Assembly (NCBI RefSeq): GCF_000963885.1 | Contig: NZ_BALE01000048.1 | Span: 1-64,000, forward strand | Length of the DNA: 64,000 bases | From: Tanticharoenia sakaeratensis NBRC 103193 | GTDB lineage: Bacteria > Pseudomonadota > Alphaproteobacteria > Acetobacterales > Acetobacteraceae | Direction of reading: 5' to 3' | In this document: piece after piece, positions 1 to 64,000 of the stretch | How positions within the stretch are numbered: position 1 is the stretch's first letter | How the letters are laid out: each line of letters opens with the position of its first letter | Notes under the pieces: generated by a model | Told to the model about the DNA's origin: nothing | Database searches by the model: none | What the model saw: only the letters and a program-made list of their open reading frames with translations | Translations under genes and position numbers: made by a program

Positions 1-281
1 CAGCCGCCCCAGCCACCACCCCAGCCGCCGCCCCAGGGGCCGCCACCCCAGCCCCAGCCCCAGCCGCCGCCACCGGAGTAGTTGGTCTGGTTGTCGATGT
101 AGGCGAGGAAGTTGTGGCCGCTTGCCTGGAACGACCGCTGCGGCACGCCGAACTGACGCAGGACATCCACCTCGGACTTGCCGACCATGGCATCAAGCTG
201 GCGACGCTGGGCTGCCGTCGGGACCTCGCATGCAGTCAATGCCAGCAAGGCGGCAAACGGAACGAGACGTGAAGTTTTCAT
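1..281 (-). CDS. Gly/Trp-rich outer-membrane lipoprotein with BamE/OmlA-like N-terminus (3' end beyond window)
   Basis: The minus-strand frame opens with ATG at 281 and runs off the left edge, so about 93 residues are visible. The N-terminus is a lipoprotein signal with lipobox LTAC near residue 18, so the mature protein should be lipid-anchored. Residues 24-60 include DAMVGKSEVDVLRQFGVP, which resembles the start of small BamE/SmpA/OmlA-type lipoproteins. The visible tail is a low-complexity run of Gly and Trp (GWGWGWGGGPW and similar). No Shine-Dalgarno is obvious. The exact function is unknown; the family resemblance is from memory and weak, while the signal peptide and composition are seen directly. 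Confidence 0.6.
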   Translation of the reverse strand, partial: MKTSRLVPFAALLALTACEVPTAAQRRQLDAMVGKSEVDVLRQFGVPQRSFQASGHNFLAYIDNQTNYSGGGGWGWGWGGGPWGGGWGGGWGG

Positions 282-406
282 TGGGTCGTTTACCGATCGT
301 CTGAAGGTCGAGGTGCCGGCTTGAGGCCGGAGGGTGTGCGTTTCGTGGCAGTTTACGCGCAGTTTTCCGCCAGGGTTTATTAAACTCGTTATAGATTACG
401 AATCCT

Positions 407-1426
407 TTAGCGCAGCCACATTATGTCACAGAGCCGCGGCGCGCCAACCGCCAGCATGACCAGCCGGTCCAGTCCGAGCGCGATGCCGCTGCCTGCCGGC
501 ATCGACGGCAACGCGGCGAGAAGGCATTCGTCCATCGGCCAATCCTGATCCGGATACAATTCTACGCGACGCGCGCGATCCTCCTCGAACCGGACCCGTT
601 GCTCGACGGCATCCGTCAGTTCCTCGAAGGCATTCGCAAGCTCCACGCCGGCGACATAAAGCTCGAACCGGAGTGCAGCGCGGGGATCGTCCGGGTCCGT
701 CCGGGCCAGCGCGGCCTGGGGCTTCGGCCAATGCGTCAGGAAGGTCGGCCGCGTCCGGCCGATGACCGGCTCGACCCGTTCGAGCAGAAGCCGGAAGAAC
801 AGGTCTTCCCAGGTTTCGTCCGCCCGCAGAACGGCACCTGCCTGTCCGGCCAGCGCCTTCGCATCGCCGATCGTGCCGAGCAGGTCCGCGCCGACATGGC
901 GGGCAAAGGCCTCCTGCATCGTCAATCGCTCGAACGCACCGGTGATCTCGACGCTGTCTGTACCGCGCTGCACGACCGGCGGCAGGATCGCTCGCACCAG
1001 CGCCTCGGTCTCGTCCATCATGGCCTCGAGATCGAAGCCGGGCCGGTACCATTCGAGCATGGTGAATTCCGGCGCGTGCAGGTCACTCGCCTCCCCGTTG
1101 CGCCAGACACGGGCCAGCTGGAAGACGGGAACACCGGTTGCGGCCAGGATCCGCTTCATCGCGAATTCGGGGCTGGTGTGCAGAAAGCGGAGCCCGCGCG
1201 TGCCATCGGGCGCTTCGAGCTCCGTGCGGAAGACGCGCAGGTGCACTTCCTCCCCCGGCGTCGGCACCACATACGGCGTCTCGACCTCGAGGCAGCCGCG
1301 CCGAGCGAAAAAGCCCCGCACATCCGCTACAATCTCCGCGCGCCGCCGCAGGAGCGGCAGGCGCTCGGCCATGCGCGCCAACGCCGAATCGCGTGCCGCA
1401 GGTGGTTGGGATGGCGCAACGGTCAT
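407..1426 (-). CDS. epmA: EF-P--(R)-beta-lysine ligase (lysyl-tRNA synthetase paralogue)
   Basis: The 339-aa protein matches the catalytic domain of class II lysyl-tRNA synthetase without the anticodon-binding domain, the hallmark of EpmA/GenX/PoxA (about 325 aa in E. coli). Motif 2 is seen around FLHTSPEFAMKRIL and FQLARVWRNGE, and motif 3 as GSGIALGLDRLVML near the C-terminus. EpmA activates beta-lysine and attaches it to the conserved lysine of EF-P, helping ribosomes through polyproline stretches. The frame is open for 58 more codons upstream, but that part is Arg/Ala-rich junk-like sequence. The ATG at 1426 gives the family length. It is divergent from epmB and close to efp, which supports the assignment. 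Confidence 0.9.
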   Translation of the reverse strand: MTVAPSQPPAARDSALARMAERLPLLRRRAEIVADVRGFFARRGCLEVETPYVVPTPGEEVHLRVFRTELEAPDGTRGLRFLHTSPEFAMKRILAATGVPVFQLARVWRNGEASDLHAPEFTMLEWYRPGFDLEAMMDETEALVRAILPPVVQRGTDSVEITGAFERLTMQEAFARHVGADLLGTIGDAKALAGQAGAVLRADETWEDLFFRLLLERVEPVIGRTRPTFLTHWPKPQAALARTDPDDPRAALRFELYVAGVELANAFEELTDAVEQRVRFEEDRARRVELYPDQDWPMDECLLAALPSMPAGSGIALGLDRLVMLAVGAPRLCDIMWLR

Positions 1427-1732
1427 CGGGCGAACACGCCACCGTCGCGCCCGCACGTCAAGCCGCAGCCCCGGGAAGACCCGTTGCATCCGTGCCTGCA
1501 GCGCGCGTAAAGCGGCCGCATGTCCCGCTCCCCATCCGACAGCGCCCTTGCAGCCAAGGCGATCCGCGCGTCCGTGCCCGGCGCCGAAACCGGCAAGCAC
1601 GGCCTATCTCCGGGCAACGGCCATGTCCTTCACATTGAAGACGATGGTCGCACGCCTTGCAGCGATGAGCCCGGCCGCCTGCCGTGCGAGGGCCAAGCCC
1701 ATCACGCGCAGCAGGGGGAAGAGGCGCATCCT
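1427..1732. other. Intergenic region between divergent epmA and epmB
   Basis: This 306-bp stretch must carry the divergent promoters of epmA and epmB. Open frames extend into it from both genes but look like GC-bias extensions. A strong purine-rich Shine-Dalgarno (GGGGGAAGAGG) sits at its right end before the epmB ATG. I see no clear operator. Confidence 0.4.
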
Positions 1733-2767
1733 ATGCAGCGCAGAGATGGCGTACCCCGCGTGCTTCGCAGAGACGGCGCGCCCCGTGTGCTCCGCACGAC
1801 AGACGCCCTGATCGAGGCCGGTCTTGTCCAGCCCCGGGATCGCGAAGCGCTCGATGCGGTCTCGGCCCGCTATGCCACGGCCGTTCCGCCCGCATTCGCC
1901 GATCTGATCGAACACCCGGACGACCCGATCGGCCGTCAGGTCATCCCCGACGCGCGGGAGCTGCACACGGCGCCGCATGAACAGGCCGATCCGATCGGCG
2001 ACGACGCACTGTCGCCGATCCCGGGCATCGTGCACCGCTACCCCGATCGCGCATTGCTCAAGCCGCTTCTGGTCTGTCCGCTCTATTGCCGGTTCTGCTT
2101 CCGACGCGAGCATGTGGGGCCAGGCGGCGGCGTGCTGTCGGATGAGGATCTGACCCGCGCGCTCGCCTGGCTCCGCGCACGGCCGGCCATCACGGAAGTG
2201 ATCCTGACAGGAGGCGATCCGCTGATGCTGAGCCCGCGCCGCCTGCGCGAGATCATCTCCGCGCTGTCGTCCATGGATCATGTGCGGACGATCCGGATCC
2301 ATACCCGCGTGCCGGTCGCCGATCCGGCGCGCGTTTCGGGCGACATGCTGGACGCGCTGGAAACCGATCGGGCGATGTGGGTCGTCGTGCATGCGAACCA
2401 CGCGCGCGAGCTGACGCCCGATGCCCGCGCGGCGCTGCGGCGCATCCAGTCGCGCGCGATCCCGGTGCTGGGCCAGTCCGTGCTGCTGCGGGGCGTAAAC
2501 GATACGCCGGAGGCGCTGGAGGCCCTGTTGCGCGCGCTCGTCACCGCGCGGGTGAAGCCTTATTACCTGCATCAGCTCGACGCCGCGCCGGGCACGTCGC
2601 ACTTCCATGTTCCGATCGGGGAAGGGCGTGCCCTGCTCGCATCGCTACGCGGACGGGTGACCGGCCTGGCCTGGCCGACCTATGTGCTCGATATCCCCGG
2701 CGGCCATGGCAAGGTGCCGCTCGGCCCGGAATATCGCGATCGCGACGGTCGCTGGATACCTGCCTGA
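1733..2767 (+). CDS. epmB: EF-P beta-lysylation protein, lysine 2,3-aminomutase family (radical SAM)
   Basis: The 344-aa product converts L-lysine to (R)-beta-lysine for EF-P modification. The radical SAM signature CPLYCRFC places three cysteines at about residues 115, 119 and 122 (CxxxCxxC), followed by the FRREH sequence usual in this family. A GGDPLM segment (SAM binding) and a C-terminal PGGHGK stretch also fit KamA/EpmB. ATG 1733 was chosen for its purine-rich ribosome site 9-10 bases upstream and because the length equals E. coli EpmB (342 aa). The N-terminus carries a 27-bp tandem duplication that repeats RRDGxPRVL. It lies 91 bp upstream of efp, its substrate. Confidence 0.9.
   Translation: MQRRDGVPRVLRRDGAPRVLRTTDALIEAGLVQPRDREALDAVSARYATAVPPAFADLIEHPDDPIGRQVIPDARELHTAPHEQADPIGDDALSPIPGIVHRYPDRALLKPLLVCPLYCRFCFRREHVGPGGGVLSDEDLTRALAWLRARPAITEVILTGGDPLMLSPRRLREIISALSSMDHVRTIRIHTRVPVADPARVSGDMLDALETDRAMWVVVHANHARELTPDARAALRRIQSRAIPVLGQSVLLRGVNDTPEALEALLRALVTARVKPYYLHQLDAAPGTSHFHVPIGEGRALLASLRGRVTGLAWPTYVLDIPGGHGKVPLGPEYRDRDGRWIPA
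1739..1792 (+). repeat. 27-bp imperfect tandem duplication inside the epmB 5' end
   Basis: Two adjacent 27-base units (1739-1765 and 1766-1792) match at about 22 positions and encode RRDGVPRVL and RRDGAPRVL in succession. The reading frame is kept. The duplication falls before the conserved catalytic core. Confidence 0.7.
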
Positions 2768-2858
2768 GCTTGCCCTTCCCGATGCGGGGCGTTAGAAGCC
2801 CCCTCGATTTCCGCGACCTCCATCCGGCGCCATCCGCCAGAAACCTGGGATACGATCC

Positions 2859-3422
2859 ATGAAGCAGCAGGCCAACCTGATCCGCGCCGGCCAGGTCATC
2901 GAACATGACGGCCGCCGCTGGACCGTGCTCAAGCAGCAGATCATCACCCCGGGCAAGGGTGGCGCCTTCATTCAGGTGGAGATGCGCGACCTCAAGACAG
3001 GCAACAAGACCAACGAGCGGTGGCGCACCGCCGACACGGTCGAGCGCCTGATGACCGAGGACAAGGACTACACCTATTCCTACGAGGACGGCGACAACAT
3101 CGTCCTGATGGATCCGGAGACGTTCGAGCAGGTGCTGCTGCACAAGGACCTGTTCGGCGAGCAGCTGCCGTTCCTGCAGGACAACATGCCGCTGAACGTC
3201 AAGCTCGTCGAAGGCGATGCGGTCGGCGTCTCGCTGCCGCCGCAGGTGACCCTCGAGATCACCGAGGCTGATCCGGTGGTCAAGGGTCAGACCGCGTCCT
3301 CGTCCTACAAGCCCGCCCTGCTGTCCAACGGCGTGAAGACGCTGGTGCCGCCGTTCATCGAGGCCGGCGAGCGCGTCGTCGTCCGCACGGACGACGCGAG
3401 CTACGTCGAGCGCGCGAAGTAA
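2859..3422 (+). CDS. efp: Translation elongation factor P
   Basis: The 187-aa protein is full length for EF-P, with KOW-like N-terminal, central OB and C-terminal OB domains. Lys33 lies at the tip of the PGKGGAF loop, the residue that EpmA beta-lysylates. EF-P enters the E site and rescues ribosomes stalled at consecutive prolines. Its location directly after epmB and near epmA makes the modification route explicit. No epmC hydroxylase gene is in the window. The start at 2859 is the only sensible ATG for the conserved N-terminus. Confidence 0.97.
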   Translation: MKQQANLIRAGQVIEHDGRRWTVLKQQIITPGKGGAFIQVEMRDLKTGNKTNERWRTADTVERLMTEDKDYTYSYEDGDNIVLMDPETFEQVLLHKDLFGEQLPFLQDNMPLNVKLVEGDAVGVSLPPQVTLEITEADPVVKGQTASSSYKPALLSNGVKTLVPPFIEAGERVVVRTDDASYVERAK

Positions 3423-3456
3423 GACAGACCCCCGCACCGTTTTTCGAGGAGCCGCC

Positions 3457-4290
3457 GTGCCCCGCCTTTCGCCGCACATGACCGTCATGCAGATGGCTGC
3501 CCAGAAAGCCGCCAAGCGGCTCCTGCGCGACTTCGCCGAAGTCGAGCAGCTCCAGGTCAGCATCAAGGGCCCGGGCGATTTCGTCAGCCAGGCCGACATG
3601 CGCGCCGAAGCCTCGATCCGCGAGGATCTGGCCCGCGCGCGTCCGGGCTATGCGTTTCTCATGGAAGAGAGTGGCTCGTCAGGCGGTGACAACTGGACGT
3701 GGCGCTGGATCGTCGATCCGCTCGACGGGACGACGAACTTTCTGCACGGCATTCCGCACTGGGCGATTTCGATCGGCCTGCAGCGCCGCCTGCCGGACGG
3801 CACCGTCGAGCTGGCGGCCGGCCTGATCTACAACCCGGTCAACAACGAGATGTTCTGGGCCGAGAAGGGCGTGGGCGCGTTCCTCAACGAGCGTCGTCTG
3901 CGTGTTTCGGCCCGCCGCGACATGATCGAGGCGGTGTTCGCAACCGGCATCCCGTTTGCCAAGGTACCCGGCTCGCGCCGGCTGCCCTTCGCCCGCGTGC
4001 TGGGCACCCTGATGCCGCAGGTCGCGGGCATTCGCCGCTTCGGCGCCGCGGCCCTCGACCTCGCCTGGGTCGCGGCCGGCCGTTATGACGGATTCTGGGA
4101 ATTCGGCCTCAAGCCGTGGGATTGCGCGGCAGGCCTGCTGATCGTCCGCGAGGCCGGCGGCTATGCGACCGACGAGGCCGGACGGGATCTCGGCGCGCTC
4201 GACCACGACGTCAACGTGGTCGCGGGCAATACGCATCTGCACGCTCCCCTGCGCGAGATCGTGGCCGAGGCCCTGACCCGCACCGCCTGA
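3457..4290 (+). CDS. suhB: Inositol monophosphatase family protein (SuhB-like)
   Basis: The 277-aa protein has the signature of lithium-sensitive Mg-dependent phosphatases: the metal ligand motif EES near residue 70, DPLDGTTNF around residues 87-95, and WDCAAGLLIVREAGG near residue 220. It should hydrolyse inositol-1-phosphate or related phosphate esters. SuhB homologues can also act in rRNA antitermination, which cannot be judged here. Translation starts at GTG 3457, preceded by GAGGAG. It is 34 bp after efp and is probably co-transcribed with it. Confidence 0.85.
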   Translation: MPRLSPHMTVMQMAAQKAAKRLLRDFAEVEQLQVSIKGPGDFVSQADMRAEASIREDLARARPGYAFLMEESGSSGGDNWTWRWIVDPLDGTTNFLHGIPHWAISIGLQRRLPDGTVELAAGLIYNPVNNEMFWAEKGVGAFLNERRLRVSARRDMIEAVFATGIPFAKVPGSRRLPFARVLGTLMPQVAGIRRFGAAALDLAWVAAGRYDGFWEFGLKPWDCAAGLLIVREAGGYATDEAGRDLGALDHDVNVVAGNTHLHAPLREIVAEALTRTA

Positions 4291-4343
4291 CGCCCTGCTC
4301 CATTTGCCGCGCCGCACGGGCCGTGTTTAGGATCGCGCCCATC

Positions 4344-5132
4344 ATGCCAAGGCCGTTTCGTTTCCCCGTGCGTTCCCGCGCGTTTTCTGCTCTCGCGGCC
4401 CTGATCGCTGCCTCCGCTGTCGGCCCCGGACCGGCAGCCTGGGCGCAGGTGTCGAGCAATCTGGATGCCCTTGGCCCGGCGCCGGCCCAGAAAGCCGCGC
4501 CCAAGGCCGCTCCGTCCGGCAGCCGCACTCGCCCGAAGCCTTCCAGCGCTCCAGCGCATTCTTCGCCCCGCACGGCCGCGGCGAAACCTGCGGCCGCCCC
4601 CAACACCGGGCTGCGCAATCCCCCGAGTGTCCCGGATCATCCGCCGCCACCTGTCGTGATCCCGCCTCCCGGCGTGCTGGTTCCGCTGCATCCACCGCCG
4701 CCGCCGCCGCCGGTCACAGCGGTGAAAGACGCGCAAGGGTCGGTCGCGCCGATCGACAACGGCCTGCGTGTCACGTTCGGCGCCGACAGTGCCGACATGA
4801 GCCAGGAGATGATCGATTCGCTGCATGCCGTGGCGCAGCATCTGCGTGACAATCCATTGCAACGCGTCTCGATTCTGGCCTACGCCCACGGGACGGAAGA
4901 CGATCTTTCGGTTCCAAGACGAATTTCGCTCGCACGGGCATTGAATGCGCGCGCGATTCTCATCAACGATGGAATCGCACCGACCCGGATCTATCCGCGC
5001 CCGATCGGTCTCCCCCCGAAAACAGGGGCGGATACGGGGGCGCCGACCGACCGGATCGACCTGACCTATGCCGGAGATCCCGGCCCGCCACCCGTTCCCA
5101 CCGCTTCCGCGCAGAAGGCCACCGCTCCGTGA
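4344..5132 (+). CDS. Secreted OmpA-like protein with proline-rich linker
   Basis: The 262-aa product begins with a signal peptide (about residues 1-35, cleavage near AWAQ). A low-complexity Pro/Ala/Lys-rich region of about 95 residues follows, including a run of consecutive prolines. A C-terminal OmpA-like domain starts around VTFGADSADMS and contains LAYAHGTEDD and RISLARALNARAILI. OmpA-like domains usually bind peptidoglycan. The stop overlaps the GTG start of the next gene by four bases (GTGA), implying translational coupling. The proline run makes this protein a plausible client of the EF-P encoded 1 kb upstream (inference). Confidence 0.75.
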   Translation: MPRPFRFPVRSRAFSALAALIAASAVGPGPAAWAQVSSNLDALGPAPAQKAAPKAAPSGSRTRPKPSSAPAHSSPRTAAAKPAAAPNTGLRNPPSVPDHPPPPVVIPPPGVLVPLHPPPPPPPVTAVKDAQGSVAPIDNGLRVTFGADSADMSQEMIDSLHAVAQHLRDNPLQRVSILAYAHGTEDDLSVPRRISLARALNARAILINDGIAPTRIYPRPIGLPPKTGADTGAPTDRIDLTYAGDPGPPPVPTASAQKATAP

Positions 5133-6295
5133 CCAAACCGACGCTCTATCTCGTGCGCATGGCCGCCTTTCTGATCGCGGCAGTTCTGGTTGCCGCCCTG
5201 CTGGGCCGCACGCTGTATACGGCGTTCTTCAACAACCCGTTGCTCAACGGGCTGATCCTCGTGATCCTGCTCTTCGGCATCGCCTACAACCTGCGCCTCG
5301 TTCAGCGCCTCCTGCCGGAAGTGCGCTGGATCGAGACCCTGCGCCATCCCCGGACCGGCCTTGCGCCGCCGCCGCCGCCGCGCCTTCTGGCGCCCATGGC
5401 GGGCATGCTTTCGGCCCGCAACCGCACCGACCGGCTGACGCTCTCGACCCATGCGTCGCAGGCCCTGCTCGACAGCCTGTCGGCGCGCCTGGACGAATCG
5501 CGCGAGATTTCGCGCTACATGACGGGCCTGCTGATCTTCCTCGGCCTGCTGGGCACGTTCTACGGCCTGCTGCTCACGGTCAGTTCGATCGCAGGCGTCA
5601 TTGGCGACATGTCGATCGGCAGCGGCGATGTCGGCCCGATGTTCGACCAGCTCAAATCCGGCCTCGCCCAGCCGCTGCATGGCATGGCGACCGCCTTCTC
5701 CGGCTCGATGTACGGCCTCGCCTCGGCCCTGGTGCTCGGCTTCCTCGACCTGACGGCGGGACAGGCGCAAAATCGCTTCTTCAACGAGCTCGAGGAGTGG
5801 CTTGCAACCGTGACCCGCATCGCGGGTGGCGCGTCGGTTGAAGGCTCCGAGGCTCCGATCCCGGCCTATGTGCAGGCGCTGCTGGAACAGACCGCCGAAA
5901 ACCTCGAGACGCTGCAGAACGTGCTGTCGCGCGGCGAGGAAGGGCGTGTGCGCCAGCTTCAGAGCCTCGACCGGCTTCAGGAACGCCTTGGCAGCATGAC
6001 CGAACTGCTGCAGGCCAATCGGGAACTGATGGCCCGCAACACGGACACGCAGACCGCCCTGCTGGCCTTCCTGCGTCACTCCGGCGAAGCCCGTACGCCC
6101 GGCACGCCCGCGTTCGAGGAAGGCCGCGCCCAGCGCGATCAGCTCCGGTCCATCGAAGGTATGATCGGCAAGCTGATCGAAGAACTTCATCAGGGCCGCG
6201 CACAGGCCACCGGGGAGATCCGCAACGACCTGCGCCTGCTCGCCCGGACGATTGCAGCCTCGTCGGGGCTGACCACCAACACCAACCCGGGCTGA
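5129..6295 (+). CDS. MotA/TolQ/ExbB-family proton channel-like inner-membrane protein
   Basis: The 388-aa protein has two N-terminal membrane helices (about residues 10-55), a further pair around LLIFLGLLGTFYGLLLTV (near residue 140) and GSMYGLASALVLGFLDL (near residue 200), the layout of MotA/TolQ/ExbB channels. The long C-terminal part is predicted helical and cytoplasmic (QNVLSRGEEG onward). It starts at GTG inside the stop of the OmpA-like gene and ends 6 bp before the MotB-like gene, so the three form one operon. Such triads use proton flow to work on the envelope. The exact role of this lineage-specific version is not known to me. Confidence 0.8.
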   Translation: MTKPTLYLVRMAAFLIAAVLVAALLGRTLYTAFFNNPLLNGLILVILLFGIAYNLRLVQRLLPEVRWIETLRHPRTGLAPPPPPRLLAPMAGMLSARNRTDRLTLSTHASQALLDSLSARLDESREISRYMTGLLIFLGLLGTFYGLLLTVSSIAGVIGDMSIGSGDVGPMFDQLKSGLAQPLHGMATAFSGSMYGLASALVLGFLDLTAGQAQNRFFNELEEWLATVTRIAGGASVEGSEAPIPAYVQALLEQTAENLETLQNVLSRGEEGRVRQLQSLDRLQERLGSMTELLQANRELMARNTDTQTALLAFLRHSGEARTPGTPAFEEGRAQRDQLRSIEGMIGKLIEELHQGRAQATGEIRNDLRLLARTIAASSGLTTNTNPG

Positions 6296-6301
6296 TCGGC
6301 C

Positions 6302-7297
6302 ATGGCGCGCCGCCGTCGCACCTTTCACCTCGACGTCTGGCCCGGCTACGTGGACGCGCTGTCCACGCTGCTCATGGTCGTCACGTTCGTTCTGCTGGTC
6401 TTCGTGCTCGGGCAGGCCTTCCTGTCCGTCTCGCTGTCCAAGCGCCAGCATACGCTCGATGCGCTTCAGAAGGAGATGGCGCAGCTGTCCGCCATGCTCG
6501 CCATGGAGCAGGGCAAGAGCCGCGCGCTCGGCCTGAATGTCGCGTCCCTGACCGAGGAGCGCGACAAGACGCGCGCCGAGGCCGCGGCCCTGTCCGGCCA
6601 GATCGCGACCCTCACTGGCCAGATCACGCAGAAGGACGCGGCTCTCGCGTCCGCCGGACAGACCAATGAGTCCGAGGCGCAGCAGATCACGCAGCTCAAC
6701 CAGCAGCTGGCCGAACTGAACCAGCAGCTGGCGGCGATCACCGCCGCGCTGGACATCGCGAAGAAGGATCTGACCGCGCGCGATCAGCAGATCAACGATC
6801 TCGGCAACAAGCTCAATCTTGCGCTGGCCGATCGCGTCAATCAGCTCAAACGCTATCGCTCGGAATTCTTCGGCCGGATGCGCGACATCCTGAAGAACCA
6901 GAAGGGCGTCGAGATCGTCGGCGACCGCTTCGTGTTCCAGTCCGAAGTCCTGTTCCCGCAGGGCAGCGCCGACCTGACACCGGAAGGCACGCGCGAGATC
7001 CGCACCCTCGCGCGCACCTTCAAGCAGGTCTCGTCCCAGATTCCGACCGACATCCCGTGGATCCTGCGGGTGGACGGCCATGCCGATCGCCAGCCGATCC
7101 ACGGGACGTTCGCGAGCAACTGGGAGCTGTCATCCGAGCGCGCGATCACCGTGGTGCGCGTGCTCATCAGCGAGGGCGTCGATCCGCATCATCTCGCCGC
7201 GACCGGCTTCGCCGACTATCAGCCGCTGGATACCAGCAGCACACAGGCCGCCTATGCCCGCAACCGCCGCATCGAGTTCCGCCTGACGGATCGCTGA
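6302..7297 (+). CDS. MotB/OmpA-family peptidoglycan-binding protein, partner of the MotA-like channel
   Basis: The 331-aa product has an Arg-rich start, one membrane helix (about residues 15-42) and a long Gln/Leu coiled coil (about 45-185) containing repeated LNQQLAELNQQLA. A C-terminal OmpA domain follows, with FPQGSADLTPEG, VDGHAD and NRRIEFRL. Asp18 at the entrance of the helix (VDALSTLL) matches the proton-accepting aspartate of MotB. It should form a stator-like complex with the preceding channel protein and anchor to peptidoglycan. It is not a flagellar motB by context, since no flagellar genes are nearby. Confidence 0.8.
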   Translation: MARRRRTFHLDVWPGYVDALSTLLMVVTFVLLVFVLGQAFLSVSLSKRQHTLDALQKEMAQLSAMLAMEQGKSRALGLNVASLTEERDKTRAEAAALSGQIATLTGQITQKDAALASAGQTNESEAQQITQLNQQLAELNQQLAAITAALDIAKKDLTARDQQINDLGNKLNLALADRVNQLKRYRSEFFGRMRDILKNQKGVEIVGDRFVFQSEVLFPQGSADLTPEGTREIRTLARTFKQVSSQIPTDIPWILRVDGHADRQPIHGTFASNWELSSERAITVVRVLISEGVDPHHLAATGFADYQPLDTSSTQAAYARNRRIEFRLTDR

Positions 7298-7821
7298 TCT
7301 TGCGTGCACAAGGCCGGATGCGATCGACGGGACAGTCTGGACTGGCCACAGTTTCTGATCGTAAGCGATCAGAAACTGTGGCCATCCGATTGGAGCGGGA
7401 TGGCCTGACTATCGGACGACCATGTGCGCTCTGCGAACGTCCCGATGTCCTGATATCGCGCCTTTGCGGCTGAAATGCCGGACAGAAATTTCCGCATGGG
7501 CCCGCGGGTGTCCCTGTCATGATGATGCCCATCGCCACAGAAGGCCCGTCCGACCCTGTGAAAGCGGTTCTCCGGCACGAGACGCCACAATGGCGCTCAA
7601 GGCACTCGCGGATGGTCGCCGAGACGGCTCATCAAAGCGCGCAGCGATGCATCTGAAGCTGCCTGGAGACGCCGAAACAATCTCCGTCGCCGAGACCGCA
7701 CCACACGCGTTTGCAGTTGTCCCGCCTGAACCTGATCCGCTCAACAGTCTGGGGACCACGTCGCTACCGCTGTAGCGAGCTTGCGAACCTGCTTGCGGCC
7801 ACGATGTCCTGGGCGCTCAGG
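7298..7821. other. 524-bp gap between convergent genes
   Basis: The gap separates the MotB-like gene from the oppositely oriented acyltransferase gene. It contains the perfect inverted repeat at 7343-7384 and otherwise no frame with a recognisable domain or a good ribosome site. Short open frames on both strands look like background. Confidence 0.4.
7343..7384. repeat. Perfect 19-bp inverted repeat with 4-base loop
   Basis: The arms are 7343-7361 and 7366-7384, each the exact reverse complement of the other (left arm begins TGGCCACAGTTTC), and the loop is TAAG. It lies 45 bp after the stop of the MotB-like gene and between convergent genes, so it may end transcription in both directions. It lacks a T-run, so a REP-like or mobile-element-derived palindrome is equally possible. 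Confidence 0.75.
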
Positions 7822-8733
7822 TTACCCAGCTTCTTTTGGCCAACGCCGGTGAACCCAGAGCCAGGAGCCAGGACGCGCACGAATCCAGCGTTCGAGCGTT
7901 TCGTTCATGGCGATACAGATCGCGCGGATATCGCTCTGCCGCGTTCCACTGCGTGCAACATCGAGCGGCGCTTCGCAGACCATCCGGAACCGGCCACCGC
8001 CGAGCCTGAGGACCTGAACCGGGATGATCGGAAGATCGAACCGCAGGGCGAGCTGCGCCACTGCCGGCGCTGTCATGGCATCCCGGCCGAAGAAGGGGAT
8101 TGCAACCCCGTCGTTCATCTTCTGATCGACGAGAAACCCGAGGGAGCCGCCGCGCTGGAGATGGGAGACGGCCTGACGGGCGCCATAGGCCCCTTTGGGA
8201 AACAGCTTGCTGTCGGGATTCAGGGCCCGCCGACGCATGGCCTGCACGACACGATCGACGACGGGGTTGGACGATTCCCGGTAAAATCCCGACACGGGAA
8301 GACCGAGGCGCGAGGCGATCGGCAGAATGAGTTCCCAGTTACCGAGATGCCCGGAAAAGAAGAGCGCCTGCCTGTTGGATGCCTGCAAGGCGCGGATATG
8401 TGCTTCACCCTCGATCTCCCAGCCGGGGCCGCTCGCGGTCCGCCTGAAATCACGCAGATGGGGCAGTTCGGCAACGGTCCGGCCGAGATTGTCCCACACG
8501 TCGCGAATGACGGCCCTGCGGCCGGCCGCATCGAGTTCCGGCATGGCCTGTCGAAGGTTGCGCTCGGCGACGGATGTTGCCCGCAGCCGCATGCCGATCG
8601 TTCGTGCCAGATAGCCGCCGGCCGCGGACGCATTTGATGCGCCGGCGAGCCGGAGACAGCCGATCGCACCGCGCAGGACGACGGACAGAACACGATATGA
8701 CAGGCGATGGGTCGGTTGCAGGCGTGTCGTCAT
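7822..8733 (-). CDS. Lipid A biosynthesis lauroyl/myristoyl acyltransferase (LpxL/HtrB family)
   Basis: The 303-aa protein belongs to the LPLAT family of Kdo-lipid A late acyltransferases. The catalytic HxxxxE motif is seen as HLGNWE (near residue 128), followed by a hydrophobic stretch and LGFLVDQKMNDG, typical of the family. It acts at the inner membrane, adding a secondary acyl chain to lipid A. ATG 8733 (MTTRLQ) is preferred to an ATG five codons upstream because it leaves a usual N-terminus. No partner lipid A genes are adjacent. Confidence 0.8.
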   Translation of the reverse strand: MTTRLQPTHRLSYRVLSVVLRGAIGCLRLAGASNASAAGGYLARTIGMRLRATSVAERNLRQAMPELDAAGRRAVIRDVWDNLGRTVAELPHLRDFRRTASGPGWEIEGEAHIRALQASNRQALFFSGHLGNWELILPIASRLGLPVSGFYRESSNPVVDRVVQAMRRRALNPDSKLFPKGAYGARQAVSHLQRGGSLGFLVDQKMNDGVAIPFFGRDAMTAPAVAQLALRFDLPIIPVQVLRLGGGRFRMVCEAPLDVARSGTRQSDIRAICIAMNETLERWIRARPGSWLWVHRRWPKEAG

Positions 8734-9145
8734 GCAGAACCATGACACAGGTCCATGTTACTCGCTAAGACGAATCGTATCGTCGCAAAATACAATACGG
8801 ATACGTACGGAATGTGTAACTCCCAAACCAAATGAACCATGAGTAGTCCGACAGAATAATTACTGTCACAAGGCCGATAATATATTCGTTTTCTTACAGG
8901 ACTGTCCAACTACAGCACATGATATGACCTGTCGTTCGGCAAGAAACGACAGACCGCCCTGCCTGATGTGTCCGGCGGTCCGGACTGCATACATATGTCT
9001 TCACCAGAAGAGCCTTGCGGCAGACAGGCCGGCCTGCTCCTGTTACCCTGATGCGACCACGCAACGAGCGACCTTTCGGCAAGAGATCTGTACCCTGAGC
9101 TCCGTTCCGCCTCCCCGCGCCCCTGGACGCGCAGTTCTTTCGCGC
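8734..9145. other. 412-bp AT-rich divergent intergenic region
   Basis: This region separates the acyltransferase gene (leftward) from the DUF3311/symporter genes (rightward). Bases about 8760-8890 are distinctly AT-rich compared with the surroundings, as expected for promoters. No coding sequence is supported. Confidence 0.4.
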
Positions 9146-9340
9146 ATGGCCCTTGTGCTCGGCCTCCCCGGCCTTGCCGTTCTGGGCGCCATACCGGTCC
9201 TCGACCGCAGCCACGCCATGCTGTTCGGCATGCCGGTCCTGCTCGACTGGCTGTTCCTGTGGTTCCTCGGCACCACGCTCTGCCTGTGGGCGGCATGGAT
9301 CCTGTTCGACCGCGACCGGACGGACGAGGACGCGTCATGA
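9146..9340 (+). CDS. Small two-helix membrane protein, DUF3311 type
   Basis: The 64-aa protein has two predicted membrane helices (about residues 2-20 and 28-50) with a short polar C-terminus ending DRDRTDEDAS. Small proteins of this kind (DUF3311) are characteristically encoded next to sodium:solute symporters, which is the case here. Its TGA overlaps the ATG of the symporter (ATGA). The role is probably as an accessory subunit or stabiliser of the transporter (inference). ATG 9146 matches the start of the first helix. Confidence 0.65.
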   Translation: MALVLGLPGLAVLGAIPVLDRSHAMLFGMPVLLDWLFLWFLGTTLCLWAAWILFDRDRTDEDAS

Positions 9341-10707
9341 CGACGCTCGTCTTCGCCCTGGTCATCGCGCTGTCGCTTGTTCTGGCCTGGGCATCCCGCC
9401 GGGGGCATGCCCACCCTTCCCTGCGCGAGTATTTTACCGCGTCGCGCCAGTTCGGTGCGGTGCTGGTGTTCTTCCTGTCTGTCGGCGAGACCTACAGCAT
9501 CGGCGGGTTGCTGGGCTTTCCCGGCGGGGTCTATGCGCGCGGGCTTCCGTTCGCGGTCTGGTTCGTGGGCTATCTCGTCCTGTCCGTGCCTGTGGGCTAT
9601 CTGGTCAACCCGCTGATCTGGCGGGCGGCGAAACGGCTGGATGCGCTGACGCTTGCCGATCTCTACGGCGGCCATACGCGCAGCCGGGGGCTCGAGATTC
9701 TCGTGGCCCTCTGCGCCATCGGGTTCCTGATCCCTTGGGGCGCCATGCAGTTTGCAGGCCTGAACGTGGCGCTGTCCGGGCTGGGGCTGCATCTGCCGCG
9801 AGCGGGACTGATGGGCGGTGCCGGTGTGCTGGCCTTTGCCTATCTTGCCCTGTCGGGCGTGCGGGCGCCGGCCTATGTCTCCGTGCTGAAGGACGCGCTG
9901 CTGATCGGAGCGATCGCGCTGGTCGCGGGCGCCGTGCTGATGGCCGGATTTCCGCCGGGAAGCCTTGCCCGCGCCTGGCCCGCCATACCACCCGACGGCC
10001 CGCTGCTGACGCCACATCAGGAGCGGTATGCGATCACGACGACGATCTTCCAGGCACTTGGCCTCTACATGTCGCCGCTGACCATGGCCTACATTTTCAC
10101 GGCCCGGTCGGCCCGCGCGATCCGTCGCGCGCAGATCCCGATGCCGCTCTACATGGCGATGTTTCCGGCACTGACCCTCGTGGCGCTCGCCGCGCGGGCC
10201 AGCGCCGTCCCGCTCGGCTCGCCCAACGACGCCTTCATCGCCTCGGCTCGAACGCTGCTGTCCCCGGGACTGCTGGGACTGGCCGCGGGGGCCGCGGCAC
10301 TGGCGGGCCTCGTCGTGCTGGCCGGCACGTGTCTGGCCATCGGGCCGCTGATTTCGCGCAACCTGCTGCCGCAGCTGCCGGAGACGAAACAGAAGGCCTA
10401 CGCCCAGGGCGCGATGGTCGGCTATCTCGTGCTGTCCATGGCCGCGGCCCTCGCCCTACCCGGCCTGATCGTGACGCTGAACAACCTCACCTATCTCGGT
10501 ATCACGCAGTTCCTGCCGGGCGCGATCGTGATCGGCCTTGCCCGTCCGGTGTCGCCGGTCCGGCTGGCCCTGGGCCTGATCGTCGGGGATGCAGTTGGCG
10601 TCAGCCTGTTCCTCGGCGGGTTTGACTGCGCAGGGATCAACGCCGGCCTGATCGGGCTTGTGCTGAATGCCGCAATCGTTGCGACCGGCCTGCGCCGCAC
10701 CGCCTGA
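9337..10707 (+). CDS. Sodium:solute symporter family transporter
   Basis: The 456-aa protein has about 12-13 hydrophobic segments and the SSS-family feel: an N-terminal YFTASRQFGA segment, GETYSIGGLLGFPG, and a core repeating helical pattern. It would move an unidentified organic solute, probably an organic acid, with sodium or protons. It is translationally coupled to the DUF3311 gene upstream, and its stop overlaps the start of the YigZ gene by one base (TGATG), so the three genes form a tight operon. Confidence 0.8.
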   Translation: MTTLVFALVIALSLVLAWASRRGHAHPSLREYFTASRQFGAVLVFFLSVGETYSIGGLLGFPGGVYARGLPFAVWFVGYLVLSVPVGYLVNPLIWRAAKRLDALTLADLYGGHTRSRGLEILVALCAIGFLIPWGAMQFAGLNVALSGLGLHLPRAGLMGGAGVLAFAYLALSGVRAPAYVSVLKDALLIGAIALVAGAVLMAGFPPGSLARAWPAIPPDGPLLTPHQERYAITTTIFQALGLYMSPLTMAYIFTARSARAIRRAQIPMPLYMAMFPALTLVALAARASAVPLGSPNDAFIASARTLLSPGLLGLAAGAAALAGLVVLAGTCLAIGPLISRNLLPQLPETKQKAYAQGAMVGYLVLSMAAALALPGLIVTLNNLTYLGITQFLPGAIVIGLARPVSPVRLALGLIVGDAVGVSLFLGGFDCAGINAGLIGLVLNAAIVATGLRRTA

Positions 10708-11294
10708 TGCAGCGTCCGCTCGCCCATCACGTGCTGGAGGTGGATATCCGGCACAGCCGCTTTCGCGCTGACGTCGCCCCTGCTTCCAGTGCCGACACCG
10801 CGCTCGCCTTTCTCGAGACGATCCGCGAGCCCGAGGCGACGCATCAGGCCTGGGCCTATCGCGTGGGGTCCGTTTTCCGCAGCTTCGACGCCGGCGAGCC
10901 AGGCGGCACGGCGGGGCGGCCGATTTTGTCCGCAATCGACATGCTGGATTTCGATCAGGTCATGGTGGTCGTCACGCGCTGGTATGGCGGCGTGAAGCTC
11001 GGTGCGGGCGGCCTCGTGCGCGCTTATGGCGGGACGGCGGCAAGCTGCCTGCGCGAGACCGCCTCGGCCCCGATCGTCGCCATGACGCGGCTGCGGTTCC
11101 ACTGTCCGTTCTCGGATCTCGCCATCGTCCAGTCCCGGCTCGCGGTCTGGGATGCGACCGAGGACAGCTGCGATTTCGATGCAACCGGCGCGGCCCTCAC
11201 ATTGGCGCTTCCGACCGCGCGTGCCGACGAGATCATGGACAATCTGCGCGATCTTACCCGCGGGCAGGTTCCGATCGCACGCGAAGACGACTGA
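10707..11294 (+). CDS. YigZ/IMPACT family protein
   Basis: The 195-aa protein carries the IMPACT/UPF0029 N-terminal domain, seen in SFRADVAPASS, HQAWAYRVG, DAGEPGGTAGRPIL and VTRWYGGVKLGAGGLVRAYG. Members include E. coli YigZ and eukaryotic IMPACT, linked to translation control, though the bacterial biochemical role is unclear. The C-terminal ferredoxin-like domain is shorter and less conserved. Its ATG overlaps the stop of the symporter gene. Confidence 0.85.
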   Translation: MQRPLAHHVLEVDIRHSRFRADVAPASSADTALAFLETIREPEATHQAWAYRVGSVFRSFDAGEPGGTAGRPILSAIDMLDFDQVMVVVTRWYGGVKLGAGGLVRAYGGTAASCLRETASAPIVAMTRLRFHCPFSDLAIVQSRLAVWDATEDSCDFDATGAALTLALPTARADEIMDNLRDLTRGQVPIAREDD

Positions 11295-11754
11295 CAGTGG
11301 GGTGGGGCAGGCCGGGCCATAACTGGCTGCCTGATGACGTCTTCCTCGCCGTGGAGCATACGCGGCCAGTCGGAGGCGTGCGAACAGCACGTTCCGCCAA
11401 AAGCCCCGCCCTCATGGGGCCCACAAGCGCTCCGATATGGAACAGTTTCGCGCGACCAGCCGACGTGGCGCTGGAGAGACACAGGAACCGCCCCCGTGCC
11501 ACTGCGTGAGACATAGCGCCTGTGACACAGGCAGCGCACCGGTGCCGGGCCGCGCAACACACGATGTGACGCAGGCACGCGAAAAACCGTCGCGTCATCT
11601 GGCTGCCCGGTGATAGCATTGGGTCCACACCGCCCGTTCAACACCTGTTCGATGACGATCCGGAGTGTCGCGCCTCCGGGACAGGGCTCATTGCGAGACG
11701 ACGAAGGCCGATCCGCCTTTGTGTCGTTCGACAGCCGTGAGAAGGGCGACCGCC
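11295..11754. other. 460-bp gap upstream of the amidohydrolase gene
   Basis: No coding sequence is supported. Short frames on both strands show no recognisable domain. The right end holds a plausible ribosome site (GAGAAGGG) for the amidohydrolase ATG at 11755. A decayed gene cannot be excluded. Confidence 0.35.
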
Positions 11755-13110
11755 ATGCACGTCGATCTGCTGATTACCGACGCCTACCTGTATCTCGACC
11801 GCGATTACGAAATTCCCGGCGGCTGGATTGCGATCAAGGATCGCCGCGTCCATTCCGCAGGCACCACGGCCGAGCCGCCGCCGTCCGCCGCGCGAACATT
11901 GTCGGCCAGGGGACGGCTGGTCACGCCCGGGCTGATCAACGCCCACCATCACATGTACCAGAACCTGACGCGCGCCTATGCGCCGGCCGTTAACGGCACA
12001 TTGTTCCAGTGGCTGACCACGCTCTATCCGCTCTGGGCCGGGCTGGATGACGAATCCGTCTATCTCTCGACCTATGTCGCGATGGTCGAACTGCTGATGG
12101 GTGGGTGCACCACCTCGATGGACCATATGTATGTCCATCCGAAGCCGAAGCTGATCGATGCGCAGTTCCGGGCCGCCAACGCGATCGGCTTCCGCTTCCA
12201 CGCGACACGCGGTTCCATGACGCGCTCTATCGAGGATGGCGGCCTGCCGCCGAAATCCGTGGTGCAGGACGAGGACACGATCCTCGCCGACAGCGAGCGC
12301 CTGATCGGAACCTTCCACGACACACGGCCCGGCGCCATGAACCGCGTGGCGCTGGCGCCGTGTTCTCTGTTCAGCGTGTCCGAACGGATTATGGTGGAAT
12401 CGGCGAAACTTGCCGACAGGCACGATGTGCGCCTGCATACCCATCTCGCCGAAGACCCGGACGAGGACGAATACTGCGCCCGCGTCTATGGCTGCACGCC
12501 GACCGAATACTTCGAGCGCGTCGGCTGGGCGACGAAGCGGTCATGGGTCGCGCACTACATCTTCCCCTCGTCCGAGGAAATCGACCGGCTTGCCCATGCC
12601 GGCGTCTGTGTCGCGCAATGCCCGTGCTCGAACATGATGATCGGCGGTGGGGCTGCGGACGCGATGGACATGCGCAGGCGCGGTCTGCGCGTGGGCCTGG
12701 GCTGCGACGGCTCGGCCTCGAACGATGCCGCCTCGCTGTGGATGGAAACGCGCCAGGCGCTGCTGCTGGGCCGCTTCCGCCATGGCCCGCAATCCATGAC
12801 GGCACGCGATGCGCTCGACATGGCGACGCGTGGCGGAGCCGCCTGCCTCGGCCGGGAAGACGAGCTCGGCCATCTCCGGCCCGGCGCCTGCGCCGATCTG
12901 GTTATCTGGGATGCCCACCCTGTCGCACGCGCGGGTGCCCTGACCGATCCGGTCGAAGCCTGGCTCCGCTGCGGCCCGGCGGTTGCCGGCACGACGATCG
13001 TGGACGGGCGCGTGCTCGTGGACAACGGGGAGCCGCAGCTCGCCGGACTGGCCGACGTACTGCGCGATCACGCCCGCGAGGCGCGGCGGATCCAGGGACT
13101 ACAAGGATAA
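11755..13110 (+). CDS. 8-oxoguanine deaminase-like amidohydrolase
   Basis: The 451-aa metal-dependent hydrolase has the first metal motif as HHHMYQN (about residues 63-69), the second metal region around HTHLAEDPDEDE, a later conserved His in WVAHYI, and the terminal metal aspartate in GLGCDGSASND. The sequence around the first motif (YQNLTRAYAPAVNG...LFQWL) closely recalls the 8-oxoguanine deaminase subgroup, often annotated as hydroxyatrazine-type aminohydrolases. It likely deaminates 8-oxoguanine to urate, removing an oxidised base. Other purine or triazine substrates are possible. The start is set by GAGAAGGG 8-9 bases upstream. Confidence 0.8.
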   Translation: MHVDLLITDAYLYLDRDYEIPGGWIAIKDRRVHSAGTTAEPPPSAARTLSARGRLVTPGLINAHHHMYQNLTRAYAPAVNGTLFQWLTTLYPLWAGLDDESVYLSTYVAMVELLMGGCTTSMDHMYVHPKPKLIDAQFRAANAIGFRFHATRGSMTRSIEDGGLPPKSVVQDEDTILADSERLIGTFHDTRPGAMNRVALAPCSLFSVSERIMVESAKLADRHDVRLHTHLAEDPDEDEYCARVYGCTPTEYFERVGWATKRSWVAHYIFPSSEEIDRLAHAGVCVAQCPCSNMMIGGGAADAMDMRRRGLRVGLGCDGSASNDAASLWMETRQALLLGRFRHGPQSMTARDALDMATRGGAACLGREDELGHLRPGACADLVIWDAHPVARAGALTDPVEAWLRCGPAVAGTTIVDGRVLVDNGEPQLAGLADVLRDHAREARRIQGLQG

Positions 13111-13509
13111 GAGACGTCAGGGCCGCTGTTGCCTGCAGAACCACCATGGCCGAGGGGACGGCGCGCCTGCGTCCGGGTCAGGATCCGGACGTCAGTCAGA
13201 CAGTCGGCTGGGATGCGGCACGCGGCGAACGAACGCCGTGGGATCGAGTTCCTGACCGATGACGCCGGCGAAGCAGCATGTAGTCAGGATTGATCGGGAA
13301 TTTTTCGATTTTACCTGAAAAATCGGTGGTCACGACGATCCGATCAGTTCCTCAATCCCGGCCCCGGTCACTTGCCGGGATAGGGGCTACAAAGGCTCAT
13401 GGATAGCGCCGTTATCTGCGCGTCTCGTTACATCGTCCTTCCAGGCACCGCGCCGTCGTCCCGGAAAAACTGGTTCACCATGACGCTGCGAAAATCCGGC
13501 GGCAGACGC
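13111..13509. other. 399-bp gap between the amidohydrolase and a small minus-strand gene
   Basis: No gene is supported. A short hairpin (arms CGATTTT at 13306-13312 and AAAATCG at 13319-13325) occurs in the middle but lacks a following T-run on either strand, so it is only a weak terminator candidate. Confidence 0.3.
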
Positions 13510-13743
13510 TCATGTGTGACGGCGTCTGGTCACGCCGTAATTGATGGACAGACCCAGCAGAAGGCCCAGGCCGATCTGCGGCGCCGGATGTCGCCTGATC
13601 AGCACGGCCCACAATTCCGCCACGTGCTCCATGGCGCCGCTGGCATTGATGGCCGCCGGTATGACGGTCTGATGCCAGACGCGCACCAGGGCTGAAGGGC
13701 GGGCCTTGGGGTCCTTTTCCATCATGTATGACTGCCCGGGCAT
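13510..13743 (-). CDS. Small hypothetical protein with one possible membrane helix
   Basis: The 77-aa frame starts at ATG 13743 behind a good ribosome site (GAAGAAGGA about 9 bases upstream). It ends with a hydrophobic stretch (IGLGLLLGLSINYGV, about residues 56-70) and a basic tail. It is divergent from the YdeP-type oxidoreductase, with starts 127 bp apart. I do not recognise a family. A longer frame exists upstream but contains sequence antisense to the oxidoreductase leader and is less likely. Confidence 0.45.
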   Translation of the reverse strand: MPGQSYMMEKDPKARPSALVRVWHQTVIPAAINASGAMEHVAELWAVLIRRHPAPQIGLGLLLGLSINYGVTRRRHT

Positions 13744-13870
13744 GGCTCGTTGTTCCTTCTTCGGCAGGCTTTGTCGGACCCTGCTCGGGACGGAACGCTG
13801 GTGCATCCATGACGTTGCACGCCATGGAACGACGAGAGATGCTCTGGGTCGAAGCCGAAAGGCGAAAAAC

Positions 13871-16192
13871 ATGCGCAGACAGAACAACCTTCCCCGGCCG
13901 AAGAATTTCAAACCCTATACTGCGCCTTCGGGTGGCTGGGGATCCGCTCGTTCTGTCGCGAATATCCTGCGCCGCGAGGGCAATCCCGCATCCGGCGCGC
14001 TGACGCTGACCCGCCAGAACAAGGTCGACGGGTTCCAGTGCGTCAGTTGCGCATGGATCAAGCCTGCCAAACCCCTGCCGTTCGAGTTCTGCGAAAACGG
14101 CGTCAAGGCCACGGCCTGGGAGATTACAAGCCGGCGCTGCACGCCTGCATTCTTTGCTGAACATACCGTGACGGAACTGCTGGACTGGGACGATTACCAT
14201 CTGGAGCAGGAGGGTCGCCTGACCCATCCGATGCGCTACGATGCGGCCACAGACAAATACGTTCCGGTCTCCTGGGGAGATGCCGTCGCCGATATCGGAC
14301 GGCAACTGCACGATATCGAGGATCGCGAAAACGTCGTCTTCTACAGCTCTGGGCGGTCTTCGAATGAAGCAAGCTACATGTACGGCCTGTTTGCACGCCT
14401 CTATGGCAACAACAACCTGCCCGACAGCTCGAACATGTGCCACGAGACCACGTCGGTCGCCCTGCCTGAAAGCATCGGCGTACCCGTCGGCACGGTGACG
14501 CTGGACGATTTCGCGACGACCGAATGCATCCTGTCGTTCGGCCAGAACGCCGGCAGCAACAGCCCGCGAATCCTGCACCCGCTGCAGGAGGCCAGCCGTC
14601 GCGGCGTGCCCATCATCACCTACAATCCCTTGCGCGAGCGGGGGCTGGAGAGCTTCACCAACCCTCAGTCCGTCACGGAAATGGTCGCCCATGAAGCCAC
14701 GCCCATTTCCTCGTCCTACAATCAGGTCAGGACGGGCGGCGATCTCGCTGCGCTGACTGGAATCTGCAAGGCACTTCTCGAACTCGATCACAAGGCGATC
14801 CAGGACCATCGGCCATCTCTGCTGGATCGGGATTTCATTGCCAGCCATACACACGGTTTCGACAGGCTTTCGGCCTGGTTGCGGAAGCAGGACTGGCAGG
14901 CCATCGAGCGGATCTCGGGCCTTCCGCGCGCAGCCCTGACAGCCACTGCCGTCACGTATGCGCACTCGAACAGCACCATCGCCATCTATGGCATGGGTCT
15001 CACCCAGCATCGCGCAGGTGTCGAGACCGTGCAGATGCTCGTCAATCTCCTGTTGCTTCGCGGGAATATCGGCAAGCAGGGTGCAGGCATCTGTCCGGTG
15101 CGCGGCCACTCCAACGTGCAGGGGCAACGGACGGTCGGCATTACCGAAAAGCCGGAACTCGTGCCGCTCGACCGGCTGGCGCAGCAATATGGTTTCGAGC
15201 CGCCCCGGACGAAGGGGCTGGATACCGTCGAAGCGTGCGAGGAAATCCTGAAGGGCAAGATCCGGGCCTTCATCATGCTCGGCGGCAACTTCGCCCGTGC
15301 CGTTCCCGATCGCCCGCGCATGGAAAAAGCCTGGCGGGACATGCCGCTGACGGTCAACATCGCAACCAAGCTCAATCGCAGCCAGCTTCTGCCCGGCGCG
15401 ACGAGCTACATCCTGCCGGTGCTGGGACGCATCGAGATCGACAAGACGGAATGCGGGCCGCAGGCGCTTTCGATGGAGGATACATCAGGCTGCATCCATG
15501 GCAGCCGGGGCGTGCGTCTTCCCGCTTCCCGTCATCTCATCAGTGAAGTCAGGCTGGTCGGAGAGATCGCCAAGGCGACGCTCGATCCCAATCCGAAGGT
15601 TTCCTGGGACGACTGGATTGCGGATTACAGCCTGGTCCGCCGCGCCATTGCTGAAACCTATCCCGATACGTTCAGTGATTACGAAGATCGCATGTGGGAA
15701 CCCGGCGGATTCCAGCGCCCCCTGCCGGCACGGCATCGCGGCTGGCACACGAAGAACGGGAAGGCGAACCTGATGACGCCGACCTCGAAATCGCTGGGCG
15801 AAGATCGGGACCTGCCCTCCAACGGCGAGGACGTGTTCCACCTGATGACGTTGCGCAGCAACGACCAGTTCAACACGACGGTCTACGGCTACACCGACCG
15901 CTTCCGCGGTATCCATGGAACGCGCGACATCGTCTTCATGAACACGGTCGATATCGAACGGCTCAGCCTGTCATCGGGCGATCGCATCGAACTGCAGACG
16001 GTGTCCCGCGACGGCATCGAGCGCCGTCATGGCGGCCTGTCCATCATCCCGTATGACATTCCTGTCGGCTGCATCGGCGCCTACTATCCGGAAGCAAATG
16101 TCCTGCTGCCCATGGGTCACTATGCGATCGGCAGCAAGACGCCGGCTGCCAAGTCGATCCCCGTCACGATCCGACGGGACATGATCTCCTGA
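13871..16192 (+). CDS. FdhF/YdeP family molybdopterin oxidoreductase
   Basis: The 773-aa protein is a molybdopterin-bis-guanine dinucleotide enzyme of the YdeP/formate-dehydrogenase-H-like subfamily (E. coli YdeP is about 759 aa). The N-terminal CVSCAWIKPAKP with FEFCENG (about residues 56-76) is the atypical Fe-S motif of this group. FYSSGRSSNEASYMYGLFAR and the C-terminal NTTVYGYTDRFRGIHGTRD segment are family hallmarks. The substrate is unknown; E. coli YdeP is linked to acid resistance, a trait that would suit an acid-producing host (inference). ATG 13871 follows GAAAGGCG. A 55-codon upstream extension overlaps the divergent small gene and is rejected. Confidence 0.85.
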   Translation: MRRQNNLPRPKNFKPYTAPSGGWGSARSVANILRREGNPASGALTLTRQNKVDGFQCVSCAWIKPAKPLPFEFCENGVKATAWEITSRRCTPAFFAEHTVTELLDWDDYHLEQEGRLTHPMRYDAATDKYVPVSWGDAVADIGRQLHDIEDRENVVFYSSGRSSNEASYMYGLFARLYGNNNLPDSSNMCHETTSVALPESIGVPVGTVTLDDFATTECILSFGQNAGSNSPRILHPLQEASRRGVPIITYNPLRERGLESFTNPQSVTEMVAHEATPISSSYNQVRTGGDLAALTGICKALLELDHKAIQDHRPSLLDRDFIASHTHGFDRLSAWLRKQDWQAIERISGLPRAALTATAVTYAHSNSTIAIYGMGLTQHRAGVETVQMLVNLLLLRGNIGKQGAGICPVRGHSNVQGQRTVGITEKPELVPLDRLAQQYGFEPPRTKGLDTVEACEEILKGKIRAFIMLGGNFARAVPDRPRMEKAWRDMPLTVNIATKLNRSQLLPGATSYILPVLGRIEIDKTECGPQALSMEDTSGCIHGSRGVRLPASRHLISEVRLVGEIAKATLDPNPKVSWDDWIADYSLVRRAIAETYPDTFSDYEDRMWEPGGFQRPLPARHRGWHTKNGKANLMTPTSKSLGEDRDLPSNGEDVFHLMTLRSNDQFNTTVYGYTDRFRGIHGTRDIVFMNTVDIERLSLSSGDRIELQTVSRDGIERRHGGLSIIPYDIPVGCIGAYYPEANVLLPMGHYAIGSKTPAAKSIPVTIRRDMIS

Positions 16193-16306
16193 AGATTTGT
16201 CCAGACACCGAGCGGACTTGCTTCAGGTTCTGGCCGTGATCTGAAGCCCGCCCCCGGTCCGGAAGCGTGCCGGCACACGCACAGCGCACCCCAAGCGTCA
16301 GGACAC

Positions 16307-16339
16307 AAAAAACGCCACGGAGCCGAACTCCGTGGCGTT
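16307..16339 (-). terminator. Rho-independent terminator for ompW (minus strand)
   Basis: A 12-bp perfect stem (arms 16311-16322 and 16328-16339, AACGCCACGGAG and its complement) with a 5-base loop is followed on the minus strand by a run of six T's. It sits 40 bp after the ompW stop and 115 bp after the opposing oxidoreductase stop. It may work in both directions, though only the minus side has the T-run. Confidence 0.85.
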
Positions 16340-16378
16340 CTTCGGACCCAAGGCAGCGGAGCGCCGCCGCCTGTCTGA

Positions 16379-17152
16379 TCAGAACCGATACCCGATACCC
16401 ATGCCGACCACCGTCGGGTTCAGGCTGTCGCGCACGTGAATGCTCGGGCCGGACGGAGCGGCGACACCGTTGGTGGCGCCATCGTTCAGGCGGCCGGGGA
16501 CGCTGAGGAACATCTGCTTGGCGTCAACATTGAGGAACCAGTTGCCCGCGAGCTGGTAGTCGAAACCGATATCCGCGGCCGGGCCGACGGTGGTCCGCAG
16601 GTCGAGCTTGTTCACGGCGCCGCCGGCAGGCTGCATGTTGTAGAAGAACGCGAGCGTCATGCCCGCTCCGATATAGGGGTTGAAGCGCTTGTGCGGGCGG
16701 AAGTGCCACGCGAGCGTCAGCGTCGGCGGCAGGACCCAGGTGCTGCCCACATCGACATGGCCCAGTGCCGTGCCTTCGGCCGCCAGTTCATGACGCGTGC
16801 TGGCGGCGATCAGGTCGAGCGAGATGTGGTCGGAGAAGAAATACTCGAACGTCAGTTCCGGCATGACCTGGTTGGTCGCCTTCACGCGACCGCCGATCAC
16901 GCCGACGCTGGAGGACATGTCTTCAGGCAGCACGCCGATCGCGGACGCACGGATCAGGAAGTCGCCGCGCCCGAGGCCGATCTTGGTGTTGGCGCACGTC
17001 TCGAACAGGCCGCAGCCCGCGTTGGACGACATGGGCTTGGTCAGCGGCGCGGTCACGGGTGCGTTCACGTAGGCACCCTGCATGCTGGACTGTGCGTGAG
17101 CGGCCAGGGGCAGCATGGAGAGAGCCGAGGCCAGGATGAGGGCATGTTTCAT
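16379..17152 (-). CDS. ompW: OmpW family outer-membrane protein
   Basis: The 257-aa precursor has a signal peptide (about residues 1-20, ending AHA-QS) and then an OmpW-type eight-strand barrel. GDFLIRASAIGVLPED, LTFEYFFSDHISLDL, WVLPPTLTLAWHF and FNPYIGAGMTLAFFY match the family, and the chain ends in aromatic Phe as barrel proteins do. An insert of about 30 residues with two cysteines precedes the barrel. ATG 17152 gives the signal peptide directly. A perfect Fnr-type box lies 67 bp upstream and an Fnr gene is divergent, so oxygen or redox control is likely; OmpW is Fnr-controlled in E. coli. Confidence 0.9.
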   Translation of the reverse strand: MKHALILASALSMLPLAAHAQSSMQGAYVNAPVTAPLTKPMSSNAGCGLFETCANTKIGLGRGDFLIRASAIGVLPEDMSSSVGVIGGRVKATNQVMPELTFEYFFSDHISLDLIAASTRHELAAEGTALGHVDVGSTWVLPPTLTLAWHFRPHKRFNPYIGAGMTLAFFYNMQPAGGAVNKLDLRTTVGPAADIGFDYQLAGNWFLNVDAKQMFLSVPGRLNDGATNGVAAPSGPSIHVRDSLNPTVVGMGIGYRF

Positions 17153-17218
17153 GGGACAGGAAATCCATACGAGAGCGAAACTTGGGCCCTTCAAGATCAC
17201 GCGAGGACGCGCCATGCC

Positions 17219-17232
17219 TTGATCTGGATCAA
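17219..17232. promoter_or_regulatory. Perfect Fnr/Anr/FixK-type operator
   Basis: The 14-mer TTGATCTGGATCAA is a perfect TTGAT-N4-ATCAA palindrome. It lies 67 bp upstream of the ompW ATG and 105 bp upstream of the fnr GTG, in a position to control either or both. The adjacent regulator carries the Glu/Ser/Arg recognition-helix pattern expected to read this sequence. Confidence 0.85.
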
Positions 17233-17276
17233 CCGCCCCGGTATCGACGAGGGATGCAAGATGTGGCGCCCTACCT

Positions 17277-17296
17277 GTGTGACCATAGGGTCACAC
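17277..17296. promoter_or_regulatory. Palindrome GTGTGACC-N4-GGTCACAC, candidate operator of fnr
   Basis: Two perfect 8-bp inverted arms are separated by ATAG, ending 40 bp before the fnr start. It resembles a Crp site (TGTGA...TCACA) but with eight instead of six bases between the core halves, so a different regulator is likely. Position and symmetry suggest an operator for the fnr promoter (inference). Confidence 0.55.
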
Positions 17297-17336
17297 AGTC
17301 CAATGGACCGCCCGGACCGTCCCGTCGGACATTCCG

Positions 17337-18077
17337 GTGGTGACGCATGCGCCGCCGCCCACGGCGCCACCGCTCCCTGCCATGGTCGCCCGCTGCGCCC
17401 GATGCGATGCACGGGGCGCCAGCGTCTGCGCGGAAATCGCGGATGACGACCTCGTCCATCTCGCCCGCGCCACGACCCAGATCATCCGCATGCCCGGCCA
17501 GCTTCTGGTCGAGGAAGGCGCACCCGCGCACGACTTCTTCACCATCACGTCGGGTAATGCCAAGCTGTTCAAGCTTCTGTCCGACGGGCGACGGCAGATC
17601 ATGAGCTTCGCCGGCCCGGGCGACTTCATCGGGCTTGCGGCCTCGGACGTTCATGCCGCAAGCGTCGAGGCCATCGACACGATCACCGCCTGTCGGATCC
17701 CGCGCACACGCATGCATGCGTTGATGACGCGCTTTCCCGAACTGGAGCATCGGCTGCTGCGTGAAGCGGGGCGCGAGCTTTCACGCGCCCAGAGCCAGAT
17801 CCTGCTGCTCGGGCGCAAGACCGCGCGCGAGCGGGTTGCGAGTTTCCTGCTCTCCCATGTCCCGCCCTCCGGCCATGCCATGTGCGCTGCGGAGCGGTTC
17901 GCCGCTCTGCCGATGACACGGGCCGATATCGCGGATTATCTCGGGCTAACGATCGAGACCGTCAGCCGCACTCTCAGCCAGCTCGGCCGCGATCAGGTGA
18001 TCGCGCTCGATGCCCAGCACGCGGTGCGGGTCCTCGATTTCGAACGCCTGCAGACGATCGCAACACCCGGGTCATAA
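17337..18077 (+). CDS. fnr: Fnr-type oxygen-sensing transcriptional regulator (Crp/Fnr family)
   Basis: The 246-aa protein has a cyclic-nucleotide-binding-like sensor domain, a long dimer helix (ELEHRLLREAGRELSRAQSQILLL) and a Crp-type helix-turn-helix (MTRADIADYLGLTIETVSRTLSQL, about residues 196-219). Cys20, Cys23, Cys31 and Cys119 match the four-cysteine arrangement that holds a [4Fe-4S] cluster in Fnr, so it should lose DNA binding in oxygen. The recognition helix ETVSR fits TTGAT-N4-ATCAA. GTG 17337 is assumed; GTG 17340 or ATG 17382 are alternatives that keep all cysteines. Its own upstream region holds one perfect Fnr box. Confidence 0.88.
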   Translation: MVTHAPPPTAPPLPAMVARCARCDARGASVCAEIADDDLVHLARATTQIIRMPGQLLVEEGAPAHDFFTITSGNAKLFKLLSDGRRQIMSFAGPGDFIGLAASDVHAASVEAIDTITACRIPRTRMHALMTRFPELEHRLLREAGRELSRAQSQILLLGRKTARERVASFLLSHVPPSGHAMCAAERFAALPMTRADIADYLGLTIETVSRTLSQLGRDQVIALDAQHAVRVLDFERLQTIATPGS

Positions 18078-18169
18078 GGACCGGGGACGGCATCGGGGCG
18101 GCGCAGCCAGGCAGCAGGCGCGCCCCTTGTGACAACTACCGTGAGATATCCGGTATCTGGTGGCCGACG

Positions 18170-18979
18170 TTACTCAGAGCCTGCGACCGGCGCATTCTCG
18201 GCCAGCCACAGGGCAACGGAGACGATGCTGTTGGGCTCGCGGGCACTGCCGATACCCACCTTGTTGTCGCTGTCATATATCTCGATGGCCCATGAACTGG
18301 GCAGGGCATCGTGCTTTTCGAAAGCGCCGACAAAGTCGATGGCATGTTCGCGGAAGTCCGGATTGTCTCCGTGAGGGGACATGATCACCGTGGAGCGCAG
18401 GTTGTTTTCTCTGGCCCAGCGGAGCTGGCCATACGAGAATTCCTGATAGGCCTCGCCACGGTAGAAGAAATAATTGGGGGGCGGATCAAGGGTCAGCGCG
18501 CCACCATAGAGAGCAGCCTCCGCAATTTCGGCATAAGCCGGGTTCGTAGCGAAATCATCGAGGGACATGTCATCGCCGTTGGGCGAGAAGATCGGCGCCA
18601 GGCTCGTCACGCCGCGGGTCTTCGCGATATCCACCATCGTCTTGAAGTCCTTGAGCCAGTCGTCCGCCATGAAGTCGATGATGACGTTGATGCGCGTCGG
18701 CGACAGCCCGGCCTTGACCCATGTGGCATCCCAGTGCTCGGTAAACCAGTCGGGGGCCTTGAGGCCGATCTCGGCTTCTCCCGGACCGGTTCCGGCCATC
18801 GCCTTTGCTATGGATTCGAGCGAACCGTTCAGGGACGCGCCGAAAATGCCGCTCTCCTGCATGTAGAAGCCGACCTTCCCGGACTTCAGGAGGCCCGCGA
18901 TCTTCTCATGTTTCGTGAAACTTTTCAGATCGACGACGCCGCCGATATAGACTGGTTTGTCGCCATCACCAGAAGACAT
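18170..18979 (-). CDS. Uncharacterised 269-aa protein, possibly TIM-barrel
   Basis: The frame has convincing coding features: ATG 18979 behind a strong GAAGGAG site, balanced amino-acid use, and no long antisense competitor of quality. I do not recognise the family. There is no signal peptide or membrane helix. Alternating hydrophobic strands and helices (INVIIDFMADDWLKDF, VTSLAPIFSPNGDD, LRSTVIMSPHGDNPDF, WAIEIYDSDNKVG) suggest a (beta/alpha) barrel of the glycosidase or phosphodiesterase type, but this is only a visual inference. It converges with fnr, leaving 92 bp, and lies downstream of radA in the same orientation. Confidence 0.7.
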   Translation of the reverse strand: MSSGDGDKPVYIGGVVDLKSFTKHEKIAGLLKSGKVGFYMQESGIFGASLNGSLESIAKAMAGTGPGEAEIGLKAPDWFTEHWDATWVKAGLSPTRINVIIDFMADDWLKDFKTMVDIAKTRGVTSLAPIFSPNGDDMSLDDFATNPAYAEIAEAALYGGALTLDPPPNYFFYRGEAYQEFSYGQLRWARENNLRSTVIMSPHGDNPDFREHAIDFVGAFEKHDALPSSWAIEIYDSDNKVGIGSAREPNSIVSVALWLAENAPVAGSE

Positions 18980-19195
18980 GATGCGGATACTCCTTCAGGG
19001 CCACCCGTGGACCGATCCCCGCAATGGCTGCTCATGAACGGCAGCAATCAGGATTCGTTCACCTCACCATCCTGCGCCAGCCCGGCACCCCTCCCGTCGG
19101 AAGCCGACAGCCCACAGGTGTTTCGCGACGGAGGGACGACAACGACGCACCTTGGCCATGCCTCGGCGAGCGCCCCGGCCGATGCGCCTCCCTGC

Positions 19196-20605
<1,410 letters not shown>

Positions 20606-20796
20606 GAACGAAGTGAGAATATCTGCCCTTGTGTGTGGGTCATCGCGCCCTGTTGCAAGGGGTGGGTGCCGCTCGCGGCTGGCACATGGCGCATTTCCGT
20701 GACACGACGTGACTGGCCGCGACGGGCGCGTGAACTTCCATGCGTCGGACCACGTAATTGCGGGCTTGTGGCCGGCGGGAGAAGGAGAACAGGCTG

Positions 20797-22245
20797 GTGA
20801 ACTGGCGTTGGCTCGGCGTAGGCACGGTTTTTGCCTTGCAGGTTACCTTCATCATCCGTGCCCTGCTCCGGCCCCATCGCCAGCCCGAATCCCGTCTTGC
20901 CTGGGTCGCCATCATCGGCGCCCTGCCGCTGATCGGCATTGCGGCCTATCTGCTGCTGGGGGAGACCAATCCCGGCAGCGCGATCGTCAGGCGGATCCGG
21001 GCCGCGATGCGCCATGTGCCGGTCCCGGGCCGGCGCAGCGACGCGCTCATCGATGTGGAGCAGCAGTACCATCTGCCTGCCCGCGCCGTTCCGCTGTTCC
21101 GCATGGGACAATCGATCAACGGCTACCCGCCGATGGGCGGCAACCGGGCAGCGCTCATGGCCGATTCCAATGCCGCGATCGACGCGATCGTGGCCGACAT
21201 CGACGCGGCACAGGCGCATGTCCACATCTGTTTCTACATCTGGCTGGCCGACAACAACGGCACCAAGGTCGCGCGCGCGCTGATACGGGCCGCCAGCCGC
21301 GGGGTGACGTGCCGGGTCATGGCCGACGATCTCGGATCGCGTCGTCTGATCCATGGCGCGCTGTGGCGGGAGATGAAAGACGCCGGTGTCCGGCTGGTGC
21401 GCGCCCTGCCGATCGGCACCGTGCTGATGAGACCGCTGCATGGGCGCTTCGACATGCGCAACCATCGCAAGATCGTGGTCATCGACAATCGCGTCACGTT
21501 CTGCGGCAGCCAGAACTGCGCCGATCCGGAATTCCGGGTGAAGGCGAAATACGCGCCCTGGGTCGATCTTCTGGTCCGGTTCGAGGGCCCTGTCGTGCTC
21601 CAGATGCAGCATCTGTTCGCGACCGACTGGATGGCCCATACGAACGAGGATCTGGCCCCCCTTCTGGCGGATGCGACCGTGCCGGAGGACCAGCCTGGCT
21701 TCGTGGCGCAGGTGATCGGCACCAGTGCCGCGATCCGGTACGAGGCCATGCCCGAGATGTTCATCGCCCTGATGGATGCCGCCAAGGACGAACTGACGAT
21801 CACGACGCCCTACTACGTGCCGGACGAGGCCTTGCAGGCCGCGCTGCGGGCCAGCGCGCATCGGGGCGTGCAAACGACGATCGTCATGCCGGAGCGCAAC
21901 GATTCCTGGGTCGTGGCGGGCGCCAGCCGGAGCTACTATCTGGAACTGCTGCAGGCGGGTGTTCGGATCTTCGAATATCCGCTCGGCCTTCTGCACACCA
22001 AGTCGCTGACGATCGACGGGCAGGCGACGCTGATCGGGTCCGCCAACATGGACCGGCGCAGCTTCGATCTGAATTTCGAGAACAATATCCTGCTGTTCGA
22101 CCCTGATTTCACGGCGCAGATCCGCGCACGCCAGCAGAGCTATCTCGACGACAGCATCGAGATCACCGAGGACGTCGTCCTGGCGTGGCCGCAATATCGC
22201 GTGCTCTGGCACAACACGCTGGCGACGATCGGACCGGTATTGTGA
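20797..22245 (+). CDS. cls: Cardiolipin synthase
   Basis: The 482-aa protein has two N-terminal membrane helices (about residues 3-20 and 35-55) and two phospholipase-D HKD motifs. The first is NHRKIVVID (near residue 225) and the second LLHTKSLTIDGQATLIGSANMD (near residue 405). It condenses phosphatidylglycerol into cardiolipin at the inner membrane. GTG 20797 was chosen because of the strong GGAGAAGGAGAA site eight bases upstream and the match in length to ClsA (486 aa). Confidence 0.9.
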   Translation: MNWRWLGVGTVFALQVTFIIRALLRPHRQPESRLAWVAIIGALPLIGIAAYLLLGETNPGSAIVRRIRAAMRHVPVPGRRSDALIDVEQQYHLPARAVPLFRMGQSINGYPPMGGNRAALMADSNAAIDAIVADIDAAQAHVHICFYIWLADNNGTKVARALIRAASRGVTCRVMADDLGSRRLIHGALWREMKDAGVRLVRALPIGTVLMRPLHGRFDMRNHRKIVVIDNRVTFCGSQNCADPEFRVKAKYAPWVDLLVRFEGPVVLQMQHLFATDWMAHTNEDLAPLLADATVPEDQPGFVAQVIGTSAAIRYEAMPEMFIALMDAAKDELTITTPYYVPDEALQAALRASAHRGVQTTIVMPERNDSWVVAGASRSYYLELLQAGVRIFEYPLGLLHTKSLTIDGQATLIGSANMDRRSFDLNFENNILLFDPDFTAQIRARQQSYLDDSIEITEDVVLAWPQYRVLWHNTLATIGPVL

Positions 22246-22345
22246 AAAGCGGCGTCGGCATCGGGACCATCGCTCCTGCGCGCTGATTTCTGGAAGCCCG
22301 TTTTGCGACGGCAATCCGGAACCGGTCGCACGCCTGCGTTCCGGC

Positions 22346-23773
22346 CTATTGCCCCCAGGCCGCAAGTTCCGCGCTGATCTGTGGCGCGGCCGTCTCCCGG
22401 CATCCTCCGGTCCGACGCAGGACGCAGATCTTGCGCCAGCAACTGACGGGCACATAGCTCGATGGCAACTGGGGGCGCGTATCGTCGGGCGCGATCAGCA
22501 GGTCGAAGCCGGGCGCCATGGCCCCCAGTTCCCGTGCAGTGCGCGCGAAATACAGCGGGATCGGTCGGTCGAGCGTGGTGTAGCCGCCGCTGTCCATCCA
22601 GTCCCCGAAACCCGGATTGAACTGCCCGACACCGCAGATATCGCGGGTACGGGCCGCGATGTGCATGGCATGAAGGTAAGGCACGTTTTCGAGCCGATCG
22701 ACGCGATAGCTGGATAGAAGAGCCAGGATACAGGCCAGCGCCATCGCGCCACAGGCCGCATTCAGCCGCATGTTCGCCCGATCGATGCGCTGCCACTGCC
22801 GCGCAACCCCGGCCGCCGCGACGACCACCAGAAGCGGGACGGCACCGAATACGAAACTGGCTTCCTTGTGCGGGATGACGCTGTGGGTCAGCACCACTGC
22901 AAGGGCCGCCGCCAGTTCGAGCCGCATCGAGCGGGCGCCCCATACGAGACCCGCAACGAGCGGAATTGTCAGCGCACCCCATCCGCGCGCCAGAACGAAC
23001 GGATAGAACAGGATCGACTGCGTCCCGAAGACGTCGGCCCGGTGCTGGACGTAATTGATGTGGAAGTTGACCCAGAGCGGCGCGAACGGCACGCCTGACG
23101 CATGCCAGTCCACGAGGCCTTCCAGCACCAGGGCGGGAAGTGCGCCCGCCAGCAGGAACGGTATCGCGGCAGGCCGGGCTGCTGCGCACCAGAGGACGGC
23201 CAGCGCCGCACCGGGCAGGTATTGCAGCCGCACCATGACAGACAGCGCCAGCAGGAAACCGATCGCCACGGCCTGCGCCCGTCCGCGCGATCCCCGAAGC
23301 CATAATCCGGCCAGCAGAACGCCCGCCGACAGAAGTTCTCCGCCCTGCGCCTCGGCCAGCGTACGCGGTCCATACAGGATGCAATCCGGCCAGAATGCGA
23401 TGGCCACGGCGCACAGCGCAGCACCTGCGGGACCTGCGACCTTGCGTCCCGCCGCCATGGCGATCCCGACCAGACCGAGCGACAGACCTGCGAGAACGCA
23501 GTGCACGACATTCGCTGCGTGACCAAGACCCAAGTCTGCCGAAAGCCGCATGATGGCGGCATAGAATTCGGGCATCAGCCAGGAGCGGAGGCCTGCGCGC
23601 CATTCCCACGTCACGACACCGTAGCCGGTGACGAGACGATGCGCCGGCTCCAGATTCTGGAAGATCTCGTCAGGCCGGAGCACGAAGGAGACCGCGAATA
23701 TCGAGACGAGCCGCGCCGCGAACGCTGCCAGCAATACTCCGGCGATCCAGCGCCCCGATCTCGACATTCCCAT
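22346..23773 (-). CDS. GT22-like multispanning mannosyltransferase
   Basis: The roughly 475-aa protein has about ten hydrophobic segments. An early acidic motif RPDEIFQNLEPAHRLVTGYG, together with WEWRAGLRSW, resembles the HPDE(Y/F)FQ...E signature of Alg9/PIG-B-type dolichol-phosphate-mannose glycosyltransferases (GT22). The central HKEASFVFGAVPLL matches the HKEERF motif of the same family. It probably transfers a sugar from a lipid-phosphate donor on the periplasmic face. The start is uncertain: ATG 23773, 23767 and 23797 are possible and none has a strong ribosome site. Converges with cls. Confidence 0.65.
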   Translation of the reverse strand: MGMSRSGRWIAGVLLAAFAARLVSIFAVSFVLRPDEIFQNLEPAHRLVTGYGVVTWEWRAGLRSWLMPEFYAAIMRLSADLGLGHAANVVHCVLAGLSLGLVGIAMAAGRKVAGPAGAALCAVAIAFWPDCILYGPRTLAEAQGGELLSAGVLLAGLWLRGSRGRAQAVAIGFLLALSVMVRLQYLPGAALAVLWCAAARPAAIPFLLAGALPALVLEGLVDWHASGVPFAPLWVNFHINYVQHRADVFGTQSILFYPFVLARGWGALTIPLVAGLVWGARSMRLELAAALAVVLTHSVIPHKEASFVFGAVPLLVVVAAAGVARQWQRIDRANMRLNAACGAMALACILALLSSYRVDRLENVPYLHAMHIAARTRDICGVGQFNPGFGDWMDSGGYTTLDRPIPLYFARTARELGAMAPGFDLLIAPDDTRPQLPSSYVPVSCWRKICVLRRTGGCRETAAPQISAELAAWGQ

Positions 23774-24033
23774 GCAGCACCGATAGCGGACGATCATGCG
23801 CCCGCAACGACCGGTATGTAACGGCGTGTCACGCGGATCATCAATTTCCGTCGGCGACGCCACGGCAGGTTACGCTGTGACGAACGGGTTCGGCTGACCT
23901 GCTGACATATCTGCCCGCTCGGCCGATCCGATCACTGTCCATGTTGCCAGCAACCAAACGTCACGCGGTGCCGAACCTGTAATGCGGCCCACGGCGGTGT
24001 TCACCCGTCGCGCGCCTGTTTAAGCTCGGGCCC

Positions 24034-25776
24034 ATGACGGATGAGCTTCCCCCCTTCCTGAACCGCCGCGGTGCATTGTCGTCTCTGGCAGCGCTGGGTG
24101 CGATCGGTCTTGGCTCCAGCGCGCGCGCACAGCAGCCCAAAGCCGCATCCGCGCCCGCCGATCCGACGCCGCCGAAGGCCCCGGATCAAACGCGCAAGGC
24201 AGAGCCGAACGCCTCACATCCTTCCCCTGCCGACCAGCCGGGCGTCGTCTCCCGTCCGGTCGTCAAGACGCAGAGCGACATCCTCTACCGCCCGGCGATC
24301 CATTTCTCCCCGACCAGCGGCTTCATGAACGATCCCAACGGGCTGATCTTCGACGGCACGCACTATCATCTCTATTACCAGTATGACCCGTTCGCGCCCT
24401 ATGCAGGCCGCGTCCACTGGGGACATGCCATCAGCACCGACATGCTGCACTGGCAGGATCAGCCGATTGCGATCCCGGAGACGAAGGACGGCGAAGCCTA
24501 TACGGGCTGTGCCGTCATGGATGCGAAGAACGCATCCGGGCTGTTTTCCACGACCCAGACGACCGGTTCGGACGCCGCGCAGGGCGGCATCGCCGCGATC
24601 TATACGCGCGCCAGCCCGCACAGGCAGGCCCAGTATCTCGCGATCAGCCACGACAACGGGCGCAGCTTCACCGAATATGCGCATAATCCGGTTCTCGACA
24701 TCGACAGCAACTCGTTCCGCGACCCGCAGGTGACGTTCCATAAACCCACGAACCAGTGGGTCATGGTTGTCGCAAAATCGCGCCTGCATCAGATCGCGTT
24801 CTATGCCTCGATCGATCTGGTCCACTGGGTGCATCTCAGCGATTTCGGTCCATCGGGACTGTTCGGCGTCGACTACGAATGTCCGAACCTGATCGAGATA
24901 TCGCAGGAAGGCGGCGGCACACGCTGGGTGCTGTTCGTCTCGGTCAATCCGGGCGGCCCGACCGGCGGCAGCACCACGCAGTATTTCGTGGGCGATTTCG
25001 ACGGCACGCGCTTCATCCCCGACGATACCGTGATCGGCCTGACGGATTTCGCGAAGGACGCCTACGCGCTGCAGGTCTTCCACAACATGCCGCAAAACGA
25101 GGCCGTCTCGATCGCCTGGCTCAGCAACTGGCAGTACTGCCAGGAGCTCCCGACGCAGAGCTGGCGCGGCATCATGACACTGCCGCGCACCATGACGCTG
25201 CGGCGCGATTTCGCGGGCTGGATCCGGCTTGCGCAGATGCCGCGCGGGCTCGAGGCGCTGCGCGGTCCGGCCATCCCGTTCGCGGCCAGGCGCCTCGCGG
25301 CCGGATCGAGCGCGCAGGTGGCATTGCCGCCGGGTGTCGCCCTCGATCTGTCGATGAGCGTCACAGTCGATGAACGGCCGCGCGATCTGCCGCTGGGCGA
25401 CAAGGGGCGCACCGGCCGCTTCGTCATCGTGTTCGGCAACGAGGAAGGCGAATCCCTGACGATCGGTTTCGATGCGTTCTCGGGCCAGCTCTGGCTGGAT
25501 CGCAACGATCTGCACGGCTTCGCCCAGCCGTTCTTCACGGGCCAGTTCTCGACCGTGCTCAATCCGGACGATCGCCATTTCGACATCCGTATCGTGATGG
25601 ACGCATCCACCCTCGAGATCTTCGCCAATGGCGGTCTTTCCGTCGGCACCGCGCTGATCTTCCCGGCCAGCCCGCTCGATTTCCTGCGGCTCGAGGCCAG
25701 CGGTGCGGCCGCGACGGTCGAGAAGCTCTCGCTCTATCCGCTGCAGAAGGTCATGGACCGCGAAACGGCGGTCTGA
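24034..25776 (+). CDS. Secreted GH32 beta-fructosidase (levanase/invertase type)
   Basis: The 580-aa enzyme has all three GH32 catalytic motifs: FMNDPNG with nucleophile Asp100, FRDP near residue 230, and YECPN with the acid/base Glu near residue 288. A C-terminal beta-sandwich includes the FANGG element. The N-terminus NRRGALSSLAALGAIGLG with a following ARAQ site looks like a twin-arginine-type export signal, then a Pro/Ala/Lys-rich linker to about residue 70. It should hydrolyse fructans or sucrose outside the cytoplasm. Exo-levanase is plausible for an acetic acid bacterium, but the substrate cannot be read from sequence. Confidence 0.88.
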   Translation: MTDELPPFLNRRGALSSLAALGAIGLGSSARAQQPKAASAPADPTPPKAPDQTRKAEPNASHPSPADQPGVVSRPVVKTQSDILYRPAIHFSPTSGFMNDPNGLIFDGTHYHLYYQYDPFAPYAGRVHWGHAISTDMLHWQDQPIAIPETKDGEAYTGCAVMDAKNASGLFSTTQTTGSDAAQGGIAAIYTRASPHRQAQYLAISHDNGRSFTEYAHNPVLDIDSNSFRDPQVTFHKPTNQWVMVVAKSRLHQIAFYASIDLVHWVHLSDFGPSGLFGVDYECPNLIEISQEGGGTRWVLFVSVNPGGPTGGSTTQYFVGDFDGTRFIPDDTVIGLTDFAKDAYALQVFHNMPQNEAVSIAWLSNWQYCQELPTQSWRGIMTLPRTMTLRRDFAGWIRLAQMPRGLEALRGPAIPFAARRLAAGSSAQVALPPGVALDLSMSVTVDERPRDLPLGDKGRTGRFVIVFGNEEGESLTIGFDAFSGQLWLDRNDLHGFAQPFFTGQFSTVLNPDDRHFDIRIVMDASTLEIFANGGLSVGTALIFPASPLDFLRLEASGAAATVEKLSLYPLQKVMDRETAV

Positions 25777-25926
25777 GCCGCAACGATATCCCGCAAGCGG
25801 CAGTCCGACAGGGAGCAGCCACGATCCGACAGCCTTCCGGCCTGCATGACTGCCGCGCGATGGGTTCGGACAACGGTGCCCAGGCGGTCACGACGGACGA
25901 ATGGCGGCCCGATGTCGTGCTACGTG

Positions 25927-27123
25927 TCAGAGAACCGGCTGTGGCATCCGGAACGTCGCAAGCTCGCGATGATGCAGGAGTAGCACGCCGGTCGTGTGCG
26001 CCAGTTGCCGCGCAGACTGCGTGAAGCCGGCGTTGCTCACGACCAGCGCCGCGTGGGCGCGCTGGTGGCGTCCGGCCGCGAAAGCCTCCTGTACGGCGCG
26101 GTTGCCGACCGGCTGGCTGTGAAGCTTGCACTGCACGACGATTTTCCGGCCCGCGCGCATCGCGATCACGTCCGCGCCCTGATCGCCGCTGGCAGGCGTC
26201 GTGCGCGCGTCCCACCCGGCGCGGCGCAACAACAGCGCGCAATGATGCTCGTAAAGCAGCGGGTCCATCGCAGGATCGAAGACGGCGGGATCGCCTGGCG
26301 GCCCGGTTGCAAGTCCTGCAACCGGCGGAACCAGTGCGGAGACCATCTCGATATGACGCACCGCCCGCATGGACAGGGGCTGCCACTGATCGCCGAGACG
26401 ATCGCCCGCGAGGATCGTCAGGAGACGCGTCTTGCAGAAATACTCGATCTCGCGCTGCCATTTCGACAGGTTCACCGTGCCGTAGCGATCCGGCGCGGTC
26501 AGCTGGAGGCGCCGGACCTGCAGCGTTCCCGCCTGTTGGTCGATCTCGGAGACGATCAGGCGCCAGGCGCGACGACGCCGGTTCAACCGGCGCGCGATAC
26601 GCCAGACGACATAAAGCGTGACGAGTGCCGCCAGACCGAAGAGGCCATCCAACCTCATCCCCCGCAACGCCGCCACCTGCCCGAGAATATCCGAACCTCC
26701 CGCCTCGTCGGCAGGCGGCAGGTTCGGCTTTTCCCAACCCGGCGGCAGCACCGGGCCCGCAGATTGCGGAGAATCCGGCTGTTCGTCCTTCTGGGGGCCG
26801 AACGAGATCTGCTCACGCATGAAATATAGCGGTGGCATGCCGATTTTCGGCGGATCGCGTCGCAGCAGCACCATGGTCTCGCTGCCGCTGATCTCGTCCC
26901 AGGCTTCGGACGGGCTGGCCTCGAAACACCGACCGGTGCGCAGCATGCCCCTGACCCAGTCCGGGCCGTGCTGGCGCAGCGTCGCCGGATCGGCCAGAAC
27001 GCGGGTGACGCGTGGATCGACACAGGCATGAACCGTCGCCGTCGTGTGGAAGACGCGATCGGCGTGAGCCTGGGCCATGAGCGGAAAGGCCGTCATTACC
27101 GCAACAGACAGCAGTTTTCTCAT
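25927..27123 (-). CDS. Membrane-anchored Mrr-like restriction endonuclease domain protein
   Basis: The 398-aa protein starts with a signal sequence (residues 1-20, AQA-H). A periplasmic region of about 140 residues with two cysteines (34, 67) follows, then one membrane helix (about 160-177) followed by RRLNRRRR. The C-terminal PD-(D/E)xK domain (about 286-398) has the Mrr-type features YEHHCALLLRRAGW, GDQGADVIA and VVQCKL. Positive charges after the helix place the nuclease in the cytoplasm. ATG 27123 follows a strong GGAGGAAGG. A longer upstream frame is rejected. Mrr domains cut methylated or foreign DNA, but no methylase is nearby. Confidence 0.75.
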   Translation of the reverse strand: MRKLLSVAVMTAFPLMAQAHADRVFHTTATVHACVDPRVTRVLADPATLRQHGPDWVRGMLRTGRCFEASPSEAWDEISGSETMVLLRRDPPKIGMPPLYFMREQISFGPQKDEQPDSPQSAGPVLPPGWEKPNLPPADEAGGSDILGQVAALRGMRLDGLFGLAALVTLYVVWRIARRLNRRRRAWRLIVSEIDQQAGTLQVRRLQLTAPDRYGTVNLSKWQREIEYFCKTRLLTILAGDRLGDQWQPLSMRAVRHIEMVSALVPPVAGLATGPPGDPAVFDPAMDPLLYEHHCALLLRRAGWDARTTPASGDQGADVIAMRAGRKIVVQCKLHSQPVGNRAVQEAFAAGRHQRAHAALVVSNAGFTQSARQLAHTTGVLLLHHRELATFRMPQPVL

Positions 27124-27387
27124 GGCCTTCCTCCCATCCATGCGCGTCGTGCAGGCACTCTCTCGCGGCGTGGCCGGCAACAGAGTTCGACCTATCGGCC
27201 GGACGCCCGGACACGTGTCGATTCCTTGTGGATGTGTCAACATATATAGAACAGTCCGCGAACAATACGCGGATAACGCGGTCGTTCCGAACGGGATTCC
27301 ACGAGGTGCGGAAATTACCGGTTCAAGGGCGACACCGGGTTGTTCAGCAAGGACGGCAATGCGGCGTCCATGACGGCGCAATCGCCG

Positions 27388-27774
27388 TCAGCGTTGCGGC
27401 TCCGCGCTGTGCCGTGGCGCGTGAGAGAGGGAACGCGAGCCGGAGCGCACAGCGGAATGCTGCGGGCGAAAGGAAGCTTGTGCTGCGGCTGACCGCGACG
27501 CGTTGCGCTGGTTCAGAACAGTGCAGATCAATGCAGTGGCAATCGTGCTCAGGCCAAAGGCGCCGACCCACAGGATGATCGCAAATCCGATCGTGTCCTG
27601 ATCCGTCATCATCAGGCGCAGATCGCATCCCAGAAGGACGAGAGCGCCGATGCGCAGGGCGTTCCGGCGGCGGCCGGAACAGGGCCGTCCGAATATCGCG
27701 CGTCCGCCGTGCACCGTGCCGCCCGCCAGCAGCAGCGTGCCGATCAGCATGAAAAGGCTCGTCGTCATCAGCAT
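27388..27774 (-). CDS. DUF3325-type small membrane protein of the siderophore operon
   Basis: The 128-aa protein has three hydrophobic segments (about residues 5-20, 38-52, 65-88) and a Ser/Arg/Ala-rich tail. Size and position right after a PepSY gene match the DUF3325 proteins that accompany TonB-receptor/PepSY loci. Its ATG directly follows the PepSY stop (TAGATG), so it is last in the operon. Function unknown, probably an accessory to the reductase. Confidence 0.6.
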   Translation of the reverse strand: MLMTTSLFMLIGTLLLAGGTVHGGRAIFGRPCSGRRRNALRIGALVLLGCDLRLMMTDQDTIGFAIILWVGAFGLSTIATALICTVLNQRNASRSAAAQASFRPQHSAVRSGSRSLSHAPRHSAEPQR

Positions 27775-29265
27775 CTATCGCGACACCGCGATCTGGCGGC
27801 CCCGCGACATCCCGCCACGCCGCGTTCGCGAGATGGCGAATGCGAACCCCAGGGCGAGAGCCGCCGCCACGATTGCCGTTCCCTGCTCGACGCCCGTCGT
27901 CCAGGGCGCGCTGAGGACGACGATAGCGCCCAGCGTCACAACTGCCGCGCCACACAGGATCCGCCAGCTCCAGACCGCAGGCGTCAGCACGGCCAGGACA
28001 AGACTCGCGCCCCAGACGATGAAAACCGCCTGCACCTCATGGTCCGCACGTCCCGGCATGGAGACCGGCAATACCCGGTTGGCCAGGAAATAGGCCGAGA
28101 ATGCCAGCGGTGTTCCGGCAATCATGCCGGCATTCAGCCGCTCCATCGCAACGAGCCCGCGCGTGCGCCCCTGTCTGCGACGGCGGATCGTCCAGAGTCT
28201 CAGTCCGCTTGCGATCACGCAGGCCAGCAGCACGCCGGATGCGAAATACAGCCATCGCGTGGGGCCAGGTGCGAAGCGGGCGATGTGCAGCCCGTACAGC
28301 ACGGCGAACGTCGCCATGACCGGCCGATCTTCGCGATCTTCCTTCAGAACCCGTCCGTTGGTCCCGTCGATCTGCAGCACATGGGTCGCATAGCCGATAC
28401 GATCGCCGTTGGCGCCGGTGACGACGATCGACGACGCCGCGTCCTTCGGATTGAAGACATAGACCTCGCCCAGTCCCGCTCGGCCGAGCCTCTGATCCGC
28501 CATCCGGAGCATCGCATCGACGGGCGCCAGCGTGCCGGGATGTCCTGATGCCGGCCGTGCCACCGTCGCAGGGCTCATGTCGGTGTCGAAAGCGGCCGGC
28601 GCATGGTGATACGCGGCGCCGATGCCCCAGGGAAACAGCAGCGTTCCGAGGGTTACGGCCCCCGTAAAGGCGATCATCAGGTGAAACGGAAGTGCCGCGA
28701 CACCCATGAGGTTATGGGCATCGAGCCAGCTTCTCTGCCCCTTGCGCGGCCGGAACGTGAAAAAGTCGGAGAAGATCCGGCGATGCACGACGATCCCGGT
28801 CAGCAGCGTCAGGACGAGCACCATGGCCGCGATGGCAGCCAGAAGCCTGCCCCATGGATAGGGCAGCTGAAGCTGGAAATGGAACCGATAGAAGAACTCG
28901 CCGCCCAGCGTATCCCTGATCCCGTCCGGCGCGCCCGTCAGCGGATCGAGCGCACGCTGGACATAATGTCCGTCCTGCAACCACAACGCCCAGGTATAGG
29001 GCGCACGGGGCCCCGCCGCCGACAGGTACCAGGCCGGCGAGTCAGGCGCGTGCGCCTGCAGCCAGCCGATGGCGGCAGCCGTGGCCGGCACGGCCTGTGC
29101 GGTTCGTCCGGCCAGTTCGGGATGCATCCAGACACTGATTTCAGGACGGAAGACGCTGAGCGCACCCGAGAGCGCAATCGCGTACAGAACCCAGCCTGTC
29201 ACGATCCCGACCCAGTTGTGCAGCCAGGCCATCGAGGCGCGCAGTCCGCCCCTCACGATATCCAT
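27775..29265 (-). CDS. PepSY-associated membrane protein (putative ferric-siderophore reductase)
   Basis: The 496-aa protein has the PepSY_TM layout: a first helix after MAWLHNWVGIVTGWVLYAIALSG, a PepSY-containing periplasmic loop, a helix pair near residues 190-215 and 250-270, and further helices at 380-500. Family members in siderophore operons are thought to reduce or release iron from imported siderophores at the inner membrane. ATG 29265 starts just before the conserved first segment and overlaps the upstream DUF3649 gene by 13 bp. It is the third gene of a four-gene iron operon. Confidence 0.8.
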   Translation of the reverse strand: MDIVRGGLRASMAWLHNWVGIVTGWVLYAIALSGALSVFRPEISVWMHPELAGRTAQAVPATAAAIGWLQAHAPDSPAWYLSAAGPRAPYTWALWLQDGHYVQRALDPLTGAPDGIRDTLGGEFFYRFHFQLQLPYPWGRLLAAIAAMVLVLTLLTGIVVHRRIFSDFFTFRPRKGQRSWLDAHNLMGVAALPFHLMIAFTGAVTLGTLLFPWGIGAAYHHAPAAFDTDMSPATVARPASGHPGTLAPVDAMLRMADQRLGRAGLGEVYVFNPKDAASSIVVTGANGDRIGYATHVLQIDGTNGRVLKEDREDRPVMATFAVLYGLHIARFAPGPTRWLYFASGVLLACVIASGLRLWTIRRRRQGRTRGLVAMERLNAGMIAGTPLAFSAYFLANRVLPVSMPGRADHEVQAVFIVWGASLVLAVLTPAVWSWRILCGAAVVTLGAIVVLSAPWTTGVEQGTAIVAAALALGFAFAISRTRRGGMSRGRQIAVSR

Positions 29266-29522
29266 CCATGTGACAGGGCGGCGGCTGCAAGGAGCATTAC
29301 CGTTGCCGCCATGCTGACGCAGGCCCTGCGCGTCGAGCGACACGCGCAGCAGAACATCGCGGCGAGCGGCCATACGAGCAGCGCTGCCAGCATGCCCGCG
29401 ATGACGTTGTCCGCTCGCGGCCATGGCAGCCATTGCGCCAGCACGACACCCACCAGAGCCGCGACCAGATAGCCCCCGGCCGCGGCCAGAGCCACCCTTA
29501 TGGCGACCGTTGCCCGCATCAT
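29253..29522 (-). CDS. DUF3649-type small membrane protein
   Basis: The 89-aa protein has three predicted helices with VAALVGVVLAQWLPWPRADNVIAGMLAALLVWPLAAM and a terminal AALSHGWIS (quoted in parts; helices at about 8-28, 38-58, 66-84). Small DUF3649 proteins sit between TonB-dependent receptors and PepSY proteins, as here: 19 bp after the receptor and overlapping the PepSY gene. ATG 29522 or 29519 could be the start; the Shine-Dalgarno is poor, so coupling to the upstream gene is likely. Confidence 0.6.
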   Translation of the reverse strand: MMRATVAIRVALAAAGGYLVAALVGVVLAQWLPWPRADNVIAGMLAALLVWPLAAMFCCACRSTRRACVSMAATVMLLAAAALSHGWIS

Positions 29523-29541
29523 GCGGGCGGTCGAAAAAGTC

Positions 29542-31776
29542 TTACCAGGTAAAGCCAAGGGTTCCCTGTGCGTTGCGTCGCTCTCCATACCAGCACCACT
29601 CGTCATACGGTGCATAGCCGTAGCAGCTCGCGACATAGCGCTTGTCGAACAGGTTGCGCACGCTTGCGGACACAGTCCAGCCCCGCAGGGAGTGGGACAG
29701 TTTGCCCAGATCGTAGCGCGCGGAGGCGTCGAAGACCGTGTAGCTCGGCACGTTCACGTCCCCGAACGAGGCCGTCCCGCCATAGGCGCTGGCCGCATGG
29801 CGCAGGCCGGCTCCGATGCCGAAACCCTGCATCGGCCCCTTCGGCAGCGTGTAGAAGGCAAAGAGCGATGCATTGCCGCGCCCGGCCTGCACGAGCGGCT
29901 TGCCGGTCGAATCGTCATGGGTGCGCTGCGTGCTGTAGGCCGCGGTGATCATGAGGCCCTTGTAGGCGTCGACATGGGCCTCGAATTCGAAACCGTCCGA
30001 ATGGACCTTCCCGCTTTCCGTGCTGTAGCCGAGATTGCCGGCGGCCACGAGCACGTTGGTCTGCTCGATATGGAAACCTGCGGCACTCAGCAGGATGGGC
30101 GTGCCCGGGATCTGATATTTCGCGCCGCCTTCGAGCTGTTTTCCGATCGAAGGATCGGCCTGGCGTGTCGTGCGGCCGCCGTCGTTCGACACCACGCCCG
30201 ACTGCGGCTGGAACGACGTCGAGTAGCTGATGTAGGGCGCAAGGCCGAAATCGAAGTGGTAGAGGCCCGATGCGCGGAACGTGATCTGCCCCGGGCTTTC
30301 ATGCGTCCGGCTGCCGCTCAGATATTCGGTCTGGTTGCTGCGATACCAGTCGTTGCGCAGGCTGCCCATGAGGATGAACCGGTTCAGCCGGATCTCGTCC
30401 TGGCCATAGGCGCCGATCTGGTGCTGGTTCGTCAGATAATTGGCGATGGTGGGCAGGGGCGCGATCGTCTGGCCATAGACCGGATGCAGGACGTTGATGT
30501 CCGGCGCGCTACCGTAGCCTTCGACTTCCGTCGCGCGGCTCTGCTGATAATCGAAACCGGCCATGATGGTGTGCCGGAGGATTCCCGTCCTCACATGGCC
30601 CCGGAACTGGTTGTCGAACGCCAGGTTGTTCATCTGCTCGTTGGCGGAGATGGCGCCGCGGTTGAAATTGCCCGCTTCCTCTTGCGCCAGATCGGGCAGG
30701 TAAGTCACCGGATCGGCATACACGCCTGTGCCGTAGACGCTCTTGTAGGCCGTCTGGATGTTGTCGTAACGCCCGCGCGACGTGAAGCTCCAGTCGCTGT
30801 TGAAGCGATGGGTGAAGATGTAGGTGATGGAGCCCTGCTTGCGGTTGAATTCCTCGAACGAGGGATCGCCATCATAGAAGTCACGCGGGATCCGGCCGAA
30901 CGCCGCATGCGTCAGCGAGCCGAGCAGCGGGACCGAGCCGTAGGACGCGTTTTCCGGATCGTATTGATAATTGCCAAGCAGCGTCAGGGTGGTGGGGCCG
31001 TCACCACCGATGGTGACGGCGGGGCTGATGCTGAAACGCTGGTTGCCGGTCTTGGTCAACTGGCTGTGCGATCCGTTGGCCGTGCCATAGAGCCGGTAGC
31101 GGACGAAACCATTATCGGTGGCCCAGCCGCCCACATCCGCATCGACGCGGTAGAGATCGAAGCTGCCGCCGGTCGCGGCGACGGAGCCGTAGAATTTCGA
31201 GGCCGTCGGCAGCTTGCTCGACAGCGCGACCAGGCCGCCCGGGCTCGATTGTCCATAAAGCGCCGACGCAGGCCCCTTCAGGATCTCGATCGAGTCGAGA
31301 CGCGAAGTGTCGGTCTGGGCGGTGGCATAGCCATTCGGGCTTGACTGCAGTTTCAGGCCGTCGAGAAATGTCGGCACGGTGAAGCCGCGCAGCGCGAACA
31401 TGTCGTAGCGGGTGGCGGTCGAACCACGCTGGTCCTGCGTGATGCCGGCTGCATAGCGGACCGCCTGGTTGAGGTTCAGGACGCCGCGGATGTCCATCTC
31501 GTTGCGCGTGATGACCGTGACGGACTGGGCGGTATCGACGATCGGCGTATCCGTCTTGGTGGCCGACGATGCCACGGTGGACGCCTTGCGCGCCCGGACC
31601 ATGATCCGCTCCTCGCTTAGACGTGCCTGCTCGCGCGCAGCCTGCGCATGCTTCTTCTCATTGGCCGTCTTGTGCGGAACGGACGTCGCCGTCTCGGCCG
31701 CCTGCGCGACCTGCAGCGTCAGTACCGTCCCCGTCAGGGCCAGAATCCGCCCCGAACACCATTTGTTGACCGCCAC
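29542..31776 (-). CDS. TonB-dependent siderophore receptor (FhuA-like)
   Basis: The 744-aa precursor has a signal peptide (ending VAQA-AE), a plug domain with DTAQSVTVITRNEM and RYDMFALRGF, and a 22-strand barrel ending in Trp (GTLGFTW). RLDSIEILKGPASALYGQ is the typical plug motif of ferric-siderophore receptors. It imports a ferric siderophore, probably hydroxamate type, across the outer membrane with TonB energy. The start is GTG 31776, chosen for AAAGAGGAGG eight bases upstream; upstream codons lack a signal. It heads the operon with DUF3649, PepSY and DUF3325 genes and has a Fur-like box in its leader. Confidence 0.88.
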   Translation of the reverse strand: MAVNKWCSGRILALTGTVLTLQVAQAAETATSVPHKTANEKKHAQAAREQARLSEERIMVRARKASTVASSATKTDTPIVDTAQSVTVITRNEMDIRGVLNLNQAVRYAAGITQDQRGSTATRYDMFALRGFTVPTFLDGLKLQSSPNGYATAQTDTSRLDSIEILKGPASALYGQSSPGGLVALSSKLPTASKFYGSVAATGGSFDLYRVDADVGGWATDNGFVRYRLYGTANGSHSQLTKTGNQRFSISPAVTIGGDGPTTLTLLGNYQYDPENASYGSVPLLGSLTHAAFGRIPRDFYDGDPSFEEFNRKQGSITYIFTHRFNSDWSFTSRGRYDNIQTAYKSVYGTGVYADPVTYLPDLAQEEAGNFNRGAISANEQMNNLAFDNQFRGHVRTGILRHTIMAGFDYQQSRATEVEGYGSAPDINVLHPVYGQTIAPLPTIANYLTNQHQIGAYGQDEIRLNRFILMGSLRNDWYRSNQTEYLSGSRTHESPGQITFRASGLYHFDFGLAPYISYSTSFQPQSGVVSNDGGRTTRQADPSIGKQLEGGAKYQIPGTPILLSAAGFHIEQTNVLVAAGNLGYSTESGKVHSDGFEFEAHVDAYKGLMITAAYSTQRTHDDSTGKPLVQAGRGNASLFAFYTLPKGPMQGFGIGAGLRHAASAYGGTASFGDVNVPSYTVFDASARYDLGKLSHSLRGWTVSASVRNLFDKRYVASCYGYAPYDEWCWYGERRNAQGTLGFTW

Positions 31777-32397
31777 ACCCAGCCTCCTCTTTGCGGATCG
31801 GGTTATGACGATAATGAGAGTAAGTCGCAACTAGGCAATGCGATGCACAGAGGCGATGTAACCTTTTGTCAGATTTGCGTTGGGAACCCGCGATGGAACG
31901 GACCGGCAATCCCTGTGAAGCAGGACGACCACCGTATGCTTGGGAACGGCCCCTGTCTCGCGCCCGTCACGGCTGCACTGGGGAAAAAGCGCCCTGTCGC
32001 TGGAGCCCAAGGCACCCGGCTTCAGCAAGCCGGAGAATGCCGGCACGGCGCCGTATCGATCCCAGGGCACGCCGACGACAGCGGCCCGACCTCACGAATC
32101 GTCAGGCAGTTTGTCATGGATTTGCAGGCAGCGGCATATCGGGAACGCGATCCCGCGCCAGAATTGCTGTCTCGCCATCCGCCGAAGGGAATTGCCCTGT
32201 CCCGGCCGGGTCATGGTTTGCAATCCCGGGATGATCCATGTCTTCATTGAAGCGTTTACGATGAACCCCCTGTCGCGTGCCCTGCGCCGACAGCTTGCAG
32301 ACCGTCTTCCGGCTGTTTCATAAAGCTGTCCCGCTGCCGCCGCCTGCGATGTGGCCATCTCCGCCCGAACAGAGAGCCTGCTGCCCTGACCTACATC
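31777..32397. other. 621-bp divergent gap between siderophore receptor and tetR
   Basis: The left end contains the Fur-like box and receptor promoter. The remainder holds short frames on both strands without recognisable domains or good ribosome sites. I see nothing else that I can support. Confidence 0.35.
31810..31828. promoter_or_regulatory. Fur-like box upstream of the siderophore receptor
   Basis: The 19-mer starting GATAATGAGAGTAAG matches about 13 of 19 positions of the classic Fur consensus, with a perfect first hexamer and TGA. It lies 34-52 bp upstream of the receptor GTG, where binding would block the promoter under iron-replete conditions. Other alphaproteobacterial iron regulators use different boxes, so the regulator is inferred. 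Confidence 0.45.
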
Positions 32398-33030
32398 GTG
32401 CCGCCTACGGATGCCTCGCCCCTCCCCCTTCGACAGGCCAAGAAGGATCGCACTGCGGCTCTTCTGATCCGCGAAGCGATGCGGTTGTTCGCGGCCAAAG
32501 GCTACGACGTGACGTCGGTGGACGAGATTGCGGCAGCGGCCCTGGTCTCGCGCCGAACCCTGTTTCGGTATTTCCCGACGAAGGCCGAGATCGTGCTCGC
32601 CTGGACGCGCGGCATGACCCATGTGGTCGCGACCAGCCTGGACGCCTGTCCGCTCGACATGCCGCTCGAGGAGGCGCTGCTGCGGGCGTTCGTGCCGGTC
32701 ATCCCGCACGTTTCGCCCCACCGCAAGGATGCCTACGCGCTGATTTTCCTGATCGAGCGCACGCCGGCACTGCGCAGCGTCAGCCTGCAGAAATATTCCG
32801 AATGGGAAAACAATCTGGCCCGGTCGCTGGAGCCGCGCATGCCGCCCAGCGAGACGCCCACCTTCGCCGCCCGCCTGATCGCGCGCACCGCGATCGCGAC
32901 CTTCCGGACGGCATTGGACGAGTGGATCCGCAGCCGGGGCCGGGCAGCTTTCGAGCCCCTGCTGCGTCACGCATTCGACCTTCAGTGCCATGTCTGGCGG
33001 GCGGCACAGGCCACGCCGCCAGAGAGCTGA
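32398..33030 (+). CDS. TetR family transcriptional regulator
   Basis: The 210-aa protein has a TetR helix-turn-helix near residues 25-65 (AMRLFAAKGYDVTSVDEIAAAALVSRRTLFRYFPTKAEIV, cited in part) and a helical ligand-binding domain with a MftR/AcrR-like C-terminus. GTG 32398 is the only reasonable start that keeps the N-terminal basic segment. It converges with the aldehyde dehydrogenase gene, stops 12 bp apart, and may regulate it or the upstream region. The ligand is unknown. Confidence 0.8.
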   Translation: MPPTDASPLPLRQAKKDRTAALLIREAMRLFAAKGYDVTSVDEIAAAALVSRRTLFRYFPTKAEIVLAWTRGMTHVVATSLDACPLDMPLEEALLRAFVPVIPHVSPHRKDAYALIFLIERTPALRSVSLQKYSEWENNLARSLEPRMPPSETPTFAARLIARTAIATFRTALDEWIRSRGRAAFEPLLRHAFDLQCHVWRAAQATPPES

Positions 33031-33042
33031 CAGCCGGGACGA

Positions 33043-34554
33043 TCAGAAGAAGCCGAGCTTCTTCTCGCTGTAGCTGACCAGCATGTTCTTGGTCTGCTGG
33101 TAATGATCCAGCACCATCTTGTGCGTCTCGCGGCCGATGCCCGACTTCTTGTAGCCGCCGAACGCCGCATGGGCCGGATAGACGTGGTAGCAGTTCACCC
33201 AGACGCGCCCGGCCTGAAGCCCGCGCCCCATGCGATAGCAGGTGTTGGCGTCGCGGCTCCACACGCCTGATCCCAGGCCGAATTCGGTATCGTTGGCGAT
33301 GGCGAGCGCCTCTTCCTCGGTCCTGAAGGTCGTGACCGACAGCACCGGGCCGAAGATCTCTTCCTGGAAGATGCGCATCCTGTTGTTGCCGGAGAACACT
33401 GTCGGCTGGACGTAGAACCCGTCCTTGAGGCTGGCACCGAGATCGGGCCGCTCGCCGCCGATCAGAAGCTTCGCCCCCTCGTTTCGTCCGATATCGATGT
33501 AGGACAGGATCTTGTCTTCCTGCATCTTCGAATTCTGCGCACCCATCATGGTCTGGGGGTCGAGCGGATTGCCCTGTCGGATCGCACGCACGCGCGGCAG
33601 GACGCGTTCCATGAACCGGTCGTAGATCGACTCGTGGACCAGAGCCCGGCTCGGGCAGGAGCAGATCTGGCCCTGGTTGAGCGCGAACATCGTAAAGCCC
33701 TCGACCGCCTTGTCGAGATAATCGTCGTCGTGATTCATGATGTCGGCGAAGAAGATATTGGGCGATTTGCCGCCCAGTTCGAGCGTCGCGGGGATCAGAT
33801 GCTCAGCGGCGGCGTGGGCAATCATCTTGCCGGTAGGCGTCGAACCGGTGAAGGCGATCTTGGCGATCCGGCTGCTGTTGGAGAGGGCCGCACCCACATC
33901 CTTGCCCAGGCCGTTGACGATGTTCAGAACGCCGGGCGGAAACAGGTCGCCGATCAGTTCCATGAGGACGAGAATGCTGGCAGGCGTCGTCTCGGCGGGC
34001 TTCATCACCACGCAGTTGCCGGCGGCGAGCGCGGGCGCCAGCTTCCACGATCCCATCAGGATCGGGAAATTCCATGGAATGATCTGCCCGACCACGCCGA
34101 GCGGCTCATGGAAATGATAGGCGATCGTGTTGTCGTTGATTTCGCTGATCCCGCCTTCCTGGGCGCGGATACAGCCTGCGAAGTAGCGGAAATGATCGAT
34201 GGCCAGAGGAATATCCGCGTTCAGCGTCTCGCGGATCGGCTTGCCGTTGTCCCATGTTTCCGCGCGGGCGAGCAGATCGAGATTGGCTTCCATCCGGTCG
34301 GCGGCCCGCAGCAGGGCAAGGGAGCGATCCTGGATCGAGGTCGCGGCCCAGCCGGCACGCGCCTTGTGGGCGGCATCGAGGGCACGCTCGATGTCGGCCG
34401 CCGTCGAGGCCGGAACCTCGCAGAGCACTCGTCCATCCACGGGCGAATGGTTTTTGAGGTAATTCCCCTCGACCGGCGTATGCCATTCCCCGCCGATAAA
34501 ATTACCGTATCGGGACTTGAAGGGAGGGACCATGTTGATTTCGACGGACGACAT
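33043..34554 (-). CDS. NAD-dependent aldehyde dehydrogenase (AldB/ExaC type, acetaldehyde)
   Basis: The 503-aa protein is a full-length class 3-like ALDH. The N-terminus [20 protein letters not shown], the cofactor loop [20 protein letters not shown], glutamate in [12 protein letters not shown], and the catalytic Cys in [11 protein letters not shown] (two cysteines, the first being nucleophile) are seen. [21 protein letters not shown] is characteristic of the acetaldehyde-oxidising AldB/ExaC subgroup. It would convert acetaldehyde to acetate in the cytoplasm, complementing the membrane-bound enzymes of acetic acid bacteria. A consensus -10 box lies upstream at 34613-34618. Confidence 0.88.
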
Positions 34555-34612
34555 TCGACATTTCTTTCCGAAGAGCAGAAACAGACCGAATAATGACGGG
34601 TATTTTATCTAT

Positions 34613-34618
34613 ATTATA
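34613..34618 (-). promoter_or_regulatory. Candidate -10 box (TATAAT) of the aldehyde dehydrogenase gene
   Basis: On the minus strand the hexamer TATAAT lies 59 bp before the ATG at 34554 in a locally AT-rich stretch. No good -35 hexamer is found at 17 bp, which leaves the promoter class open. Confidence 0.35.
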
Positions 34619-35277
34619 AGCCCGCTTGCTTCGACCTAATGTCAGACGGTCTGTTCATAGCGCTGACTGCACTTTGTCCGTATTCGGACTTCATGTGTCT
34701 TAATCCTGGCCTGTCCTGACGTGCAATCGGGCTGTCGATCACGGCCACGCGATTATGGCACCTGGTGTCGTTATATTGCAAAAAAAGAGGGAACCTTTGG
34801 AGTGCGTTGCACACTTCTGGCCAGCACTATCTCTTTTTCGTGATCCTTGTCTTTTGCTCGCTGAATGATACGCCGACTGCCCGGAGACGGGGCAACACGA
34901 TTTCGGGTACGCCACGATCACGTACGTCCTCCTCACGCCTTTCTGCGTCGCGAACTTTCGCGATCAGCAGGCCTGTCCCACTGCAATGTAGACCGTGCCG
35001 ACCGAGCATCCCTCAATTCGATCAGCCTGTGTGTCAGTCCGGCATGATCGTCACGGATATGATCTCAGGACACCTGTTCGTCCGAATCTTGTGCGTCACC
35101 GGACGTTCCGATGCCGCCGTCACGTGGAATGCAACAACCTTCGATGATCTTCTGGCCGCTGCAATATGTTCCATCACACGGGGCAGATGAGAGCGGATGA
35201 ACCTGAAACCGATGGAACGACCCGATCAGGCGAGACGCCTTGCCGGCAGGTGACCGGACAGAAATGATGCGGCCGAC

Positions 35278-35309
35278 TGCATATCCCGGGAAATTGCATA
35301 TCCCGGGAA
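35278..35309. repeat. 15-bp direct repeat, two copies, each holding TCCCGGGA
   Basis: TGCATATCCCGGGAA occurs at 35278-35292 and again at 35295-35309. Because TCCCGGGA is self-complementary, the two copies can pair into an 8-bp stem with a 9-base loop. It sits just past the stop of the FAD oxidoreductase gene on the minus strand and could act as its terminator. Confidence 0.5.
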
Positions 35310-35316
35310 CCGGCCG

Positions 35317-36696
35317 TCACGCCGCGGCAGTGAGCGGGTGCGTTCGTGAGCCTGAACAGGCATCGTGTGTGATCCGGGCCGACTCGTCGGGAACCGACCA
35401 AGGCCTGCGCATACCGCCCAGTGCTTCACCGACGGCCAATCCGGCCTGCAGCCCGTCCTCGTGAAATCCGGCCCCGAAATAGGCGCCGCAGAACCATGTT
35501 CGCGCGGATCCCTGCAACGACCATAACTTGCGCTGCGCGCGGAGCGATGCCGCGTCATACATCGGATGCTCGTATTCGAACCGGGCATGCATCTGCGTCG
35601 GCCGACGATCCGGATTGAGTGTCACGAACAGGTTCCGGTCATGTGGCAGCGCCTGCAGACTGTTCATCCAGTACGTCACGCGCGGCCCGGTATCCTCGCC
35701 CGTGTTCTGCACATTCCACGCCGACCAGAGGCGGCGGCGACCGGGCATGAACGACGCATCCTCATGCAGCACGGCCGTGTTCCTGCCGTAGCGGATCGCA
35801 CTCAGAGTTGCCCGCTCCTCGGGTGTTGCATCTGCAAGCAGAGCCAGTGCTTCAGGCGCATGCGTCGCGATCACGATGTCATCAAACGTCATCGGCCCCC
35901 GGTCGGTCCAGATCCGCACGCCCTCCGGACGCCGGGCGACGGCGCGTACCGCGCAGCCGCTGTCGATCCGCCCCCCTTTTCTGGTGATGTCCTGTGCCAT
36001 GCGCGTCACATAGACGGCTGCCCCGCCGATCACGCTGCGCCATTTCGGTCGCTCCCGAAGCTGCAGCAGACCATGATTGGCACAGAACTGCATGAAGGCC
36101 TGTGCCGGAAAGTCGCGAACGGCGTTCGGGCTGCAGGACCACATGGCGGAGGCCATCGGCAACAGATAATCACGCTGCATTGCCGGAGAGAATCTCGCGG
36201 TGTCGAGCATCGTCCCCAGACTTGCGAACGGATCATCCAGCGTGTCCATGATCTGCGGCGCTTCCCGATAGAACCGCCAGATGCCGGCGAGCATCGACCA
36301 GAACCTTGGTCGCAGGATATTGCGCTTCTGGGCGAACAGGCCCCCAAGCCCGGAGCCGGAATATTCCAGCATTCCGCCGCCGCCTGTGCGCGCGATGGAC
36401 AGCGACATGTCCGCCGCATGGGTAACGATCTCGAGATGGGCGAAAAGCGCGGTCAGGTTCGGGTAGGTTTTCTCGTTATAGACGATGAACCCGCAGTCGA
36501 CATCGATAGGTGCTCCATGCAGATCCGGCACGACGACCGTATTGCTATGACCACCAAGCCGCGTGTCCGCTTCGAACACGATGACATCATGGCGCGGGGC
36601 CAGGAGCCAGGCACAGGACAACCCCGCGATACCGCTGCCCACGACCGCGATCCGCCGCCTCGGTCCATGCTCGAACTGTACCGGATCTGCGGCCAT
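35317..36696 (-). CDS. FAD-dependent amine-oxidase-like protein
   Basis: The 459-aa protein has the dinucleotide-binding motif IAVVGSGIAGLSCAWLL (residues 16-32) and VFEADTRLGGHSNTV, then VDCGFIVYNEKTYPNL. It ends with WFCGAYFGAGFHEDGLQAGLAVGEALGG, the FAD-binding C-terminal segment. This subfamily is usually encoded beside DUF1365 and cyclopropane-fatty-acid synthase-like genes, and is implicated in lipid modification. Neither partner is present here, so it stands alone. No export signal is seen. Confidence 0.75.
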   Translation of the reverse strand: MAADPVQFEHGPRRRIAVVGSGIAGLSCAWLLAPRHDVIVFEADTRLGGHSNTVVVPDLHGAPIDVDCGFIVYNEKTYPNLTALFAHLEIVTHAADMSLSIARTGGGGMLEYSGSGLGGLFAQKRNILRPRFWSMLAGIWRFYREAPQIMDTLDDPFASLGTMLDTARFSPAMQRDYLLPMASAMWSCSPNAVRDFPAQAFMQFCANHGLLQLRERPKWRSVIGGAAVYVTRMAQDITRKGGRIDSGCAVRAVARRPEGVRIWTDRGPMTFDDIVIATHAPEALALLADATPEERATLSAIRYGRNTAVLHEDASFMPGRRRLWSAWNVQNTGEDTGPRVTYWMNSLQALPHDRNLFVTLNPDRRPTQMHARFEYEHPMYDAASLRAQRKLWSLQGSARTWFCGAYFGAGFHEDGLQAGLAVGEALGGMRRPWSVPDESARITHDACSGSRTHPLTAAA

Positions 36697-36965
36697 GAGA
36701 CTCTCTCCCTGAACGGAAGGTAACGCACCAGAAACATATGCGGCTGATGCACATTCGGGATGACAAAGTCATTTTTGCAGATGGCTCGTGCGCCCTTGCG
36801 GGCGTATTCGGCGCAGGCGGACAAATGTATCGCGAAAGGCCCGTGACGCTCCCGAGCTCCAGTGAACCCGTGACGCAGATATGGGGAGCCATTCCGGAAC
36901 GGACATCATGGCCGCACAAAAAAATGACGACCATTTCATCCGTTTTGTGTCACGATATCCCGATC

Positions 36966-37541
36966 ATGATTGACCTTGCCGATTCACGCGCCCTGATCTT
37001 CGACTGCGACGGCACGCTGGTGGACACGCCGCCCGTCTATGCCCGCGCCTGGGCGAAAGGTTTTCTGCCGTTCGGCCGTGAGATGCCGACAGCGTGGTAC
37101 CTCGACCGTGCCGGCATGTCGGAACATGTGCTGATCGATGCGTTCGAGAGCGACTTCGACGTGAAGGTCGATCGCGAGGAAACCGTGAAGATCATGCGTC
37201 AGGCCTTTCTCGACGAAATCGACGCCCTGGGCGAAATCACCCACATCGCGCGCATCGCCCGGGAGAACCACGGCAAGCGCAGGATGGCGGTGGCATCCGG
37301 CGGATCGCGCGCCATCGTGACCGCATCGCTCAAGGCGACCGGTCTGGATGCCCTGTTCGAGACGGTCGTGACGCTGGATGACGTCGCCCATCCAAAGCCT
37401 GCGCCCGATCTGTTCCTCGAGGCCGCGCGCCGCCTCGGAACCGATCCCGCACACTGCATCGTGTTCGAGGACAGCCAGCAGGGCCTCGAAGCGGCGCGCC
37501 GTGCCGGCATGCGCGAGATCGACGTTGCGGACATCCGATAG
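36966..37541 (+). CDS. HAD superfamily phosphatase (beta-phosphoglucomutase-like)
   Basis: The 191-aa protein has the HAD nucleophile motif FDCDGTLVDT (residues 11-20), VASGGSR as motif II, and the DDVAHPKPAPDLFLEAARRLG and VFEDSQQGLEAARRAGM motifs of the subfamily I phosphatases such as YqaB. It likely dephosphorylates a small sugar phosphate. ATG 36966 precedes the catalytic core directly; the open frame upstream is not conserved-looking. Its stop lies inside the start region of the DHA2 exporter gene, indicating coupling. Confidence 0.8.
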   Translation: MIDLADSRALIFDCDGTLVDTPPVYARAWAKGFLPFGREMPTAWYLDRAGMSEHVLIDAFESDFDVKVDREETVKIMRQAFLDEIDALGEITHIARIARENHGKRRMAVASGGSRAIVTASLKATGLDALFETVVTLDDVAHPKPAPDLFLEAARRLGTDPAHCIVFEDSQQGLEAARRAGMREIDVADIR

Positions 37542-39045
37542 CCTCGACGCGCCGTCCCTGCCCGGATCCACGCCAGCCGCCATCGACATACAGACACTCC
37601 GCATCGCGGCGGTCGTCGTCCTGGGCTCGTTCATGTCGATCCTGGACACGACGATCGTCAATGTCGCGATCCGCGCGCTCGCCCATGACTTCGCAAGCCC
37701 TCTGGAAACCACCCAGTGGGTCGCGACCGGCTATACGCTGGCACTCGCCGCGGTCATTCCCCTGACCGGATGGGCCGCCGACCGGTTCGGCACCAAGCGC
37801 CTCTACATCACGTCGATCACCCTGTTCCTGCTGGGATCGGCCCTGTCGGGCGCCGCATGGTCGATGAGCACGCTGATCCTGTTTCGCGTCCTGCAGGGTC
37901 TGGGTGGCGGCATGATCATGCCGGCGGGCATGACCATCCTCAGCCATGCGGCAGGCCCGCAACGGATCGGGCGGCTGATGGGCATCGTCGGCATTCCGAT
38001 GCTGCTCGGACCAATTTTGGGACCCATCCTCGGCGGGTGGCTGGTGGATGATGCGTCGTGGCGCTGGATCTTCTTCGTCAACCTGCCTGTCGGCGCGGTT
38101 GCGTTGCTCGGGGCCTTCCTCGTACTGGCACCCGACGAGCCACGCCCTGCGCATCGCCTGGATGCCCTTGGCCTGTTGCTGCTGTCACCGGGTCTTGCCC
38201 TCTTCGTCTTTGCGCTTGCCCGCACCACGGCACACGGCAACCTGCTCGATCCGGCTGACGACGCCGGACTGGCCCTCGGCGCGGCCCTGATTGCGGCGTT
38301 CATCGTCCATGCCCGACGGACGCCGGGTGCGTTGATCGATGTGAGGCTGTTCGCACGCCGCCCGGTCGCGGCCTCGGCGCTGACGACCTTCCTGTTTGGG
38401 GTCGCCTTCTTCGGCTGGGCGATCCTGCTGCCGCTCTATTTTCAGCTGGTCCGTCATGCATCGGCCTTTCAGGCCGGCATGATGATCGCGCCGCAGGGTT
38501 TCGGCGCCATGATCTCGATGCCGATCGCAAGCCGGATGACGGATCGCACCGGCGCCGGCCGTATCGTCATGACCGGCCTGGTCCTGATCGCGCTCGCTAT
38601 GCTCATCATGGCGCAGGTCACGGCGACGACACCGGTATGGCAGACGTCGATTGCGCTCTTCCTGTCGGGTCTCGGCATGGGGGCCACCATCATGCCCGCA
38701 ACCAGCGCCGCGATGATCACGCTGGCCCGGCACGAAATCGCACGCGCGACCAGCGGGCTGAACGTCGTCCAGCGTGTTGGCGGCTCCATCGGCACGGCGC
38801 TGCTGGCCGTGATCCTGAACCACCGCATCGCGGCACTGGCGCCGGATGCGCGGATCGGCGGCAGTGCGCCTGTGCCGGGATATCTGCTCGATCCGCTGGC
38901 CCATGCGTTCGGCCAGACATTCCTGTGCGCCTTCGTCGTGATCCTTGCCGCCCTGCTGGCCGCGACCTACCTGCCGCGGAGACGGGCGAGCCTGTCAGCC
39001 GACGCACGGGAGGCCGCCGAAACGGTGCGCGAAAGCGCATCGTGA
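37525..39045 (+). CDS. MFS exporter, DHA2 (EmrB/QacA) family
   Basis: The 506-aa protein has 14 predicted membrane helices. LGSFMSILDTTIVNVAIRAL is the first-helix motif of DHA2 drug exporters, and GWAADRFGTKRLY and LQGLGGGMIMPAGM follow. It would extrude a drug or toxic compound in exchange for protons. There is no ATG or GTG before the first helix; TTG 37525, which overlaps the 3' end of the HAD gene by 17 bp, is the best start. Translational coupling to the HAD gene would compensate for the weak start. Confidence 0.8.
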   Translation: MRTSDSLDAPSLPGSTPAAIDIQTLRIAAVVVLGSFMSILDTTIVNVAIRALAHDFASPLETTQWVATGYTLALAAVIPLTGWAADRFGTKRLYITSITLFLLGSALSGAAWSMSTLILFRVLQGLGGGMIMPAGMTILSHAAGPQRIGRLMGIVGIPMLLGPILGPILGGWLVDDASWRWIFFVNLPVGAVALLGAFLVLAPDEPRPAHRLDALGLLLLSPGLALFVFALARTTAHGNLLDPADDAGLALGAALIAAFIVHARRTPGALIDVRLFARRPVAASALTTFLFGVAFFGWAILLPLYFQLVRHASAFQAGMMIAPQGFGAMISMPIASRMTDRTGAGRIVMTGLVLIALAMLIMAQVTATTPVWQTSIALFLSGLGMGATIMPATSAAMITLARHEIARATSGLNVVQRVGGSIGTALLAVILNHRIAALAPDARIGGSAPVPGYLLDPLAHAFGQTFLCAFVVILAALLAATYLPRRRASLSADAREAAETVRESAS

Positions 39046-39284
39046 TCGACCGGCGAGAAGACCCGGAGACCGTCATACGGCTTGGGCAGAACGCTGCCTG
39101 CCGGCTCCGCCGTTCCCCAGCCTGAAAAGACAGCGGTTCCGCTCGTTCAACAGACGATCCCGGGACGTCGCGGTCCTGGTTATGCCGTCACGAGGGAGAC
39201 TTGGTCTTTCATGAAGGACCGAAGTCCTGCCCACGACACGACCATCGTCAGGGCAGAACTGCGGCCCGGAGACGCGCCCGTTTT

Positions 39285-39590
39285 TCAGGAAACGCCTATC
39301 TCGATGTCATGCAGGCATTTCCCCACATGGTCGCCGGGATGGCCCGTGTGAAACGGCTCGTCCGGCAGGATCTGGATGTTGCCGATATCGGTCAGCCGGA
39401 CGCATGTCCATTTCCCGGTGGGCGGCACACGCTTCTCGTGCGAGTCTTCGCCGCGATAGATCAGAAGCCGTTCCACGCCATCGCCGACGCCCAGCGCATG
39501 AGGGGAACCGATCTCCGGTTCTCCATGAAGCTGAAAGCTGATCGCCTGTTTTTTCTCGATCGCTTCGCGCAGGATTTCCTTGTTGCTCAT
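39285..39590 (-). CDS. Small standalone WYL-like domain protein
   Basis: The 101-aa protein reads as a single beta-rich domain: LREAIEKKQAISFQLHG followed by SPHALGVGDGVERLLIYRG and GKWTCVRLTDIGNIQIL. This order (helix, V-x-F-x-Y/H strand, PHALG strand, C-terminal arginine-containing strand) resembles the ligand-binding core of WYL domains, but without any DNA-binding domain. It follows the 80-aa gene on the same strand with a 36-bp gap. The family assignment is a visual inference. Confidence 0.55.
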   Translation of the reverse strand: MSNKEILREAIEKKQAISFQLHGEPEIGSPHALGVGDGVERLLIYRGEDSHEKRVPPTGKWTCVRLTDIGNIQILPDEPFHTGHPGDHVGKCLHDIEIGVS

Positions 39591-39626
39591 CGAGCCGTTC
39601 CTTCTGTCGTCGGATTGTCCGGTTGA

Positions 39627-39869
39627 TCAGGATTTTGCGAGTGTCCGTTCGCCGAGTGCCGTAATATCGTGCGCTTCCATGCCCTCCGGGTTGTGCAGGG
39701 CGCGCTTGGCGATCTCGACTTCCTTTTCCGTCGGATGCTCACCGCTTTTAAGAACGTGGTTGGCCAGCTCGATGACCTCGTGGGCCGTCAGCAGCTTCGG
39801 TTCATGCGTCGCGCGATGTGCGAGCTTGTGAAGCGAGCTGCTTTCGCGCGGCATTCTGTCATGGGACAT
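39627..39869 (-). CDS. Small hypothetical protein (80 aa)
   Basis: The protein is hydrophilic and helical, with HKLAHRATHEPKLLTAHEVIELANHVL and EKEVEIAKRALHNPEGMEA (partial segments). There are no cysteines, signal or membrane helix. ATG 39869 follows GGAGGAAGTC; an in-frame ATG 18 codons upstream lacks one. It is probably co-transcribed with the WYL-like gene. I do not recognise a family. Confidence 0.55.
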   Translation of the reverse strand: MSHDRMPRESSSLHKLAHRATHEPKLLTAHEVIELANHVLKSGEHPTEKEVEIAKRALHNPEGMEAHDITALGERTLAKS

Positions 39870-40238
39870 GACTTCCTCCATGATCTCGGTCGCAGGGGTT
39901 GTTCCTCTGCATCGTTTTGACACACGGAAAGATAAAGTCTTCGTGATCCCGATGGTTGCGTTCCGTAGTCTGTCGAGGCGTGAAGAAAGACGCTGAAAGG
40001 AAGAAGTATTTTTGGGATTCCTTAGGCAGGAAGAGAAAAATCCTGGCCGCCCTGCCTCCTATCCCATTGAAAAGAGGCGACAATAACAGCGTCGTCGTTG
40101 CGAAATCAGCTCGATTTCAGAAAATAGTTGATCTGCGCTCGATACGTTCGACAGGAAGGCTGTTCTACCGGACGCGACACGGCGCAAACAGTCCTCGTGA
40201 CCGCGCTTTCCGACACGGGCTACCAGCATTCGGCCCGC
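39870..40238. other. 369-bp gap
   Basis: The gap separates the 80-aa gene from the heme oxygenase gene, both on the minus strand. Its left half (39900-40130) is AT-richer and would hold the promoter of the two small genes. No coding sequence or RNA is supported. Confidence 0.35.
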
Positions 40239-40814
40239 TCAGTCCCGACTTGCTGCAGCGCGCTCGAACAACGCGAACGTCTCCACTGCCCCGGTCACCG
40301 CGCCCTCCCGGAATGCCGTATCGCCTGCGTCCAGTCGTGCACCGAGCGCATCGAGAAAGGCGCGCCAGCCGCCGGGACCATGCGCCGCCGACAGATAGGC
40401 ATGAGGCAGGCCATCAGGCACGCGCCCTGCCAGCACACGACCGCCGAGCCGCGAGCCTTCCAGAACATAGAGTGCCCCGTGGCACCATCCGTCGTACGCG
40501 GCACCCGCACCCGATGCCGCAATCGTCAGGGGCGGCGGCACCGGACGCCCCAATGCCGAAAGATCTCCACGCAGACACTCGGCACGTGGCGTCCATGGAG
40601 GCAGTACGCGTTCGGCCAGCATGCGCTCCAGCGGCAACACGATGGCAGCGTGCGTATCGAGGAATGCGGCATACGACGCGGGATTGCCGAGGTCGAAGCC
40701 GGAAAACGCGACGTCCACGCGTTCATGGGCGGCACGCCCCGCACGGCGCACCGCAGCGAGGGCGGCGCCGGGTTCGATCAGATCGGCAGGTTGGGTCAAA
40801 TCAGCCATCTTCAT
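40239..40814 (-). CDS. Biliverdin-producing heme oxygenase (BphO-like)
   Basis: The roughly 191-aa protein shows the heme oxygenase fold: the proximal His region VRRAGRAAHERVDVAFSGFDL near the N-terminus, PASYAAFLDTHAAIVLPLE, GALYVLEGSRLGGRVLAGRV with the distal-helix glycines, and FREGAVTGAVETFALFERAA at the end. It would degrade heme to biliverdin, CO and iron. Such genes usually sit next to a bacteriophytochrome, which is missing here, so an iron-recovery role is possible. ATG 40814 or 40808 may be the start; both follow a poor ribosome site. Confidence 0.75.
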   Translation of the reverse strand: MKMADLTQPADLIEPGAALAAVRRAGRAAHERVDVAFSGFDLGNPASYAAFLDTHAAIVLPLERMLAERVLPPWTPRAECLRGDLSALGRPVPPPLTIAASGAGAAYDGWCHGALYVLEGSRLGGRVLAGRVPDGLPHAYLSAAHGPGGWRAFLDALGARLDAGDTAFREGAVTGAVETFALFERAAASRD

Positions 40815-40954
40815 CCATCTGCCACAAGGCGACGGTCCGATCCTATCCCAGACTGCCGGCTGCGAGAACCGCACGGGACTGCATGCCCGGGAACCTCATA
40901 TGGGGCTCAACCGTAATGGTCCCCGCATTGTCAGTTTTTTCAGGAGGCCATCTC

Positions 40955-41254
40955 ATGGCTCACACCCGTCGACTTCCCGCCCTGGCCGCGATCGTTGCAC
41001 TCGGCGCCGCGAGCGCCTGCGGCACGGCGTTCGCCGAGCCCGGCGGCTGCGCGAAGTACGGTGCGGCAGGTGCCGTCGGTGGTCACATGATCGGCAAGGG
41101 TCATGCCGTGGCCGGTGCTTCCGCCGGCTGTGCGACCGGCATGGTCCGTCGCCATGAGGCCCGCAAGAAGGCGGCCGCCACGCAGAAGGCACAGGATCAG
41201 GCCAACCAGGACAGCACGCAGAGCATGTCCGGCAACAACAAGCCGCAGCAGTAA
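40955..41254 (+). CDS. Small secreted protein with glycine-rich hydrophobic segment
   Basis: The 99-aa precursor has a clear signal peptide (residues 1-27, ending AFA-EPG), preceded by a strong CAGGAGG site seven bases before ATG 40955. The mature part contains GAAGAVGGHMIGKGHAVAGASAGCATGM, a glycine-zipper-like stretch, then a Lys/Gln/Asn-rich tail. Two cysteines remain after cleavage. It lies 55 bp upstream of the AsmA gene in the same direction. Function unknown; glycine-zipper proteins can associate with the outer membrane. Confidence 0.65.
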   Translation: MAHTRRLPALAAIVALGAASACGTAFAEPGGCAKYGAAGAVGGHMIGKGHAVAGASAGCATGMVRRHEARKKAAATQKAQDQANQDSTQSMSGNNKPQQ

Positions 41255-41309
41255 TTAAGCCTTCAGTCCGCCCGCCGCGCCGGATCTTCGTCTCAGGGAG
41301 ACCCTTTTC

Positions 41310-43490
41310 TTGACCGAACAGACTGGCGCGGATGCGGCGCCCAAGACACGCACGAAACGTCGCCATCCCGTCCTGAAGACCTTCGGGAGCCTTCTGGGCG
41401 TCGTGGTCGTTCTTCTCATCCTGCTCATCATCTTCTGGGACTGGGACTGGTTCGTACCGACGATCGATCGCAGGGCATCCGCTGCTGCGCATCGGCCGGT
41501 CTCGATCGCCCATCTCCATGTCCATCTCGGATGGACCACGACCGTGAGCGTGGACGATCTGCGGGTCGCCCAGCCTGACACTTTCAAAAGCGAAAAAGAA
41601 GACTTCGCCAGTGCCAGGTCCGTCACGGTGTCCGTGAAACCCTGGGACTACATAACGGGGCACGGCATCACCCTGCCGCTGATCGCACTGGACACGCCGC
41701 GTGGCGATATCGTGTCCCTGTTGAATGGTCGCAACAACTACACCTTCAGTGAAGGCACGAGCACGTCTTCCAGCAGCTCCTCGCAGACCGCTCTTCCGAA
41801 AATTGGCGAGCTCCGCATCACGAATGGCGACATCCGCATCGCGATGGCAAAGCTGCACAGCGATTTCCGCCTCAAGATCCACACCACGCCCCCCGAGAAC
41901 GGCAACCTCGGCACCATCGTTGCGGATGCGAACGGACGATATGCGCGCGCGCCGATCACGGGGCATTTTGTCGGCGGTACACTGCTGACGCTCGCCAATC
42001 CGAAAAACCCGTATCCGATCGACCTGCGCGTCGCGAACGGCCCGACCTACGTGACATTGCATGGCACGGTAGACGATCCCGTTCATTTCGCAGGCGCGCG
42101 CCTGGCCCTGCATTTCGCGGGCCCCGACATGGCCCTGCTATATCCGCTGACCGGCATCCCCATCCCGCAGACGCCGCACTACTCCGTCACGGGAAATCTC
42201 GATTACAGCAAATCGATGATCCGGTTTAACCGGTTCGAGGGCCGTCTCGGCAATTCCGACATCGGAGGCGACATCAATGTCGATCCGCATCAGCACGTTC
42301 CCTACGTCGATGCGAAACTCCATTCGCACCTCGTGGATCTTGCCGATCTCGCGGGCTTCGTCGGTGGCAAGCCGGGACATGCTCCCGCAACGCCGGTCAA
42401 GGCCGATTCCAATGTTCTGCCTGACCAGCGCATCAGCGTGCCCAAGCTGAATTCGGTCAACGCCCACATCGTGTACCACGGCGATCATATCGAGAATAAG
42501 CGCCTGCCGCTGGATAACATCGATACCGACGTCACGGTGCAGCATGGCGCGATCGACGTTCACAAGCTGAACTTCGCGGTCGGCTCGGGGACGCTGGCCT
42601 CGGATGCGACACTCAAGCCAGCGGCGAACGACAATTTCGCAACCCGCTTCCGCTTGGACGTGTCCCGCGTGCAGGTCGCGCGCCTCATGCAGGGCGCAGG
42701 TGCGGTGCACGGACAGGGCACGATCGGCGGTCACATCACGCTGGCATCGACCGGTCATTCCGTGGCCGATCTCGTGGCAAACGGCGATGGTGGCGTAACC
42801 CTCGTGCTCGATCAGGGTGGCAATCTCTCGGCCATCCTGCCGGATCTGCTTGGGCTTCAGGTGGGCAATGCCATCCTGTCGGCACTGGGCATCCCGGATC
42901 GCACGCCGCTGCAGTGCTTCATTGCGGACATGCCGCTCAGGAACGGTATCCTGTCCACGCATTCACTCCTGATCCAGACCGGCGATACGCGCACCACGGG
43001 ATCGGGCACTGTCGATTTCCGCAAGAACACGCTGGACTACGCAATCACGACACGGGCGATCCACTTCACGGTCGCCTCGTTCCCCGGCGCCGTTCACATT
43101 AGCGGTCCGATCCGTAGCCCGACCATCCTGCCGGGCGCCGAGCTGATCGGGCGTCTCGCCGCGACCGCAGGGCTCGCTGCCCTGTTTCCGCCGGCCGCCA
43201 TCCTGCCGACCATCCAGCTCGGCGTCGGCAAGGGCTCGGTCTGCGAGCAGGCCGTGCAGCAGGCCAATGCCAACCCGGCGGCCGGGATCGCGCCGGGTGC
43301 CACCACCGGTGCGCATCCTTCGGCTGCGGCCCGTGCTGGGGCGGCCCAGGCAGCAACCAGCCATGCCGCACCGCATCGCGCCACTCATGCGGCGACGCAC
43401 CATGCAGCGCACACGGCTGCCGCACCGCGTGAAACCGCCTCGGCGGCGCAGGTCCGTGCCGCGTGGGCGAAGAAGCAGCATACGAACTGA
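41310..43490 (+). CDS. AsmA family protein
   Basis: The 726-aa protein has a short cytoplasmic start, one membrane helix (about residues 25-43) followed by WDWDWFVPTIDRRASAAAHRPVSI, and a long beta-rich periplasmic part. The AsmA C-terminal domain includes GGVTLVLDQGGNLSAILPDLLGL and GSGTVDFRKNTLDYAI. Current models give AsmA-like proteins a role in phospholipid transport to the outer membrane. The C-terminus adds an Ala/His-rich tail (about residues 665-710). The start is TTG 41310 with GGGAG ten bases upstream; the next in-frame alternative would cut the helix. Confidence 0.8.
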   Translation: MTEQTGADAAPKTRTKRRHPVLKTFGSLLGVVVVLLILLIIFWDWDWFVPTIDRRASAAAHRPVSIAHLHVHLGWTTTVSVDDLRVAQPDTFKSEKEDFASARSVTVSVKPWDYITGHGITLPLIALDTPRGDIVSLLNGRNNYTFSEGTSTSSSSSSQTALPKIGELRITNGDIRIAMAKLHSDFRLKIHTTPPENGNLGTIVADANGRYARAPITGHFVGGTLLTLANPKNPYPIDLRVANGPTYVTLHGTVDDPVHFAGARLALHFAGPDMALLYPLTGIPIPQTPHYSVTGNLDYSKSMIRFNRFEGRLGNSDIGGDINVDPHQHVPYVDAKLHSHLVDLADLAGFVGGKPGHAPATPVKADSNVLPDQRISVPKLNSVNAHIVYHGDHIENKRLPLDNIDTDVTVQHGAIDVHKLNFAVGSGTLASDATLKPAANDNFATRFRLDVSRVQVARLMQGAGAVHGQGTIGGHITLASTGHSVADLVANGDGGVTLVLDQGGNLSAILPDLLGLQVGNAILSALGIPDRTPLQCFIADMPLRNGILSTHSLLIQTGDTRTTGSGTVDFRKNTLDYAITTRAIHFTVASFPGAVHISGPIRSPTILPGAELIGRLAATAGLAALFPPAAILPTIQLGVGKGSVCEQAVQQANANPAAGIAPGATTGAHPSAAARAGAAQAATSHAAPHRATHAATHHAAHTAAAPRETASAAQVRAAWAKKQHTN

Positions 43491-43521
43491 TCGGGTAAAA
43501 CTGATTGGGCTTGCGGAATAT

Positions 43522-43561
43522 GTCCGTTCGGTCAGATTGATCGGATCACGACTGAACGGAC
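43522..43561. repeat. Inverted repeat between asmA-like and phosphodiesterase genes
   Basis: Arms GTCCGTTC (43522-43529) and GAACGGAC (43554-43561) are perfect complements around a 24-base loop. It spans most of the 80-bp gap. It could be a weak terminator or operator; it lacks a T-run. Confidence 0.4.
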
Positions 43562-43570
43562 CCTTCCGCC

Positions 43571-44875
43571 ATGCGCCAGCTGCGCTCTCCCGCACCTGAC
43601 CACTCCCGGCCACGCCGCCCCCGCGCGTTGCTCGCCCTCGCCCTGAACCTGCTGGCAGCGCCCCTGCTGCTGACGGCCTGCGAGACAGCGCCTCATGCCG
43701 TGCAGACACAGGCGGCCCAACAACCGGTTCCGGTGATCCTCGTATCGCTCGACGGCTTCCGCGCCGACTATATCCAGCGCGGCCTGACGCCGAATCTCGC
43801 ACGTCTTGCCCGGACCGGCGTCACTACGACCGGGATGCATCCGTCGTTTCCCTCGATCACCTTCCCCAATCACTACACGCTCGTTACCGGCGACCGGCCG
43901 GACCGGCACGGCATCGTCGGCAACACGATGACGGACCCGGCCATGCCCGGTGTCACGTTCAGGATGAGCGCCAAAAACGTTACCGCGAACGCCCGCTGGT
44001 GGGACGAAGCCACGCCGATCTGGGTCACGGCGGAGCGCCACGGCCTGCATACGGCCACGATGTTCTGGCCGGGATCCGACGTCGCGATCGACGATGTCCG
44101 GCCGACGGACTGGCTGCCTTACGACAACGACATGACGTCCGACGACCGGACGGAAAAGCTGCTTTCGTGGTTCGACGTGTCCCCGGACCAGCGCCCGCGT
44201 TTTGCGACACTGTATCTGAATGCGGTCGACAGCGCGGGTCATGAAGGTGGTCCGGATTCCCCGGACGTGCGGGCGGCGCTCGCCGAAGTGGATGAGGCCG
44301 TGGGACGCCTGATCGCAGGCCTGCAGGCACGGCACATTACCGCGAACGTCGTGATCGTCGCCGACCACGGCATGGCGGCCGTGGGAGCGGGACAGTCGAT
44401 CGCCCTGTCCGACCTCATGCCGAAGCGCGATGTCACGCTCGTCACGGGCGGCGCCTATGCCGGGATCGATCCCCGCGCCGGCGCGGATGCGGTTGTCGCC
44501 CGGGCGCTGCTCGGACGCCATGCTCACATGCAGTGCTGGCGCAAGGCCGACGTGCCCGCACGTTTCGCCTATGGCCGCAATCCGCGCGTTCCGGCCTTCG
44601 TCTGCCTGGCCGATGTCGGCTGGACCATCGACGCCGATCACACCGTGCCGCATCATCCCCACAAGGGAACCCATGGCTACGACCCGATGGCGCCCGAGAT
44701 GCAGGCCCTGTTCATCGCCCATGGGCCCGCCTTCGATGGCGGCCGCATGATCGCGCCGTTCGACAATGTGGATGTCTATCCGCTTCTGATGCATCTGCTG
44801 GGGCTGCCGCCCGAGCCCGACGATGGCACCATCGCGCCGTTCACCCCTGTCCTGACTCCGGAGACCCATCCATGA
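43571..44875 (+). CDS. Lipoprotein nucleotide pyrophosphatase/phosphodiesterase (NPP family)
   Basis: The 434-aa protein has a lipobox LLLTAC near residue 37, then an alkaline-phosphatase-fold domain. The first metal motif is SLDGFRADY, the catalytic threonine lies in FPSITFPNHYTLVTG, and DSAGHEGGPDS, ADHGM and HGYDPM supply the remaining zinc ligands. The family splits phosphodiester and pyrophosphate bonds of nucleotides. It should act in the periplasm or on the outer membrane. Its stop overlaps the ATG of the S1/P1 nuclease gene, so the two are coupled. Confidence 0.85.
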   Translation: MRQLRSPAPDHSRPRRPRALLALALNLLAAPLLLTACETAPHAVQTQAAQQPVPVILVSLDGFRADYIQRGLTPNLARLARTGVTTTGMHPSFPSITFPNHYTLVTGDRPDRHGIVGNTMTDPAMPGVTFRMSAKNVTANARWWDEATPIWVTAERHGLHTATMFWPGSDVAIDDVRPTDWLPYDNDMTSDDRTEKLLSWFDVSPDQRPRFATLYLNAVDSAGHEGGPDSPDVRAALAEVDEAVGRLIAGLQARHITANVVIVADHGMAAVGAGQSIALSDLMPKRDVTLVTGGAYAGIDPRAGADAVVARALLGRHAHMQCWRKADVPARFAYGRNPRVPAFVCLADVGWTIDADHTVPHHPHKGTHGYDPMAPEMQALFIAHGPAFDGGRMIAPFDNVDVYPLLMHLLGLPPEPDDGTIAPFTPVLTPETHP

Positions 44876-45795
44876 CCCGCCTGCGTTCGGCCCTCGCCCT
44901 TCTGTCGGGCGTCTGTGCCCTTGCCGTATCCGAGCCCGCGTTCGCCTGGGGTGGTTACGGCCATGCCATCGTGGCCGATATCGCCGAAACCCGCCTGACG
45001 CCGACCGCGATGGCCGGCGTTCGGCATCTGTTGGCGCTGGACGGCGAACGTTCGATGGATCAGGTCGCATCCTGGCCGGACGAGATCGGTCATGTGCCGG
45101 CCAACAAGGGCGGCCTGCCGCAGACCCTTCCCTGGCACTACGTCGATATCGACGTCGCCAATCCGGCCTATGACGCTGCGCGGGACTGCCCGACCGGCGA
45201 ATGCGTCGCGGCCAAGCTGCCGGAACTGATCGACACGCTGCGCAACCCGGCGGTTCCTGTCGCCAAGCGCCTGATCGCGCTGAAATGGGTCGTGCATCTG
45301 GTCGGCGACCTGCACCAGCCGCTGCACACCAGCGAGCGCAATGATGACAAGGGCGGCAATGCCGTCAAACTCACCTATTACGGCAGCGACCATCACGGTC
45401 ACATGAACCTGCATTCCCTGTGGGACGAAGGCGTGCTGGATCATGAGGCGAACCTGCATGTCGGCCCGCATTACAGCATCGATTTCGCCCGTGCCCGCGC
45501 CGAGGCGCAGGTGCTCAATGCCCATATCTCGCCCGAGGACGCCGCCGACTGGGGCCGTGGCGTCGGCCCCGGCAACGATCAGGCTGCCATCATCGGCTGG
45601 ATCAATGAAAGCCACGTGCTGGCATCGAAAGTCGCCTATGGCGCGCTGCCGAAAGGCAATAACCCCGACATCGGCGACGATTATTCGAAGATCGCATGGC
45701 CCGTCATCGAACGTCGCCTCGAGCAGGCCGGCGTGCGTCTGGCCGCCATCCTGAATGCGAACCTGACGCAGCCGGTCGGGATGACCCTTCGCTGA
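44872..45795 (+). CDS. Secreted S1/P1-type nuclease
   Basis: The 307-aa precursor has a signal peptide of about 25 residues (ending AFA), so the mature protein begins with Trp as required for zinc binding in S1/P1 nucleases (WGGYGH). Further zinc ligands are in VHLVGDLHQPLH and the downstream NLHSLWDEG. It cuts single-stranded DNA and RNA to 5'-nucleotides. ATGA overlap with the NPP gene suggests joint expression for external nucleic acid breakdown. Confidence 0.88.
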   Translation: MTRLRSALALLSGVCALAVSEPAFAWGGYGHAIVADIAETRLTPTAMAGVRHLLALDGERSMDQVASWPDEIGHVPANKGGLPQTLPWHYVDIDVANPAYDAARDCPTGECVAAKLPELIDTLRNPAVPVAKRLIALKWVVHLVGDLHQPLHTSERNDDKGGNAVKLTYYGSDHHGHMNLHSLWDEGVLDHEANLHVGPHYSIDFARARAEAQVLNAHISPEDAADWGRGVGPGNDQAAIIGWINESHVLASKVAYGALPKGNNPDIGDDYSKIAWPVIERRLEQAGVRLAAILNANLTQPVGMTLR

Positions 45796-46250
45796 ACGGG
45801 AGAAAGCGTCTCTGTTCCGGACAGAGGTCCAGAGACGCTTTCATACAGACGGCAAAGGACTCCTGAAATTCCTGCCCCGCGGCAGGTTCCTTTTTGCCCC
45901 CGGAAGAAGGCGCCCTTCACAACCGGCCATGGGCGCGTCCGGCTCGTAATGGCCGGACGTTGAAGACATCATCTTTTTGCGGCCGTCTTGTCCACCGGCC
46001 TCGCCCCATCCTGCCACAACGCATAGGCCCCATGACCGGCTGGTTCAGACGCCACCAATCATGTCCTCCAAGGTTATTCGCCGCCGCTCGGACGGCTTGT
46101 CACGCACCCTGCAGGTTGTAACGTCCGGCGAACAAGCCGGCTCTCCGTTGGGACGTATCAATGCCGCTCACCGGACGGACGGTTTCCGACCGGTCAGACC
46201 TTGCCTGCGCGTGCATTGCCGCAAAGAAGCATGACAAGGCCTTGGACTGT
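45796..46250. other. 455-bp gap between convergent nuclease and ada genes
   Basis: A strong hairpin (45802-45842) directly follows the nuclease stop. The remaining 400 bp have no supported gene; short frames lack domains. Confidence 0.35.
45802..45842 (+). terminator. Terminator-like hairpin after the nuclease gene
   Basis: Perfect 13-bp arms GAAAGCGTCTCTG (45802-45814) and its complement (45830-45842) enclose a 15-base loop that can itself form a small stem. It begins 6 bp after the stop codon. The following T-run is short, so efficiency is uncertain. Confidence 0.65.
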
Positions 46251-47309
46251 TCACATATTGGCCTGCGGCGCCTCGATCGCCAGCAACGCGCGCTTGCGCT
46301 CGATACCCCACGCATAGCCGGACAGCGCGCCATCGCGCCGCACGACCCGGTGACACGGAACGGCCACCGCGAGCGGATTGGCAGCGCAGGCGCCTGCCAC
46401 GGCCCGCACGGCACGCGGCGCGCCAATGGCCTGCGCGATCTCGGCATATGTCGTTGTCGTGCCCGGCGGTATGGCCTGAAGAACTGCCCAGACGCGCTGC
46501 TGGAACAAGGTGCCGCGAATATCGAGTGGCAGGCCGAGCCCTGCATTCGGGCGGTCCACGAAGGCGACCACCTGCGCCACGAGCGCCTCGTAGTGGGCGT
46601 CACCGCCGATCAGTTCCGCCTTTGAAAAACGTCCCTGAAGGTCACGCAGCACCGCATCCGGGCCATCGCCCAGCAGTATGGCTGCAATGCCGCGATCGCT
46701 GGATGCGACAAGGATGGTCCCGAGCGATCCTTCGCCGATCGCAAAGCGCAGCCGCTCGCCACGCCCGCCATCGCGGAACCGCGCCGGGGCCATGCCGAGC
46801 AAGGCCTCCGCGCGATCGTAAAACCGCGTGGCCGAGCCAAATCCAGCGTCATAAACCGCATCGGTGACGCGCGCCCCATCCGCCAGCCGCGCACGAACCC
46901 GGCGCGCGCGCACGGCGTCGGCATATGCCTTGGGCGACATGCCGGTCGCCGCCTGAAAGGCACGCTGCAAATAGGTCGGCCCCAGCCCCTCGGCACGCGC
47001 GAGCGCCGTCAGGGATGGCGGCGTCTCGGCTGCCTCGATCGCGCGACAGATCCGCGCCGCGAGCTTGTCGCGCAAAGACGCAGCCGCATCCGGATCGCAT
47101 CGGCGGCAGGCTCGCGCGCCCGTCACCTTCGCATGATCCAGCGTATCGTGAATGGTGACGTTGTCCGGATTGGCGCGGCGCGCAGGACATGAAGGACGGC
47201 AGTAGATGCCGGTCGTCGTGACCGAGAACCAGAACTCTCCGTCAGCCGTCGCATCCCGCGCCATGATCCGGGTCCAGCGCGGGTCGTCGATCGTCGTCAT
47301 GCCCTGCAT
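46251..47309 (-). CDS. ada: Bifunctional DNA-methylation adaptive response protein Ada
   Basis: The 352-aa protein has the N-terminal zinc/methyl-acceptor module (GIYCRPSCPARRANPDN with CRRCDPD), an AraC-type helix-turn-helix (SLTALARAEGLGPTYLQRAFQAATGMSPKAY, seen in part), and a C-terminal O6-alkylguanine transferase domain with the active-site PCHRVV. It repairs alkylated DNA and, once methylated, activates its own regulon. The length equals E. coli Ada (354 aa). ATG 47309 or 47300 is the start; the frame stays open 155 codons further upstream but that part has no similarity that I can see. Confidence 0.93.
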   Translation of the reverse strand: MQGMTTIDDPRWTRIMARDATADGEFWFSVTTTGIYCRPSCPARRANPDNVTIHDTLDHAKVTGARACRRCDPDAAASLRDKLAARICRAIEAAETPPSLTALARAEGLGPTYLQRAFQAATGMSPKAYADAVRARRVRARLADGARVTDAVYDAGFGSATRFYDRAEALLGMAPARFRDGGRGERLRFAIGEGSLGTILVASSDRGIAAILLGDGPDAVLRDLQGRFSKAELIGGDAHYEALVAQVVAFVDRPNAGLGLPLDIRGTLFQQRVWAVLQAIPPGTTTTYAEIAQAIGAPRAVRAVAGACAANPLAVAVPCHRVVRRDGALSGYAWGIERKRALLAIEAPQANM

Positions 47310-48383
47310 CGCCCTCTTGTTCCTCTCAACTACGCCCGGTCCACAGGGCGCAGTGGCCCCCTGGCCGGACGTGATGCAGCTGAAGACGGACAGTTCCAGG
47401 TCGAGCAGACAGCACGACAACCACGTGGATATACCACGTTCCGGCAGCCCGTTCAGCCATGCGCCCTTGACCCGCTCTTCCCCTGAGCCGTCAAAAACTC
47501 GCCGGGAAAGCCTCCGGAAATACACGGCCACGGGAAGGGCTTCATTCTCGCGGATAAAAAGCGCGGGGTCGTCAGAACAAGGCGTTCCGTCAAGCCGACG
47601 CAGGCCCCTTGGAGACAGGATCCGCGCAGCTCCCGTGCTGCCGGTGCGGTTGAAGATTATGGTCTGCGTCCCGACAATGGCCGGCCACGCGCTCGCAGGA
47701 GCCTGCATCGCATTGGGCAGGCGGCGATGCGGATGATCCGGCATGCAATCGAGATCGGGCATTCGGATGGACATCGGAGACCTCCTTGCTGAAGGCCTCC
47801 ATGGTCGCGCGCAAAACGCGGCGTCGCCTCCCGGATCTTGCGGTCAAATCGAAATCCGCACGCCCGGCAGAACGTTTGCGCAGGAGCGAGCAAGGCTGGT
47901 CCGGCCTCACTGTCCGGAATGCACGGATCAAATGACAGGAGCGACGCCGTCCTGCATGCGCATTGGTCGACATGCGCTGCGGATCACGCAGACCGGCGCG
48001 GAACCGTTCGCCCGAACGACGAACCCGTTGGGCGCCACGGGACGGACGGTTCCGAGGCTCGCGCCATCACGGTCTGGAACGTTCCGAGCCATGACGGCTG
48101 GCATATCCTCGCGCAGGCCAAAGGCTATTGCGTGCGCGATACAGGACTTGCAAGCTCTCGTTATTCCGTCGCGGCTACCGGACAAGCGGCTGCATCTGGC
48201 TTCTGCCCCGCGTCACCGGAAACCCACGACGAAAGCCCAGTCCATCCTGACCTTACCGGCTTCCTGTCTATGGAAAACGCGGCCCTTCGCATGTGCATGA
48301 TCTCGACACGGCAGGCGTCGACACACCGTTCCGACCGGGTATCACCGCGAAGCCACTGTTTTCGCGGCGCACTGGGTCGGCGA
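47310..48383. other. 1.07-kb gap without a recognisable gene
   Basis: The longest gap in the window lies between ada and xdhC, both on the minus strand. Open frames exist on both strands, including the upstream extension of ada and a plus-strand frame with HCPECTDQM near 47910, but none shows a continuous domain, good ribosome site or convincing composition. It may hold decayed genes. Confidence 0.35.
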
Positions 48384-49454
48384 CTACCAGCCCTGCCGCA
48401 GCGCCAGCGGCCCCGCGCGCCGTACGGCAATGATCTCGGCCAGAATCGAGATGGCGATTTCCTCGGCACCGACCGCCCCGATCGCCAAGCCGATCGGCCC
48501 GCGCAGTTGTCCGAGCATGGCCTCGTCCAGCCCGTCCTGCGCTAGTCGCTCAAGCCGCAGGCGCTGCGTCCGCCTTGATCCGAGCGCCCCGACATAGGCC
48601 GCCCCCGAGCGCAGCGCCATCGCGAGTGCCGGATCGTCCAGCTTCTCGTCATGTGTCAGGGCCACGATTGCGGTCTCGGCATCGATGCCGGCCGCCTCCA
48701 GTGCCTCGTCGGGCCACAAATCCGAGCAGGCAACGTCCGGGAACCGCTCACCCGTCGCCAGCCCTTCCCGCGGATCGATCACCATCACCTCGTAGCCGAC
48801 CCGCGTGGCAAGCGGCGCCAGTGCCTGAGCGATGTGCACGCCCCCTACGATCAGGAGACGGGGCTTCGGCGCCAGCACATGCAGAAACCATGGTGCGCCC
48901 GTGGTATCGACCGCACGGCGGCTGATGCCGGTCGCCACGGCATCACGTACGTCCCCGTCCAGTCCAGCCGGCGCATCCGAAAAGTCGTGCTCCAGCAGCA
49001 GCGCCGTCGTCCGGGGGGCGCCAGCCTCCAACCGGGTCAGCAATACCGAGGGGCGGCGCGCCTGCCGGGCCGCGATGGCCCCGCCCAACAGAGCGAGCGG
49101 CAGTCCGTCCGGCCGCACCGGCTCCACGAGAACTTCCAGCTCCCCCCCGCAGGCAAGGCCTGCGGCCTGTGCGTCCGCACTGCCGATCCGGAACGACATC
49201 ACACGGGACGCAGCACCCCCCAGGATATCGGACGCCGTGGCCGCCACCTCCGCCTCGACACATCCGCCGCTGACGGAGCCTGCGATATGGCCCGAGGCGT
49301 CGATCGTCATCACGCTGCCGACGGGACGCGGGGCACTTCCCCATGTGCCGATGACGCGGGCGACCGCGATCGCGTGTCCGTCCTGCGCATGGCGAAGAGC
49401 CGCGGCGAGCGGATCGCCCGACTGGTCTGCCCCTCTGTTCTGCGCATCGCTCAT
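48384..49454 (-). CDS. XdhC/CoxI family molybdenum cofactor maturation protein
   Basis: The 356-aa protein has the N-terminal XdhC/CoxI domain (ARVIGTWGSAPRPVGSVM, GSVSGGCVEAEV) and a C-terminal Rossmann domain (PRLLIVGGVHIAQALAPLA, VIDPREGLATGERFP, YVGALGSRRT). Proteins of this family help sulfurate and insert molybdenum cofactor into xanthine dehydrogenase-like enzymes. No such enzyme is adjacent. The start is supported by GGGAGGA before ATG 49454. Confidence 0.85.
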   Translation of the reverse strand: MSDAQNRGADQSGDPLAAALRHAQDGHAIAVARVIGTWGSAPRPVGSVMTIDASGHIAGSVSGGCVEAEVAATASDILGGAASRVMSFRIGSADAQAAGLACGGELEVLVEPVRPDGLPLALLGGAIAARQARRPSVLLTRLEAGAPRTTALLLEHDFSDAPAGLDGDVRDAVATGISRRAVDTTGAPWFLHVLAPKPRLLIVGGVHIAQALAPLATRVGYEVMVIDPREGLATGERFPDVACSDLWPDEALEAAGIDAETAIVALTHDEKLDDPALAMALRSGAAYVGALGSRRTQRLRLERLAQDGLDEAMLGQLRGPIGLAIGAVGAEEIAISILAEIIAVRRAGPLALRQGW

Positions 49455-49621
49455 GGCATCCTCCCTGGAGCGCCATCATCGGCGCCGATCGTCGGCAGAG
49501 TCAAAAATGGCACTCAGGCGCAAAATAAAGCGTCGAGCGGCGCAGGACAATTCCGCTCTCGCCCATGGCGGGCTGCCTCCGCTATGCTGCCCGCCCGAAG
49601 TTTACGACCTATTACGGATGC

Positions 49622-50719
49622 ATGAGCCCGATGGACAGCACGACGCCCTCATTCAGCTTCACCCCGAACCCTGCCCCGGTGTCGCCCGAGCGGCGTGCGG
49701 AACTGATGGCCAATCCCGGCTTCGGCCGTGTGTTTACCGATCATATGGCCACCGTCTCCTATACCGAAGGGCGCGGCTGGCATGATGCGAAAGTCGTGCC
49801 TTACGGCCCGCTGTCCCTCGATCCCGCCTCGTCCGTGCTGCACTACGCACAGGAGATTTTCGAGGGTCTGAAGGCCTATCGCACGCCGGAAGGCAGTGTC
49901 GTCATGTTCCGCCCGGACGCCAATGCGCGCCGGTTCCGCGATTCCGCCGCCCGCATGGCAATGGCCGAGCTGCCGGAAGAGCTGTTCGTCGGCGCGATCG
50001 AGGCGCTGGTGCGCGCGGATCGGGACTGGGTGCCGTCGGGCGAAGGCCAGAGCCTGTATCTGCGGCCGTTCATGATCTCGAACGACGTCTTCCTCGGCGT
50101 CAAACCGGCATCCGAATACCTGTTCTGCGTGATCGCCTGTCCCGTCGGCGCCTATTTCGGCGGCGGCTGCGTGTCGGTCTGGGTATCGGAGACCTACACG
50201 CGCGCGGCCCCCGGCGGCACGGGCGCTGTAAAATGTGGCGGCAATTATGCCGCAAGCCTGCAGGCTCAGGCTGAATCCAAGCGCGAAGGCTGCGATCAGG
50301 TCCTGTTCCTCGACAGCCGCGAGCAGCGTTATGTCGAGGAGATGGGCGGCATGAACGTCGTCTTCGTGGACGGCGACACGCTGGTGACACCCCCGCTCGG
50401 CGGCACCATCCTGCCGGGCATCACACGCGACACGCTCCTCATGCTCGCCCGCGCGCGCGGTCTCAAGGTTGAGGAACGCCCGCTTCCGATTGACGAAGTG
50501 TTCGAGAAGGCCGCATCGGGCCAGTTTTCCGAGGCGTTCGCCTGTGGCACGGCGGCCGTCATCAGCCCGATCGGCAAGCTGCGCCGTCCGACCGGCGAAG
50601 CCGTGTTCGGCGATGGCGTGACGCCGGGCGCGCTGTCGCTCTCGCTCAAGGACGAGCTCGTCGGGCTCCAGACAGGCCGGGGCAACGACGCCAACGGCTG
50701 GGTTCACCGCATCCTCTGA
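49622..50719 (+). CDS. ilvE: Branched-chain amino acid aminotransferase
   Basis: The 365-aa protein belongs to class IV PLP enzymes. The PLP lysine lies in AVKCGGNYAASL, and EIFEGLKAYR, SLYLRPFMI, EEMGGMNVVFV and PPLGGTILPGITRDTLL are typical of IlvE. It performs the last step of valine, leucine and isoleucine synthesis. ATG 49622 or 49631 start it; neither has a strong ribosome site. Confidence 0.93.
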   Translation: MSPMDSTTPSFSFTPNPAPVSPERRAELMANPGFGRVFTDHMATVSYTEGRGWHDAKVVPYGPLSLDPASSVLHYAQEIFEGLKAYRTPEGSVVMFRPDANARRFRDSAARMAMAELPEELFVGAIEALVRADRDWVPSGEGQSLYLRPFMISNDVFLGVKPASEYLFCVIACPVGAYFGGGCVSVWVSETYTRAAPGGTGAVKCGGNYAASLQAQAESKREGCDQVLFLDSREQRYVEEMGGMNVVFVDGDTLVTPPLGGTILPGITRDTLLMLARARGLKVEERPLPIDEVFEKAASGQFSEAFACGTAAVISPIGKLRRPTGEAVFGDGVTPGALSLSLKDELVGLQTGRGNDANGWVHRIL

Positions 50720-50864
50720 CCCGTGTGGCCATGGCCCGAAACGCGCCTGTCCGTGGTGCGGGTCGTGGCCGGGCGGAGGTCCGACAGCGCATCTCTTCGG
50801 GACGAGCTGACCTGAGGGACGTGTCTTTCAGGAAAAGCTGGAGGTTCGCTGCCTCCCCCGGCCC

Positions 50865-53117
50865 TTATGTTCCGGACTGCGGGGCAGGATCTGCGGGCGC
50901 CGTCGTCCCGGCGACCAGTGTGCGGGCATGCGCAAGCCGGACCTGAAAATCCTCAGGGGTACACGGCTTTGCAAAGTAGTAACCCTGCTGCAGGGCGATA
51001 CCATGTTGCAGCAGCCAGTCCGACTGCGCACGGGTTTCCACGCCCTCGGCGATGAGCTGCATCCCGAGATCGCATGTCAGTTTCTGGACGGCCTCGACGA
51101 TCGCCCGGGAGCGGCTTGCGTCCGGCAGATCCCGTATGAAGCCGGCGTCGAGCTTGATCCCGTCCGTCTCGAAGTCGCGCAGATAGATCAGGGACGAAAA
51201 TCCGGTGCCGAAATCGTCCAGCATGAGGGCCACCCCCATGGCACGGATGGCCTCGAGCTGATCCCGCACGTCGGGGCCTGCGCCCAGAAATACGCCTTCC
51301 GTCACTTCCAGCAGCAGATATTGGGGTGCAAGCCCCGTCTCTGCGAGGATCGCACGCAGGTCATCCACGAAGCGGCCGCCCGTCAGCTGCTGGGGTGAGA
51401 GATTGACCGATATGTGCATCGGCGTGTCCCATTCGGCCGCCACGAAGCAGGCCTCGCGCAGGATATAGCTGCCGAGCACCTCGATCTGGCCGGTGGCCTC
51501 GGCCAGTGCGATGACGCGATGCGGTGCGATCGCCTGCTGATCGGGCCGCGGCCAGCGCAACAGGACTTCGGCCGCGAACAGCACGCCGGTTCCTGCATCG
51601 AGGATCGGCTGCAGCGCGATCTCGATCTCGCCGGTATCGATCGCGCGCGCCAGCTCGCCGCCCAGACGGATCTCGCCGACGTAATCGCGCTCGAGGGACT
51701 CGGTGAACAGGACGGGGCCGGACACCAGGTTGTCACTGGCCATCAGCAGAGCCAGGTCCGCCCGACGGAACAGCGTTTCGGGCGTATCGCCCTGCTCCGG
51801 ATAGATGGCAACGCCGGTGGCGACCCGGACGGTCAGCCGCATGCCGTCGATCAGGCAGGGTGCGCGCAGCACGGCCTCGAAGCGATCCGCCAGCAGGATC
51901 GCGCCACCCGGCTCGATCGGCTGCAGAACGGCAAAACAGTTGCCGGACACGCGGCCGATCACCGCGTTGGCATCGACGGCTCCGACCAGCCGCTGGGCCA
52001 TCACCTCGATCAGCCAGTCGCCGACCTGATGGCTCAGTTCCGTATTGATGGCTCGAAAGCCTGAAAACGCGAACAGGATCAGGGCATGCGGCGTGCCATC
52101 GACACAATGCGCCGCCAGATCGTCGAAGAAGGCTTCCCGGCTGGCGAGGCCCGTCAGTGGATCAAAGGCCGACCGGCGCGCGACGTCGCGATGCGCGCTC
52201 ACGACACGGGTGACGTCTCTTACCCGACCGCGAAATCCGTCGAATCGTGATCCGGTCATGACAGGATCGCCCGAAACCAGAAGCCATCGCGCCGCGCCGT
52301 CGACACCGACCACGCGTTGCAGATGATCGCCAAAGGTCCGGCGCGCATCCAGGCGGTGCTGGATGGCGTCGTCATCCGGCATGGGAACATGCGGCGCATT
52401 CAGCGCATAGCTCAGCGTCATGGATGCATTTGGGTCGCCGCTTCCACGCGCAAGCGCCAGACCGGGCAGAAGATCCGCCAGATCCGGGGAGGGCGCCAGA
52501 AGCCGTCCCCGGGTATCCGTCCGCCAGTCCAGGGGCACGGTCAGACCCGGCATGGAGAATGCATCGAAACGGGCCGGCGCCTGCAGGACCCACCAGCATC
52601 CCAGCGAAACACCGAATACCAGCGCGCCGATCGTGTCCGCAACGGACAATACGCCGAACAACCCCGACGGCTCCGGATAGGCCCAGAGCGCCACTCCGGT
52701 CACAAGCGCGCCGAGACTGCCGAGAAAAAGTCCGCTGCCGATGGGCCGCACGCCTGCCGCGCCGAACGAGACGAGCCAGATCAGCAGGCCGCCGATCAGC
52801 CACAGCCCGGACCTGCTCGTCGCCCAGGTCGCATCGACCCGGATGATCAGGACGATCAGGATTCCCCACGAGATCCCGGTAACGGCCTGGAACAGGGGTG
52901 ACCAGCGCCACTGTTCGCCCATACGGTGCTCGCGACGCAGCACGATCAGCCGCGCAATGCCGATCGCGCCCAGAACCATGAGTTCCGGCAGACTGGCGGC
53001 AAGATACCGCCAGGGCAGAACGAAGGGCAGCACGGCGGCAGGCGCCAGACGTGCGAGACTGCCCACGACACGCCATGACAGCATGGACGATAGTCGAGAC
53101 GGCTTGCGATACATCAT
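50865..53117 (-). CDS. Membrane-bound EAL phosphodiesterase with degenerate GGDEF domain
   Basis: The 750-aa protein has about six N-terminal membrane helices (residues 20-185), a PAS-like linker, a GGDEF domain and an EAL domain. The GGDEF signature is changed to SGNCF (RVSGNCFAVL), so cyclase activity should be lost. The EAL motif is EVLLRW, and the other catalytic residues are present: NLSPQQL, LLLEVTE, LDDFGTGFSSL, KLDAGFI, AEGVET and QGYYFAKP. It probably degrades cyclic di-GMP in response to an unknown membrane signal. In acetic acid bacteria cyclic di-GMP controls cellulose synthesis (established for the group; link here is inferred). Confidence 0.85.
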   Translation of the reverse strand: MMYRKPSRLSSMLSWRVVGSLARLAPAAVLPFVLPWRYLAASLPELMVLGAIGIARLIVLRREHRMGEQWRWSPLFQAVTGISWGILIVLIIRVDATWATSRSGLWLIGGLLIWLVSFGAAGVRPIGSGLFLGSLGALVTGVALWAYPEPSGLFGVLSVADTIGALVFGVSLGCWWVLQAPARFDAFSMPGLTVPLDWRTDTRGRLLAPSPDLADLLPGLALARGSGDPNASMTLSYALNAPHVPMPDDDAIQHRLDARRTFGDHLQRVVGVDGAARWLLVSGDPVMTGSRFDGFRGRVRDVTRVVSAHRDVARRSAFDPLTGLASREAFFDDLAAHCVDGTPHALILFAFSGFRAINTELSHQVGDWLIEVMAQRLVGAVDANAVIGRVSGNCFAVLQPIEPGGAILLADRFEAVLRAPCLIDGMRLTVRVATGVAIYPEQGDTPETLFRRADLALLMASDNLVSGPVLFTESLERDYVGEIRLGGELARAIDTGEIEIALQPILDAGTGVLFAAEVLLRWPRPDQQAIAPHRVIALAEATGQIEVLGSYILREACFVAAEWDTPMHISVNLSPQQLTGGRFVDDLRAILAETGLAPQYLLLEVTEGVFLGAGPDVRDQLEAIRAMGVALMLDDFGTGFSSLIYLRDFETDGIKLDAGFIRDLPDASRSRAIVEAVQKLTCDLGMQLIAEGVETRAQSDWLLQHGIALQQGYYFAKPCTPEDFQVRLAHARTLVAGTTAPADPAPQSGT

Positions 53118-53476
53118 GAGATAACCGTCATGACGGCATCATCGAGCAGAAATTCCAAATAAACCGTTACGATATGACTACACTGCAAATGGACCGCACA
53201 ACGTACGCTTTACGCCGCCTGGCTCCCTTCCCTGCCCGCTCGCTGAACCAAGGCTCGTTGCATTGACTATACGGTACGGGTTCCGCATCACAGCCTCAAC
53301 CCGCTCTGGATAGGTTTAAGCTTATCGAACTGTAAAATATTCTATATCCGATCGAAAATTGTTCTCGGCTGATCCGGGCCGGCGCATAAACGTCTGCAAG
53401 GCGATTTCAGGCCGTCTGCCGCGTTTCGGCGGCCATCATCCTTTCAGACATCCGATACGACCCCGCGGAGGCCAGC
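53118..53476. other. 359-bp AT-rich gap between the EAL and CopZ-like genes
   Basis: Bases 53140-53350 are markedly AT-rich, consistent with divergent promoters. No coding sequence is supported. A GGAGG site sits just before the metallochaperone ATG. Confidence 0.4.
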
Positions 53477-53686
53477 ATGACCGACACCACACTCCATATC
53501 GATGGCATGCATTGCGACGGCTGTGCCAGTTCGGTTGCCCGGGCGCTCAAGGCCGTGCCCGGCGTCGATGTCGCGGATGTGAATCTGGCGACCGGTACGG
53601 CGACCATCCGACACGATGCAACGCGCGCACCGCTGGGTTCCCTGCGCACCGCGATCGAGGATGCGGGCTTCGACGTTCGGTCCTGA
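53477..53686 (+). CDS. Heavy-metal-associated domain protein (CopZ-like copper chaperone)
   Basis: The 69-aa protein is a single HMA domain with the metal-binding motif GMHCDGC at residues 10-16, followed by VARALKAVPGVDVADVNLATGTATI, the ferredoxin-like fold pattern. It should bind Cu(I) and deliver it to a P-type ATPase, not present in the window. GGAGG lies eight bases before ATG 53477. Confidence 0.85.
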   Translation: MTDTTLHIDGMHCDGCASSVARALKAVPGVDVADVNLATGTATIRHDATRAPLGSLRTAIEDAGFDVRS

Positions 53687-54574
53687 CCCTGCGCCGCGAC
53701 CCACCTGAAGGGTGTCAGCGCCCCATGTCAGATCCTCAGGCATTGAGACGGGCAGGTCCGGAAGCGTCCGGGCATGGCGCTGGCGATCCATTCAGACCAA
53801 CCGACGCCAGCGTCGTAGCCCGAAAAATATCTCGCGATGTTCCTGACATCGGGGCGCAGGACGGACGACCGCCCTGCGCCCCCAACAATTCGACAATGCG
53901 AGAGGTTCTTTAGCCTCAACCTCGTCAGGGGAAGCCCGGTTGGCGACAGCCGAAGCTGGGCCTGCTGCAGCAGCGTTCCTGATCTCCGCGGCAAGACGCC
54001 CGACTGCGGCTTCGTGATCGAAATCAGCCAACGTGGCGTACAGAGTGACTCATTGGCCAGACATGTCCCCGGCCACACGTGAATTCGGCCCACGTCTCCG
54101 TCTGGCATCCCTGTGAGCGACGCAGGTGCCGCTTTGCGGCATCGCGCAGAACATGCGGCTGTCGATGAGTGCAGCGCCCGACGCATCCTGCCGTCCAATG
54201 AACAAGTGCAGCAGCGTCCTGCGCGGGCGTCCGGGCGTTCTGGTCGGTCCCAGGATTGCGAACATGCAGCGATATAAGGGAAAGCCATGCGGATCACGAA
54301 GCGCCGCGCACGGAACGACCGAATAACGCGGATCAGGTTGCAGGAGCGGAACCGTCCTTAGCGTCAGCTCCGGTGGTCATTCCTTGATGCTGACGGCAGA
54401 CGAAAAGGATTTGCGACAAAATCAGCTCCTTCGTCAGCCTCTTCCCCGCCGCATTATATAACGGCTTCGCATCACTCAACCGTCTTCGACTGACGCCGAG
54501 GGCAAATTCGGTGCAATCGGGCAGCATCAGTTGCATACGCGCCATGTTTCATGGAATGATAAAAGAAAGACGAC
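53687..54574. other. 888-bp gap, no intact gene
   Basis: Frames on both strands are broken and without recognisable domains. The right third is AT-rich. A fragment reading CERFFSLN near 53900 recalls IS5-type transposase ends but the flanking residues do not, so I do not call it. The gap precedes the GT61 gene. Confidence 0.35.
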
Positions 54575-54741
54575 ATGGTAACGACGGATAATGCTCGAAG
54601 ATTGCCTTAGAGCCTGGTCATATAAACGATATCGTCGCACCAGAACCCAGTATTCATTATATACAGGATTGCAGGTTTTTCCCCCACAACGACCAGTTTC
54701 GGTCTGATATATGGGGAATTTACGATGGCGCCGGCCGTCTC

Positions 54742-56106
54742 GTGCTGCCAGCGGCATTTCTGTATTCCCGGACGAATCTGGGGGGCGGCCAGCGATGGGT
54801 CGTCGATCAACCGCGCAACTCGGCACTTCTTCCTGAAATCGAATGTGCATTTTACGGAGGTGTCATCGGCCTCCATTATGGCCACACTCTTCTGGAATTT
54901 CTGCCGAGGCTCTGGTACCTGAAGCAGAAAGCCGGGCCTACGACGAAGATTCTCGTGCATTGTGGGCCTGGCCTGGAGATCGCCTGGAACACGCCTTGGT
55001 TTTGCGACCTGATGGGGCTGATCGGGATCAGAAAAGGTAATTTGATTTCACCCCGGCAGACGAGTGTTGTCCGCCATCTTTTCATCCCCGATCCGACCTT
55101 CCAGATCAATGGCTTTGCGCATCCCGCTTTCACCGCGTTCACGAACTGGGTTGGCGACAACGTGCTGCACGACACCGGACTCGGTCAGCAGCCGGTATTT
55201 CTGACAAAACGAAACCTGAAATCCGGCGTCATCAACTTCCTCAACGAGGATGAACTCTGCCGTCGGCTCGAGGAACTTGGCTTTCGCATTGAGAGTCCGG
55301 AAGAACTTCCTCTCGGTCAGCAAATTTCCCTATTCAAACAGAAAGGTGGCGTCTCCGGGATACTCGGGTCGAACATGCACACGAGCATTTTCGCGAGAAG
55401 GCCGTTCGGAACTTGCCTGAATATCGGCGCGCACATTTCCGACAGTTTTTATTACGCCGACAAAGCCAACAACGCAGATTTCTCCTACTTCTTCTCGAAT
55501 ACCATACAGGAAGTCGAGTCCGCACCAGGCTTCTCCCGCTCATTCAGGTTTCAGGAACCTGTCCTTTTGGCGGATGAAATTGCGCGACGTCACGAACAAC
55601 TGCGCGCGGCACGCAGGCCGCTTCCACAGCATGCTTCGCAGGAGGAAACTGCGCACGTGTTTCGCTTTCCCGTCAGTCCCGATGGAAAGCATCTTTGCGC
55701 GCGCTCTTCAGACGGAGCGTTGTGCGCAACATATGCCGATATGTCGAATTCGGATTCCGCTTTTCCGATCGCGGCGATCATGCTGGAAGGGCGCATACGC
55801 CTGTTCGCGGCCTCGCCACTGCCTTTTGCCATTGCCTGGACAGAGGGAAGTCTGCTCTCGGCCTGGCTTGAATGTGAATTGGCCTGGAAAGACGACGCAC
55901 GTACCGAGTGTGGGCTCAGACGGCCGGATACCGGCTTGCTGCTGACCATCGTCCCGGACACCCGGAACCATGATGCGCATTTCAGCGCGAATATCCTCCA
56001 GGGATGGGAATACATTGCGTTTGTTCCCCCCTCGGCCGAGCAGCAGAGCTTTCTGGAAGAACGATACGCATTGCTTCAGCGCTCTCTGACGTCGGAAGCG
56101 AAATGA
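54742..56106 (+). CDS. GT61-family glycosyltransferase (DUF563), 5' end frameshifted
   Basis: The visible 454 residues from GTG 54742 fit GT61: GGVIGLHYGHTLLEFLPRLW, VFLTKRNLKSGVINFLNEDEL, GFRIESPEELPLGQQISLF and GSNMHTSIF. The domain clearly starts earlier, because the same frame codes in a family-like way back to about 54604 (IQDCRFFPHNDQF), but no in-frame ATG or GTG is found there. An ATG at 54575 with an AAAGAAAG site would supply the start if one T were added near 54606. GC is lower than in flanking genes. It may modify cell-surface polysaccharide; the C-terminal 150 residues are of unknown type. Confidence 0.65.
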   Translation: MLPAAFLYSRTNLGGGQRWVVDQPRNSALLPEIECAFYGGVIGLHYGHTLLEFLPRLWYLKQKAGPTTKILVHCGPGLEIAWNTPWFCDLMGLIGIRKGNLISPRQTSVVRHLFIPDPTFQINGFAHPAFTAFTNWVGDNVLHDTGLGQQPVFLTKRNLKSGVINFLNEDELCRRLEELGFRIESPEELPLGQQISLFKQKGGVSGILGSNMHTSIFARRPFGTCLNIGAHISDSFYYADKANNADFSYFFSNTIQEVESAPGFSRSFRFQEPVLLADEIARRHEQLRAARRPLPQHASQEETAHVFRFPVSPDGKHLCARSSDGALCATYADMSNSDSAFPIAAIMLEGRIRLFAASPLPFAIAWTEGSLLSAWLECELAWKDDARTECGLRRPDTGLLLTIVPDTRNHDAHFSANILQGWEYIAFVPPSAEQQSFLEERYALLQRSLTSEAK

Positions 56107-56819
56107 AGCCGATTGTCCGGCTTGAAGACTGGCATTCTGTCTGATGCGCTTTTGTCTGAAAATGTCCGACGAATACGAACCCGCGCATCGACATACGGGC
56201 AGAGGCTGAAGGGAAAATGAGCCCCGCATTCGTCGGACAGCCATAACGGGAGCCGCCTGAAGAGATAATGCGCTGGAACTGTCGGGAAAACATGGCAGAG
56301 GGAGCGTGTCAGACCCGCCTCTCGCACGCCATAAATGCCACTGCATCTCTCCCGATCTTATCGCGAACGTAGTCGGGTCATATTTTCGCTTTTTCCTGAG
56401 CGTCCAAGCAATTATGAAGATTCCGCTCCGACGCGCCATGACCAGAAAGAGGATCGATTTCCGGACAGCACCGGACGCAGGTCCATCATGCGTACGGTCT
56501 GGCGGAAACGCTCGGCTATCCGCAGCCTGAATGTCACGCCAGCCGGCGCTGACGAACGGCTAGAATTCTCGCTGTCGAAGTCAGAAGGCAACCCGCATCA
56601 GTTCTGCAGCAGCTTCCGTCGACCAGCGCTTTGCCTGCAGCAGGAATCATGCGTCGTCAAACGGCCGGGCGTGAGTGGGCGTTCTGCCAGAAAGCAGGCG
56701 AGCGTGAAAAAGATCCTTTTCTACGAAACATGTTTCTTCCAGGCGAAATCGCGACCCGACGCTCTTCGGGCCTTCCTACCGGTAATACCGCAGGCCCGAC
56801 ACGAAGTGCGTAACGCCCG
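56107..56819. other. 713-bp gap
   Basis: The gap lies between convergent GT61 and MFS genes. It is AT-richer than average and has short frames on both strands with no recognisable domain. No terminator of standard form is seen. Confidence 0.35.
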
Positions 56820-58177
56820 TCAGGTGCTGATCTCCTCCAGTTCCTGCCCAGGCGGGATCTTGCGGAACAGGACCGTGATCCACAGGCCCAGAGGAACGAT
56901 CACCGCAAGCACCAGCCACGTCATGTAAGGCGGAGACGAGGCACTGAGGATCATCCACAGCACGGTGCCCACCATGAACCCCAGGACCTGGACCGCGCTG
57001 AGAAAACCGATCGCCGTGCCGCGAACCCGGGTCGGGAAGCTCTCGCCCTGATAGGCGTAGCCGGCACCGGACCATGTTCCATTCGTTGCCTGGTAAAGGC
57101 AGAAATAGACGATGGCGACCAGCCAGTGTGCCTGTACGAGAAGGAACAACAGGCTCAGCGGCGCGACCAGCGCGCTCGTCCAGATGATCACCTCACGCCT
57201 GCCGTATTTCTCGCCAAGCATGCCGCCGAGCACGTAGAAGAAGAAGCCGATGCCGCCGCTGACCAGCATCAGTGTGCTGGCCGACGCGCTCGAGAAATGT
57301 TTGAAATTGGTGAGCCAGTAGGTGATGTAGAAATTCGAGGCGACGAAGCTCGTGGCGTAGATCAGCCAGGCGCAGGACAGGACCACGAGTTGACGGCGCA
57401 CAGGGCCGGGCGTCAGAAAAAGCTCTTTCAGGCTCACGCGTTCGAGCGCTGCCACATCCACATCATGATGCTGCACCAGATGTGCCACAGCGTCCGCATT
57501 GCCTGCGCGCTGTGCCTCCCGAACGTCCTGCAGGTGTTCGAAGCGCTCGGACTCCCGGATGAAGAACCGTCCGGCAATGACCGCAACCAGCGGAAGAACG
57601 CCGAGCAGGAAGACGAACCGCCAGCCATACTGCCCGAATGCCAGATAGACGCCCGAGGCGAGGAACACGCCGATCGGCCAGCCGCCCTGCACGATGGAAT
57701 AAAGAAAACCCCGGCGCGCTGCTGGAACCTGCTCGTTCACAATCGTGATCGAGACAGCGAGTTCGGCGTAGGCCAGTCCCGACGCCAGCGCGCGCACGAT
57801 CACGAGCTGCCAGAAATCCTGCACGAAATAGGTAAGCCCGGTGAAAACGGCGCTGCCCGTCAGGCAGATCATCCAGACCTTGCGCCGACCGAACGTGTCC
57901 ATGCCATAACCGGCAAAGATCGTGATGCAGAACTGCGCCCCGTAAACGAAGAAGCCGAGCGTGCCGAGGCCGGTCTGCGAAATAGCAGGCTCGTCGCGAT
58001 GTCCGGCAGCGCCAGCACCAGCAGATTGACGTCATAGGACGCAAGCGCCCACCCCGCGAGCGCCATGACGACCAGATAGACGATATAACGATCCTGTTTC
58101 ACCGGCGTCCCGACCAAGGCGCCGCCAGACTGCGGCACGGAGCCAGGCATCGGAGACGCGTGCGAAAATTTCGCCAT
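56820..58177 (-). pseudogene. MFS transporter with a single-base frameshift
   Basis: Two overlapping minus-strand frames together make one MFS protein of about 450 aa. The first (ATG 58177) codes MAKFSHASPMPG through the first helix to VLALPDIATSLL, and the second continues ISQTGLGTLGFFVYGAQF with helices 2-12 to the stop at 56820. Adding one G at about 57985 restores SLAISQTGLG in one frame. The GMDTFGRRKVW loop is the MFS signature between helices 2 and 3. Substrate unknown; an aromatic or organic acid symporter is plausible. Its end lies 30 bp before the SMP-30 lactonase start in the same direction, suggesting a shared operon. Sequencing error cannot be excluded. Confidence 0.75.
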
Positions 58178-58207
58178 GGCGTATCATCCTGTCGATTTGA
58201 GAAAGGG

Positions 58208-59122
58208 TCAGAACGTCCGGGTGCCATTGTCAAAAAGATAGACGCTGTAAAGCGATGTCGTGCCGCAGATGTACAGACGATTGCGCAGGGGACCGCCGAA
58301 ACAGACATTGGCGACCGTCTCCGGGACACGGATCTTTCCGATCAGCGTTCCGTCGGTTGCGATGCAGTGAACGCCATCCTCCGCACTGCTCCAGATGCGC
58401 GCCCCCTCGTCGATCCTGAAACCGTCGAACAGACCGGCCGTGCAATCGGCGAACACCTCGCCTCCGGACAGACTTTTTTCGTTCCGGACATCGAAAACCC
58501 GGATATGGGCGGGATGGCGATCGTCATGCGTGCGGCCTGTGTCGCTCACATAGAGCCTGGTTTCATCAGGCGAGAAGGCCAGCCCGTTCGGCTTGATGAA
58601 ATCGTCCGCCACGATGGAAAGTTCGCCCGTCTGCGGGTCGATCCGATAGACGTGCGACCGGCCGATCTCGCTTTCCGCGCGACCGCCTTCGTAATCACTG
58701 TCGATCCCGTACGTAGGATCTGTAAACCAGATCGAGCCGTCCGATCTGACCACGACATCATTGGGACTGTTCAGACGCCGTCCGTCATAGCGATCCGCAA
58801 GTACCGTGATGCTCCCGTCGAATTCGGTCCGTGTAACCCGGCGCGCGCGATGTTCGCACGTCACGAGGCGTCCGGCCCTGTCGAGCGTGTTTCCGTTGGA
58901 GTTATTCGACGGCTGCCGGAATACGGCGGCGGTCCCGCTGCATTCGTCGTAGCGCATCATTCGGTCATTCGGGATGTCCGACCAGACGAGATAGCGCCCG
59001 GCCGGAAAATAGGCGGGCCCTTCCGCCCATCGACATCCGGTGGCCAGCGTCTCGACATGGGCGGTCGGATTGAACAGACGGCGAAAGCGCTCGTCCAGAA
59101 CTTCGTAAGGACTATCCCGCAT
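58208..59122 (-). CDS. SMP-30/gluconolactonase family protein
   Basis: The 304-aa six-bladed beta-propeller has the metal-binding features of the family: CRWAEGPAYFP with the first Glu, NGNTLDRAGRLVTCEH, LNSPNDVVVRSDGSIWFTDP and KPNGLAFSPDETRLYVSDTG. It hydrolyses aldonolactones such as glucono-1,5-lactone, which arise in periplasmic sugar oxidation. No signal peptide is seen from the ATG 59122. It precedes the frameshifted transporter in the same direction. Confidence 0.85.
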   Translation of the reverse strand: MRDSPYEVLDERFRRLFNPTAHVETLATGCRWAEGPAYFPAGRYLVWSDIPNDRMMRYDECSGTAAVFRQPSNNSNGNTLDRAGRLVTCEHRARRVTRTEFDGSITVLADRYDGRRLNSPNDVVVRSDGSIWFTDPTYGIDSDYEGGRAESEIGRSHVYRIDPQTGELSIVADDFIKPNGLAFSPDETRLYVSDTGRTHDDRHPAHIRVFDVRNEKSLSGGEVFADCTAGLFDGFRIDEGARIWSSAEDGVHCIATDGTLIGKIRVPETVANVCFGGPLRNRLYICGTTSLYSVYLFDNGTRTF

Positions 59123-59247
59123 GATGGCAGATGACCTCGGTTGGGGTCCGGTTCGGACCAGTCCGCGAGGCTTAAAAGATTAACTTTTGGACATCCAATA
59201 TCGTTTACGAAAGCCCCGATCGGAATTTCCGATTGCGCGGATCGTCG

Positions 59248-60228
59248 TCAGACGATGGATTCCAGCGGTTCCACATCATGGAAGCGCGCGTAGTCGACGA
59301 CGACATGGCCATCCTCGCGATGGCTCACCATGCCGGCAAACCTGTGGTGATGGGCGATGTGCTCGAAACTGTAGGCAGTGCGGGCAAATACGCCCTGCGC
59401 CGTGATTTCGTCCGTTCCCGCGACCGTCACGATGATCTCGGCGTCTCCCTCTTCCAGCTGGGTCAGGGCACGACCATGCAAGGGGCTGTTCTCGTCGATC
59501 ACATGCGCGGCATGGAACACGAATCTCAGGATCGGGGCATGGGACTGCACCAGCTTCAGCGGGATGAACTGGCGCATGAGACGACCGGCTTCGTCGCGCG
59601 CGAGAAGTGCCAGCGTGACTTCGATATCCATCGCCAGAATCAGGCTCCGGCGGCAATTGGCGATCCGGACCTCGAGGATCGGCACGCCTTCCTCGCGCCC
59701 CAGAACCGCGCGCCTGCTGAACAGGATCCGCGCACGCGGCCGGGAAAACCGCGCGAACACGAGGCCGGTGCCCAAGGCATTGAACATCATGCCCACCAGC
59801 ACCTCGACCGATACGATGGTGTTGGCGACCGGTCCCACAGGCGCCATCAGACCATAGCCGACAGTCGAGAGCGTCTGGACGCTGAAAAAGAAACAGTCGC
59901 TGAACATGCCCGGCCGCGTGTTGGCAATGCCGCCGGGCATCCGGAAATACAGTTCGCCGAAGAACAGGTTGACGACGATGTACAGCAGCAGCGAGCCCCA
60001 GAAGAAACGCCACCAGCTTGCCGTCAGTGCGGTATGATAGAGATCCGTGAACACGCCATGGTTCAGTCCGACCCGCACCACGTCATCGCGGCCGTTTTCC
60101 TCAAGAACGTGCGCGCGCACGCGATCGACGGCACCGGGCATGGTGCGCGTGCCTCGTTTGCGCCAGGCAAATTGGCGGTTCTTGCGCAACCCAGATCTCC
60201 GTTCCGATTCGACCGGAGGATGTAACAC
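59248..60228 (-). CDS. Inward-rectifier potassium channel (KirBac family)
   Basis: The 326-aa protein has an N-terminal cytoplasmic part, two membrane helices (about residues 72-92 and 130-155) around the selectivity filter TVGYG (122-126), and a C-terminal immunoglobulin-like cytoplasmic domain beginning near FSRPRARILFS. This is the KirBac layout (about 333 aa in KirBac1.1). It passes potassium through the inner membrane. The start may be ATG 60228 or ATG 60141 (MPGAVDRV). It is followed 125 bp later by the lactonase gene. Confidence 0.88.
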   Translation of the reverse strand: MLHPPVESERRSGLRKNRQFAWRKRGTRTMPGAVDRVRAHVLEENGRDDVVRVGLNHGVFTDLYHTALTASWWRFFWGSLLLYIVVNLFFGELYFRMPGGIANTRPGMFSDCFFFSVQTLSTVGYGLMAPVGPVANTIVSVEVLVGMMFNALGTGLVFARFSRPRARILFSRRAVLGREEGVPILEVRIANCRRSLILAMDIEVTLALLARDEAGRLMRQFIPLKLVQSHAPILRFVFHAAHVIDENSPLHGRALTQLEEGDAEIIVTVAGTDEITAQGVFARTAYSFEHIAHHHRFAGMVSHREDGHVVVDYARFHDVEPLESIV

Positions 60229-60281
60229 ACTATGTCAGGGGCCGCCGTGTCGCCCGGCGCACGGGAGCCATGCGCGGGCGA

Positions 60282-60881
60282 TCAGTCGTGACACACGCGC
60301 ATCAGGTGGTCGCGCACGAGCGGACACCAGTCCCGTAGCAGATCGCGGCCTGCCTCCTCCGCTTCCTCGGTCCGGATCGCAAGCGCGCCTTTCATTAACT
60401 GCCGCAGGACACGGGTCGCGCTGTCCAGCCGTGCACCATCGAGCGCAGGGGCGGCTGCGCGCAGGACACGCGCCAGACCGTCGTAGAACGATTGGCGCAG
60501 GATGGTCCGGCTATACGGCCCCTCGCGCCGCGCATCGGCGAGGGTCGCCATGGCTGCCTGATCGATGCCGGAACGGGCCGTGACCGCGACGAGCCGCCAC
60601 GCCAGATCGTCCAGCGTCAGGCCCGGCGCCTCCTCGGCGACCTGCGCCAGCACCTCGGCCATACCTTCGGCATAGCGTTGCAGCAGGCTGTCGGCGAGGC
60701 TCTCCTTGGTCGGGAAGAAGCGGTACAGCGACCCGATCGCCGTGCCCGACCGGGCGGCAATCTCGGTCATGGTCGTCCCGTCGAAGCCGCGCTCGGCAAA
60801 AAGGGCAATCGCAGCCTCGCTGATCGCCTGAACACGCAGGCGTCCGCGCTGCCGCTTCGGGGCAAGGGATGGCAGGGACAT
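60282..60881 (-). CDS. TetR family transcriptional regulator
   Basis: The 199-aa protein carries a TetR helix-turn-helix (ALFAERGFDGTTMTEIAARSGTAIGSLYRFFPTKESL, seen in part, residues 26-62) and a helical C-terminal domain. It lies between the isochorismatase-like gene and the KirBac gene, all on the minus strand. Its target and ligand are unknown. Confidence 0.85.
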   Translation of the reverse strand: MSLPSLAPKRQRGRLRVQAISEAAIALFAERGFDGTTMTEIAARSGTAIGSLYRFFPTKESLADSLLQRYAEGMAEVLAQVAEEAPGLTLDDLAWRLVAVTARSGIDQAAMATLADARREGPYSRTILRQSFYDGLARVLRAAAPALDGARLDSATRVLRQLMKGALAIRTEEAEEAGRDLLRDWCPLVRDHLMRVCHD

Positions 60882-61015
60882 GCAGGGCGATCCGCGGCTT
60901 TCGGAGAAAGAACAACGGATCGTCGCATATCATCGGTATCCGTGCGGAGCCAGTTCCGGAGTGCACCGCCGCAAAGCGCCCCAATTGCGGGTCTGGCCGC
61001 CCGGCGGCCTTTCGT

Positions 61016-61591
61016 TCAGTTGTCCGCCAACGTGACCGATGCGGCGTCGGTAATGCGCGAAATGCGCGGCAGGATCGCCTTGAAGGCCATCTCGTGCAGT
61101 TCGGCGCTCATCGTCGTGCAGCCATCCTCGACGACGACCACGTCGTAATCCAGCTCCCACGCATGGCGGGCTGTGGACTCGACACCGAAATTGGTCGCGA
61201 TCCCCGCCAGAACGATCGTGCGGATGCCCCGCCTGCGAAGCTGCTGGTCCAGCGGCGTGCCGGTGAACGCGCCCCATTGCCGTTTGAAAACGACGAGGTC
61301 GCCAGGTGCCTGGAGGTTGTCGACGAGATCGCTCCAGTCGGCAGGCAGGCCGCCCGGCGGGCCCGACAGAGGGGCATCGACGTTCTGCGGCGGCGCATCG
61401 GCGAAATCCGGCGCGAAGCCGACATGGACCAGAACCACGGGCGCACCGGCCGCGCGGAACTTCTCGGCCAGCGCCTGGCCGGTCTGCACGACCTCAGGCC
61501 CGGTACGGGGCGAGAGGTGGTCCATCCCGACGATGCCTTTCTGCAGGTCGATCAGGACAAGCGCTGTTTCGCGCGGGTTGAAGGCTGGCAT
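61016..61591 (-). CDS. Isochorismatase-like hydrolase without the catalytic cysteine
   Basis: The 191-aa protein has the family core: LVLIDLQKGIVG with Asp15, VFKRQWGAFTGTPLD with the conserved Lys near residue 104, and GIATNFGVESTARHAWELDYDVVVVEDG. The position usually held by the nucleophilic Cys is Gly (TNFGV), as in non-cysteine members such as PhzD-type isochorismatases. It should hydrolyse a vinyl ether or small ester-like substrate rather than an amide. It lies downstream of a sugar transporter on the same strand (130-bp gap). Confidence 0.82.
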   Translation of the reverse strand: MPAFNPRETALVLIDLQKGIVGMDHLSPRTGPEVVQTGQALAEKFRAAGAPVVLVHVGFAPDFADAPPQNVDAPLSGPPGGLPADWSDLVDNLQAPGDLVVFKRQWGAFTGTPLDQQLRRRGIRTIVLAGIATNFGVESTARHAWELDYDVVVVEDGCTTMSAELHEMAFKAILPRISRITDAASVTLADN

Positions 61592-61721
61592 TGCGTTGTC
61601 TCCGGTATCCAGGGTCGGATACGAGAGATAGTTGAGGATTTCCTCTCAAAACTCAAGAGGGACGCGCCAGTGAATCCGAGGGCGCGCTGGGCGCACCCCC
61701 AGGAAACGGTTCTCCATGCGC

Positions 61722-63056
61722 TCAGAGCATGGCCTGAGCGGCCGTATCGGCAACCGGAACCTGCGTGTCGCCCTGACGACGCAGGACAAGGCCATAGATC
61801 ATGATGGCCAGATAGCTGGGCAGGACAAGCAGGGTAAACGCAGCCTGGAATCCGCAAAGCGGTGTCAGGGCAACGAACAATTGCGGCATGACGGCCCCGC
61901 CACAGAAGGCCATGACAAGCAGCGACGATGCCAGCGCCGTACGGTCGCCCGCGCCCCGGATCGCCATCGGAAACAGCGCCGGGATGATCATCGCATTCGC
62001 GAAGCCCAGCAGCGCCACGAGCAGGACCGCCACGTAGCCCGAAGCCGCCCAGGCCAGCACCGAAAGCACGGCGCCCAGCCCGCAGCAGACCTCCATGTAG
62101 CGCTCCTGCGACAGAAGACGCGGAGTTACGACGAGGCCCAGCAGATAGCCCGCCAGCATGGCGCCGAGCGTGAGGGCCGTGAAGAACTTGGTCTGGTCCA
62201 GCGGCAGGCCGAAGCCCTGCCCGTAGGTCCCGATCGCATCCCCCGCCATGACCTCGACGCCGACATAGAGGAACATGACCGCAATACCCGGCCAGAGCCT
62301 CGCCGGGATCGCGGCGCCGGACAGACGCGCGTTCACCGTCTCGACCTCGAGATCGGGCAGCGAGGATCGCAGGACCACCACAGCCGCGATCACGAGCAGG
62401 ATCGCCATCCCGAGATAGGGCGCATGCAGCGCGCGGGTGAATCCGCCGAGGATCGCCCGGTGGGTCTCGGGGTCAGGTGCCGCGGCCAGACGGGCCGCCA
62501 CTCCGCCGACATCGCGCATGACGAGCAGACCCAGCACGATGGGCGCCACCATGCCCGCGAACTTGTTGCACACGCCCATGATCGCGATGCGCTGCGCCGC
62601 GCGCTCCGGCGGCCCCAGCAGGCTGACATAGGGGTTGATGGCGACCTGGAGGAGCGCAAGCCCGGCGCCCAGAACCAGCAATCCGGCCAGCGCGCCGGAA
62701 TAGCTCTGCCAAGCAATGAACTGCGCGAAGATCGCAACGCCTGCCGCCATTACGACCAGCGCGAGTGCCAGTCCGCGCTTGAGACCGGTCCGGCGCGCAA
62801 CGGCGGACGCCGGAAGCGAGAACAGAAGATAGGAGAGATAGAACACCATCGGCACGAGGAAAGCGTTCAGGTCCGTCAGGTGGAACGCCACCCGGACGAA
62901 GGAGATCAACGGCCCGTTCAGCCACGTCACGAAGCCGATGACAAAAAAAAGCCCGGCCATGAGCGCCAGCGGCACCCATCCGTAGGCGCCTGCCGGGCCC
63001 ATGCCGGACCTCGCGGGCGGGGCGATCGGGCGCCCCGATGTGGCGGCCCGCGTCAT
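61722..63056 (-). CDS. MFS sugar transporter, FucP/GluP-like
   Basis: The 444-aa protein has 12 helices with FFVIGFVTWLNGPLISF in helix 1, AFLVPMVFYLSYLLFSLPASAVARRTGLKRGL (in part) and NPYVSLLGPPERAAQRIAIMGVCNKFAGMVAPI, which are features of the fucose/glucose/galactose proton symporter group. ATG 63056 overlaps the stop of the SIS gene (ATGA), so the two are coupled. It imports a hexose, identity unknown. Confidence 0.85.
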   Translation of the reverse strand: MTRAATSGRPIAPPARSGMGPAGAYGWVPLALMAGLFFVIGFVTWLNGPLISFVRVAFHLTDLNAFLVPMVFYLSYLLFSLPASAVARRTGLKRGLALALVVMAAGVAIFAQFIAWQSYSGALAGLLVLGAGLALLQVAINPYVSLLGPPERAAQRIAIMGVCNKFAGMVAPIVLGLLVMRDVGGVAARLAAAPDPETHRAILGGFTRALHAPYLGMAILLVIAAVVVLRSSLPDLEVETVNARLSGAAIPARLWPGIAVMFLYVGVEVMAGDAIGTYGQGFGLPLDQTKFFTALTLGAMLAGYLLGLVVTPRLLSQERYMEVCCGLGAVLSVLAWAASGYVAVLLVALLGFANAMIIPALFPMAIRGAGDRTALASSLLVMAFCGGAVMPQLFVALTPLCGFQAAFTLLVLPSYLAIMIYGLVLRRQGDTQVPVADTAAQAML

Positions 63057-63688
63057 GGCACGCCGGCGCGTGGGCAAAGTGCGCGCTCCACCAGACCACA
63101 GACGACATGCGCCGCCGTGATGTGAAGTTGCTGGACGATCGGCGTCCAGTCCGAAGTGGCTTTCAACATGATGTCAGCCTCCAGCTCCGGCGCCGGGTTG
63201 GCGCAGGTGAATGCCACGGCAAGGACGCCCATCTCGCGCGCGGTTTCGAGCGCGCGCAGGACGTTGGGCGACCGACCCGACGTCGTGATGCCGAGAAAGA
63301 CGTCCCCGGGCCGTCCGAGAGCCGCGACCTGGCGCGCGAACAGCTCGGAAAACCCATAGTCGTTGCCGATCGCGGTCATGCTCGACGAATCGGTGGTCAG
63401 GGCGATCGCGGCGAGCGGGCGCCGGTCGTACATCAGGCGCGCCGTGAACTCGCCCGCGATATGCTGCGCATCGGCGGCACTGCCCCCGTTGCCTGCGACC
63501 AGCAGCTTGCCGCCCGCGGCCAGGGACTGCGTAATCCGCCCGGCCAGTTCGTGCATGACCGCGATCGCCGCCGTATCCTGCGCGAAATGCGCCATGCCCT
63601 CGGCCGACTGGCGCAGGAAATCGGAGACGAACCGTTCGTCGGTTTCGTTCGGCGACAGGATGGTCGACTGCGGCGCGAGATCGTTCAT
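63053..63688 (-). CDS. gmhA: Phosphoheptose isomerase-like SIS protein
   Basis: The 211-aa protein has the SIS fold with the GmhA-type motif AGNGGSAADAQHIAGEFTARL (residues 65-85, seen in part), ITTSGRSPNVLRALE, and HITAAHVVCGLVERALC with the conserved active-site His. GmhA converts sedoheptulose 7-phosphate to heptose 7-phosphate for LPS core synthesis. A different aldose/ketose substrate is possible, since it lies within sugar-transport genes and not with other heptose genes. Its stop overlaps the FucP-type transporter start. Confidence 0.8.
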   Translation of the reverse strand: MNDLAPQSTILSPNETDERFVSDFLRQSAEGMAHFAQDTAAIAVMHELAGRITQSLAAGGKLLVAGNGGSAADAQHIAGEFTARLMYDRRPLAAIALTTDSSSMTAIGNDYGFSELFARQVAALGRPGDVFLGITTSGRSPNVLRALETAREMGVLAVAFTCANPAPELEADIMLKATSDWTPIVQQLHITAAHVVCGLVERALCPRAGVP

Positions 63689-63751
63689 CCTGCCCTTCTA
63701 GCACAGCCCTGCGCGCCGCACAGACGGCGCCGGGAGAGGGTCTATTCAGGT

Positions 63752-64000
63752 TCAGCCATGGGTCAGCGTGGCTGCCGCATGCTGGGGAGCATGCTGGCGG
63801 TCGACGGGCGCGAACGTGCCGTTGCGCAGACGCGCTTCCAGTTCCTCGAGCGAATGGCCGCGCGTTTCGGGCACGTATCGCAGCACGAAGAAGAAGGCGA
63901 ACGCATTTACGGCCGCGAACAGGAGGAACGTGCCGCCCGCGCCCAGCATCTGCACCAGCGACAGCGTGGTCAGCGAGATGACGAAGTCAGCGCCCCAGTG
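63752..64000 (-). CDS. MFS sugar porter, C-terminal part (continues beyond window)
   Basis: The minus-strand frame enters from the right edge and ends at 63752, giving about 82 residues. It shows a last membrane helix (GTFLLFAAVNAFAFFFVLRYV) and PETRGHSLEELEARL, the PETRG signature at the end of sugar-porter MFS proteins. The rest lies outside. It precedes gmhA with a 63-bp gap in the same direction. Confidence 0.85.
   Translation of the reverse strand, partial: HWGADFVISLTTLSLVQMLGAGGTFLLFAAVNAFAFFFVLRYVPETRGHSLEELEARLRNGTFAPVDRQHAPQHAAATLTHG

Follow-up and report, generated by a model that had tools for sequence, protein, structure and literature searches.

A gene of 398 codons and a stop on the minus strand of the window (the whole stretch of 64,000 nucleotides that was analyzed, positions 1 to 64,000 of contig NZ_BALE01000048.1 of Tanticharoenia sakaeratensis NBRC 103193) appears, on balance, to encode a single-protein Mrr nuclease that is tethered to the membrane and of mobile-element origin, and that would guard its carrier against entering DNA, probably that of phages. 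In SNIPE, as described in 2026, a nuclease at the membrane distinguishes foreign DNA from the cell's own solely by where it is (PMC13190303), and the protein encoded in the window is, by analogy, most likely an Mrr-based counterpart of SNIPE, with the same layout and an unrelated nuclease. We consider cutting at the site of entry the best single explanation because the order of the parts is SNIPE-like and the nearest relatives of the gene are carried by prophage-like DNA and by an island. If the family works like SNIPE, cutting at the entry site would be a convergent strategy, used by prophages.

The gene occupies positions 25927-27123, with its ATG at 27123; a longer alternative frame starts at a TTG and encodes 484 amino acids, but the ATG is preferred because GGAGG lies 6 bases ahead of it. 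A chance frame or a wrong strand is ruled out by the open reading frame on the minus strand, the stops that are present on the plus strand of 25927-27123 in the frame translated, and the Pfam match to Mrr.

Table 1. Predicted parts of the membrane-tethered nuclease and its translation signal in the window
Feature	Positions	Strand	Basis
Ribosome-binding site, GGAGG at 27130-27134	27124..27135	-	sequence, 6 bases 5' of ATG at 27123
Signal peptide, residues 1-21	27061..27123	-	sequence and hydropathy; cleavage site is an estimate
Exported two-cysteine domain, residues 22-108, Cys34 and Cys66	26800..27060	-	cysteine pair in 22/22 aligned rows
Low-confidence linker, residues 109-154	26662..26799	-	alignment (Pro-rich in relatives); pLDDT <50 over 109-145 and 150-154
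Single transmembrane helix, residues 155-178, followed by basic RRLNRRRR	26590..26661	-	hydropathy and charge
Cytoplasmic helical core, residues 183-265	26329..26577	-	matched together with Mrr in relatives; mostly confident model helices
Mrr PD-(D/E)xK nuclease domain, residues 285-390	25954..26271	-	Pfam, alignments, fold

The initial annotation, made from the letters of the DNA, had proposed a signal sequence, an exported region of about 140 residues with two cysteines, one membrane helix and a cytoplasmic Mrr domain, and the predictions bear out this anatomy (Table 1). The N-terminus is of the signal type (MRKLLSVAVMTAFPLMAQAHA), with a modest peak of 1.16 at residue 4 as judged by hydropathy only, and the predicted exported stretch spans about residues 22-157. 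A single strong hydropathy peak falls within residues 155-178 (19-residue mean of 1.62 at residue 158), and the net charge is 0 in the 20 residues before the helix and +5 after it, so that, by the positive-inside rule, the C-terminal part is predicted to be cytoplasmic. The profile search that had been suggested for the C-terminal part identified Mrr_cat (PF04471) at residues 285-390, with an E value of 9.8e-23 and a score of 80.9 bits, the cut-off being 21. The catalytic-type residues are E292, D314, D318, Q331 and K333, Mrr_cat nucleases being characterized by D...QxK-type catalytic residues. At E values up to 1, the Pfam scan of the entire protein yielded only Mrr_cat, NA-iREase1, Mrr_cat_2 and Hjc; the exported part, for which a domain search had been suggested as well, produced no match at this threshold, and neither did Mrr_N, the GIY-YIG nuclease or DUF4041. 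There was no match in the NCBIfam scan, and a match to ApcA1 (E 0.4) was set aside as noise.

An AlphaFold2 model built from 11 aligned rows has a mean pLDDT of 74 and is confident for the helix, the core and the nuclease, with pLDDT of about 61-73 for the exported residues 31-110; single-sequence prediction reached a mean pLDDT of 43. Residues 287-392 of the model adopt the PD-(D/E)xK nuclease fold, the best match among solved folds being AF1548 (1y88; Z 12.5, 105 residues, rmsd 3.0), and the rows of the VIA-align fold search span mostly residues 271-398. The matches in BFVD indicate that phages carry restriction-type proteins of the PD-(D/E)xK fold. The strand order of the exported domain in the model gives the impression of an SH3-like arrangement.

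Taken together with the predicted topology, these features suggest how the protein could act. It would be exported up to the membrane helix, so that the two-cysteine domain, probably held by a disulfide, would reside in the periplasm and may contact the envelope or something that phages use there, whereas the helical core and the Mrr nuclease would be suspended on the cytoplasmic side. DNA that crosses the membrane beside the nuclease would be cut before circularising or replicating, and the tether would keep the nuclease off the chromosome.

Among the matches listed, the best four after the window copy are L062 (genome G360), L042 (a paralog on contig 88 of the same T. sakaeratensis genome), L063 (G389) and L064 (G330). 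The paralog has phage-type integrases at 1.9 and 2.6 kb, one on each side, and the distances to the integrase in L062, L063 and L064 are 9.2, 1.3 and 2.2 kb, respectively; the chance of finding an integrase within 10 kb of all four is about 4e-6 under random placement, with contig ends ignored. By eye, farther relatives include one with an integrase at 1.7 kb (G372) and one with a Xer-like gene at 9.3 kb (G084), the integrases of the other relatives being apparently more distant or on different contigs. Comparison of the neighboring genes to PHROGs detected a CI-like repressor and a DnaB helicase in L062, a tape-measure protein and an integrase in L063, and terminase subunits, DnaB and an integrase in L064. 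All three loci reside in prophage-like DNA; no prophage was seen around the window copy on its own contig. L064 corresponds to the IMG/VR viral contig L102, with 11,948/11,948 bases identical, and the two were therefore counted once. In two more viral contigs, L103 and L104, the gene is on the opposite strand amid tail genes, with a tape-measure gene nearby; a second viral scan added L122 and L123, which belong to the same contigs as L102 and L103, and nothing further. Speaking against the phage link, a search of 50,697 annotated phage records gave only seven matches, all at the Mrr end and none covering more than 80% of the query.

In the tree, the window protein forms a 7-row set with L042, L062, L063, L064, L103 and L104 (SH-aLRT 96), and all six partners are on mobile or viral DNA; the tree was built by a quick method with no bootstrap, and the long branches, including L074, L061 and L072, are unsure. 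The paralog L042 shares 11 bases with an overlapping ORF that matches Abi_C and AbiJ in its C-terminal half, and PIN and HTH genes come after the paralog. The proposal of the initial annotation that the nuclease acts on incoming DNA thus gains support from where the nearest relatives lie, namely, prophage-like DNA and an AbiJ-bearing island bounded by integrases, but the window copy itself is without such neighbors among those examined; similarly, the statement that no methylase or defense gene is adjacent holds for the neighbors examined in the window but not for the paralog with its AbiJ-type gene. Phage carriage alone does not demonstrate defense.

Several features of these mobile loci were observed on the side. 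The island in the T. sakaeratensis genome (L042:7058-7828 and 9281-13067) encompasses the AbiJ-type ORF, two PIN-domain genes and an HTH gene, with flanking integrases. The tape-measure gene, whose product is bound by SNIPE, is located 0.5 to 3.4 kb from the nuclease gene in L063, L103 and L104, a proximity that may be coincidental. In L103:7116-8723, one stop codon divides two same-phase frames, one for the part preceding the helix and one for the membrane nuclease, which are either two genes or the result of a nonsense change.

On its own contig, the window gene is placed between a gene for a GH32 enzyme and a DUF3325-PepSY-TonB receptor run that is on the same strand as the gene; the four neighbors scanned with Pfam matched GH32, DUF3325 (just below the cut-off), PepSY_TM and the TonB plug. 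The run (27388-31830) lies ahead of the gene across a 264-base gap that contains a terminator-like hairpin at 27255-27273, one of three such sites in the region, compared to 1.0 expected. TonB receptors are common phage receptors. Among the window neighbors, four of which were scanned with Pfam and the rest inspected by eye over about 6 kb on each side, there is no phage or defense gene; no methylase was found in the same set, and ordinary restriction-modification was rejected. The nearest integrase on the contig is 57.5 kb away, and no tRNA was found in the window, so that no tRNA-type insertion site is seen there. The GC content of the gene is 0.666, and its GC3 of 0.784 is within the range of five neighbors (0.77-0.853), on which ground a recent foreign composition was rejected. 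The flank of the window gene is 89% identical, at the DNA level, to a sequence in genome G102 from 31889 down to 27487, where the match ends; no relative of the gene was found in the 14 kb read at the matching G102 flank, nor in G025 and G022 in the surroundings of their GH32 gene, and a conserved neighborhood was rejected. Given this break in the flank match and the lack of the gene at that G102 flank, the window copy has the appearance of an accessory gene, one whose nearest kin are mobile and whose own mobile neighbors are no longer visible.

Of 397 genomes from the bacterial family of the host, Acetobacteraceae, at least 91 contain a match with an E value of no more than 0.001, in a search that scored at most four candidates per genome in most rows; many of these matches consist of the core and Mrr, or of Mrr alone, and a smaller set also matches the exported domain. 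When the profile of the exported domain was compared to 289 genomes of the class, the matches listed came only from T. sakaeratensis itself and from G640, which belongs to another family; three further same-family genomes among those listed were without a match, and a scan of genome contigs gave one doubtful short match. The cysteine pair is kept in all 22 rows of an alignment that were picked from 59 frames for having the exported domain, and therefore this count does not represent a sample of all core-plus-Mrr proteins. In 12 of these 22 rows, E292, D314, D318, Q331 and K333 are all present together, whereas in the remaining 10, which retain the cysteines, K333 is gone, with a K to R change in 3. 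In a closer alignment of the window protein, D314, Q315, D318, Q331 and K333 are conserved in 8 of the 8 rows.

The region ahead of the helix varies: it consists of the two-cysteine domain alone, of PG_binding_1 types or of other, unassigned parts. PG_binding_1, a peptidoglycan-binding domain, was detected in 2 of the 12 members scanned with Pfam, in both cases on the N-terminal side of the last membrane helix; in L065, it occurs together with the two-cysteine domain, and in the phage-borne L104, it is flanked by two hydrophobic peaks, one at residue 32 and the other at residue 288. If the proposed role is correct, these swappable exported modules would make what such guards recognize testable. 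Two domain arrangements stand apart: L075 has the exported domain and the helix but no Mrr domain, and in L096:8009-9655, the helical core, by eye, apparently occurs twice before the Mrr domain.

An alternative to cutting at the entry site is that the protein is a sensor of envelope damage in which a disturbance of the wall would cause the Mrr domain to cut the cell's own DNA, resulting in abortive infection. The PG_binding_1 domains, the retention of the cysteine pair in the 10 aligned rows that lack K333, and the overlap of the paralog with the AbiJ-type gene in the island are all compatible with such a sensor, but no gene for a partner motor or effector was found among the scanned window neighbors, and signal transfer through a single helix has no support; we regard this possibility as unlikely, if the strongest of the rivals.

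Somewhat less probable still is type IV-like restriction, in which foreign DNA would be recognized by its modification wherever it is in the cell and the anchor would be incidental. Apart from the match to the Mrr family itself, the observations that fit this scenario come from plasmids. Among 72,556 plasmid records, there were 214 matches, including those from Acetobacter, Rhodovastum and Acidiphilium, none of which covered more than 80% of the query, the nearest covering the core and the nuclease only. By hydropathy, the core-plus-Mrr relatives on plasmids of Acinetobacter, Azospirillum and E. coli have no membrane helix and would be soluble, hence the wider family can do without the tether; a helix is present in L120, from an Acetobacter plasmid, and in the viral contig L108. 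A wider core-plus-Mrr family thus seems either to have acquired the anchor or to have lost it. Against an incidental anchor, however, the helix recurs among the collected loci, with a hydropathy peak of at least 1.4 in 45 of the 49 and a net charge of at least +2 behind the best peak in 48 of the 49 (in L076 and L077, the peak is just beyond the scanned range, L059 and L078 have weak peaks, and in L080, the best peak is elsewhere). Classical Mrr possesses an N-terminal DNA-recognition domain, Mrr_N, the very domain that Pfam did not find in the window protein. Among the plasmid loci, L124:5725-6684 and L125:5710-6669 are helix-less core-plus-Mrr genes on E. coli plasmids, with an LprI/DUF1311 gene in both stretches and an annotated baseplate gene near one of the two. 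The copy at L118:1024-1923, from a Zymomonas plasmid of 4.5 kb, has upstream in-frame stops, and its annotation gives a shorter protein.

The nuclease motif, which the initial annotation expected to be conserved among homologs, is kept in the clade of the window protein but has been lost in 22 of the 50 collected members, a set that includes the window protein and 49 loci with settable starts and is not a random sample. The automatic procedure called 24 members dead, and two of these, L100 and L099 (R for Q), were corrected by hand. By eye, 19 of the 22 dead members are found in recurring chromosomal places, beside cobalamin genes or pheS-pheT, so that the refuting conditions named by the initial annotation, loss of the motif and housekeeping surroundings, give a mixed outcome; the other members of the clade of the window protein are on mobile or viral DNA. 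Sixteen of the dead copies (L043-L058) come from two genera and, where the contig is long enough, are seen by eye to have cobT, cobS and a cobC-like gene on one side and a permease gene on the other. Three degenerate copies (L066, L072 and L074) have pheS-pheT (by eye) on the upstream side and a gene for a Schlafen-type helicase (Pfam) on the downstream side; the fragment L070, which is outside the count, has the same upstream pair by eye, and lepA was recognized by eye in two of these four loci.

The dead Mrr region has a dN/dS of 0.13, compared to 0.29 and 0.23 for the exported part in the two dead groups (medians of 66 and 6 pairs, with region borders set by script), and the Mrr region of the intact copies shows values of 0.16 and 0.18 (2-4 usable pairs); it is the most constrained region in all four groups, dead and intact alike. 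The dead copies are not decaying, given that the dN/dS of their Mrr region is about as low as that of the intact ones. A pure nuclease role does not explain this constrained dead domain, and because it is held under strong constraint in two genera, part of the family has probably been reused for another role; the conservation of the dead clade suggests a defense-type protein turned to other use. The dead label requires at least two changes on the tree; the dead state may have one single origin. The last alternative, a housekeeping membrane protein of the host that uses its Mrr fold to bind DNA or protein, for example, in nucleoid or wall linkage, with the nuclease being ancestral and incidental, would account for the sixteen dead copies with recurring neighbors in two genera, for their low dN/dS and for the further copies behind pheS-pheT, but is the least probable explanation for the window protein, whose clade retains the catalytic residues and otherwise consists of members on mobile or viral DNA, and whose gene is missing at the matching G102 flank.

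Returning to the preferred reading, a nuclease that cuts DNA at its entry site, a broader scenario can be put forward tentatively: the family could be a second class of injection-site nucleases that was built independently, is carried by prophages and islands with swappable exported modules (two-cysteine, peptidoglycan-binding or others) that would select the place or time of cutting, and was then domesticated in at least two genera as a catalytically dead but strongly conserved membrane protein. The nuclease family, the idea of a membrane guard and prophage defense are each already known; the combination of an exported domain, a helix and Mrr on prophages was not found in the open-access literature searched, which likewise returned no description of a membrane-anchored Mrr family.

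With the Mrr and type IV restriction enzymes (PF04471), the window protein shares the nuclease fold and motif, and it differs from classical Mrr in having a membrane anchor and an exported domain and in that Mrr_N was not found. The PADLOC candidate PDC-S02, with models of 334-390 positions, has a C-terminal Mrr domain as well, and the Mrr part alone matches. The best PADLOC match is the ZorD1 model, at positions 948-1058 of 1071, that is, the Mrr part only. For Zorya type II, envelope sensing with suicidal cutting has been proposed (PMC11890865); according to the same source, Zorya ties an envelope protein that contacts the wall to an Mrr-like nuclease, and the tie between envelope protein and nuclease is common to both. 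Unlike Zorya, however, the gene in the window encodes a single protein that lacks the helicase part of ZorD, and no adjacent ZorA/ZorB motor genes were seen among the neighbors (four scanned with Pfam, others by eye).

SNIPE, as its authors describe it, spans the membrane once, by a helix that follows an external N-terminus; a middle domain helps it bind DNA, and its GIY-YIG nuclease lies in the cytoplasm. It cuts the DNA of phages while this is being injected and becomes toxic when the helix is removed; it also binds the tape-measure protein, and its N-terminal region is highly variable among homologs (PMC13190303). The main text of that paper does not contain the word Mrr. The two proteins differ in their domains, GIY-YIG and DUF4041 in SNIPE versus a PD-(D/E)xK Mrr nuclease and a different core in the window protein, and the latter, unlike SNIPE, has a predicted folded exported domain with conserved cysteines. 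The layout is nevertheless shared: an N-terminus outside, one helix, a middle domain and a C-terminal cytoplasmic nuclease, as predicted here from hydropathy and charge, along with an N-terminal region that varies among relatives.
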